Below are positions 1 to 38,371 of a stretch of 38,371 nucleotides of DNA, one piece after another. The position numbers and the translations under genes were made by a program. Below the pieces are notes generated by a model. The model saw nothing but the letters and a program-made list of their open reading frames with translations, was not told where the DNA came from and searched no databases. Each line of letters begins with the position of its first letter. Position 1 is the first letter of the stretch. Where the stretch lies: the NCBI GenBank assembly GCA_945915475.1, contig CAMEFI010000028.1, forward strand, positions 1 through 38,371, in the 5' to 3' direction. Origin of the DNA: an uncultured Clostridium sp. (GTDB taxonomy: Bacteria; Bacillota; Clostridia; Lachnospirales; Lachnospiraceae).

Positions 1-228
1 AAAGAACTTGTAAAGGATGTAAAGAAAAAGGGTGAAAATGCCAAGGTTGCAGTACGTAATATCAGACGGGATGCCAATGATCATATTAAGAAACAACAAA
101 AGGCGAATGAGATTTCTGAAGATGAACAAAAAGATTACGAAGATAAGATTCAGAAACTTACTGATAAGTATGTAGATAAGATTGAGAAGACAATCGAGAA
201 TAAGTCAAAAGAGATTATGACAGTGTAA
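1..228 (+). CDS. frr: Ribosome recycling factor, C-terminal part (5' truncated by window edge)
   Basis: The window opens inside an open frame that ends with TAA at 226-228. The 75 visible residues are highly charged and end in KEIMTV. They include [10 protein letters not shown] followed by a helical segment with [18 protein letters not shown], which is the conserved C-terminal helix of ribosome recycling factor. RRF acts with EF-G to split post-termination ribosomes so that subunits and mRNA can be reused. The gene lies 13 bases before uppS, and frr-uppS-cdsA is a common order in Firmicutes. The N-terminal part lies outside the window, so start, promoter and full length cannot be judged. Confidence 0.95.
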
Positions 229-241
229 ACAGGAGGCTGAT

Positions 242-979
242 TTGGACAGTATTTTAGAAGCAATCAGAACCGAACAGTTGAATGTTCCAAAGCATGTGGC
301 AATCATCTTAGACGGTAATGGACGATGGGCTAAAAAACGCAATATGCCTAGAAATTATGGACACGTCCAGGGCTCTAAAACGGTAGAGCAGATCATTGAA
401 GATGGATACAAGATGGGAATTGAATATATTACTGTTTATGCATTTTCAACTGAGAACTGGAAACGATCAAAAGATGAAGTCGATGCACTGATGAAGTTAC
501 TTGCAAAGTATTTAATAGACTGTATTGAACGTTCTACGAAGAATAATATGTGCGTACGTGTGATTGGAGACAAGAGCAGATTAGATGATACCCTTGTTAC
601 AAAGATTAATGAATTAGAGGAAAAGACAAGAAATGCTACAGGCCTCAAATTTACCATTGCTATCAATTACGGTGGACGTGATGAGATTCGCAGAGCAGTT
701 ACAAGAATTGCGCAGGATGTAGAAACAGGAACGATAAAGAGTAGTGATATTACGGAGAACCTTATTAGTGATTATCTTGATACTGCCGGGTTACCGGATC
801 CGGATTTGCTCATTCGGACAAGTGGAGAAGAACGGTTATCTAATTTCCTGCCATGGCAGCTTGCTTATACGGAATTCTATTTTACAGATGTATTATGGCC
901 GGATTTTACCAAAGAAGATCTGCTTGCTGCAATTCGATATTATAACGGAAGGGAACGTCGGTTTGGCGGGGTGAAATAA
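242..979 (+). CDS. uppS: Isoprenyl transferase (undecaprenyl diphosphate synthase)
   Basis: A cis-prenyltransferase that condenses isopentenyl diphosphate units onto farnesyl diphosphate to make undecaprenyl diphosphate, the lipid carrier for peptidoglycan and wall polymers. The 245-residue length is normal for the family. Visible motifs are HVAIILDGNGRWA with the catalytic Asp24, the substrate-loop segment TVYAFSTENWKRS, and the C-terminal RTSGEERLSNFLPWQ followed by YTEFYFTDVLWPDF. The start is TTG at 242, chosen because a perfect AGGAGG lies at 231-236 with 5-base spacing and no better ATG exists nearby. cdsA begins 3 bases after its stop, so the two are almost certainly co-translated. Membrane-associated cytosolic enzyme. 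Confidence 0.97.
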   Translation: MDSILEAIRTEQLNVPKHVAIILDGNGRWAKKRNMPRNYGHVQGSKTVEQIIEDGYKMGIEYITVYAFSTENWKRSKDEVDALMKLLAKYLIDCIERSTKNNMCVRVIGDKSRLDDTLVTKINELEEKTRNATGLKFTIAINYGGRDEIRRAVTRIAQDVETGTIKSSDITENLISDYLDTAGLPDPDLLIRTSGEERLSNFLPWQLAYTEFYFTDVLWPDFTKEDLLAAIRYYNGRERRFGGVK

Positions 980-982
980 TAT

Positions 983-1780
983 ATGAAAGACCGATTAATA
1001 GGTGGCTTTTTTGTTGCCACTATTACACTGGTTACATTGCTATCAGGAGGAATTGTGACGGCAGGAATTCTGATGGTTGTTTCCATATTGGGGGTATATG
1101 AATTGATGAAGGTGTATTCGTTGGAGAAGACACCTTTTGCCGTATTGAATTATATGGCTACAGTTGGCTTATATACCTTGCTTTATATTAAGCAGGAACA
1201 ATTCATCTTCCCGATGATCATTTTTTTGATTTTATTACTGTTAACTTGTTATGTTGTTCGTTTCCCCAAGTATCGGGATATTGACGTGATGAGTTCCGTA
1301 TTTGCCTTCTTATATGCAACGGTTCTTCTTTCCTTTGTATTTCGTGTAAGAGAGATGGAAGGCGGAATGCTGCTTTCTTTCTATATTCTTATCGCAAGCT
1401 GGGGAAATGATGTGTTTGCATATTTGATTGGACGTAAGATTGGTAAGCACAAGTTCTCACCGAAAGTAAGTCCGAATAAGAGTGTAGAAGGTTTCTTTGG
1501 GGGAATAATTGGAGCAGCTTTATTAGGCTTCTTGTTTGGATATGCATTTTCTGATAGCATTCCGTTTTCAGAAGGCTATTGTGCATTGATTGCAGCGGTT
1601 GCTTCCATTCCATCTGTAATCGGTGACTTGGCAGCATCGGCAATTAAGAGAAATCATGAGATTAAGGATTATAGTCATTTGATTCCCGGTCATGGTGGAA
1701 TACTTGACCGTTTTGACAGTGTATTTTTCTCAGCACCTATTTTGTATTATTTGATTGTAATTGTGAATGCGTTGCAGTAA
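983..1780 (+). CDS. cdsA: Phosphatidate cytidylyltransferase (CDP-diglyceride synthase)
   Basis: An integral membrane enzyme that makes CDP-diacylglycerol from phosphatidic acid and CTP, the branch point for bacterial phospholipids. The 265 residues contain about seven to eight hydrophobic segments. The C-terminal third carries the family signature: SPNKSVEGFFGG, then IKRNHEIKDYSHLIPGHGG followed by ILDRFDS, with the metal-binding acidic residues. Length is typical. It starts with ATG 3 bases after the uppS stop. Its substrate is ultimately supplied by acyltransferases such as PlsX, encoded elsewhere in this window. Confidence 0.96.
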   Translation: MKDRLIGGFFVATITLVTLLSGGIVTAGILMVVSILGVYELMKVYSLEKTPFAVLNYMATVGLYTLLYIKQEQFIFPMIIFLILLLLTCYVVRFPKYRDIDVMSSVFAFLYATVLLSFVFRVREMEGGMLLSFYILIASWGNDVFAYLIGRKIGKHKFSPKVSPNKSVEGFFGGIIGAALLGFLFGYAFSDSIPFSEGYCALIAAVASIPSVIGDLAASAIKRNHEIKDYSHLIPGHGGILDRFDSVFFSAPILYYLIVIVNALQ

Positions 1781-1793
1781 GAGGAGATTATGT

Positions 1794-2948
1794 ATGAAAA
1801 ATATTGCAATACTGGGCTCTACCGGTTCCATCGGTACCCAGACACTGGATGTGATACGACACAATAAGGATTTGAAACTGGTTGCAATATCAGCTGGTAG
1901 TAATATTATTTTGTTAGAGGAACAGATTCGGGAATTTCATCCGGAACTTGTTGCTGTATGGAGTGAATCAAAGGCAAGAGAACTTCGAACAGCAATTGCA
2001 GATGTAACCCCTTCTTGTAAAGTAGTATCCGGTATGGATGGTTTATTAGAGGTTGCAACCATAGATTCTTCTGATATTGTGATAACAGCAGTTGTGGGAA
2101 TGATTGGAATCAAACCTACAATTGCAGCAATTCAATCTGGTAAAGACATTGGTTTGGCTAACAAAGAAACCCTTGTAACAGCAGGACATATCATTATGCC
2201 ATTGGCAGAGGAATACAATGTATCTATTTTGCCGGTGGATAGTGAGCATTCAGCTATTTTTCAATGTCTGAACGGAGAACGTGACAATTCTATTCATAAA
2301 ATCCTGCTTACTGCATCCGGTGGACCCTTTCGAGGTATGACAAGAAAGGATTTAGAGCTCGTAACACTGGATCAGGCACTTCGTCATCCTAACTGGTCTA
2401 TGGGTAAGAAGATTACCATTGATTCTGCTACAATGGTGAATAAAGGATTAGAGGTCATTGAGGCAAAATGGTTATTTGACGTAGAACCACCGCAGATTCA
2501 GGTGGTTGTACAGCCACAAAGTATCATTCATTCCATGGTAGAATTTGAAGATGGTGCGGTGATGGCACAGCTTGGAACACCGGATATGCGTCTCCCGATA
2601 CAATATGCATTATATTATCCCAAACGTGTCTATCTTGATGGTAAGCGTCTTGATTTTGATACATTGTCCCAGATTACATTTGAAAAACCGGATCTGGATA
2701 CATTTCTTGGTCTGAAATATGCATATGAAGCGATTGATATTGGTGGAAGTATGCCAACCGTATTGAATGCAGCAAACGAACTGGCAGTTGCGAAGTTTCT
2801 GAATAAAAAGGTACGCTTTTTGGAAATCTATGATATGATACGTTTTTGTATGGATCAGCATGCAGTCATTGCCAATCCCGGCGTAGATGAGATCCTTGAG
2901 ACAGAACAGTGGGTATATGAAACAATTGAGAGCAGGTGGATATCATGA
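1794..2948 (+). CDS. dxr: 1-deoxy-D-xylulose 5-phosphate reductoisomerase
   Basis: The second enzyme of the MEP (non-mevalonate) isoprenoid pathway: it rearranges and reduces DXP to MEP using NADPH and a divalent metal. The 384 residues begin MKNIAILGSTGSIGTQTLDV, the NADPH-binding fold. The metal/substrate region VDSEHSAIFQCL and the loop ASGGPFRGM are present, with a typical C-terminal domain. The frame stays open upstream to 1767, but the ATG at 1794 has GAGGAG at 1781-1786 with 7-base spacing and gives the family's usual N terminus. The stop overlaps the rseP start as ATGA (2945-2948), which points to translational coupling. Together with ispG it supplies the precursors used by UppS. Confidence 0.97.
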   Translation: MKNIAILGSTGSIGTQTLDVIRHNKDLKLVAISAGSNIILLEEQIREFHPELVAVWSESKARELRTAIADVTPSCKVVSGMDGLLEVATIDSSDIVITAVVGMIGIKPTIAAIQSGKDIGLANKETLVTAGHIIMPLAEEYNVSILPVDSEHSAIFQCLNGERDNSIHKILLTASGGPFRGMTRKDLELVTLDQALRHPNWSMGKKITIDSATMVNKGLEVIEAKWLFDVEPPQIQVVVQPQSIIHSMVEFEDGAVMAQLGTPDMRLPIQYALYYPKRVYLDGKRLDFDTLSQITFEKPDLDTFLGLKYAYEAIDIGGSMPTVLNAANELAVAKFLNKKVRFLEIYDMIRFCMDQHAVIANPGVDEILETEQWVYETIESRWIS

Positions 2949-4006
2949 GTACCATAATAAATGTGATAATCGGATTGATTGTATTTGGTGCAATCATTTT
3001 CTTTCATGAACTAGGACATTTTATTTTTGCCAAATTAAACGGCATATATGTCAACGAGTTTGCAGTTGGTATGGGACCAACAATATTTTCATTTCAGAAA
3101 AAAGAGACAAAATATTCCCTTCGGGCTATTCCAATGGGTGGCTTTTGTGCCATGCTGGGTGAGGAAGAAGAAGTTGCAGACGAGCATTCCTTTAGTGCAA
3201 AATCTGTGTGGTCACGTATGTCTGTTGTGTTGGCAGGACCAATCTTTAACTTCATTCTTGCATTTTTATTAGCCATTGTACTAATTGGATTATGCGGCTA
3301 TGATAAACCGGTTATCAGCAAATTTTCAGAGGAAAGTCCTGCCAAGGAAGCAGGATTGCAGACAGGTGATGTGATTACCGGTTATAATGGACATCGTATC
3401 TATAATTACCGGGAAGTACTGGTATATGTACAATTTAATAAGAGTGGTAATCCTATTACTTTGGATGTTGACCGGAATGGAGAGAAGTTCTCTTTTACTT
3501 TTCAGCCGGCTAAGACGGATTCCGGTTATCTCATGGGAATCTATGGCGGAACGAGAGAAAAAGGCGGAGTTATTGATACCTTGAAATACAGTGCATTGGA
3601 ACTGCGTTATCAGGTGAAGACAACGATACTTAGTTTGGAATACTTAATCAGCGGTAAACTTGGATTCCAGAATCTGTCCGGTCCGGTAGGAATTGTATCC
3701 ATGATGAATGATACCATTAATGAGGCAAAGGAAAGTGCACAGGGAGATACTTCCATTGCAATATTGAATGTTATACTCAATATGATTAATTTCTGTATTT
3801 TATTAAGTGCAAACCTTGGTGTGATGAATCTGCTGCCGCTTCCGGCTTTAGATGGTGGCAGGGCACTGTTGCTATTGGTGGAGGGAATATTCCACAAGAA
3901 GCTTCCAATTGAGAAAGAAGCACTTGTTAACGGTATTGGTCTTGCTTTATTAATGGGGCTGATGGTTATTGTTATGTTTCAGGATATATTTAAGATCATT
4001 GGATAG
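2945..4006 (+). CDS. rseP: Site-2 intramembrane zinc metalloprotease (RseP/RasP family)
   Basis: An M50 family protease that cuts transmembrane segments during regulated intramembrane proteolysis, for example of anti-sigma factors and remnant signal peptides. The protein has 353 residues. An N-terminal membrane helix carries the zinc motif FFHELGHF, a PDZ domain follows near residues 120-200 (SPAKEAGLQTGDVI), and the second conserved motif NLLPLPALDGGR lies in the third membrane segment. The start is the ATG at 2945, overlapping the dxr stop, with AGGTGG 5 bases upstream. An upstream in-frame GTG at 2936 would place the start inside the ribosome binding site and is less likely. In Firmicutes this gene commonly sits between dxr and ispG or proS. 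Confidence 0.96.
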   Translation: MSTIINVIIGLIVFGAIIFFHELGHFIFAKLNGIYVNEFAVGMGPTIFSFQKKETKYSLRAIPMGGFCAMLGEEEEVADEHSFSAKSVWSRMSVVLAGPIFNFILAFLLAIVLIGLCGYDKPVISKFSEESPAKEAGLQTGDVITGYNGHRIYNYREVLVYVQFNKSGNPITLDVDRNGEKFSFTFQPAKTDSGYLMGIYGGTREKGGVIDTLKYSALELRYQVKTTILSLEYLISGKLGFQNLSGPVGIVSMMNDTINEAKESAQGDTSIAILNVILNMINFCILLSANLGVMNLLPLPALDGGRALLLLVEGIFHKKLPIEKEALVNGIGLALLMGLMVIVMFQDIFKIIG

Positions 4007-4038
4007 ATCCTGTTAAGGATATAAGAAAGCGTGTAGAG

Positions 4039-5094
4039 ATGAGAGAACATACAAAAGTTATTCAAATTGGTAATAGAGTAATTGGTGGCGGTAATCCGAT
4101 CCTAATTCAGTCTATGACAAATACAAAAACAGAGGACGTAGACGCTACCGTTGCTCAGATTCTGCAGTTAGAAAAGGCCGGTTGTGATATTATCCGTTCT
4201 ACTGCGAATAATGAAGAGGCTGCAAAGGCGTTTTCTAAGATTAAAGAGAAGATTCATATTCCCATTGTTGCAGATATTCATTTTGATTACCGGTTGGCAA
4301 TTCTTGCGATGGAACATGGTGCAGATAAGATCAGAATCAATCCCGGTAACATTGGTGGAAAGGAACGAATTCAGGCAGTGGTTGAGGCTGCGAAGAAATA
4401 TCATGTACCGATTCGTGTTGGTGTGAATAGTGGTTCCTTAGAGAAAGAACTGGTTGCCAAATATAATGGTGTCACCGCGGAAGGAATTGTAGAAAGCGCC
4501 CTTAATAAGGTTCATATGTTAGAGGAATTTGACTTTGATGATATTGTGATCAGCATCAAATCTTCCGATGTCTTAATGTGTGTGAAAGCGCATGAACTGA
4601 TGGCGCAACAGACACATTATCCACTGCATGTGGGAATTACAGAGGCAGGAACATTGCTTCGGGGTAATATTAAGTCTGCTGTAGGGCTTGGAATTATTCT
4701 GAATGAAGGAATAGGCGATACCATTCGTGTATCTTTGACCGGAGATCCGGTTAATGAAATCACATCTGCAAAGTTAATTCTTAAGACATTAGGACTTCGT
4801 ACGGGCGGAATAGAAGTTGTATCATGTCCGACCTGCGGCAGAACTTCCATTGATCTGATTGGATTAGCGAATAAGGTGGAGAATCTTGCAGCTGATTATG
4901 AGAATCTTAATATTAAGATTGCTGTTATGGGCTGCGTTGTAAATGGACCGGGAGAGGCGAGAGAAGCAGACATTGGTATTGCCGGCGGTAATGGTGAAGG
5001 TCTGTTGATCAAAAAAGGCGAAATTATAAAAAAAGTACCAGAAGATCAATTATTGAATGTATTAGAGGATGAGTTGAAACATTGGGAACAGTAG
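4039..5094 (+). CDS. ispG: 4-hydroxy-3-methylbut-2-enyl diphosphate synthase (flavodoxin type)
   Basis: Converts MEcPP to HMBPP in the penultimate step of the MEP isoprenoid pathway using a [4Fe-4S] cluster. The 351-residue length fits the compact bacterial form. The N-terminal TIM-barrel part has IQSMTNTKTEDV and RINPGNIG. The cluster ligands are visible as Cys263 and Cys266 (SCPTCGRTS) and Cys299 (MGCVVNGPGE), followed by EADIGIAGG. The ATG at 4039 has only a weak purine-rich upstream region rather than a clear AGGAGG, so translation may depend partly on the upstream genes. The 3' end overlaps the polC start by 13 bases. Confidence 0.97.
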   Translation: MREHTKVIQIGNRVIGGGNPILIQSMTNTKTEDVDATVAQILQLEKAGCDIIRSTANNEEAAKAFSKIKEKIHIPIVADIHFDYRLAILAMEHGADKIRINPGNIGGKERIQAVVEAAKKYHVPIRVGVNSGSLEKELVAKYNGVTAEGIVESALNKVHMLEEFDFDDIVISIKSSDVLMCVKAHELMAQQTHYPLHVGITEAGTLLRGNIKSAVGLGIILNEGIGDTIRVSLTGDPVNEITSAKLILKTLGLRTGGIEVVSCPTCGRTSIDLIGLANKVENLAADYENLNIKIAVMGCVVNGPGEAREADIGIAGGNGEGLLIKKGEIIKKVPEDQLLNVLEDELKHWEQ

Positions 5095-8000
5095 AAGATC
5101 GAAGATTGTTTTTTGATGTATTTCCAGGATTTCAATGCCCGGCTGATTATTATGATATGTTTGCAAAAATATATGTGACAAAGGCTGTGTTATTGAAATC
5201 TGCGAAGACCTTACAAGTACATATTGAAAGTAAGATTTTAATCCCCAAAAGGGATATTTATGGAATGGAAGATTTGCTTAGTGAGTTCATTTTCCAGGGA
5301 AGCATACGGGTTAAATTATATGAGCATTATCGGTTGTCGGAGCAATATACGGTTCAGAATCTGATAGAGGAGCATTATATAGAAAGTATGCTTTTTGAGC
5401 TCTCTGTGGAATCTTCCGTTCTTTATCGTATGGTTAAAAATGCGGAATGGCATGTGGATGGTTCCGTGATTACACTTTTACTAGAGGATAATTTTCTGGC
5501 AAAGAGTAAATCAAATGATATCAAAAAATACATTGAAGATGTATTCATGGATCGGTTCGAGCTAGAGGTTCAGGTGGGCTTTGATTTTACAGAAGAGCAG
5601 AAGCAGGCCCTTCGTAAAGCGAATGAGTATAAGTTAAAGCAGGAAGTTCATCAGATCATGGAACAGGTGCAGCATAATGAGGAAGAAGCTGCAGCTAATC
5701 AGAAGGAATCTTCGACAGACAATCACAATGAGCAGAACGCAAAGGATTCGAATAAGCAGGTTACCTCTGAGAAAAAGCCGGCGGGTAATGCCGGATTTGA
5801 TAAAAAGAAACCAAAAGAAGGTAACTGGGGAAGATCTGCTTACGGAAGAACGCGAGTTGCCGATCCGGATGTTATTTATGGAAGAAATGTAGAAGGCGAG
5901 AGGATTGCTATTTCTGAAATTGCAGAAGGCATTGGAGATACCGTTATCCGGGGTAAGATTTTTGAGATGGAAGAGCGGGAGCTTCGAAATGAGAAGCTGT
6001 TAATTACATTTTCTATTACGGATTTCACAGATTCCATTTCCGGTAAAATCTTTGTGACAAAGGACGACTGGAGCATTTTAAAGGACGATTTCAAGACAGG
6101 GGGATTCTATCTTGTGAAGGGTGTTCCTGCCTATGATACTTATGTTCGTGAGGTGACACTGAATTCCATTACCGGTATTAAGCCAATTCCTGACTTCACC
6201 ATAAAACGCAAGGATAATGCTATGGATAAGCGTGTAGAATTGCATATGCATACAGTATATAGCGATAATGACAGTGTGGTAGATGTTGGTAAAATTATCA
6301 GCAGGGCAAAAGAATGGGGGCACCCGGCCATTGCGATTACCGATCATGGTGTGGCACAGGCATTTCCTGTTGCTAATCACTGCATTAAGAAAGATGATCC
6401 CTTTAAGATTATTTATGGCGTGGAAGGTTATTTTGTGGATGATATGAAGGACTTTGTCATCCGGCCAAGGGGACAATCCTTAGATGACAGTTTCGTTGTA
6501 TTTGACATTGAAACCACCGGATTAAATGCGAAGTTCTGTAAGATTATTGAAATTGGTGCCGTCAAAGTAGAGGGCGGTGAGATTGTGGACCGGTTCTCTG
6601 AGTTTATTAATCCGGAGATGCCGATTCCGTATAATATTACGAAATTAACCTCCATTACGGACGAAATGGTAATGGATGCACCAACTGTAGATGTGATTCT
6701 TCCACAATTTCTGGAATTTATAGGAAACAGTGTTGTGGTTGCCCATAACGCACAGTTTGATACAGGATTTATCAAGAAAAATGCAAAGGATTTAGGTCTT
6801 GTTTTTGACAGTACCATTGCGGATACCATGACCATTGCTCATGTGCTTTGTCCGGAACTTGGTAAATTTACATTGGACCGTATCTGTAAACATTTAGGAA
6901 TTAAATTAGAGCATCATCATAGAGCCGTGGATGATGCAGAGGCAACAGCTGAGATTTTTATCCGTTTCATTCAGATGTTAAAGGAACGGCATATTCATAC
7001 AGTGGACGAACTGAATAACTTAGGAGAAACATCGGAGGAGAACATTCGTAAGAGTAAATCTTATCATGGCATCATTTTGGCAAAAAATGAGATTGGCCGG
7101 GTGAACCTGAATCGTCTCATTTCTGCCTCGCATGTGAATTATTTTAATCGAAGGCCTCTAATGCCCAAGAGTCTGATTCAGAAATACCGGGAAGGATTGA
7201 TTCTTGGTTCTGCCTGTGAGGCAGGGGAATTGTTTCGGGCAATTGTGGATGGAGCAGAGGAAGATGAAATCGATCGTATTGTACGGTTTTATGATTATTT
7301 AGAGATTCAGCCCATTGGCAATAATGCATTTATGAAGGCTGAGGAAAAATATTCAAATGTGAATACCGATGAAGATTTGCAGGAATTAAACCGTAAAATT
7401 GTCAAGTTAGGTGAGACTTATCATAAGCCGGTTGTGGCGACCTGTGACGTGCATTTCTTAGATCCCGAGGATTCCATTTACCGTGCGGTCATCATGGCTG
7501 CAAAGGGATTCAAAGATGCTGACCAGCAGCCACCACTTTATTTTCGTACCACAGAGGAAATGCTTGCAGAATTCCAGTATCTTGGAAGTGATAAGGCAAG
7601 AGAAGTGGTAATCGATAATACCAACAAGATTGCGGATATGATTGAGAAGATCTATCCGGTTAGCCCGGATAAATGTCCTCCGGTCATTGAAGATTCCGAT
7701 AATACCCTGCGCCGAATCTGTTATGATAAGGCCCATGAGATCTATGGACCAAATCTGCCGGAACAGGTAACAAGCCGGTTAGAAAAGGAACTGACCTCCA
7801 TCATAGGAAATGGGTATGCGGTTATGTATATCATTGCCCAGAAGCTGGTGTGGGATTCCAATGACCATGGATATCTGGTTGGTTCCCGTGGTTCTGTGGG
7901 TTCCTCCTTTGTTGCCACCATGGCAGGTATTACGGAGGTGAATCCGTTATCGGCACATTATATCTGTCCAAATTGTTACTATGTGGATTTTGATTCGGAT

Positions 8001-9608
8001 CTTGTTAAGAGTTATTCCGGAAGTTCCGGGTGTGATATGCCGGATATGGCGTGTCCAAAATGTGGAACGATGATGAAGAAAGAAGGCCATGATATTCCAT
8101 TCGAGACCTTCTTAGGTTTCTACGGAGATAAAGAGCCGGATATTGATCTGAACTTTTCCGGTGAATACCAGGCTTGTGCCCATGCCTATACAGAGAAATT
8201 ATTTGGTAAGGGACATGCATTCCGCGCAGGAACCATCGGAACCATTGCCCAAAAGACGGCAGAACAGCTGGTGTATAAATATTATCAGGAACGGGAGATT
8301 ACGAAACGCAGATGTGAGTTAACCCGTATTGCACAGGGATGTGTGGGTGTCAAGCGTACCACAGGACAGCATCCGGGTGGTATGGTTGTTGTCCCAAGCG
8401 ACCGGGAAATCTATGAATTTACAGCGATTCAGAAACCGGCAAATGATGTGGATACCAATATTATCACCACACATTTTGAGTATCATTCCATTGACGCCAA
8501 CTTACTGAAGCTTGATATTCTTGGCCATGATGATCCTACCATTATAAGGCGGTTAGAAGATCTCACCGGAAAGGATGCCAAGACCATTGCATTGGATGAT
8601 AAAGATGTTATGTCCTTATTCCACAGTCCGGAAATACTTGGAATTACACCGGAGGATATCAGTGGATGTCAGACCGGTTCCCTTGGAATACCGGAGTTTG
8701 GTACCGATTTTGTTATTCAGATGTTAGTGGACACGAAGCCAAAGAGTTTTTCAGATCTAGCCCGTATATCCGGTCTGTCCCATGGAACGGATGTGTGGCT
8801 TAACAATGCACAGACATTAATTGCAGAGGGGAAGACGGACCTGACCAATGCCATCTGTTGTCGAGACGATATCATGGTATATCTCATTCACATGGGATTA
8901 GAGCCCGGACTTGCATTTAATATCATGGAAAAGGTTCGTAAAGGAATCGTTGCAAAGGGCAAATGCGATAAATGGCCGGAATGGGAGAAGGAGATGCTGG
9001 CACATAATGTTCCTGACTGGTATATCTGGTCCTGTACCCAGATTAAATACATGTTTCCGAAGGCACATGCAGTTGCTTATGTCATGATGGCATGGCGGAT
9101 TGCATGGTTCAAGATTAACGAGCCCCTTGCTTATTATGCGGCATATTTCAGTATCCGTGCCAAGGCATTTAATTATGAAACCATGTGTCAGGGGGCTGAC
9201 CGGCTGCATGCTGAGATGGATGCCATCCGGAAGAAACCAAAAAATGAGCAGAGTGGTGCGGAAGAGGATGCTTTACGGGATATGCGCCTTGTTGAGGAAA
9301 TGTATGCAAGAGGACTGGAATTTCTTCCGATTGACATCTATCAGGCAGATGATATTAACTGTCTGATCATAGATGGCAAGATCATGCCACCATTTACTTC
9401 CATTGAAGGTGTGGCAGAAAAAGCGGCAGCACAGATTAAGGATGCTGTAGCAGAATTGCGGAAGGATAATCCGGAAGCGAAGTTCATTTCCAAAGAGGAT
9501 CTGCGGCTGCGTTCTAAGATTGGTAAGACAACCATCGAGAAGATGAGCAGTTTGGGATTGCTGAATGGTTTGCCGGAGAGCAGCCAGTTGAGTATATTTG
9601 ATTTCTAA
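5082..9608 (+). CDS. polC: DNA polymerase III alpha subunit, PolC type
   Basis: The replicative DNA polymerase of low-GC Gram-positive bacteria, with its own 3'-5' proofreading exonuclease. The 1508 residues show the PolC order: N-terminal domain (about 1-190), a Lys/Glu/Asn-rich linker (about 195-260), OB fold (about 275-375), PHP part 1 (His388, His390 in LHMHTVYS), DEDD exonuclease inserted in the PHP domain (Asp475 and Glu477 in FDIETTG), then the polymerase core with a zinc-binding segment (CPNC and CPKCG). Catalytic Asp1020 and Asp1022 are in PDIDLNFSGEY, and the C terminus is LSIFDF, a likely beta-clamp-binding tail. The start is probably TTG at 5082, overlapping ispG; no strong ribosome binding site is seen, so the exact start is uncertain. 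Coupling to ispG translation is likely. Confidence 0.97.
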   Translation: MGTVEDRRLFFDVFPGFQCPADYYDMFAKIYVTKAVLLKSAKTLQVHIESKILIPKRDIYGMEDLLSEFIFQGSIRVKLYEHYRLSEQYTVQNLIEEHYIESMLFELSVESSVLYRMVKNAEWHVDGSVITLLLEDNFLAKSKSNDIKKYIEDVFMDRFELEVQVGFDFTEEQKQALRKANEYKLKQEVHQIMEQVQHNEEEAAANQKESSTDNHNEQNAKDSNKQVTSEKKPAGNAGFDKKKPKEGNWGRSAYGRTRVADPDVIYGRNVEGERIAISEIAEGIGDTVIRGKIFEMEERELRNEKLLITFSITDFTDSISGKIFVTKDDWSILKDDFKTGGFYLVKGVPAYDTYVREVTLNSITGIKPIPDFTIKRKDNAMDKRVELHMHTVYSDNDSVVDVGKIISRAKEWGHPAIAITDHGVAQAFPVANHCIKKDDPFKIIYGVEGYFVDDMKDFVIRPRGQSLDDSFVVFDIETTGLNAKFCKIIEIGAVKVEGGEIVDRFSEFINPEMPIPYNITKLTSITDEMVMDAPTVDVILPQFLEFIGNSVVVAHNAQFDTGFIKKNAKDLGLVFDSTIADTMTIAHVLCPELGKFTLDRICKHLGIKLEHHHRAVDDAEATAEIFIRFIQMLKERHIHTVDELNNLGETSEENIRKSKSYHGIILAKNEIGRVNLNRLISASHVNYFNRRPLMPKSLIQKYREGLILGSACEAGELFRAIVDGAEEDEIDRIVRFYDYLEIQPIGNNAFMKAEEKYSNVNTDEDLQELNRKIVKLGETYHKPVVATCDVHFLDPEDSIYRAVIMAAKGFKDADQQPPLYFRTTEEMLAEFQYLGSDKAREVVIDNTNKIADMIEKIYPVSPDKCPPVIEDSDNTLRRICYDKAHEIYGPNLPEQVTSRLEKELTSIIGNGYAVMYIIAQKLVWDSNDHGYLVGSRGSVGSSFVATMAGITEVNPLSAHYICPNCYYVDFDSDLVKSYSGSSGCDMPDMACPKCGTMMKKEGHDIPFETFLGFYGDKEPDIDLNFSGEYQACAHAYTEKLFGKGHAFRAGTIGTIAQKTAEQLVYKYYQEREITKRRCELTRIAQGCVGVKRTTGQHPGGMVVVPSDREIYEFTAIQKPANDVDTNIITTHFEYHSIDANLLKLDILGHDDPTIIRRLEDLTGKDAKTIALDDKDVMSLFHSPEILGITPEDISGCQTGSLGIPEFGTDFVIQMLVDTKPKSFSDLARISGLSHGTDVWLNNAQTLIAEGKTDLTNAICCRDDIMVYLIHMGLEPGLAFNIMEKVRKGIVAKGKCDKWPEWEKEMLAHNVPDWYIWSCTQIKYMFPKAHAVAYVMMAWRIAWFKINEPLAYYAAYFSIRAKAFNYETMCQGADRLHAEMDAIRKKPKNEQSGAEEDALRDMRLVEEMYARGLEFLPIDIYQADDINCLIIDGKIMPPFTSIEGVAEKAAAQIKDAVAELRKDNPEAKFISKEDLRLRSKIGKTTIEKMSSLGLLNGLPESSQLSIFDF

Positions 9609-9675
9609 TGGGCTAGATGGAAATTGTTATTGTGTTGTATGTGAAAAAATTGCAGTGAAAATTGCGAAAAAAGGG

Positions 9676-9704
9676 TTGACGGCTTGCCAAATGTTTGTTA
9701 TACT
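9676..9704 (+). promoter_or_regulatory. Sigma-A-type promoter of the tRNA-Glu unit
   Basis: A -35 TTGACG (9676-9681) and a -10 TATACT (9699-9704) are separated by 17 bases, close to consensus. Transcription would begin near 9711, about 14 bases before the first tRNA. No gene overlaps it, and bases 9609-9675 hold nothing else that I recognise. Confidence 0.85.
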
Positions 9705-9724
9705 AGGCAAGTCGTCAATGACAA

Positions 9725-9796
9725 GGCCAATTGGTCAAGCGGTTAAGACGCCGCCCTCTCACGGCGGAAACAGGGGTTCGATTCCCCTATTGGCTG
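9725..9796 (+). tRNA. tRNA-Glu (anticodon CUC), copy 1
   Basis: Folds as a complete 72-base cloverleaf: acceptor GGCCAAT with ATTGGCT (a G1-U72 wobble), D stem GTC/GAC, anticodon stem CCGCC/GGCGG with loop CCTCTCAC reading frame CTC at 9758-9760, T arm AGGGG-TTCGATT-CCCCT, and discriminator G at 9796, as expected for tRNA-Glu. CCA is not encoded. It reads GAG codons. The four-base variable loop also fits tRNA-Glu. Confidence 0.95.
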
Positions 9797-9852
9797 TTAT
9801 CTGTTTCGGCAGATGCTTTATTACAATTATAGATGTTGTGTTACAACAGTGT

Positions 9853-9924
9853 GGCCAATTGGTCAAGCGGTTAAGACGCCGCCCTCTCACGGCGGAAACA
9901 GGGGTTCGATTCCCCTATTGGCTG
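9853..9924 (+). tRNA. tRNA-Glu (anticodon CUC), copy 2
   Basis: Identical over all 72 bases to copy 1, starting 128 bases downstream. The 56-base spacer is not duplicated. It has no promoter of its own that I can see, so both are probably cut from one transcript that ends at the terminator at 9937-9968. CCA is not encoded. Confidence 0.95.
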
Positions 9925-9936
9925 TTGTATTTCAGG

Positions 9937-9968
9937 CAGTATTCATATGATATGAGTACTGTTTTTTT
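9937..9968 (+). terminator. Rho-independent terminator of the tRNA unit
   Basis: Arms CAGTATTCAT (9937-9946) and ATGAGTACTG (9952-9961) pair over ten positions with one wobble and a five-base loop, followed by seven T (9962-9968). Confidence 0.88.
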
Positions 9969-10082
9969 GTTTAATTGAACATGGAAAAGTTATTATACAC
10001 ACATTTCTACATACTTAATACACATGTAGGTGTAAAAATGTTCATTCGATATATTATGACTATGAATGGAATTTGTGAATGG

Positions 10083-10112
10083 TTGACAGAATTTGAACAG
10101 GTGTGGTAGTAT
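10083..10112 (+). promoter_or_regulatory. Promoter candidate for the small membrane protein gene
   Basis: A -35 TTGACA (10083-10088) and a -10 TAGTAT (10107-10112) with 18-base spacing lie upstream of the gene at 10160. The intervening region 9969-10082 has no gene; it contains nested inverted repeats (described among the findings). Confidence 0.6.
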
Positions 10113-10159
10113 TTACATGTTGAGTAGTAAATAAATACATACCATAAGGGGGAAGAAAA

Positions 10160-10600
10160 ATGAACGATCACGGAGTAGTAAAGGTTATATGTAGGATTAT
10201 AACACTGTTAGATTATGTAATATCCATATTTTTATGTTTTATGGTGAGTGAATTATATGCGGATGAATGCTTGTATTTCATAAAAGAGAATGGACGAAAA
10301 ATAATGATTGTTATGGCTGCCATTCTTATATTTATGATGATTGTATCTATTATAATAAAATATACGTTTCAGGATAAATCAAAGGTAACACCATATCGGA
10401 TCGTTGATGTGATTACTAGAACAATCTTTTCAGTGCCAGCTTCATTAATTCTTAATTATGTAATAGCACAATATTGGTACATAGGTTTGATTCCGAATAC
10501 TGCTATTGGAATTTTTATATTTGTTATATTGAATCTTCTTCTAAGATTCACGCTTCAGGAGACCATGAGTGTGACATTTATTACGTCAGATAATTTATGA
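10160..10600 (+). CDS. Small multi-pass membrane protein of unknown function
   Basis: I do not recognise this 146-residue protein. It shows four hydrophobic stretches, roughly residues 9-28, 46-66, 88-106 and 112-130, so it is probably a four-helix inner membrane protein with few charged loops. No catalytic motif is seen. The ATG follows an AGGGGGAAG ribosome binding site with good spacing and a nearby promoter candidate, which supports it as a real gene. It stands alone between the tRNA unit and the YgjP-like peptidase gene, with 95 bases before the latter. Codon use is AT-rich compared with the housekeeping genes upstream, which may mean a poorly conserved or acquired gene. Confidence 0.75.
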   Translation: MNDHGVVKVICRIITLLDYVISIFLCFMVSELYADECLYFIKENGRKIMIVMAAILIFMMIVSIIIKYTFQDKSKVTPYRIVDVITRTIFSVPASLILNYVIAQYWYIGLIPNTAIGIFIFVILNLLLRFTLQETMSVTFITSDNL

Positions 10601-10695
10601 TCAAAAAAGGTTGGTGGGCTTGATATGAATATAATATGTTTTCATAATCCGGATGAGGAAAATGCCTGATATTATTTGGTATCACGAGGTACATC

Positions 10696-11259
10696 ATGCA
10701 AGCAACATTACAAATAGAAGACCTAACCATTCCAATACAATTCCAAAGGGAGCAACGCAAGACACTATCCATTAAGATTACCCGGGAGGGAAGTCTGCTC
10801 ATGAAAGCACCCCTTACCATGAGGGAGCATGAGATAGAACGATTTATCCGGCAGAAGCGGTATTGGATCTATAAACAGACCAAGAGAGTTATAGAAGAGA
10901 ATCAGAACAGGGTTTACCGGAGTAAAGAAGAGGTTACGGCATTGAAAAGGCAGGCAAGAGAGGTTCTTACTAAGAAGTCAGATGATTACAAAGAGATTCT
11001 TCATGTGAATTATACACGCATTCGCATTGGTGACCAGAAGACAAGATGGGGAAGCTGTAGCAGCAAAGGAACCATTTCGTATAATTGGCGTCTGATTCTG
11101 ATGCCTGAGAGAATCCAGAATTATGTGGTGGTGCATGAACTTTGCCATTTGTTGGAAATGAATCATTCACCGGCATTTTGGAAGAAGGTTTCAGAAGTTC
11201 TGCCGGATTATCAAAGCAGCAGAAAATGGTTAAAAGAACATGGAAGTCAGTATCTGTAA
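10696..11259 (+). CDS. YgjP-like zinc metallopeptidase domain protein (DUF45, SprT-like fold)
   Basis: A 187-residue protein whose C-terminal half carries the gluzincin-type motif VVVHELCHLLEMNHSPAFW: His147, Glu148 and His151 form HELCH and His157 is the likely third zinc ligand. Upstream lies the family block TRWGSCSSKGTISYNWRLI, typical of the YgjP-like (PF01863) family. The N-terminal half, with IPIQFQREQRKTLSIKIT and LLMKAPLTM, also matches that family. The biological substrate of the family is unsettled; some members sit in restriction-modification operons, but none is seen here. The ATG has GAGGT at 10686-10690 with 5-base spacing. No signal peptide, so probably cytosolic. Confidence 0.9.
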   Translation: MQATLQIEDLTIPIQFQREQRKTLSIKITREGSLLMKAPLTMREHEIERFIRQKRYWIYKQTKRVIEENQNRVYRSKEEVTALKRQAREVLTKKSDDYKEILHVNYTRIRIGDQKTRWGSCSSKGTISYNWRLILMPERIQNYVVVHELCHLLEMNHSPAFWKKVSEVLPDYQSSRKWLKEHGSQYL

Positions 11260-11313
11260 GTAAAAATATCACTTTTGGCACTTACATCATTAATAAAATA
11301 AAACAAAAAAATC

Positions 11314-11342
11314 TTTACAAAAGAGCAGAGAAGAGTTACACT
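11314..11342 (+). promoter_or_regulatory. Promoter of the M20 amidohydrolase unit
   Basis: A -35 TTTACA (11314-11319) and a -10 TACACT (11337-11342) are spaced 17 bases apart. A short inverted repeat, CACTT (11339-11343) and AAGTG (11353-11357), straddles the -10 and the expected start near 11349 and could be an operator. Confidence 0.65.
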
Positions 11343-11380
11343 TACTTTTATAAAGTGAATAGAAATAGAAGATTAACAAA

Positions 11381-11409
11381 GGTGTTATGGTTCATCATGA
11401 TGCCTTTTT
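11381..11409 (+). terminator. Leader hairpin with T-tract (terminator or attenuator) before the M20 gene
   Basis: Arms GGTGTTATG (11381-11389) and CATGATGCC (11396-11404) pair over nine positions with three G-U wobbles and a six-base loop, then TTTTT (11405-11409). It lies between the promoter at 11314-11342 and the start codon at 11431, so it would be in a leader of about 80 bases. It could instead end transcripts from the YgjP-like gene. No known riboswitch class is recognised. Confidence 0.5.
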
Positions 11410-11430
11410 CTTCTGTAAGGAGGAATTTGA

Positions 11431-12612
11431 ATGAATTACTATGAACGTGCATTGGAGTTGAAGGATGAGATTGTGGCAAACCGGCGTTACATCCATACGA
11501 ATGCTGAGGTTGGCGTACATATGCCGAAGGCGAAGGCATATGTCATGGAGAAATTAAAGGAATACGGTTTGGAACCGAAAGAGTGTGGAGAAGGAGTCAC
11601 TGCTACGGTAGGCAAAGGCGGTAAGGTGATTCTGTTAAGAGCAGATATGGATGCACTTCCAATGCCGGAAGAAAGCGGTCTTCCCTTTGCCTGTCCAACC
11701 GGTACAGAGGGACATTGTTGTGGACATGACCTGCATGCTGCGATGCTCCTGACCGCAGCAAAGATGTTGAAGGAAAAGGAAGATACGTTAGAGGGAACGA
11801 TTAAATTTATGTTCCAGCCTGGTGAAGAGAATTTTACCGGTGCTAAGAACATGGTGGAAAATGGTATTCTGGATGATCCCAAACCGGACGTTGCATTGGC
11901 TTATCATGTAGGTCCGGGTAGAATTCCCATGGGTACTTATATGTATAATGACAGTGGCAGTGCTATTATGTTTTCCATGGATGGATTTGAAATCCACATA
12001 AAAGGACGAGGTTCCCACGGAGCATATCCACAGATGTCCATTGACCCCATCAATATTGGTGTACATATATATCTTGCATTGCAGGAGCTGATTGCCCGTG
12101 AGTGTGATCCGTGTGATGCCTGTGTATTGACGATTGGTGAATTCCATGCCGGATCTGCACAGAATATTATTCCGGAAAGTGCAGTATTAACCGGTACGCT
12201 TCGTACGAACAAGGCGGAGACACGTGAACATATTCTTCTCCGTTTAAAGGAAGTAAGTGAACGTACTGCAGAAGTATATGGCGGTACTGCGGAAGTTGTG
12301 ATGACCTGTGGGGTTGGACCATTGGTTAGCAACGGAGATCTTACGAGAGAAATGATTGGTTATATGAAAGAATTACCGATTCCAAATCTTTCGGGTTATC
12401 CTGGAATTACTTCCAGTGCATCAGAAGACTTTGCTGTGATCGCAGAGCGTGTTCCAAGTGTGTTTATGTATTTATCAGCCGGATTCTTAGATGAGCGTGG
12501 GGATGTGTCAGCCCATAATCCGAAAGTAGTCTTTAATGAAGATGTACTTCCGATTGGTGCGGCATGTCTGGCACAGTGTGCTACAGAATGGTTGAAATGC
12601 AACAACAAATAA
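11431..12612 (+). CDS. M20 family amidohydrolase (N-acyl amino acid / peptidase-like)
   Basis: A 393-residue metallohydrolase of the M20D type (hippurate hydrolase, N-acetyl-diaminopimelate deacetylase and IAA-amino acid hydrolase relatives). Metal-site residues are visible: Cys97, His99 and His102 in CCGHDLHAAM, Glu132 and Glu133 in FQPGEEN, His159 in AYHVGPG, and the C-terminal AHNPKVVF. The SHGAYPQMSIDPI segment marks the lid/dimerisation domain. It likely cleaves an amide bond in an N-acyl amino acid or a modified peptide; the substrate cannot be read from sequence. No signal peptide, so cytosolic. AAGGAGG lies just upstream of the ATG. Two membrane proteins follow within 30 bases each, suggesting that they import the substrate or export the product. 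Confidence 0.92.
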   Translation: MNYYERALELKDEIVANRRYIHTNAEVGVHMPKAKAYVMEKLKEYGLEPKECGEGVTATVGKGGKVILLRADMDALPMPEESGLPFACPTGTEGHCCGHDLHAAMLLTAAKMLKEKEDTLEGTIKFMFQPGEENFTGAKNMVENGILDDPKPDVALAYHVGPGRIPMGTYMYNDSGSAIMFSMDGFEIHIKGRGSHGAYPQMSIDPINIGVHIYLALQELIARECDPCDACVLTIGEFHAGSAQNIIPESAVLTGTLRTNKAETREHILLRLKEVSERTAEVYGGTAEVVMTCGVGPLVSNGDLTREMIGYMKELPIPNLSGYPGITSSASEDFAVIAERVPSVFMYLSAGFLDERGDVSAHNPKVVFNEDVLPIGAACLAQCATEWLKCNNK

Positions 12613-12640
12613 AATAAACAAAAGAAAAGAGGTATGATTT

Positions 12641-13348
12641 ATGACAGGAGAAACATTAGCAAATAGTCCTTTGCTGTTTATTCTAATCGGAGCGGGCCTT
12701 TTGGCCATTGTAGCATTTGCACTTTTTAGTTATAAAAAGGCAAAGAATCGTTGTCTGGAACTGGGAATCAGTCAGGAGACAATCTCAGCAGTAGTGAAAA
12801 GTACCATCAGTGCTGCACTTGTTCCTAGTTTGGCTATTTTACTGGGATTTGTCATTTTGTCGGTATCCCTTGGGGTGGCATGGCCGTGGTGGAGATTATC
12901 TGTAATTGGATCTCTGGCTTATGAAACAATGGCTGCCCAGTATACGGCTGACGGACTTGGCATTGAGATGAGCCAGATTCTTTCCTCGGATGCGACGGTC
13001 TTTGCAGCAGTTATGATCGTTATGACCATCGGTGTAATCATCAGTCCGATTATGGTTGCAATCGTAGGTGAGAAATATTCTACCGGTGTTATGAATGCAA
13101 AGAGTGGAAGTAAGGGTGAGTGGGGAACCATTTTCTCCGGATTGTTCTATCTGGCAATGTTTGCTGTTTATATTCCGATTATGGTATTTTCCGATCTTCC
13201 AACTACGCTGACCCTGGTAACGAGTATGGTGGTTGCAATTGTCGTAGGCGCACTCAGTAAGAAATTACCGATTCTTGCTGAATTTACCATGGCAGCTTCG
13301 CTGATTATCGGTATGGCATCCAGTGTCCTCTGGGCAGCTCTGTTTTAG
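12641..13348 (+). CDS. DUF5058-type integral membrane protein, putative transport component
   Basis: A 235-residue protein with about six hydrophobic segments beginning with LLFILIGAGLLAIVAFALF. A conserved-looking patch, FVILSVSLGVAWPWWRLSVIG, follows the second or third helix. From memory it resembles the DUF5058 family, often found beside M20 peptidases; a profile search should confirm this. Its function is not established. It begins 28 bases after the amidohydrolase stop with AGAGGT seven bases before the ATG, and it is followed 25 bases later by a second membrane protein, so all three are probably one transcript. I infer a two-subunit transporter linked to the amidohydrolase. Confidence 0.8.
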   Translation: MTGETLANSPLLFILIGAGLLAIVAFALFSYKKAKNRCLELGISQETISAVVKSTISAALVPSLAILLGFVILSVSLGVAWPWWRLSVIGSLAYETMAAQYTADGLGIEMSQILSSDATVFAAVMIVMTIGVIISPIMVAIVGEKYSTGVMNAKSGSKGEWGTIFSGLFYLAMFAVYIPIMVFSDLPTTLTLVTSMVVAIVVGALSKKLPILAEFTMAASLIIGMASSVLWAALF

Positions 13349-13373
13349 TTGAAAAAGGAAGGAGGAAGAACAA

Positions 13374-14132
13374 ATGAGTAAAAAAGAAAAGAAAAAATCC
13401 GTAACATTGGATGAATATACAAAGAAAACACATAAAAATGGTCGTTTATTCGTTATATGCTTTTGTATATATATTTTGGCAGTTCCTTTGGTTATGTGTG
13501 CAGTGTATGGTGTATGGCCAACCTTTAAGCAGATGTTGCCGGGTGCCATTGCCATTCTGTCTATCAATGTTCCTGTCTGTATTGCAGAGGTTGGAAGTTA
13601 TACACCGATTCTGGGATCTTCCTGTTATCTGACATTTGCTACAGGTAATCTGATGAATCTTAAGATTCCTTGTGCTTTGAATGCGCAGAAGGTAGCAAAG
13701 GTAGAGCAGAATACAGCAGAAGGAGATGCGGTTGCTTTGCTTTCCACCTGTGTATCTTCGATTGTAACATTGATTGTGCTGTTTGTAGGTGTACTGCTGA
13801 TTGCTCCGTTAAAGGGAATTCTTCAGAATCCGTATTTTTCTACAGCCAGCAACTATCTGTTGCCGGCACTCTTTGGATGCATGACACTTGGTATGATCGG
13901 ACGTGGAAATGGTCCTACTTATGTAAAGAACAAATTACTGATTATGGTCGTTCCGGCAGTTCTCATTTCTATTTTGACAGTTATGGGAATCGCTTCTACC
14001 GGTCTGGCAGGTCTTTTGATTCTTGTCATGATTCCGGTTACGATTCTTTGTGCCTGGATTTTGTGGAAAGCGGGTGTGGTGAAAGTTTTACAAAATCCAA
14101 ATGCATCCGGAAAATCTGCAGAAGAGAAATAA
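13374..14132 (+). CDS. Uncharacterised membrane protein paired with the DUF5058-type protein
   Basis: A 252-residue protein with a Lys-rich cytosolic N terminus (MSKKEKKKS) and about six hydrophobic segments. A distinctive middle section includes PGAIAILSINVPVCIAEVG and YLTFATGNLMNLKIPCALNA, with helix-breaking Gly, Pro and Asn residues of the sort seen in the substrate paths of transporters. I do not recognise a named family. An AGGAGG-type site precedes the ATG. Its place directly after the DUF5058-type gene suggests that the two proteins form one complex. The Lys/Glu-rich C terminus (NASGKSAEEK) is probably cytosolic. Confidence 0.78.
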   Translation: MSKKEKKKSVTLDEYTKKTHKNGRLFVICFCIYILAVPLVMCAVYGVWPTFKQMLPGAIAILSINVPVCIAEVGSYTPILGSSCYLTFATGNLMNLKIPCALNAQKVAKVEQNTAEGDAVALLSTCVSSIVTLIVLFVGVLLIAPLKGILQNPYFSTASNYLLPALFGCMTLGMIGRGNGPTYVKNKLLIMVVPAVLISILTVMGIASTGLAGLLILVMIPVTILCAWILWKAGVVKVLQNPNASGKSAEEK

Positions 14133-14181
14133 AAAGGTATTTTTATCGTATTCATGCACATACTATTTCTGAGGTGATAGC

Positions 14182-14382
14182 ATGAGCATTTTGAACAACG
14201 ATGAAATTCCGGTAGGACTGAGTATGGCTTTGGCAGAGAATCTATATGCCATGGAAAAGTTCAGTAACATGAACGAAAGGGATAAACAAGAGTTTATCAA
14301 TCGGTCCCGGAATGTTAATTCTAAACAAGAGATGCGAAGTCTGGTTTCCGGTTTGAACAATATGGATGGAACTTTAAACTAA
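14182..14382 (+). CDS. Small conserved-looking protein of unknown function (66 residues)
   Basis: A short soluble protein, MSILNNDEIPVGLSMALAEN at the N terminus, then a helical region with AMEKFSNMNERDKQEF and SKQEMRSLVSGL. It has no membrane helix, Cys or DNA-binding motif that I can identify. A good ribosome binding site (GAGGTGAT at 14171-14178) and a strong terminator 34 bases after the stop support it as a real gene. It may be the last gene of the amidohydrolase/membrane protein unit, 49 bases after the preceding stop, or be independently expressed. Similar short proteins occur in Lachnospiraceae as I recall, but no function is known to me. Confidence 0.75.
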   Translation: MSILNNDEIPVGLSMALAENLYAMEKFSNMNERDKQEFINRSRNVNSKQEMRSLVSGLNNMDGTLN

Positions 14383-14415
14383 AGATCAGAAACCGGTAAA
14401 TTGTGTTAGAAAGAT

Positions 14416-14447
14416 AAAAAAGGAACTGTTGTGACAGTTCCTTTTTT
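14416..14447 (+). terminator. Strong Rho-independent terminator
   Basis: A perfect hairpin: AAAAAAGGAACTGT (14416-14429), loop TGTG, ACAGTTCCTTTTTT (14434-14447). The A-run and T-run make it work in both directions. It closes the unit that starts at 11314. Confidence 0.93.
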
Positions 14448-14455
14448 GCGTTATA

Positions 14456-14470
14456 ATGATAATACAATGT
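14456..14470 (+). repeat. Left 15-bp direct repeat flanking the MITE-like element
   Basis: ATGATAATACAATGT, identical to 14678-14692; with the next A both copies agree over 16 bases. It is read as a target-site duplication. It overlaps a TATAAT at 14452-14457 that has a possible -35 TTGTGA (14429-14434) 17 bases upstream. Confidence 0.85.
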
Positions 14471-14677
14471 AGGCGTTTGCGAAACGCCTGTTTCTTCTAT
14501 AAACGTTGTGCAATTTGACAATATCCTCACAGGCACGCTTGCGCTGCTCTCGCCTCGCAGCGGTACTAAACTCGTGTTTCACACTCGTTAAGTACCGGCG
14601 GTCTCAAAGCACCTGCTTAGGATACTTGTCAAATCTGCACAACTCAATATGCATTTTCAAGAGTTTCGCAATTGCCT
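14471..14677. mobile_element. MITE-like non-autonomous element, 207 bp, long imperfect hairpin
   Basis: The ends are inverted repeats: the left end reads AGGCGTTTGCGAAAC and the reverse complement of the right end reads AGGCAATTGCGAAAC. Similarity continues inward for about 57 bases, including GTTGTGCA with TTTGACA on one arm and the matching GTTGTGCA with TTTGACA on the other, then ATCCT. The centre contains a second inverted pair, CGGTACT and AGTACCG. The whole element can fold into one long hairpin, has no credible reading frame, and is bordered by identical 15-bp direct repeats. It is more GC-rich than its flanks. It separates an upstream promoter-like sequence from the PPK2 gene. I cannot assign it to a named family. 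Confidence 0.85.
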
Positions 14678-14692
14678 ATGATAATACAATGT
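14678..14692 (+). repeat. Right 15-bp direct repeat flanking the MITE-like element
   Basis: ATGATAATACAATGT, the second copy of the repeat at 14456-14470, followed directly by the ribosome binding site region of the PPK2 gene. Removing the element and one copy restores an uninterrupted intergenic sequence. Confidence 0.85.
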
Positions 14693-14712
14693 ACGGAAAG
14701 GAGAAGGTGCCT

Positions 14713-16182
14713 ATGCTACAGGAGTGGAATAAAGGTGTGAAGCCCTCAGAAGATGAGTTAACGCAAAGACTTCAGGAAGCAAGAAGTAAGCTTGCAGCAA
14801 AGCAGATTCTGGTGAAAGAGAAAAAACTTCCGGTACTGGTATTGTTGGAAGGATGGGGTGCTGCCGGTAAAGGAAGTGTATTGGGGAAATTAATCCGTAA
14901 TTTGGATCCAAGGTTCTTTAAGGTTGCTGTCATGGAGGAACCTACCAAGGATGAATTACGAAGACCATTTTTGTATCGTCATTTCATAAGAATTCCGGAA
15001 GCAGGACAGTTTGTATTCTTTGATGGTGGCTGGATGGATGAGGTTACCAGACAGTATCTTCATGGCGAGATGATCAAAGATACATATAAGAAACGAATAG
15101 TAAGTATTAACCGGTTTGAACGTCAGCTCACCGACAACGGATATCTGGTTATGAAATTCTTTTTTGATATAGATGAAAAAGAACAAAAGAAACGGATAGA
15201 CAGTTTATTGGACAATAAGAATACAAAATGGCGTGTGACGGAAGCGGATCTATGGCAGAATCAGAATTATGATCGTTGCAGAGAAGTTTATCAACGGTAC
15301 TTAGAAGAGACAAATCGTTCTAACGCACCATGGTATCTGATTGATTCTAAGAATAAAAAATGGGCAGAACTACAAATGTTAGAGATTCTATTAAAGGGAA
15401 TTGATACGGCATTGATGAATGCTTCAAAGGCAGTACCGGTTTTACAGAATCCATTTCCATTAGATCCAATTCCAAGACTTTCTGATATTTCTTTGAAGGA
15501 TAAGGTACTGACAGATGAGGAATATCAGCTCCAATTAAAGGCTTGCCAGAAAAAGCTTCGGGAATTGCATAACAAACTGTATCGCAAACGGATACCGGTG
15601 ATTCTTGCATATGAAGGCTGGGATGCTGCCGGGAAGGGTGGTAATATCAAACGGATTGCTTCCGCCCTGGATCCAAGAGGGTATGAAGTACAGCCAATCG
15701 CAAGTCCGGAGCCTCATGAAAAGGCAAGACATTATCTATGGCGGTTTTGGAATCGCCTTCCGAAGGATGGACACATAACCATATTTGACCGTACCTGGTA
15801 TGGACGGGTCATGGTGGAGAGATTAGAGGGCTTTTGCAGTGAAAATGACTGGCAAAGAGCTTATAACGAGATCAATGAGTTTGAAAAAGAACTTGCTGAT
15901 TGGGGAGGTGTTGTAATCAAATTCTGGGTACAGATTGACAAAGATACCCAGTTGGAACGTTTTACTTTAAGACAGAATACACCGGAGAAGCAATGGAAGA
16001 TAACGGATGAGGACTGGCGCAACAGAGAGAAATGGGATTTGTATGAGGAAGCGGTAAATGAAATGCTGCAAAAGACCAATACACCATTTGCTCCATGGTA
16101 TGTTCTGGAGTCCAATGATAAAAAATATGCAAGAATCAAAGCTTTGAAGACGGTTATCAAAGAAATTGAAAAACGATTATAA
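14713..16182 (+). CDS. Two-domain PPK2-family polyphosphate kinase / polyphosphate:AMP phosphotransferase
   Basis: Transfers phosphate between polyphosphate and nucleotides (AMP to ADP in characterised two-domain PAP enzymes). The 489 residues contain two PPK2 domains. The first has a P-loop GWGAAGKGS (47-55), but its Walker B/lid region reads FFDGGWMDEV, lacking the usual D-R-x-W-Y. The second has GWDAAGKGG (302-310) and the complete FDRTWYGRV with Asp359, so it is probably the catalytic half. The ATG at 14713 is chosen because AAGGAG lies at 14698-14703; the frame stays open upstream to 14506, but that part is the MITE-like element. A remnant glucokinase gene follows 10 bases after the stop. 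The fusion is standard for this family class; the specific nucleotide is inferred. Confidence 0.93.
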   Translation: MLQEWNKGVKPSEDELTQRLQEARSKLAAKQILVKEKKLPVLVLLEGWGAAGKGSVLGKLIRNLDPRFFKVAVMEEPTKDELRRPFLYRHFIRIPEAGQFVFFDGGWMDEVTRQYLHGEMIKDTYKKRIVSINRFERQLTDNGYLVMKFFFDIDEKEQKKRIDSLLDNKNTKWRVTEADLWQNQNYDRCREVYQRYLEETNRSNAPWYLIDSKNKKWAELQMLEILLKGIDTALMNASKAVPVLQNPFPLDPIPRLSDISLKDKVLTDEEYQLQLKACQKKLRELHNKLYRKRIPVILAYEGWDAAGKGGNIKRIASALDPRGYEVQPIASPEPHEKARHYLWRFWNRLPKDGHITIFDRTWYGRVMVERLEGFCSENDWQRAYNEINEFEKELADWGGVVIKFWVQIDKDTQLERFTLRQNTPEKQWKITDEDWRNREKWDLYEEAVNEMLQKTNTPFAPWYVLESNDKKYARIKALKTVIKEIEKRL

Positions 16183-16192
16183 GGAGTTTACA

Positions 16193-16835
16193 ATGTACAG
16201 AGCGGGAATTGACTTAGGCGGCACTTGGTGAAGTGAAAGCAGGCGCAGCAAGAAATGCAAAAAATGCTATTCTGTTAACTCTGGGAACCGGAGTGGGTGG
16301 AGGTGTCATATTAGAAGGCAGAGTATTTGAGGGTGCCCATGCCGGTGGAGCTGAATTAGGACATACCAGTCTGATATTTGGTGGTGAACCATGTACCTGT
16401 GGGCGTCGTGGATGCGTCGAGGCTTATGTCTCTGCTACTGCACTCATCCGCGATGCAAAGAAGGCTGCCCTTTCACATCCGGAATCATTACTATTTCAAA
16501 TGTGCGGGGATGACCCTTCTAATATGAATGGTAAGATTCCATTTGATGCGGCACAGCAGGGAGATGCAGTTGCAGAAGAAGTAGTGAATCACTATATTTT
16601 CTGTCTTGGTGAGACAATTGCGAATTTTGTGAATATCTTCCGTCCGGATGTGATACTTTTTTCAGGTGGTGTCTGTAATCAGAGAGAACATTTAACAAAA
16701 CCGTTACAGGATTATATCAAGGACAAATGCTTTGCAGGAGAAAAAGCATGGATTCCGCAAATCGCATGTGCCACACTGGGCAATCAGGCAGGAATCATTG
16801 GTGCGGCGAATTTGATAGAAATCATTCATGAATAA
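16193..16835 (+). pseudogene. ROK-family glucokinase, broken by a large internal deletion
   Basis: The start is intact: AAGGAG at 16181-16186, ATG at 16193, then MYRAGIDLGGT, the phosphate-1 motif of a ROK sugar kinase. After Thr and Trp the frame meets TGA at 16229-16231. In the other frame the coding resumes as GEVKAGAARNAKNAILLTLG, which in family members lies about 110-120 residues further on, and continues through GTGVGGG, the zinc motif CTCGRRGCVEAY, and the full C-terminal domain to 16835. About 330-360 bases, including the sugar-binding region, are therefore missing and the frame is shifted. A GTG at 16233 could start the 200-residue C-terminal piece, but it would lack catalysis. The upstream neighbour is the PPK2 gene; the downstream one a histidine kinase. 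Confidence 0.88.
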
Positions 16836-16875
16836 TGATAGATAATGAATAGATAATAGAATTTCAGGAGGTTGC

Positions 16876-18630
16876 ATGAAGAAGAAACATAAGCTGTCCC
16901 TTCCGGCAATTACATATCTGGTCTCCCTTGCTCTGGCATTTATACTGTTGCTTTATATTGGAATCCGGGAACAGCCGGATATCTATGAGGCAAGAACGGA
17001 AAGCGGTTTCCGACAGATTACGGATTATACTGTAAAGAAATATTCCAGTAAAGAGGCTCCGGTAGGGATTATCAAAGAGTATACATATATATTAGATTCG
17101 GTTGAAAAAGAGGATAATTGTCTGGCATTTTACGTGGTGCATCAGTATGTGGATGTATATCTGGAAGATGAACTGATCTATCATTTAGGCTCTGAAGATG
17201 GAACGAAGATTGTGAAAACCACCGGAAGTAACTGGGTCATGATTCCTGTCTATCGGGAAGATCAGGGCAAAAAGGTCCGAGTGGAAGTTCAACCATTATA
17301 TGATAATTTTGTGGACTGGAAGATTGATTTTTTGATAGGTTCAAAATTATCCATATTTCTTGACCGCATGGAAAGGGATATGCCACAGATTGCACTGGGC
17401 GTATTGGCAGTACTGACGGGAGGAGTGTTCTGTTGTCTTGCACTTTATCATTATATCTGGAAAAAGTTTGATAACAGACTTGCCGTACTTGGCATTGCAA
17501 CAATCTTTGTCGGTATCTGGCGGTTAACAGATACCCGGTTTACACCAATGCTGTTCCCGGGAAAGCCTACCTTGCTTCTATATATTTCTTTTATTATGTT
17601 GATGATTGGAATTGTTCCTCTTGTAAAGGTTGTTCAGCATCAGTTTGAGGAGAAAAACTTTCCAATATTTGATGCAATCTGTCTTATAGCCTCTGTGAGC
17701 TGTATCATTCAGATCATGCTGCAGATGCTTGGCATGCAGGATTTGCGTCAGATGCTTGGTGTGACCCATATCATTATCCTGATTTTCTTTGTTGTATTAT
17801 GTATCTGTGTGATAGGGGCATATTTTACAAGAAATAAAGAGCAGAAGCACAAGCATGGACTGTTTTTTATGTGTGTCATTGGTGCGGTAGCTGACGTGAT
17901 TGCCTATTATGTAAAGGGTAATTCTTCCAGACTGCTGTTTACCTTGATGGCATTTGTACTTTATGTGGTGATTAATGGCATCATAACCCTTGCAGGGTAT
18001 ATGGAACAGGAAGCATTATTGAAGGAACAAGAAAAGGAATTAGCAGAAAGCAGGATTTCCATTATGATGAGCCAGATACAACCGCATTTTCTCTACAATT
18101 CCTTGAATTCCATCTATCATTTATGTGGTAAGAATCCCCAGCTGGCACAACAGGCCATCAATGATTTTTCGGAATATCTGCGGGGAAACCTGGATTCCTT
18201 AAAGAGAAAGTCTCCTGTGCCCTTTGATGTGGAACTCAAGCATATTGAGATCTATTTATCCTTGGAAAAGATGCGGTTGGATGAAGAACTGGATATCGTA
18301 TATGATATTGAGACGAAAGATTTCATGATACCGTCTCTTGCTGTACAGCCTTTAGTGGAGAATGCAGTGAAATACGGCATTGCTAAATCAGAGGTTGGCG
18401 GGACAGTTCGTATTGCAACAAAGGAATATGAATCATTTTATGAAATCATCGTGGAGGATGATGGAATCGGCTATGATATGACGCAGGAACCTTCAGATGA
18501 CAAGACGCATATCGGTATTGAAAATGTTAAAAAACGATTGTGGACCATGTGTCATGCAACCCTTACCATCGAAAGTGCGGCAGGAGAAGGAACAAAGGCA
18601 ATAATTCATTTACCAAAGGGGGAAGAATGA
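16876..18630 (+). CDS. Membrane sensor histidine kinase (LytS/YesM-type HisKA family, 7TM sensor)
   Basis: A 584-residue sensor kinase. One N-terminal helix (about 12-27) is followed by an extracytoplasmic domain (about 28-170) of the 7TMR-DISM ligand-binding sort, seven hydrophobic segments (about 175-375), a short coiled linker, the His_kinase domain with the phospho-acceptor His404 in SQIQPHFLYNSLNS, and an ATPase domain with PLVENAVKYG, EDDGIGYD and IGIENVKKRL. It would sense an external ligand and phosphorylate the regulator encoded next, whose start overlaps its stop as ATGA. AGGAGG lies just before the ATG. The ligand cannot be told. No promoter was found, so it may be read through from the PPK2 gene. 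Confidence 0.93.
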   Translation: MKKKHKLSLPAITYLVSLALAFILLLYIGIREQPDIYEARTESGFRQITDYTVKKYSSKEAPVGIIKEYTYILDSVEKEDNCLAFYVVHQYVDVYLEDELIYHLGSEDGTKIVKTTGSNWVMIPVYREDQGKKVRVEVQPLYDNFVDWKIDFLIGSKLSIFLDRMERDMPQIALGVLAVLTGGVFCCLALYHYIWKKFDNRLAVLGIATIFVGIWRLTDTRFTPMLFPGKPTLLLYISFIMLMIGIVPLVKVVQHQFEEKNFPIFDAICLIASVSCIIQIMLQMLGMQDLRQMLGVTHIIILIFFVVLCICVIGAYFTRNKEQKHKHGLFFMCVIGAVADVIAYYVKGNSSRLLFTLMAFVLYVVINGIITLAGYMEQEALLKEQEKELAESRISIMMSQIQPHFLYNSLNSIYHLCGKNPQLAQQAINDFSEYLRGNLDSLKRKSPVPFDVELKHIEIYLSLEKMRLDEELDIVYDIETKDFMIPSLAVQPLVENAVKYGIAKSEVGGTVRIATKEYESFYEIIVEDDGIGYDMTQEPSDDKTHIGIENVKKRLWTMCHATLTIESAAGEGTKAIIHLPKGEE

Positions 18631-19439
18631 TAATGACGATTATAGCAGTTGACGATGAAAAGATTGCATTAGAAGGATTAGTTTCGGAGATCGAAAAAGC
18701 CGTTCCGAATACTGTGGTATATGGATTTCGTAGTGCGATGGAGGCGATAGATTTTGTAGAAGAAACCCCCTGTAAAGTGGCATTTTTAGATATTGAGATG
18801 CGTGGAATGAACGGAATTGAATGTGCCAAAAGACTGAAAATGATTAATCCGAAAATCAATATTATTTTTGCTACCGGATATGATGAATATATGAGGGAAG
18901 CATTTGGAATGCATGCCAGTGGATATATTATGAAACCGGTGACATCAAAAAAGATTGCAGAGGAGATAGAAAACCTTCGTCATCCTGTTATCCGGCAGGA
19001 ACCCCATGGTTCAGAGAAACCTCTATTACGAATAAAAACCTTTGGAAATTTTGAGGTATACATGGAAGAAAAGACATTGGAGTTTCCGAGGAGCAAATCC
19101 AAGGAGTTATTTGCCTATCTGATTCATAAACGGGGAGCTTCCTGTAGTACAAGGGAGCTGACGGGTATATTATTTGAAAATATGCCGTACACGGTTTCTT
19201 TACAAAAGCAGTTTCAAACCATTCGTTCTACCATGATTAAAACCTTGAAGGATGTAGGTGCAGATTCCTGTATCATCCGGGGACGGAATCAGACAGCGGT
19301 GGATATTACGAAGGTGGATTGTGATTATTATCATTTCTTAGAAGGAGATGCAGCAGCAATCAATGCCTATGCTGGAGAATATATGTCAAATTATAGCTGG
19401 TCAGAATTTGTTCTGGGATATCTGGATCAGAAATTGTAA
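18627..19439 (+). CDS. Response regulator with SARP/BTAD-like winged-helix output
   Basis: A 270-residue regulator: a receiver domain (1-115) with Asp9, Asp10, the phospho-acceptor Asp55 in AFLDIEMRG and the conserved Lys in YIMKPV, then a C-terminal domain (about 132-270) starting LLRIKTFGNFEVYMEEKTLE. The latter, with FPRSKSKELFAYLIHKRG and the TRELTGILF helix, resembles the Trans_reg_C/BTAD fold of SARP regulators rather than the LytTR domain usual beside LytS-type kinases. The start is the ATG at 18627, overlapping the kinase stop; an ATG at 18633 is also possible with the same AAGGGGG site. Its targets are unknown; no obvious binding repeat is seen nearby. Confidence 0.9.
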   Translation: MIMTIIAVDDEKIALEGLVSEIEKAVPNTVVYGFRSAMEAIDFVEETPCKVAFLDIEMRGMNGIECAKRLKMINPKINIIFATGYDEYMREAFGMHASGYIMKPVTSKKIAEEIENLRHPVIRQEPHGSEKPLLRIKTFGNFEVYMEEKTLEFPRSKSKELFAYLIHKRGASCSTRELTGILFENMPYTVSLQKQFQTIRSTMIKTLKDVGADSCIIRGRNQTAVDITKVDCDYYHFLEGDAAAINAYAGEYMSNYSWSEFVLGYLDQKL

Positions 19440-19451
19440 AACAATTTTTAC

Positions 19452-19484
19452 TTGCAATTTCATGGGTTTCATGTATTATATAAT
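19452..19484 (+). promoter_or_regulatory. Promoter candidate for the ZTP riboswitch transcript
   Basis: A -35 TTGCAA (19452-19457) lies 16 bases before TATTAT (19474-19479); an overlapping TATAAT at 19479-19484 is an alternative -10. Either puts the start within a few bases of the first aptamer helix at 19491. Confidence 0.6.
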
Positions 19485-19487
19485 TAT

Positions 19488-19560
19488 CAGGTTGTGCGAC
19501 TGACGGAGACTGGGAGAACCCAGGGGGAACACAACACTATGAATGCCGACCGTCTGGGCA
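19488..19560 (+). promoter_or_regulatory. ZTP/ZMP riboswitch aptamer (pfl motif)
   Basis: Structure visible by eye: outer helix GTTGTG (19491-19496) with CACAAC (19530-19535), inner helix CTGGG (19510-19514) with CCCAG (19519-19523), the conserved-looking GGGGGAAC, a linker, and a 3' domain GCCGACCGTCTGGGCA (19545-19560) containing the class-typical CUGGGCA. The terminator that follows reuses bases of the 3' domain. The genes downstream encode the two last steps of de novo IMP synthesis. ZMP (AICAR 5'-phosphate) is the direct substrate of the second gene, matching the known role of this class as an ON switch responding to ZTP/ZMP when 10-formyl-THF is low. Confidence 0.92.
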
Positions 19561-19588
19561 CCGTTTTGGGAGACCAGGCGGTTTTTTT
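19550..19588 (+). terminator. Riboswitch-controlled terminator
   Basis: Arm CCGTCTGG (19550-19557) pairs with CCAGGCGG (19574-19581), followed by seven T (19582-19588). The 5' arm overlaps the aptamer's 3' domain (19545-19560), so ligand-bound aptamer and terminator are mutually exclusive. Confidence 0.88.
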
Positions 19589-19616
19589 ACTCTATAGGAT
19601 TATTTAGGAGGTCATT

Positions 19617-20330
19617 ATGAAACAACAGTCATTAGCAGCAGAATTAAGTGCAACATCCTATCCGGGAAGAGGAATTGTCATTGGTAAGACACCGGATGGT
19701 ACCCATGCAGCCATTGCATATTTTATCATGGGAAGAAGTGAGAACAGCCGGAACCGGATCTTTGTAGAGGATGGTGAAGGAATCCGTACTCAGGCTTTTG
19801 ATCCATCCAAGTTAGAGGATCCGAGCCTGATTATCTATGCTCCGGTAAGAGTGTTAGGTAATAAGACCATTGTCACCAATGGCGACCAGACAGATACCAT
19901 TTATGATTTGATGGACAAACAGTATACCTTTGAACAGGCACTTCGCACCAGAGAATTTGAACCGGATGCACCGAATTATACACCTAGAATTTCCGGAATT
20001 CTGCATTTTGAGAATGGCGCATTTAACTATGCCATGTCCATCCTTAAGAGCAATAATGGGAATCCCGATGCCTGCAACCGTTATACATTCGCTTATGAGA
20101 ACCCGGTAAATGGAGAAGGACATTTCATTCATACTTACATGGGTGACGGTAATCCATTACCAAGCTTTGAGGGGGAGCCGACCCTAGTTGATATTCCGGA
20201 TGATATGAATGCCTTTGCAGAGCTTGTATGGAATAATCTGAATGAAGACAATAAGGTTTCTCTTTTTGTGCGTTATGTAAACATTGCAGATGGAACTTAT
20301 GAGACAATAATTATTAACAAAAACAAGTAG
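19617..20330 (+). CDS. purO: IMP cyclohydrolase, PurO-type
   Basis: A 237-residue protein that I assign to the IMP cyclohydrolase family first known from archaea (PurO, PF07826): it closes the ring of FAICAR to give IMP, the last step of purine synthesis. The N terminus YPGRGIVIGKTPDG, then AIAYFIMGRSENSRNRIF, and later RISGILHFENG fit that family, which is unrelated to the N-terminal domain of the common bifunctional PurH. The start is ATG after AGGAGG at 19606-19611 with 5-base spacing. It is under ZTP riboswitch control and 13 bases before the AICAR transformylase gene, so the two replace PurH. The symbol is by homology and not tested. Confidence 0.9.
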   Translation: MKQQSLAAELSATSYPGRGIVIGKTPDGTHAAIAYFIMGRSENSRNRIFVEDGEGIRTQAFDPSKLEDPSLIIYAPVRVLGNKTIVTNGDQTDTIYDLMDKQYTFEQALRTREFEPDAPNYTPRISGILHFENGAFNYAMSILKSNNGNPDACNRYTFAYENPVNGEGHFIHTYMGDGNPLPSFEGEPTLVDIPDDMNAFAELVWNNLNEDNKVSLFVRYVNIADGTYETIIINKNK

Positions 20331-20343
20331 GAGGAATATACGT

Positions 20344-21522
20344 ATGAACGAGATTCAATTAAAGTATGGATGTAATCCAAACCAGAAACCGTCCCGAGTT
20401 TTTATGAAAGATGGTGCAGACCTTCCGATTCAGATACTCTGTGGCAAGCCGGGATATATCAATCTGTTGGACGCATTTAATGGCTGGCAGTTGGTAAAAG
20501 AACTTAAAAAAGCAACCGGACTTCCGGCAGCAACCTCATTTAAGCATGTCTCTCCGGCAGGAGCTGCCGTTGGACTTCCCCTTTCTGAAGTGGAACGCAA
20601 GATTTACTGGGTAGATGATATGGGAGAGCTTTCTCCACTTGCCAATGCTTATGCAAGAGCAAGAGGTGCAGACAGAATGTCATCTTTTGGTGATTTTATT
20701 TCCCTGTCTGACGTCTGTGATACGGCAACCGCAAAGCTTATCAAACGCGAGGTTTCTGATGGGGTAATTGCACCGGGATACGAGCCGGAAGCATTGGAGA
20801 TATTGAAGGGAAAAAAGAAGGGAAATTACTGTATCATTCAGATTGATCCTTCTTATGTTCCTGCACCGATCGAACAGAAAGATGTGTTTGGTGTCACCTT
20901 TGAACAGGGAAGAAATGAGCTTGTGATCAATGATGAATTGTTTGCGAATGTGGTAACAGAGAACAAAGAGATCCCGGAGCAGGCTAAGATTGACCTTGCC
21001 ATTGCTATGATTACTTTGAAATATACACAGTCCAATTCTGTATGCTACACAAAGGGTGGACAGGCAATTGGAATCGGTGCCGGACAGCAGTCCAGAATTC
21101 ACTGTACCAGACTTGCTGGACAGAAGGCTGATAACTGGTTCCTTCGTCAGAATCCTAAGGTATTGAATCTGCCATTTAAGGATGGCATTGGCCGTGCCGA
21201 TCGTGATAATACCATTGATGTATACATGAGTGATGATTACATGGATGTATTAGCAGATGGAACCTGGGAAAACTTCTTTACAGAAAAACCGGAAGTATTT
21301 ACAAGAGAAGAGAAACGTGCATGGCTTGACCAGATGACAGACGTGGCCCTGGGTTCGGATGCATTTTTCCCATTTGGTGATAATATCGAACGTGCACATA
21401 AGAGTGGTGTGAAATATATCGCTCAGCCAGGCGGTTCCATTCGTGATGATAATGTCATTGACACCTGTAATAAATATGGAATGGCAATGTGCTTTACCGG
21501 TATTCGTCTATTCCATCATTAG
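20344..21522 (+). CDS. Stand-alone AICAR transformylase (phosphoribosylaminoimidazolecarboxamide formyltransferase)
   Basis: Uses 10-formyl-tetrahydrofolate to convert AICAR (ZMP) to FAICAR. The 392 residues correspond to the C-terminal transformylase part of PurH only: LKYGCNPNQKPSRVF, the catalytic-region motif SFKHVSPAGAAVGLPL with the Lys-His pair, KYTQSNSVCYTKGGQAIGIG, and FFPFGDNIERAHKSGVKYI near the end. No IMP cyclohydrolase (MGS-like) domain is attached; that activity is supplied by the PurO-type gene immediately upstream. AGGAGG precedes the ATG. Both genes share the ZTP riboswitch, so the enzyme that uses ZMP is induced when ZMP/ZTP accumulates. Confidence 0.95.
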   Translation: MNEIQLKYGCNPNQKPSRVFMKDGADLPIQILCGKPGYINLLDAFNGWQLVKELKKATGLPAATSFKHVSPAGAAVGLPLSEVERKIYWVDDMGELSPLANAYARARGADRMSSFGDFISLSDVCDTATAKLIKREVSDGVIAPGYEPEALEILKGKKKGNYCIIQIDPSYVPAPIEQKDVFGVTFEQGRNELVINDELFANVVTENKEIPEQAKIDLAIAMITLKYTQSNSVCYTKGGQAIGIGAGQQSRIHCTRLAGQKADNWFLRQNPKVLNLPFKDGIGRADRDNTIDVYMSDDYMDVLADGTWENFFTEKPEVFTREEKRAWLDQMTDVALGSDAFFPFGDNIERAHKSGVKYIAQPGGSIRDDNVIDTCNKYGMAMCFTGIRLFHH

Positions 21523-21531
21523 GATATTATT

Positions 21532-22152
21532 ATGAGGAAGAAGATTCGAACAATTGTGATTGTGATGGTTTGTCTGGTGGTATTCTTTGAGGTTCTTCCG
21601 ATACTGAATCGGGAGAACCTCAAAGAATCTGATGTTAAAGTCTATCCACTTTATGAGGGAAGACTGGATGAGCCGATTACAGACACGAATCATATTGCTT
21701 TGTTTGGCAAAACTATGGCATTTCCATTAAAAATGAGCGAAATGCCATCAGCATTTCACATTGACAGCATATATTATGATGAAATGACAGATGGCATACA
21801 GAAGGGAGATTGCTTTCATTGCAGCCTGCTAAACAAAAAAGAGCAGGAGATTGCCTATCTTAGAATATCGAATCTCAAACAAAATACTGCTAAGTCACCG
21901 GATGAAATGACGGTTACCTATATAGAAGCAGCTTCCTTTTCAGAAGATGGTCATACTTATGGTGTACCCTTTGAGATAAAAGGTGGAATTGGAATTGGTT
22001 CCACATACGATGAAGTGAAGAAGGTGTTTCCTGAAGCATTGATAGATGAGACAGAAGAATATTCTATTTTATCTCTGAAAGAAGGAATTCTGTCCATTAC
22101 TCTGGAGTTTTCAAAACAGACCGTTTATAAGATGGCAGTGGAAGTTTATTAG
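21532..22152 (+). CDS. Membrane-anchored protein of unknown function
   Basis: A 206-residue protein that I do not recognise. The N terminus MRKKIRTIVIVMVCLVVFFE is a positively charged segment plus one hydrophobic helix without a lipobox Cys, so the rest (about 25-206) is probably outside the membrane. The soluble part is acidic and beta-rich; near the C terminus IGIGSTYDEVKKVFPEA looks like the turn-helix of a small repeated alpha/beta module seen in secreted Firmicutes proteins, and this is only a likeness. The gene starts 9 bases after the transformylase stop, so it is probably co-transcribed, although a purine role is not evident. Its 5' part contains a 21-bp-arm palindrome at 21582-21628. 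Confidence 0.78.
   Translation: MRKKIRTIVIVMVCLVVFFEVLPILNRENLKESDVKVYPLYEGRLDEPITDTNHIALFGKTMAFPLKMSEMPSAFHIDSIYYDEMTDGIQKGDCFHCSLLNKKEQEIAYLRISNLKQNTAKSPDEMTVTYIEAASFSEDGHTYGVPFEIKGGIGIGSTYDEVKKVFPEALIDETEEYSILSLKEGILSITLEFSKQTVYKMAVEVY
21582..21628. repeat. Near-perfect palindrome with 21-base arms inside a coding sequence
   Basis: Arm 1 (21582-21602) starts ATTCTTTGAGGTTCT and arm 2 (21608-21628) ends AGAACCTCAAAGAAT; they pair at 20 of 21 positions with one G-U, around a five-base loop ACTGA. No T-run follows. It encodes residues 17-32 of the unknown protein, at the end of the membrane helix. Confidence 0.9.
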
Positions 22153-22179
22153 GAAGTTTTTCCTTTCAAGTTTTATAAG

Positions 22180-22208
22180 TTGTATCCAGATGTAAAATGT
22201 GCTATAAT
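22180..22208 (+). promoter_or_regulatory. Promoter of the chemotaxis receptor gene
   Basis: A -35 TTGTAT (22180-22185) and a consensus -10 TATAAT (22203-22208) with 17-base spacing, about 62 bases before the ATG. Confidence 0.75.
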
Positions 22209-22269
22209 ACACAAAAATTTATATCAAATTTGTAATTATTTACTATACTTTAAAATGGAGGGGCTACAG

Positions 22270-24336
22270 ATGAAACTTTCTTTGCGTGCTCGCATTACAG
22301 CAACTGTATCCATTACGGTATTGCTGGCATGTGTAATTATGGGGATTAATTGTATTATGGTATCCCGTGGAGTGACAAGAGATGACTCCGATGAGATTCT
22401 GACATTACTTAGTCAGACAAAAATAGAGGAACTAAACCGTACAATCGAGAAGATTGAACAGTCAGTGGATTCTCTAAGTGATATTACAATATCTACTATT
22501 GATGATTTTGACAAGTTTAAGGAAGACGGAGATTACGTGGAAGACTGCTCAAAATCACTGGAAGTGACAACAAATAATCTGGCATTGAATACCCAGGGAG
22601 CTCTTTGTGCATATATTCGTTACAATCCTGATTTCACAGATCCTACTTCCGGAATATTTTTATCAAAGTCAGGAGATGAATTTGAATTTCTTACTCCTAC
22701 AGATTTCAGTACCTATGATCCTTCGGATCTTGCTCATGTTGGATGGTATTACATTCCGGTTCAGGCAGGTGAACCGATCTGGATGGACCCTTATCTGAAT
22801 GAGAATATTAATGTATATATGATATCCTATGTGGTTCCAATTTTTATTGATGATACATCCGTTGGTATTGTGGGCATGGATGTTGATTTTTCAGAGATTG
22901 AGAATCTGGTATCCGATACCAAAGTATTTGAGACCGGTTACGCATACCTTCTGAATTCCGAAAATAATATTTTGTGTCACAAAGATTATGAGACCGGAAC
23001 CAGTCTAGAAGAGGTGCTTCCACAGGAATATAAAGTGATTACCAATGAAGATAACGAGGGAAAGGTTCTTGTGGCAGGAGAGAATAGTCTGATTTATACA
23101 ACCTTGAATAATGGAATGAAATTGGTTGTTACCGTACCGGAGAAAGAGCTTTTGAGTAGTACCAATTCCCTGTCATTTAAGATTATTAAGATGGCATGTT
23201 TTGCATTGATTCTTGCAATTGTTTTTGCAATCTTTATCAGTGGTACCATTTCGAATCCAATTAAGAAATTAACCCATATTATTCAGAAGACGGCAGAACT
23301 GGATTTTGCGTCGGATATGAATAGTGGTATGCTGGAAAAACGCGGAGATGAGATTGGTGATATGGCACTGGCAATTAGCGGAATGCGTGGCCGTTTGGAA
23401 GATATGGTCCGGAGTATTGATTCTTCCTGCAATGCTTTGAATGAAAGTATTGCGCATTTGCAGAGCAGTTCCGACGGAGTGGCAGAGATTGCAGAATCCA
23501 ATTCGGCATTTACAGAGGAATTAGCAGCCGGTGTGTCAGAAGCCGGAGCAGCCATTGAGAATGTTCAGGATAATCTGAGCAAGATTAATGATAGTGCACG
23601 TTCCATCGAAAAGTTATCCAAAGAGGGAAGAGGTATTTCCGGTGAGATCATGAAGCGTGCGATGGCATTGCGTGAATCCACAAAGGATGCCTCCAACAAA
23701 ACACGTAATATGTACGAGAATGTGAAAGCAAATGCAGAGCAGGCTTTGCTTAAATCCAAAGCCGTGGATCAGATTAATGCACTGACCAATGCCATTGACG
23801 ATATTTCTTCCCAGACAAGTCTCCTTGCTCTCAATGCATCCATTGAAGCTGCAAGAGCAGGTGAAGCAGGTAAAGGGTTTGCCGTTGTGGCAACTGAGAT
23901 CAGTCATCTGGCACAACAGACCAGTGAGACGGTATCCAATATCAATAAGATTGTAGGAGATGTTAACAATGCAATGGAAGAGATGGCACAATGCTTAGAT
24001 GCATCCATTGATTTTATGGGAGATACCGTATTAGAGGATTACGAGGAATTTGGTAAAGTAAGTGAGCAGTACAAGCTAGATGCTGCTGTTATAGAAGAGA
24101 ACATGGTAAATGTGAATGCTGCAATTATGGATCTTTCCGGTAACTTGGAAGAAATCAAGGAGTCTGTAGATGGAATTACCAATACAGTTAATGAAGCCGG
24201 AATCGGTATTAATGAGATTGCCAACAGCACCACGGATATGGCAGCCCAGATGGGACAGAATAAAGATGATGTTGACAGTAGCACGGAGAATATTCAGACA
24301 TTGACAGACATTGTAGAGCAATTCCAGATAGTATAG
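22270..24336 (+). CDS. Methyl-accepting chemotaxis protein with dCache-type sensor
   Basis: A 688-residue chemoreceptor. One membrane helix (about 9-30) is followed by a large extracytoplasmic domain (about 35-300) of the dCache type, containing [15 protein letters not shown] and [17 protein letters not shown] second helix (about 303-324) leads to HAMP ([11 protein letters not shown]) and a long signalling coiled coil with the conserved tip [20 protein letters not shown]. It relays ligand binding to CheA/CheW, implying a chemotactic, probably flagellated organism. The ATG at 22270 is chosen for its GGAGGGG at 22257-22263; the frame remains open upstream to 22180, but that stretch contains the promoter. 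It has no visible CheB/CheR-tether pentapeptide. Ligand unknown. Confidence 0.95.
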
Positions 24337-24360
24337 ATAGTATAGATTGTAAGAAATTAT

Positions 24361-24389
24361 TTGACAAATAACGCTATCTTGGCTATACT
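24361..24389 (+). promoter_or_regulatory. Promoter of the T-box/tyrS transcript
   Basis: A consensus -35 TTGACA (24361-24366) and a -10 TATACT (24384-24389) with 17-base spacing; transcription would begin near 24396, just upstream of T-box Stem I. Confidence 0.88.
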
Positions 24390-24419
24390 ATACAATAGTT
24401 ATGGCTATGATAAGATCAA

Positions 24420-24700
24420 GTAGTAGAAAGCAGTCCCATACAGAAAGGTGCCGGTGGATGAGAGGCCCATGGAAGACTTTTTATGAATACCTCTTTGAGC
24501 TGCATACTGAACAGAATGTTTTACACAAGATGCATTCCAACTAGGCTATGCCGGGTGATATCCGTTAATATATCAAGTGTTGAGTTTGTATGAATATGCA
24601 ATGAGATACTTATGAGGCAGCAGATGTGAATCTGTTGTGAAGTTAGGTGGTAACACGGGAATTATGCTCTCGTCCTATGATATAGGACGAGAGCTTTTTT
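24420..24700 (+). promoter_or_regulatory. T-box riboswitch, tyrosine-specific
   Basis: The leader before tyrS has T-box organisation: a Stem I base GCAG (24430-24433) with CTGC (24500-24503), a distal region with GGTGCCGGTGG, a candidate specifier TAC (Tyr) at 24488-24490, and the T-box sequence AGGTGGTAACACG (24645-24657). The acceptor-pairing bulge reads TGGT, whose last base matches the A discriminator normal for tRNA-Tyr. A terminator follows at 24666-24700. Uncharged tRNA-Tyr would stabilise the antiterminator and allow tyrS expression. The specifier assignment is by eye and fits the downstream gene. Confidence 0.92.
24666..24700 (+). terminator. T-box terminator
   Basis: Perfect 13-bp arms GCTCTCGTCCTAT (24666-24678) and ATAGGACGAGAGC (24682-24694) with a 3-base loop and six T (24695-24700). 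It competes with the antiterminator formed by the T-box sequence. Confidence 0.95.
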
Positions 24701-24738
24701 GCTTTATAGGAAGCTTCTTGTTTCCTATAAAGCAAAAA
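24696..24738. repeat. Second perfect hairpin directly after the T-box terminator
   Basis: Arms of 17 bases, TTTTTGCTTTATAGGAA (24696-24712) and TTCCTATAAAGCAAAAA (24722-24738), with a nine-base loop. The 5' arm includes the terminator T-run. No T-run follows, so it is not itself a + strand terminator; on the - strand it would be followed by A/G-rich sequence. Confidence 0.85.
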
Positions 24739-24765
24739 TACTCAGGAGTGAAAGTGAGGAAGAAA

Positions 24766-25989
24766 ATGACAGTTTATGACGAGTTAGTGGCAAGAGGTCT
24801 GATTGCCCAGGTAACAGATGAAGAGGAGATCAAGGAACTTATTAACAATGGTAAGGCGGTATTTTATATTGGATTTGATCCCACTGCTGACAGTTTGCAT
24901 GTGGGACATTTCATGGCATTATGTCTGATGAAACGTCTTCAGATGGCAGGTAATAAACCAATTGCATTGATTGGTGGTGGAACTGCCATGATCGGTGATC
25001 CGTCTGGACGTACGGATATGAGACAGATGATGACCAAAGAAACCATTCAGCATAACTGTGACTGCTTTAAAGAACAGATGAGCAAATTCATTGATTTTTC
25101 CGATGGAAAGGCTTTAATGGTTAATAATGCAGACTGGTTGTTAGATCTTAATTATATTGAGGTACTCCGTGAAGTAGGAGCCTGCTTCTCTGTAAACAAT
25201 ATGCTTCGCGCAGAGTGTTATAAACAGAGAATGGAGAAGGGTTTAAGTTTCTTAGAGTTCAACTATATGATTATGCAGAGTTATGACTTCTACGCATTAT
25301 ACCAGAAGTATGGCTGTAATATGCAGTTCGGTGGGGATGACCAGTGGAGCAATATGCTTGGCGGTACGGAGTTGATTCGCCGTAAATTAGGAAAAGATGC
25401 CTATGCCATGACAATTACCCTGTTGTTGAACTCAGAAGGTAAGAAGATGGGTAAAACCCAGTCCGGAGCTGTATGGTTAGATCCGAACAAGACCTCTCCT
25501 TTTGATTTCTATCAGTACTGGAGAAATGTAGATGATGCAGATGTCTTAAAATGTCTGAGAATGCTTACCTTCTTACCATTGGAACAGATTGATGAAATGG
25601 ATCACTGGGAAGGCAGCCAGTTGAATCAGGCAAAAGAGATCCTGGCATTTGAACTTACCAAGATGGTACATGGAGAGGAAGAAGCAACAAAGGCACAGGA
25701 AAGTGCAAGAGCATTATTTACCGGTGGAAATGCTGCCAATATGCCAACAACAACGCTTACGGATGCAGATTTTAACGAGGAAGGTAAGATTGGTATTCTT
25801 GATCTGATGGTTAAAGCGGAACTTGTAACTTCAAAAGCAGAGGCAAGACGTGGCGTACAGCAGGGCGGTGTCACTGTAAATGGTGAGAAGGTAAATGATC
25901 CCTTTACTGCATATGAGAAGGGTGACTTTGCTGACGATTTTGTCCTAAAGAGAGGAAAAAAGAACTTCCGTAAAGTTGTTGTGGAATAA
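24766..25989 (+). CDS. tyrS: Tyrosyl-tRNA synthetase
   Basis: Charges tRNA-Tyr with tyrosine. A class I synthetase of 407 residues: the HIGH-type motif is HVGH (45-48, in [12 protein letters not shown]), the KMSKS-type motif is KKMGKT (226-231), and a C-terminal S4 RNA-binding domain ends the protein ([20 protein letters not shown]). The ATG at 24766 has GAGGA at 24756-24760 with 5-base spacing. The frame continues upstream to 24637, but that part is the T-box leader and is not a credible protein. Expression is controlled by the T-box, and transcription ends at the hairpin at 26002. Confidence 0.97.
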
Positions 25990-26001
25990 TACAGTGTATT
26001 T

Positions 26002-26044
26002 AAGGACTATCCGCAGTTCGTTGTCTTGCGGGTAGTCCTTATTT
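26002..26044 (+). terminator. Terminator of tyrS
   Basis: Arms AAGGACTATCCGCA (26002-26015) and TGCGGGTAGTCCTT (26027-26040) pair over 14 positions with one G-U, and the T-rich ATTT follows. The T-run is short, so efficiency is uncertain. Confidence 0.8.
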
Positions 26045-26053
26045 ACTTTATAG

Positions 26054-26291
26054 GATTAGGGTGCCAAAAGCCCATTTTCAAAAACTTGGATGACATATTG
26101 CACAAAAATAGATTATTTAAATGACTTTTGCGCTGTGTAAATGAGACTCTGAAAATCGTGGAAGCCTTTGCTGAACACGATTTTTGCGCTTAGAGGCTCA
26201 TTGGAACGGTTAGCGCAATGGAATGCAAACAATCTATTTTTGTGCAAGGTGCCAAAGCTCAAATTTGAAATGGGCTTTTGACACCCTAATC
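26054..26291. mobile_element. MITE-like non-autonomous element, 238 bp, long hairpin with 7-bp target duplication
   Basis: The ends are inverted repeats: GATTAGGGTGCCAAAAGCCC at the left and, read on the other strand, GATTAGGGTGTCAAAAGCCC at the right, continuing through CATTT. A further perfect 17-base pair lies inside, TTGCACAAAAATAGATT (26098-26114) with its complement (26230-26246). The centre has AAAATCGTG (26152-26160) facing CACGATTTT (26176-26184). TTTATAG flanks both sides (26047-26053 and 26292-26298). No credible gene is encoded. The sequence differs from the element at 14471, so this is a separate family. It fills almost all of the gap between the tyrS terminator and the convergent sleC-like gene. 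Confidence 0.87.
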
Positions 26292-26319
26292 TTTATAGAA
26301 AATCACACACGTAATACGG

Positions 26320-27588
26320 TTACGTCAATTCCGCAATTTTACTTACCCCGACATAGATCTGGGATATCTTATACCATGTGGGATAATCCACAATTCCGGT
26401 AACCGGAAGATTGAAAATACGCTGGAATTGTTCTACGGATTTTTTGGTGCCTTCTCCATAATTACCGTCGACGGCGATCGTTGGAATAGAAGGGTAATTC
26501 TGGGCGATGCGGTTTAACTGTTCCTGCATCATACGGACCTTGCTTCCTGTAGACCCAACTGACAGATCATATCCCGGCCAGGAGGATGGAATTCCCGAAA
26601 TAATCTCCGCTTCGTTAATATACATATCATCGCCGTAGTAGTTACGTATAATTTCAATGGGAGTATAGCCCTGATCACCAAGATATTTCGATCCCCACTG
26701 ACTCATCCAGTTGGGACAGGTGACACGTTTACCGTCACAGTATTGGGTGAGAATCGGCTGAGCTACATTTGGCCGGGACAGATAGTTGGCAAATATGGAA
26801 TCTACAATCTGGGAGATATTTTCATAGATAGTCTTCTGGTAAATCCATTTATGGTCAAATGCAGTGGAGGAAGTAATGGTAAAATCAAATCCTTTTCCAC
26901 GGTACCATTCGGTGTAGACACGGTTCAGCGTAAAAGACAGAATAGCTAATACATTTGCAGTGATGGTGGATTCCGACCAGGTTGCATAGATTTCACTGGA
27001 GGCAACATTTTTGATATATTCCCGAAATGGTACGTAATGATCCATGGCAGAAGTATCGGTAGGTGCCCCGTCATGCACAATAATATATTCCGGAACCACC
27101 ACACGGCTTAATACGATTTCTCCCCGTTCGCCCATTGGCTTAATTTCTGCTTCGGCAATTTTTGGTGGATAGAATTCCCAAAGAGTATGACCAGCTATAA
27201 CGGTTGGGTTATAGGGCTGCCCACTGGTGGCAGTTGGTGTCATACGGATACTTTGCAGACCGATTTCACCGGATAGAATCTGAACGCCGGAAATGATAGT
27301 GTCTTCATATCCCGATGCAGAAATCTTCAGGTTATATTCACTGTAGGGCTGATTATCCGTAGGCTCCATGGAATATTCCAACGGTGGTGCATTCAGTGCA
27401 ATCTGTTCCGTCATACCATCGGGATTCGTTTCTATTTTTTCAAAGGGTTTATTGGGCTCACCGGTATTGGCAATCTCAATGGTTGCATTTGCCACCGGTA
27501 TCTGGTTATTATCGGAAACCGCCTGAATTTGTAAATATCCTTTATCAATATTATCCTGTGTTGCTTTCAAAGATTTCCGGAATTTCAT
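26320..27588 (-). CDS. sleC: SleC-like spore cortex-lytic enzyme (SpoIID-type lytic domain plus peptidoglycan-binding domain)
   Basis: A 422-residue protein. Residues about 15-120 form an N-terminal domain that resembles the SleC pro-region (DKGYLQIQAVSDNNQIPVAN). A SpoIID/LytB-type hydrolase region spans about 165-335, with the probable catalytic Glu199 in KNVASSEIYATW, FTLNRVYTEWYRGKGFDFTI, and the region around CDGKRVTCPNWMSQWGS. A C-terminal peptidoglycan-binding domain (about 345-412) has VRMMQEQLNRIA and VDGNYGEGTKKSVEQFQ. This order matches SleC, which degrades cortex peptidoglycan during germination of Clostridium spores and is activated by Csp proteases. There is no signal peptide, as expected for a protein packaged in the developing spore. 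It implies spore formation or descent from a spore-former. The ATG has GAGGAT upstream. Other SpoIID-like hydrolases remain possible. Confidence 0.82.
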   Translation of the reverse strand: MKFRKSLKATQDNIDKGYLQIQAVSDNNQIPVANATIEIANTGEPNKPFEKIETNPDGMTEQIALNAPPLEYSMEPTDNQPYSEYNLKISASGYEDTIISGVQILSGEIGLQSIRMTPTATSGQPYNPTVIAGHTLWEFYPPKIAEAEIKPMGERGEIVLSRVVVPEYIIVHDGAPTDTSAMDHYVPFREYIKNVASSEIYATWSESTITANVLAILSFTLNRVYTEWYRGKGFDFTITSSTAFDHKWIYQKTIYENISQIVDSIFANYLSRPNVAQPILTQYCDGKRVTCPNWMSQWGSKYLGDQGYTPIEIIRNYYGDDMYINEAEIISGIPSSWPGYDLSVGSTGSKVRMMQEQLNRIAQNYPSIPTIAVDGNYGEGTKKSVEQFQRIFNLPVTGIVDYPTWYKISQIYVGVSKIAELT

Positions 27589-27659
27589 ATATCCTCATTT
27601 CTGCATATCAGCACAATATTTCTCCTTACCACAATATGCTCAAGAAATGATTTTGTGAC

Positions 27660-27688
27660 TTGAAATCGTTCCCATATTTCGATATAAT
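27660..27688 (+). promoter_or_regulatory. Promoter of the LacI-family regulator gene
   Basis: A -35 TTGAAA (27660-27665) and a consensus -10 TATAAT (27683-27688) with 17-base spacing. It lies divergent to the sleC-like gene, which starts at 27588. Confidence 0.85.
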
Positions 27689-27703
27689 TATCATATAAAA
27701 ACA

Positions 27704-27717
27704 GATAAACATTTATC
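27704..27717. promoter_or_regulatory. Candidate operator: perfect palindrome in the regulator leader
   Basis: GATAAACATTTATC, two six-base arms around CA. It lies 15 bases after the -10 element, about where a repressor would block initiation or early elongation. The centre CA is not the CpG typical of many LacI-family operators, so the match is tentative. Confidence 0.45.
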
Positions 27718-27740
27718 CAACGAAAAGAAAGAGGAGAAGT

Positions 27741-28721
27741 ATGAACATTAACGAGATTGCGGCATTGGCGGGGGTGTCGAGAGCAACCGTATCCCGTTAT
27801 TTGAACGATGGGTATGTAAGTGGGGAAAAACGCGAGAAGATTCGTAAGGTAATAGAAGAGACCGGGTATCAACCATCTGCACAGGCACAGATGTTACGTA
27901 CAAAAAAAACCGGATTTATTGGTGTAATCGTTCCTAAGATTCATTCAGATTCCATTAGCAGAATGTTACAGGGAATCAGTGAAGTATTGGGGAACAAAGG
28001 CTATCAGTTATTATTGGCAGATGCCCATTCCGATAACAAAGAAGAGATTCGTTATCTGAAGCAGCTTCGTCAGAATCATGTAGACGGAATTATTATGATA
28101 GGATCCTGTTTTACAAAAGAACATTATCGGGTAATGAAAGAGATAACGGTACCACTTGTGGTTTTATCTCAGTGCGTGAAAGATTATTCCTGTGTATATT
28201 ATGATGATTATAGTGCAGCCAAAGAAATTACAAAATATGCATTATCAACCAGCAGAAATCCGGCATTTATTGGTGCTGTTCCGGAAGATGAAGCAGTTGG
28301 AAGAGAACGCCTTTATGGTTTTTTAGATGCTAATTTTGAGTTAGACCGGGAGATCCGGGAGGATTATTGTACCAGTGGAGCATTTACAATTGAGGATGGT
28401 TATGGATACGCAAAAAAACTTTTTGCTATGGATGATACCATTGATACGTTAGTATGTGCCACAGACAAGATTGCCATTGGTGCCATGCGTTATCTGAAAG
28501 AAATCGGAAAAAAGATTCCTGATGAAGTACAGATTACCGGTTTTGGAGATAGTCTGTCAGCAACCGTTTGTGAGCCACCTCTTTCCACCGTGCATTTTTA
28601 TTATCAGACAAGTGGAGAGGAAGCAGCGAATATGCTTGTGAATATGATAGATGATAATAAGTCAATCCGCAAAGAAATGAAGATGGGCTATCAGATTATT
28701 AAGACAGAGAGTCTGAGATAA
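27741..28721 (+). CDS. LacI-family transcriptional regulator
   Basis: A 326-residue sugar-responsive regulator. Residues 2-21 (NINEIAALAGVSRATVSRYL) are the LacI helix-turn-helix, with the hinge region about 45-58. The rest is a periplasmic-binding-protein-like effector domain (IGVIVPKIHSDSISRMLQGI, TDKIAIGAMRYLKE, ITGFGDSLSATVCEPPLSTV), similar to ScrR-type sucrose repressors as far as I can tell. No sugar transport or metabolic gene lies beside it, so its targets are elsewhere or it mainly controls itself. It is preceded by AGAGGAGA. It is convergent with the formate/nitrite channel gene, with which it shares a hairpin terminator. Confidence 0.92.
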   Translation: MNINEIAALAGVSRATVSRYLNDGYVSGEKREKIRKVIEETGYQPSAQAQMLRTKKTGFIGVIVPKIHSDSISRMLQGISEVLGNKGYQLLLADAHSDNKEEIRYLKQLRQNHVDGIIMIGSCFTKEHYRVMKEITVPLVVLSQCVKDYSCVYYDDYSAAKEITKYALSTSRNPAFIGAVPEDEAVGRERLYGFLDANFELDREIREDYCTSGAFTIEDGYGYAKKLFAMDDTIDTLVCATDKIAIGAMRYLKEIGKKIPDEVQITGFGDSLSATVCEPPLSTVHFYYQTSGEEAANMLVNMIDDNKSIRKEMKMGYQIIKTESLR

Positions 28722-28724
28722 TAC

Positions 28725-28764
28725 ACAAATGGGATTGTTGTAATATAATAACAATCCCATTTGT
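28725..28764. terminator. Shared hairpin terminator between convergent genes
   Basis: Perfect 15-base arms, ACAAATGGGATTGTT (28725-28739) and AACAATCCCATTTGT (28750-28764), with a ten-base loop. It lies 3 bases after the regulator stop and 1 base from the stop of the minus-strand channel gene. T-runs are weak on both sides. Confidence 0.8.
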
Positions 28765-28765
28765 T

Positions 28766-29593
28766 CTATTTATGTTCTGAATGTATTTGTACAAAATAAA
28801 GAGCACAACCAATAAAGAGCATTCCGCCGATCATATTGCCGATTGTTACGGGAATGAAATTATGTAACAATCCGGTCATATTCAAGGATGCAATCTGATC
28901 GCTTGTGATTCCGTATAATTCCTGTGCTTTCGCCACGTAATCAGGATTCGTTGCAGCAAGCATACCCGTCGGGATGTAGAACATATTGGCAGCAATATGC
29001 TCAAATCCACCAATGACAAATGCAAAGATCGGAAACCATGTTGCAAATATTTTACCAATCACATCTGTGGCTGCAGTTGCCATTAAGATTGCCATACATA
29101 CCAGAAAATTACAAAGAATGCCGGATGCAATCGCTTTACCCGGATCAATGCTTGCTTTACCAAGGGCAACTTTAATGGTATAGGCGCCTAACGCTCCACC
29201 GGTATAGTCTAAGTTACCGGAATAGAAGAGTAAAACATCAATAATCAACGAACCAAGCAGATTAGAAAAATATACAACAACCAGATTTCTCAACAAACCG
29301 GATAATTTAATCTTCTTGTTTATGGTTGCCATGATCATCAGACAGTTACCGGTAAAAAGTTCCCCACCAACTAAAATAATCATCAAAAGACCTACAGGGA
29401 AGATCACTCCGGCAACCGTTCTTGCTATGCCAACATTGGCAATATCATGTACAGCAGTGTTACTGATTGCACCACCTAGAGCAATAAACATACCAGCCAT
29501 CATACCTAATACAATCATTTTAGAAAGCGGAAGATTCGCTTTTGAAACCGCCCCATTCATATTTGTTTCTACAATTTCCTTTGGATTTTTCAT
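28766..29593 (-). CDS. Formate/nitrite transporter (FNT) family channel
   Basis: A 275-residue pentameric channel-family protein with six membrane segments. Family signatures are clear: LVGGELFTGN in the second helix region, GILCNFLVCMA, GFEHIAANMFYIP and HNFIPVTIGNMIGG, including the conserved central His of FNT channels. It would move formate, nitrite, hydrosulfide or another small monovalent anion. In a fermentative anaerobe formate is the likeliest, but the substrate cannot be fixed from sequence and there is no neighbouring pflB. An AGGAGA precedes the ATG. The region upstream is shared with the divergent plsX promoter and contains an ARG-box-like palindrome. Confidence 0.93.
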   Translation of the reverse strand: MKNPKEIVETNMNGAVSKANLPLSKMIVLGMMAGMFIALGGAISNTAVHDIANVGIARTVAGVIFPVGLLMIILVGGELFTGNCLMIMATINKKIKLSGLLRNLVVVYFSNLLGSLIIDVLLFYSGNLDYTGGALGAYTIKVALGKASIDPGKAIASGILCNFLVCMAILMATAATDVIGKIFATWFPIFAFVIGGFEHIAANMFYIPTGMLAATNPDYVAKAQELYGITSDQIASLNMTGLLHNFIPVTIGNMIGGMLFIGCALYFVQIHSEHK

Positions 29594-29621
29594 ACATTAT
29601 TTCTCCTTTCAAACCGAATAA

Positions 29622-29650
29622 ATTATACTCTTTTTTCCTAATAACCGCAA
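29622..29650 (-). promoter_or_regulatory. Promoter of the FNT channel gene
   Basis: Read on the minus strand: -35 TTGCGG (29650-29645) and consensus -10 TATAAT (29627-29622) with 17-base spacing, 29 bases before the ATG. A second possible minus-strand promoter lies further up, with TTGACA (29702-29697) and TATTTA (29679-29674). Confidence 0.7.
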
Positions 29651-29669
29651 CAAAATAGTAGATATTTTG

Positions 29670-29687
29670 TGTATAAATATTCATACA
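29670..29687. promoter_or_regulatory. ARG-box-like palindrome between FNT channel and plsX
   Basis: TGTATAAATATTCATACA has inverted arms TGTAT and ATACA and fits the loose ArgR/AhrC pattern TGNAT-N4-ATNCA. It overlaps the upstream minus-strand -10 candidate and lies just before the plsX -35. The assignment to ArgR is by pattern only. Confidence 0.35.
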
Positions 29688-29694
29688 ATGGCAT

Positions 29695-29723
29695 TTGTCA
29701 ATTGTGTTGTTTTATGATATAGT
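29695..29723 (+). promoter_or_regulatory. Promoter of plsX and the downstream housekeeping genes
   Basis: A -35 TTGTCA (29695-29700) and a -10 TATAGT (29718-29723) with 17-base spacing. Its -35 overlaps the TTGACA of a minus-strand promoter, giving a back-to-back arrangement. Confidence 0.75.
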
Positions 29724-29775
29724 AAATAAGTTGTATTATGCGTAAAAGCAGATAAACCAGAATGGAGGTCACATT

Positions 29776-30795
29776 ATGACAGAATTAACCAAGGTTGTAT
29801 TAGATGCAATGGGTGGTGACAACTCACCGGGAGAAATGGTACTGGGTGCTGTGAATGCAGTGAAAGAGAAAGATAATTTATTTGTATATATAGTTGGTCC
29901 CTCTGATCGGATTGAAGCAGAGCTTGGTAAATATGAATATCCCAAAGATCGGATTGAAGTGGTACATGCACCAGATGAGATTACCTGTCATGATGCACCG
30001 GTTCAGGCAATTCGGGGCAAGAAGGAATCTTCCATGGTCATCGGACTTCATATGGTAAAAGAGGGGAAAGCGGTTGGTTTTGTATCCGCAGGTAATTCTG
30101 GCGCGGTATTAGTTGGTGGACAGGTGTTAGTCGGTAAGATGAAAGGAATTGAGCGTGCACCACTTGCACCATTAGTTCCAACATTGAAGGGCGTTTCATT
30201 ATTAGTAGACTGTGGAGCGAATGTTGACGCAAAGCCAAGCAATTTAGTGCAGTTTGCCCAGATGGGTTCCATATATATGGAGAATGCATTGAAGATTGAA
30301 CGGCCAACTGTGGGAATCGTGAATATCGGTGCAGAAGAAGAGAAAGGAAATGCATTGGTAAAAGAGACTTTCCCTCTGTTAAAGGCCTGTAAGGATATTA
30401 ATTTTATTGGAAGTGTAGAAGCGAGAGATTTTATCTATGGTGCGGCTGATGTTGTGGTTACAGAAGCCTTTGTAGGTAATGTTTTGCTAAAGTCGATGGA
30501 GGGTGTTGCTTCCGGGCTTATGAAGCAGATTAAAGGTGCTATTACATCCACACCAATTTCTACATTAGGTGCGCTTATGGTAAAACCACAGCTAAAAAAT
30601 GTTGCAAAATTATTTGATGCCACAGAATATGGCGGAGCACCATTGCTTGGTCTTAACGGATTGGTTGTGAAGATTCATGGAAATGCAACCCATAAAGAAG
30701 TAAAGAATGCACTTTTTCAGGTTGAGATGTTCCGTGCACAGGATATCAATGGTAAGATCAAAGAACAGTTGTTAGATACAAAGAAAGAGGCCTGA
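29776..30795 (+). CDS. plsX: Phosphate acyltransferase PlsX
   Basis: Makes acyl-phosphate from acyl-ACP for phospholipid synthesis (used by PlsY). The 339 residues begin LTKVVLDAMGGDNSPGEMVL, the family hallmark, and contain FVSAGNSGAVLVGG, LVDCGANVDAKP, VGIVNIGAEEEKGN and AFVGNVLLKSMEG. Length is typical. GGAGGT (29764-29769) precedes the ATG. It has its own promoter and is followed after one base by rnc. The acyl carrier protein gene acpP, often found between plsX and rnc, is absent here. No FapR-type operator is evident upstream. Confidence 0.97.
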   Translation: MTELTKVVLDAMGGDNSPGEMVLGAVNAVKEKDNLFVYIVGPSDRIEAELGKYEYPKDRIEVVHAPDEITCHDAPVQAIRGKKESSMVIGLHMVKEGKAVGFVSAGNSGAVLVGGQVLVGKMKGIERAPLAPLVPTLKGVSLLVDCGANVDAKPSNLVQFAQMGSIYMENALKIERPTVGIVNIGAEEEKGNALVKETFPLLKACKDINFIGSVEARDFIYGAADVVVTEAFVGNVLLKSMEGVASGLMKQIKGAITSTPISTLGALMVKPQLKNVAKLFDATEYGGAPLLGLNGLVVKIHGNATHKEVKNALFQVEMFRAQDINGKIKEQLLDTKKEA

Positions 30796-30796
30796 T

Positions 30797-31492
30797 ATGT
30801 TTTTAAATTATGATGAAGCTGCCGTGGAGCGGGATATACAATATGTGTTTACAGACAAGTCACTGATTCAGCAGGCATTTTCCCATAGTTCTTTCGTCAA
30901 TGAAATGAAGAATCAGGGAAAGCATAGCTATGAACGGTTGGAGTTTTTAGGTGATGCTGTATTAGAGCTGATCACCAGTGAATTCCTATTTGAGAAATAT
31001 CCGGATTTGCCGGAGGGAAAATTAACAAAAATGAGAGCATCCATTGTTTGTGAATTTACACTTTCTTCTGTTGCGAAAATGCTGCATTTTGGAGATTACG
31101 TTTTACTCTCAAAGGGAGAAGAATTAACCGGAGGAAGAAACCGTAGTTCCATTCTGTGTGATCTGTTTGAATCGGTATTAGGTGCTATCTATCTAGACGG
31201 TGGAATGGAACCTGCAAAGAAGTATGTATATACCTTTTTGCTGACGGATATTGAACATAAAACGCTGTTTTATGATGCAAAGACTACTCTTCAGGAAATG
31301 GTTCAAAAGGATGGCAAAGGTGTTGTAACATACGAACTGATAGATGAAATGGGACCGGATCATAACAAGACATATGTAACAGATGTGTTAGTGGATGGAA
31401 AGCATTTAGCAAGAGGTGAGGGCACATCAAAGAAGGGCGCACAGCAGATGGCTGCATACCGTGCAATTCTGAAATTACGAGAAACGATGTAA
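30797..31492 (+). CDS. rnc: Ribonuclease III
   Basis: Cuts double-stranded RNA, including rRNA precursors and structured mRNAs. The 231 residues contain the catalytic signature ERLEFLGDAVLELI (46-59, acidic residues Glu49 and Asp53), the second acidic patch DLFESVLGAIYLDGG, and a C-terminal dsRNA-binding domain (about 155-231) ending in SKKGAQQMAAYRAILKL. It starts one base after the plsX stop with AGAGG at 30786-30790. The order rnc-smc-ftsY downstream is the common Firmicutes arrangement. Confidence 0.97.
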   Translation: MFLNYDEAAVERDIQYVFTDKSLIQQAFSHSSFVNEMKNQGKHSYERLEFLGDAVLELITSEFLFEKYPDLPEGKLTKMRASIVCEFTLSSVAKMLHFGDYVLLSKGEELTGGRNRSSILCDLFESVLGAIYLDGGMEPAKKYVYTFLLTDIEHKTLFYDAKTTLQEMVQKDGKGVVTYELIDEMGPDHNKTYVTDVLVDGKHLARGEGTSKKGAQQMAAYRAILKLRETM

Positions 31493-31504
31493 CGGAGAGA
31501 ATAT

Positions 31505-34500
31505 ATGTATTTAAAAAGTATTGAGGTATATGGATTTAAATCCTTTGCAAACCGGATTGTATTTGAATTTAATAAGGGTATTACCGGTATTGTCGGACCA
31601 AATGGTTCCGGTAAAAGCAATGTTGGTGATGCAGTCCGCTGGGTATTAGGAGAGCAGAGTGCAAAACAGCTTCGTGGTGCTAAAATGGAAGATGTCATTT
31701 TTGCCGGAACAGAACTTCGTAAGCCACATGGTTCCGCATATGTTGCGATTACATTGGATAACAGTGATCATTCACTTCCAATTGATTATGAAGAAGTGAC
31801 GGTAGCCCGTCGTGTGTATCGCTCCGGAGAAAGCGAATATCTGATCAACGGAACAGTAAGCCGTTTAAAAGATGTGAATTCGCTGTTCTTCGATACAGGT
31901 ATCGGTAAGGAAGGATATTCCATAATCGGACAGGGACAGGTAGAACGGATTCTGTCTGGCAAGCCGGAAGAACGAAGAGAATTATTTGATGAAGCTGCCG
32001 GCATTGTGAAATATAAGAAGAATAAGGCAGCGACGGAAAAGTCTTTGGCAGCCGAGAGGGAGAATTTAAGCCGTGTAAATGACATTTTATCTGAATTAGA
32101 GAAGCAGGTAGGACCATTAGAGAAGCAATCGGAAGTTGCAAAGAAATATCTTCTGTACAAGGGTGAACTGAAGCGATTCGATGTCAATGCATTTCTGTTA
32201 GAAAACGAAAAGATCGAACAGGATTTGAAAGATAATGAAGAACGCTTACATATTGTGAATGAGGATAGTGAACGTCTTAAACAGGAATTTGAAGATACCA
32301 AAAGTGAGTATGAACGAATCGAGACCGTACTTGAGCAATGCAATCAGTCCATTGATGAGAATAAAAACAAGATACATGAACTGAAATTACTAAATGAGCG
32401 TAACGAAGGTGAAGTTAATGTATTAAATCAACAAATCTCCAATGCCAAGTCTACGGATGTGCATATGAGCGAACAGATTGACCGAATTAACCAGTCACTG
32501 GCTGCTCAGGAAAAAGAGAAACGCGAATTTCAAGAAAAGAAAGCGGTCTTAGATGAGAAGATGGATAGCGCAGACGATGTAGTGGAAGAAGCACGTTCTG
32601 TTAGCGAAGGCATTGAAGAAGAGATTGCGCAATTAGAGGAAGAAATTGAAAAAAGCAAGGCAGACATTATTGAGTATCTGAATGACGGAGCGAATCTCAA
32701 GGCAAAGGTCGGACGATATGATGCAATGTTAGAAAATATCAGTTATCGTAAGACAAAGCTCAACCAGAGATTCCTGCAGTTTAAGTCAGATGAGTTGAAG
32801 GATAAGGAAGAATATGACAGACATAATACATCTTTAGCAGAGATTGAGAAAAAGGTTGCGGATATTTTAGCAACCCTGGAACAGGTAGATGCACAATTAG
32901 ACACCAATACCATTGCTACCAACGAGAATAAGAAACGTCTGTTTGAGGTCAATAATGAATATAGCAGTGTAAAATCCCGGTTAGAAGCTCTTCGGAATAT
33001 CACAGAGAGATATGATGGCTATGGAAATTCCATTAAACGTGTCATGGAACAAAAAGACCATAATCCTGGTATTATTGGTGTTGTTGCTGATATTATTCAG
33101 GTGAACAAAGAATACGAAATTGCAGTTGAGACAGCACTTGGTGGAAGTATCCAGAATATCGTAACAGATAATGAGAATACAGCAAAGCACCTGATTCAGT
33201 TTCTGAAAAAGAACCGTTTTGGACGGGCAACCTTTTTACCACTTACCACAATTGGTGGTAAGAATAGTGAATTTACCAACAGAGATGCGTTAAAGGAACC
33301 AGGGGTAATCGGCCTTGCCAAGGATTTGGTAAAAGTCCATGACAAATATAGTGCAGTAACCAACCATTTACTTGGACGTATTCTTGTTGTTGACACCATC
33401 GATCATGCCATTGCAGTCAATCGGAAGTTCCATCAAAGCCTGCGAATTGTAACAAAGGAAGGTGAGTTATTGACACCGGGCGGTGCTATGACTGGTGGTG
33501 CATTTAAGAACTCTTCGAATCTTTTAGGACGTAAACGCGAGTTGGATGAACTATCTAAAACGCTCACAGAGCTTAATAACGAGATTGCCAATGCAACAAA
33601 GGAGGAGAACGATCTTCGCACAACAAGAGAGATATTGAAGACCCAGAAGGAAGATATGAATCTGCAGTTGCAGGAACTGTATTTAGAAAAGAATACAGTT
33701 ACAATGAATATTGAGCAGGTATCAAAGAATCTGGCAGAGACAGCAAATGCATTTGCATCTGTAAACAAAGAAAACAAAGAGTTAGAGGCTCAGATTGAAG
33801 AGATTAACCAGAATAAGAATGAACTTTATGATAATCATAAACAGGCAGAGGCTGCGAAGAAGGCATTAGAGGAACGAATTACAGAGTTAGAAGAGCAGAC
33901 GAACTTCAAGAAGGAAGAATTAAAACATGCTAACGAGAAAGTTTCTGAATTAATGCTGGAATTCAATACGATGAAGCAGCAGGACGATTTCCTGATTGAG
34001 AACTTACGGCGTATCCGTTCTGAGGAGAATAAGTTAAAGGAAGAGTTAGAACTCTACCGTTCCCAGATGAGTGATTCCGGTAAAGCAATTGAAGATCTGG
34101 TTTCCAGAATCAATCATTATAAGAATATCATCGACCAGGATAAGAAACAGATTGCTGCATTAGAAGAGAATCTGGCAAAGGACGTAGCGAATAAAGAGAA
34201 TCTGAATGCGAAACATAAAGAATTCTTTACCAAACGGGAGCAGTTAAACGAAGAGATTACCAGACTTGACAAGTCAGCATTTAAACTCTCTGCACAGGTA
34301 GAAAAAATTAGTGAGAAAGCAGATTCATTAAGCAAATACATGTGGGAAGAATACGAACTGACATACCAATCTGCAACGGAATTAAAGGATGATACCTTAA
34401 ATGATCTTGACAGTTTACGTCGTGAAGTTGCTGCGGTAAAATCCCAAATCAAGGCATTAGGTGATGTCAATGTAAATGCAATTGAGGATTACAAGATTGT

Positions 34501-35068
34501 ATCGGAGCGTTATGAATTCCTAAAGAGCCAGCATGATGATATTGTAAAAGCGGAGACAAATCTTTTAAATATTATTGCAGAATTAGATACTGCCATGCGG
34601 ACGCAGTTTGAGGAGAAATTCCATGAGATCCAGATAATGTTTGATAAAGTATTTCGTGAATTATTTGGAGGTGGTAAGGCAACTCTTGAATTGGTTGACA
34701 GCGAAGATATTCTAGAGGCAGGAATCCGGATTATTGCCCAGCCACCAGGAAAAAAATTGCAGAATATGATGCAGTTATCCGGTGGAGAAAAAGCCTTATC
34801 TGCCATAGCGCTTTTGTTTGCAATTCAGAGTCTGAAACCTTCTCCATTCTGTCTGTTAGACGAGATTGAGGCGGCTCTTGATGACTCCAATGTAACACGA
34901 TATGCAAAGTATTTAAGCAAACTTACTAAGGATACCCAGTTTATTGTCATTACTCATAGAAAAGGTACTATGGAGGCTGCTGATGTTCTTTATGGTATTA
35001 CAATGCAGGAAAAAGGGGTATCCACTCTGGTTTCTGTTAATTTGATTGAAAATGAATTAGATGATTAG
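31505..35068 (+). CDS. smc: Chromosome segregation protein SMC
   Basis: The core ATPase of the bacterial condensin that organises and segregates the chromosome together with ScpA and ScpB. The 1187 residues have an N-terminal P-loop GPNGSGKS (31-38), two long coiled-coil arms rich in Glu, Lys, Leu and Gln, a hinge domain near residues 520-660 (NPGIIGVVADIIQVNKEYE and VLGGR-like segments), and a C-terminal ABC signature LSGGEKALSA starting at 1091, followed by Walker B FCLLDEIEAALDD. Length matches the family. Preceded by GGAGAG 5 bases before the ATG; ftsY follows after 14 bases with AGGAGG. Confidence 0.97.
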   Translation: MYLKSIEVYGFKSFANRIVFEFNKGITGIVGPNGSGKSNVGDAVRWVLGEQSAKQLRGAKMEDVIFAGTELRKPHGSAYVAITLDNSDHSLPIDYEEVTVARRVYRSGESEYLINGTVSRLKDVNSLFFDTGIGKEGYSIIGQGQVERILSGKPEERRELFDEAAGIVKYKKNKAATEKSLAAERENLSRVNDILSELEKQVGPLEKQSEVAKKYLLYKGELKRFDVNAFLLENEKIEQDLKDNEERLHIVNEDSERLKQEFEDTKSEYERIETVLEQCNQSIDENKNKIHELKLLNERNEGEVNVLNQQISNAKSTDVHMSEQIDRINQSLAAQEKEKREFQEKKAVLDEKMDSADDVVEEARSVSEGIEEEIAQLEEEIEKSKADIIEYLNDGANLKAKVGRYDAMLENISYRKTKLNQRFLQFKSDELKDKEEYDRHNTSLAEIEKKVADILATLEQVDAQLDTNTIATNENKKRLFEVNNEYSSVKSRLEALRNITERYDGYGNSIKRVMEQKDHNPGIIGVVADIIQVNKEYEIAVETALGGSIQNIVTDNENTAKHLIQFLKKNRFGRATFLPLTTIGGKNSEFTNRDALKEPGVIGLAKDLVKVHDKYSAVTNHLLGRILVVDTIDHAIAVNRKFHQSLRIVTKEGELLTPGGAMTGGAFKNSSNLLGRKRELDELSKTLTELNNEIANATKEENDLRTTREILKTQKEDMNLQLQELYLEKNTVTMNIEQVSKNLAETANAFASVNKENKELEAQIEEINQNKNELYDNHKQAEAAKKALEERITELEEQTNFKKEELKHANEKVSELMLEFNTMKQQDDFLIENLRRIRSEENKLKEELELYRSQMSDSGKAIEDLVSRINHYKNIIDQDKKQIAALEENLAKDVANKENLNAKHKEFFTKREQLNEEITRLDKSAFKLSAQVEKISEKADSLSKYMWEEYELTYQSATELKDDTLNDLDSLRREVAAVKSQIKALGDVNVNAIEDYKIVSERYEFLKSQHDDIVKAETNLLNIIAELDTAMRTQFEEKFHEIQIMFDKVFRELFGGGKATLELVDSEDILEAGIRIIAQPPGKKLQNMMQLSGGEKALSAIALLFAIQSLKPSPFCLLDEIEAALDDSNVTRYAKYLSKLTKDTQFIVITHRKGTMEAADVLYGITMQEKGVSTLVSVNLIENELDD

Positions 35069-35082
35069 GAGGAGAGTTTACA

Positions 35083-36186
35083 ATGTTTGATTTCTTTAAG
35101 AAAAATAAACAGGATGAAACGGTTACAGAGGAGATGGAGAGTGTATCCAAAGAATCTGAAGTTTATGAAGAAAATGGGCAGTCTTTAGAAAGTGAAAACG
35201 CTCCGGTTGAAAACCAGTCTGTGAAAGAGAAAGGATTTTTTGCAAGACTAAAAGAAGGTCTTACAAAAACCCGTAATAGTATTAATGAGAGCTTTAATCA
35301 GTTGTTTTCAGGTTTTTCCAGTATTGATGATGATTTCTATGATGAATTAGAGGAAACCCTCATTATGGCAGATCTTGGCTTAGATACGACAGAACGGATT
35401 ATCGACAATCTGAAGGATATGGTAAAGAAGAATCATATCAAAGAAGTAGAGGATTGTAGAGAGCTTGTCATCAATATTATCAAAGAACAGATGTTAGTGG
35501 AAGATTCTGCTTATGATTTTGAAGACCAAAAGACCGTTATGTTGATCATTGGTGTGAATGGTGTTGGTAAGACAACTTCTATCGGTAAATTAGCGGCACA
35601 ATACAAGAAACGTGGTAAACGTGTTCTGATGTGTGCAGCCGATACTTTCCGTGCTGCAGCGATTGATCAGTTAAAAACCTGGTCTAATCGTGCCGGGGTA
35701 GAGATCATTTCACAACAGGAGGGATCTGATCCGGCTGCAGTTACCTATGATGCAGTGAAAGCCGCAGCTGCCAGAGATGTTGATATCTTATTGATCGACA
35801 CTGCCGGAAGACTTCATAATAAGAAGAATCTGATGGACGAACTTGCAAAAATGAAGCGGATCATTGAAAAAGAATATCCGGATGCACATCTCGAAACATT
35901 GATTGTGTTAGATGGTTCCACTGGTCAGAATGCGTTAGAACAGGCAAAACAATTCAGTAATGTAACAAAGATTGATGGTATTATTTTGACAAAATTAGAT
36001 GGTACGGCAAAGGGGGGTATTGCAATTGCCATCCAGTCAGAACTCAGTGTTCCGGTAAAATATATTGGTGTTGGGGAACAGATTGATGATTTGCAGCGAT
36101 TTGATCCCGAAAGTTATGTCAATGCATTGTTTGCAGATATGGATACCAGAAGTGATATTGAGATATTGATGTCTGAACAGGAATAA
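35083..36186 (+). CDS. ftsY: Signal recognition particle receptor FtsY
   Basis: The membrane-associated GTPase that receives SRP-bound ribosomes. The 367 residues have a short acidic N-terminal A domain (about 1-50), the four-helix N domain (about 55-145), and the G domain with P-loop GVNGVGKT (157-164), DTAGRLHNK, and TKLDGTAKGG. The C-terminal part ends FDPESYVNALF, typical of FtsY rather than Ffh. Preceded by AGGAGG. It completes the rnc-smc-ftsY set and is followed by the threonine ammonia-lyase gene after 12 bases, so the latter may be co-transcribed. Confidence 0.97.
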   Translation: MFDFFKKNKQDETVTEEMESVSKESEVYEENGQSLESENAPVENQSVKEKGFFARLKEGLTKTRNSINESFNQLFSGFSSIDDDFYDELEETLIMADLGLDTTERIIDNLKDMVKKNHIKEVEDCRELVINIIKEQMLVEDSAYDFEDQKTVMLIIGVNGVGKTTSIGKLAAQYKKRGKRVLMCAADTFRAAAIDQLKTWSNRAGVEIISQQEGSDPAAVTYDAVKAAAARDVDILLIDTAGRLHNKKNLMDELAKMKRIIEKEYPDAHLETLIVLDGSTGQNALEQAKQFSNVTKIDGIILTKLDGTAKGGIAIAIQSELSVPVKYIGVGEQIDDLQRFDPESYVNALFADMDTRSDIEILMSEQE

Positions 36187-36198
36187 AAGGAGGATAAC

Positions 36199-37416
36199 AT
36201 GTTAACATTAGAGAAATTTGAAGAGGCGTACAATACGGTCCAGAAAGTGGTAAAACCAACACCACTTATTTACAGCGATTATTTTAGTGAAGCCAGTGGC
36301 AATAAGATATATTTCAAACCGGAGAATCTTCAGGTGACCGGAGCTTATAAGATTCGTGGTGCATACTATAAGATATCCACTTTATCGGAGGAAGACAGAA
36401 ATAAAGGATTGATCACAGCATCAGCAGGTAATCATGCACAAGGTGTTGCATTTGCTGCAAAGGCATACGGGGTAAAAGCAACCATTGTTATGCCAACGAC
36501 AACACCTCTGATTAAGGTGAATCGTACAAAGTCCTATGGTGCAGATGTTATTCTTTACGGAGATGTGTATGATGAATCCTGCCAGTATGCATTAGAGATG
36601 GCAGAAGATAAGGGGTATACTTTTATTCATCCCTTCGATGATGAAGATGTTGCCTGCGGACAGGGTTCTATCGCCATGGAGATCATCAAAGAACTGCCAA
36701 CTGTTGATTACATTATGGTTCCGATTGGCGGTGGCGGTTTAGCCACCGGCGTATCTACTCTTGCAAAAATGCTGAATCCTAACATTAAAGTAATCGGTGT
36801 CGAGCCAGCCGGTGCAGCATGCATGAAGGAATCCCTGAAAAACGGTAAAGTAACCACTCTTCCGGCTGTAGATACCATTGCAGATGGTACTGCCGTAAAG
36901 ACACCGGGAACCAATATTTTCCCATATATTCAAAAGAATATTGATGATATCATTACGGTGGACGACAAAGAATTAGTGGTATCATTTCTTGATATGATGG
37001 AAAATCACAAACTTTTAGTAGAAAACTCCGGTCTGCTCACTGCGGCAGCCTGCAAGCATCTGAATGTAAAGGATAAAAAGGTTGTATGCATCCTAAGTGG
37101 TGGTAACATGGATGTGATTACATTGGCATCTGTTGTACAGCATGGATTGTTTGCAAGAAGTCGTATCTTCACGGTTTCTGTATTACTTCCGGATAAACCG
37201 GGTGAATTAAAAAATGTCAGTTCTATTATTGCAGAAATGCAGGGTAATATAATCAAGTTAGAGCATAACCAGTTTGTAAGTCTCAACCGGAATTCTGCAG
37301 TGGAATTGATCATAACATTAGAAGCATTTGGACCGGAGCACAAGGAAAGAATTATTCAGGTACTTTCCGAAAAAGGTTATCGTCCCGTAGAGAAAAGTCC
37401 AAAGAATATTTTTTAA
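36199..37416 (+). CDS. ilvA: Threonine ammonia-lyase (threonine dehydratase) with C-terminal ACT domain
   Basis: A PLP enzyme that deaminates threonine to 2-oxobutyrate, feeding isoleucine synthesis or propionate formation. The 405 residues show the PLP-lysine motif TGAYKIRGA (Lys51), SAGNHAQGVAFAAK, the phosphate-binding loop GGGGLATG and LSGGNMDV. Residues about 325-402 form an ACT-like regulatory domain (FTVSVLLPDKPGELKNVSSI). The length and single ACT domain fit the medium TdcB-like form as well as some IlvA proteins, so biosynthetic versus catabolic use is open; the symbol ilvA is only tentative. AGGAGG precedes the ATG. No ilv neighbours are visible. Confidence 0.9.
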   Translation: MLTLEKFEEAYNTVQKVVKPTPLIYSDYFSEASGNKIYFKPENLQVTGAYKIRGAYYKISTLSEEDRNKGLITASAGNHAQGVAFAAKAYGVKATIVMPTTTPLIKVNRTKSYGADVILYGDVYDESCQYALEMAEDKGYTFIHPFDDEDVACGQGSIAMEIIKELPTVDYIMVPIGGGGLATGVSTLAKMLNPNIKVIGVEPAGAACMKESLKNGKVTTLPAVDTIADGTAVKTPGTNIFPYIQKNIDDIITVDDKELVVSFLDMMENHKLLVENSGLLTAAACKHLNVKDKKVVCILSGGNMDVITLASVVQHGLFARSRIFTVSVLLPDKPGELKNVSSIIAEMQGNIIKLEHNQFVSLNRNSAVELIITLEAFGPEHKERIIQVLSEKGYRPVEKSPKNIF

Positions 37417-37440
37417 AAGAGTAAAAGGAGCCGGTATTGG

Positions 37441-38371
37441 ATGACACAGATGTGGGCAGAACGAATTGGAGCAGCAATAGATTTAGGCTCTACAACAATT
37501 GCATTAAAATGCTTTGATATGGATACAAAAAATGAAATTGGTGAGACATCCTTTGCCAATCCGCAGTATCGATATGGTGCAGATATTATAACCCGGATAC
37601 AACACTGCATGAAGGATGCGTCAATGGAAAATAAACTTCAGGAACTTGTATGGGAAGCGTTAGAGTTGCATATAAAGAATCTTCTTGGTGCAGATGCAGT
37701 GAAGAACCTGGAATTGCTTGTTATATGTGGCAATACAGCCATGCAGCATATTCTTCGCAATCTTTCCCTGAAAGGATTGGCCAGTGCCCCGTTTCATGCT
37801 GTAGATTTAGAGGAAGCAAGAGAGTCAGTAGTCTTTGACGGTCAGCATATAACAGTATTATATCCACCGGGCTTATCCCCATTTGTTGGTGCAGATCTAT
37901 TAACAGGTGCCGCACACTTACAGATGGGACAGACGCAGCACTTTGATTTGTTAGTGGATTTAGGAACGAATGGTGAGATTATTTTATTAAACAATAAGGC
38001 AGGTTATGCATCTTCCACTGCATGTGGACCTGTTTTTGACCATGCCCTGTCCGGAGCTGCTTATGGAAGTGAAAGCATCCATGCTATTGCTAATTGTGTG
38101 AAACGAAAACTTATCGATGAAAACGGAGTCATTGCAGAACCGTTTTTTGAAAAAGGAATTGTAATAGATAAAGATTTTGTGATTCGTCAACAAAATGTTC
38201 GTAATTTTCAATTGGCAAAAAGCGCCATTTATGCAGGAATCTGCTGTCTGGCAACGGAAGCCGGTATAAGAATGGAAGAGATTGGGAATGTCTATATTAG
38301 TGGTGGACTTGGATTCTATATGGATGTGAAAGATGCATTTACTGTTGGTCTGTTACCGGATGCATTGAGAG
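37441..38371 (+). CDS. RACo-like ASKHA ATPase (DUF4445-type), 3' truncated by window edge
   Basis: An open frame from ATG 37441 runs off the window (310 residues visible). The N terminus GAAIDLGSTTIALKCFDMDT is the phosphate-1 motif of the ASKHA ATPase fold, followed by CGNTAMQHIL, SPFVGADLLTGAA, VDLGTNGEIILLN and STACGPVFDHALSGAAYG. These match the middle and C-terminal domains of RACo, the reductive activator of corrinoid proteins, but the N-terminal 2Fe-2S domain of full RACo is missing from this start. It may therefore be a corrinoid-related or other redox-activating ATPase working with a separate ferredoxin; this is inference. AAGGAG (37425-37430) lies 10 bases before the ATG; an ATG at 37450 is an alternative. 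Confidence 0.85.
   Translation, partial: MTQMWAERIGAAIDLGSTTIALKCFDMDTKNEIGETSFANPQYRYGADIITRIQHCMKDASMENKLQELVWEALELHIKNLLGADAVKNLELLVICGNTAMQHILRNLSLKGLASAPFHAVDLEEARESVVFDGQHITVLYPPGLSPFVGADLLTGAAHLQMGQTQHFDLLVDLGTNGEIILLNNKAGYASSTACGPVFDHALSGAAYGSESIHAIANCVKRKLIDENGVIAEPFFEKGIVIDKDFVIRQQNVRNFQLAKSAIYAGICCLATEAGIRMEEIGNVYISGGLGFYMDVKDAFTVGLLPDALR

Follow-up and report, generated by a model that had tools for sequence, protein, structure and literature searches.

A MITE with IS1182-like ends and a conserved hairpin core, probably placed at a fixed distance from Shine-Dalgarno sequences in Lachnospiraceae

A 209-bp non-coding segment in front of a PPK2 gene of an uncultured Clostridium sp. 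(Lachnospiraceae) is very probably a MITE that combines the ends of an IS1182-like insertion sequence with an unrelated, conserved hairpin core and is sited at one fixed register to the Shine-Dalgarno motif. It lies at 14470..14678 on the + strand of the window, by which we mean the whole 38,371-nt stretch of DNA analysed. As far as the sequences tell, the element lands in front of a gene and leaves the ribosome-binding site whole.

The sequence-only reading of the window had described a hairpin segment between 15-bp flanking repeats. The two 15-mers (14456-14470 and 14678-14692) are indeed identical, and the identity even extends to 16 nt (ATGATAATACAATGTA), but the duplication proper is 13 nt long. 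Near-full-length copies and flank comparison were used to set the boundaries, and comparison with 34 other copies gave T as the first base of the element and A as its last (T AGGC...GCCT A). Because these terminal bases belong to the element, the element measures 209 bp and the target-site duplication 13 nt, with its left copy (TGATAATACAATG) at 14457..14469 and its right copy at 14679..14691, neither of which is assigned a strand. The extra identical flank bases are evidently chance matches of the neighbours to the element's own terminal bases. Of 38111 window positions, two (14456 and 14457) have an exact 15-mer that recurs at about this spacing, and each of the two belongs to the MITE pair. 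The left end, TAGGCGTTTGCGAAACGCC, occupies 14470..14488 (+), and the right end, GAGTTTCGCAATTGCCTA, occupies 14661..14678 (-). The segment was correctly described as GC-richer (47% GC against 36% in the left flank), and its imperfect terminal arms of about 57-60 nt and central inverted pair fold as claimed. The predicted 209-nt fold reached -79.3 kcal/mol on the + strand (z -8.3) and -90.9 kcal/mol on the - strand (z -9.2), and no shuffle was as low in either case. Among the listed frames (at least 80 aa) there is no transposase frame in the 209 bp; the only overlapping frame is the PPK2 frame extended upstream to a TTG at 14506.

A segment that is single-copy and conserved as a structured RNA had been named as a case against mobility. 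In the same genome (81 contigs, 3.09 Mb), however, 35 near-full-length copies share 88-100% identity and many are nearly identical; partial copies occur as well, four of them at contig ends. By the stricter method, 30 of the 35 are flanked by a duplication of 9-14 nt (mode 12), and the remaining five show none by the method used. Relatives with the same ends in this genome range from 205 to 577 bp, and deletion forms from 51 to 68 bp. As a side observation, a 524-577-bp family (L099, L100, L102, L105 and L117) shares both ends and core and has arms of more than 200 nt, some members carrying an extra insert beside the core. In four other copies (L021, L023, L024 and L028), the left- and right-type ends have changed places or are of one type, as would result from an exchange of arms. 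The 207-bp query matched in 25 of 60 genomes (own included), among them 22 of the 25 other genomes of the genus. With up to two mismatches allowed, the own genome contains 141 occurrences of the end motif TAGGCRWTTGCGAAAC and 14 of the reversed control; an exact variant was present in 22 of 25 genus genomes (own included), and the control gave no match. In 31 of the 35 copies, a reading frame (40 aa or longer) has its start codon 26-39 nt beyond the element. Pfam scanning of 20 of these 31 downstream proteins revealed unrelated genes, one protein having no match. Downstream genes include enolase, which is usually essential, as well as IlvD, HisB, a MutL-like protein, TrkA, MoxR and DeoR. Being short and multi-copy, with terminal inverted repeats, a duplication and ends common to an apparently autonomous element, the segment was aptly called MITE-like.

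The proposal of a non-autonomous element mobilised in trans is supported by these copies and duplications, and also by intact insertion sequences that carry the same two ends, found in two genomes of the genus and in further named records. In G002 and G008, paired ends 1753 and 1770 bp apart bracket one 491-aa frame each, and the two predicted transposases are 86% identical to each other. The left end (19 bp) is the same in the MITE and the insertion sequence. The right end of the insertion sequence is GAGTTTCGCAATTACCTA, from which the right 18 bp of the MITE are one base off in L198 and two bases off in L199, and the difference between left and right ends is kept in both elements. The transposase scored above the cut-off for Pfam DUF772 and just below it for DDE models. 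Its best NCBIfam model was IS1182 (NF033551), with 77.5 and 70.8 bits against a curated cut-off of 270. With scores so far below the cut-off, the partner is called IS1182-like here and is not assigned to the family. D147, D288 and E433 are invariant in 15 transposase homologues, a pattern that we take to fit a DDE triad. Sequence comparison with solved structures gave no match at E 0.01, and the AlphaFold model was unusable (mean pLDDT 42).

A scan of named genomes gave 59 insertion-sequence loci, two of which (L242 and L252) are the same-genus copies again. Most are labelled Lachnospiraceae or Butyrivibrio, Lacrimispora, Hungatella or Mediterraneibacter, and a few only Clostridia, Eubacteriales, Bacillus sp. 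or Firmicutes. Among 39 loci hand-picked for examination as more complete, 34 had both ends, and 21 of these 34 had a duplication of 10-14 nt; the other 13 had none by the method used, the flanks of at least three of them being cut by a contig end. Searches for the transposase were positive in 9 of 26 genomes of the genus (full length in two) and, at the level of the family, in 24 of 120, where some matches are distant. No transposase of the IS1182-like group was seen in the own genome, DDE_Tnp_1 (PF01609) as a candidate partner had no match there, and no ITR-bounded transposase was present in 14 readable small contigs (20 were taken; six, under 3 kb, read as N). A collapsed insertion sequence could hide in the contigs that read as N. 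One small contig carried IS21-type genes, as judged by eye. Distant IS1182 relatives (L351 and L352) have other ends and, by eye, no evident adjoining Shine-Dalgarno motif. On plasmid pCY360 of Butyrivibrio proteoclasticus B316 (L301), the insertion sequence abuts the right end of another copy, with the same 14-nt repeat between the two copies and on the far side; no gene was annotated at its transposase frame in the table used.

The insertion sites were then aligned on the edge of the duplication and not on any motif. The set comprised 69 copies (35 MITE, 34 insertion sequences), of which 51 had a recognisable duplication (30 MITE, 21 insertion sequences). On one side or the other, the GG of an AGG stood at exactly +9/+10 from the duplication edge at 50 of these 51 sites, that is, at 30/30 MITE sites and 20/21 insertion-sequence sites, against a background of 0.078 per offset for a GG on one side or the other. 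No two of the 51 flanks are identical. The one locus that misses the register, L267, does have a duplication. When only mismatch-free duplications were counted, 44 of 45 sites were in register. AGG started at +8 in 48 of the 51; between +15 and +45 it started at any one offset in about 1 of 51, and no other near offset exceeded 5. A logo set of 50 sites that had a duplication and passed a Shine-Dalgarno filter (29 MITE, 21 insertion sequences) showed A at +8 in 27/29 and 21/21, respectively, and G columns of 2.0 and 2.0 bits for the MITE and 2.0 and 1.7 bits for the insertion sequences. The filter excluded L006, L250, L261 and L265; L006 has a duplication and fits the register when counted without the filter. 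No Shine-Dalgarno-like motif lies near three of the 34 insertion sequences, and near a fourth (L244) there is only a weak one.

The gene-proximal edge of the duplication is thus placed 8 nt before the GG, and the gene-distal edge varies, lying 9-14 nt further upstream. The register was replicated in other species of the genus, where 28 elements were found in the loci examined, 19 with a duplication and 15 in register. After the window's own locus (L218) was subtracted, 14 of 18 MITE copies, from 10 genomes, were in register; four were off, two of them by one base. In the window itself, the Shine-Dalgarno motif of PPK2 (AAAGGAG, 14697..14703, +) has its GG (14700-14701) at +9/+10 from the duplication edge. 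The earlier reading placed the insertion point between a promoter-like sequence and PPK2 and overlooked the fixed distance to the Shine-Dalgarno motif. All 31 insertion sequences that passed a loose motif filter (L244 weakly) point their left end toward the motif, whereas 18 MITE copies do so with the left end and 16 with the right, which counts against the reading given here. An apparent insertion inside a coding frame (L030) was not clear and was dropped.

On the simplest reading of these 51 sites, AGG would be recognised as DNA by the transposase or by a host factor that binds the motif. One strand would be cut 8 nt before the GG and the other 9-14 nt upstream. Shared ends, duplication length and target register together point to mobilisation of the MITE in trans by the partner transposase, which would have acted in this lineage. 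The palindromic insert in the leader may be tolerated because the ribosome-binding site is kept, and an insert that leaves this site intact fits the presence of copies before usually essential genes.

The middle of the MITE contains a three-way-junction-like core with covarying pairs (14522..14623, +, covariance-model match). The core alignment comprised 24 sequences, of which four came from the own genome, 18 belonged to the same genus and two to one other genus (G033); it had 29 pairs, 18 of which showed changes on both sides. Paired cells amounted to 96.3% against 84.4% in shuffled alignments, and the covariation score was 0.362 against 0.140, with none of 500 shuffles reaching the observed value. 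When partners were slid, paired cells fell to 24-42%, a comparison in which the structure is favoured over the slid versions since it was derived from the same alignment. A covariance model built from the alignment was positive in 7 of 196 genomes of the class, namely the own genome and six of the seven others of its family; the remaining 188 gave no match under strict filters, which lose weak matches. There were 49 core matches in the own genome and 6-44 each in five family genomes. Outside the genus, 25 core copies lacked the TAGGC ends, and their distal arms differed between copies and still paired, as judged by eye. Four of seven odd core matches checked in the own genome likewise lacked these ends. 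Stand-alone cores on long hairpins with such arms are seen in other genera at L121, L122, L127, L128, L134, L135 and further loci, and L127 and L128 seem to represent one locus in two species, its arms different but still paired. The core was absent from 31 loci holding the insertion sequence. Since it is absent there and occurs alone elsewhere, the middle of the MITE is taken not to derive from the insertion sequence, and the MITE appears to consist of insertion-sequence ends joined around an independent structured repeat. Rfam 15 placed no family at gathering score over the element in the window, L100, L101 or L070, and no match at E up to 5 was obtained for window positions 14440-14710. At E up to 0.5, nothing exceeded the gathering score over the element in L100 and L104 (own genome) or in L070, L086, L089 and L090 (others). 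One weak overlap, with MIR6217 in L104, scored 23.2 bits where the gathering score is 110 and was taken as chance.

The conservation of the core raises an alternative in which the segment is above all a conserved structured RNA that regulates from the leader, its repetition being incidental and its mobility secondary. The covariation, well above that of shuffled alignments, speaks for it, as do the cores that lack MITE ends in other genera of the family and in four of the seven odd matches of the own genome. Duplications, insertion-sequence ends and 35 copies before unrelated genes are at odds with it. A leader RNA acting from one strand would also be a poor fit to MITE copies in both orientations to the gene (18 and 16) and to stand-alone cores with no obvious strand preference relative to neighbouring genes at 32 loci. 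We thus consider it unlikely, and a role of the core as leader RNA is possible. As for the structured RNA that had been named in the case against a mobile element, the centre does show conservation as a structured element, which the MITE carries and which is no alternative to it.

Other alternatives concern the target. That most own copies stand just before a reading frame, enolase included, could reflect survivorship, with insertions elsewhere lost for breaking genes or promoters. This would predict a spread of distances, yet the distance from edge to GG is constant at 50 of 51 sites, which makes survivorship very improbable. A melted promoter, either the -10 region or the transcription bubble of about 12 nt, might also be the target, the Shine-Dalgarno motif being merely nearby; the duplication length of 9-14 nt is close to the bubble size, and the sites are AT-rich. 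However, the best -10 match is scattered between -42 and +14 relative to the edge, in contrast to the fixed GG, and columns inside the duplication reach at most 1.0 bit against 1.7-2.0 bits at the GG, so that we regard a promoter target as extremely improbable. The IS1182-like transposase finally calls to mind IS1272, which in the part of the published account available targets inverted repeats and replaces them (PMC5678879). The chance that the present elements do the same is close to nil, because IS1272 is described there as making no duplication, in contrast to the 9-14-nt duplications here, and as lying downstream of the gene in the four near-gene cases given, in contrast to the upstream position here. 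The Shine-Dalgarno register therefore remains our preferred description of the target.

At the window locus, the two-domain PPK2, a polyphosphate:AMP phosphotransferase (TIGR03708, above cut-off), spans 14713..16182 (+) with its start codon at 14713. The promoter-like hexamers lie where they had been reported. One pair, TTGTGA-17-TATAAT (14429..14457, +), stands upstream of the MITE, and its TATAAT is separated from PPK2 by the element as described. The other, TTTTCA-17-TATGAT (14654..14682, +), spans the junction and is weak (9/12); both are called by consensus match only. PPK2 may be transcribed either through the hairpin or from the junction. A symmetric hairpin with an A-run and a T-run, terminator-like, lies at 14416-14447 between a small frame (about 14182-14382) and the upstream promoter-like sequence. 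The element is not a constant feature of PPK2 loci, which had been the other case named against mobility: by eye, of 12 other readable loci two have an element upstream, one has a possible remnant and nine have none, which is weak evidence because upstream gene order differs among relatives (16 loci were printed; L223, L225 and L233, mis-anchored, were left out). At L222 (G013), a separate MITE copy with a different duplication lies upstream of the PPK2 orthologue of another species. Elsewhere in the window, a T-box leader (24398-24680), a ZMP/ZTP riboswitch (19486-19566) and two tRNAs (9725-9796 and 9853-9924), all on the + strand, passed the Rfam gathering score. At L086, a TwoAYGGAY RNA (1079-1242, -; 88 bits) was found near a core copy.

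MITEs are a known kind of element, with RUP and BOX of pneumococcus as examples among those of bacterial insertion sequences, and IS1182-like elements are likewise known. Like other bacterial MITEs, the present one is short and non-coding, has terminal inverted repeats and duplications, occurs in many copies and carries the ends of an autonomous element. It differs in its fixed register before the Shine-Dalgarno motif and in its conserved three-way-junction-like core, which is missing from the partner. Extragenic palindromes of the REP/BIME type resemble the stand-alone cores in being dispersed intergenic hairpins, but the cores are larger and have a junction, conserved unpaired bases and distal arms that differ yet pair. 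We know of no partner protein for the stand-alone cores. The partner agrees with IS1182-family elements, as far as the accessible portions of the IS1272 and ISPse1 papers describe them, in its size of 1.75-1.77 kb, its one 491-aa frame and DUF772 (PMC5678879, PMC3281130). About 16 bp of terminal repeat are also in common, and the partner stands apart in scoring below the curated NF033551 cut-off. According to the same portions, ISPse1 makes a 4-bp duplication (PMC3281130) and IS1272 none (PMC5678879), against 9-14 nt here, and IS1272 takes an inverted-repeat target (PMC5678879) in place of a Shine-Dalgarno motif. In the literature searched, which covered few subscription journals, we found no description of Shine-Dalgarno-registered insertion and nothing relevant on MITEs in Lachnospiraceae or on IS1182 with a MITE.

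Among target-selective elements, the known targets are att sites, terminators, inverted repeats and tRNA genes. A fixed Shine-Dalgarno register would be another solution, since many genes offer such a site. Under such targeting, neither the coding sequence nor the ribosome-binding site would be damaged, and every insertion would alter a leader. It is conceivable, though we think it rather unlikely, that a whole transposon group homes on Shine-Dalgarno motifs and that its MITEs spread one three-way-junction RNA into dozens of leaders of unrelated genes, some of them essential, where the copies would jointly stabilise or tune mRNAs. The separate core represents a structured repeat across the sampled genomes of one bacterial family, and no Rfam model covers it. 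Taken as a system, the elements suggest a mode of landing in 5' leaders for which simple tests are feasible, both of the protein surface that would read AGG and of the effect that a leader hairpin may have on expression.
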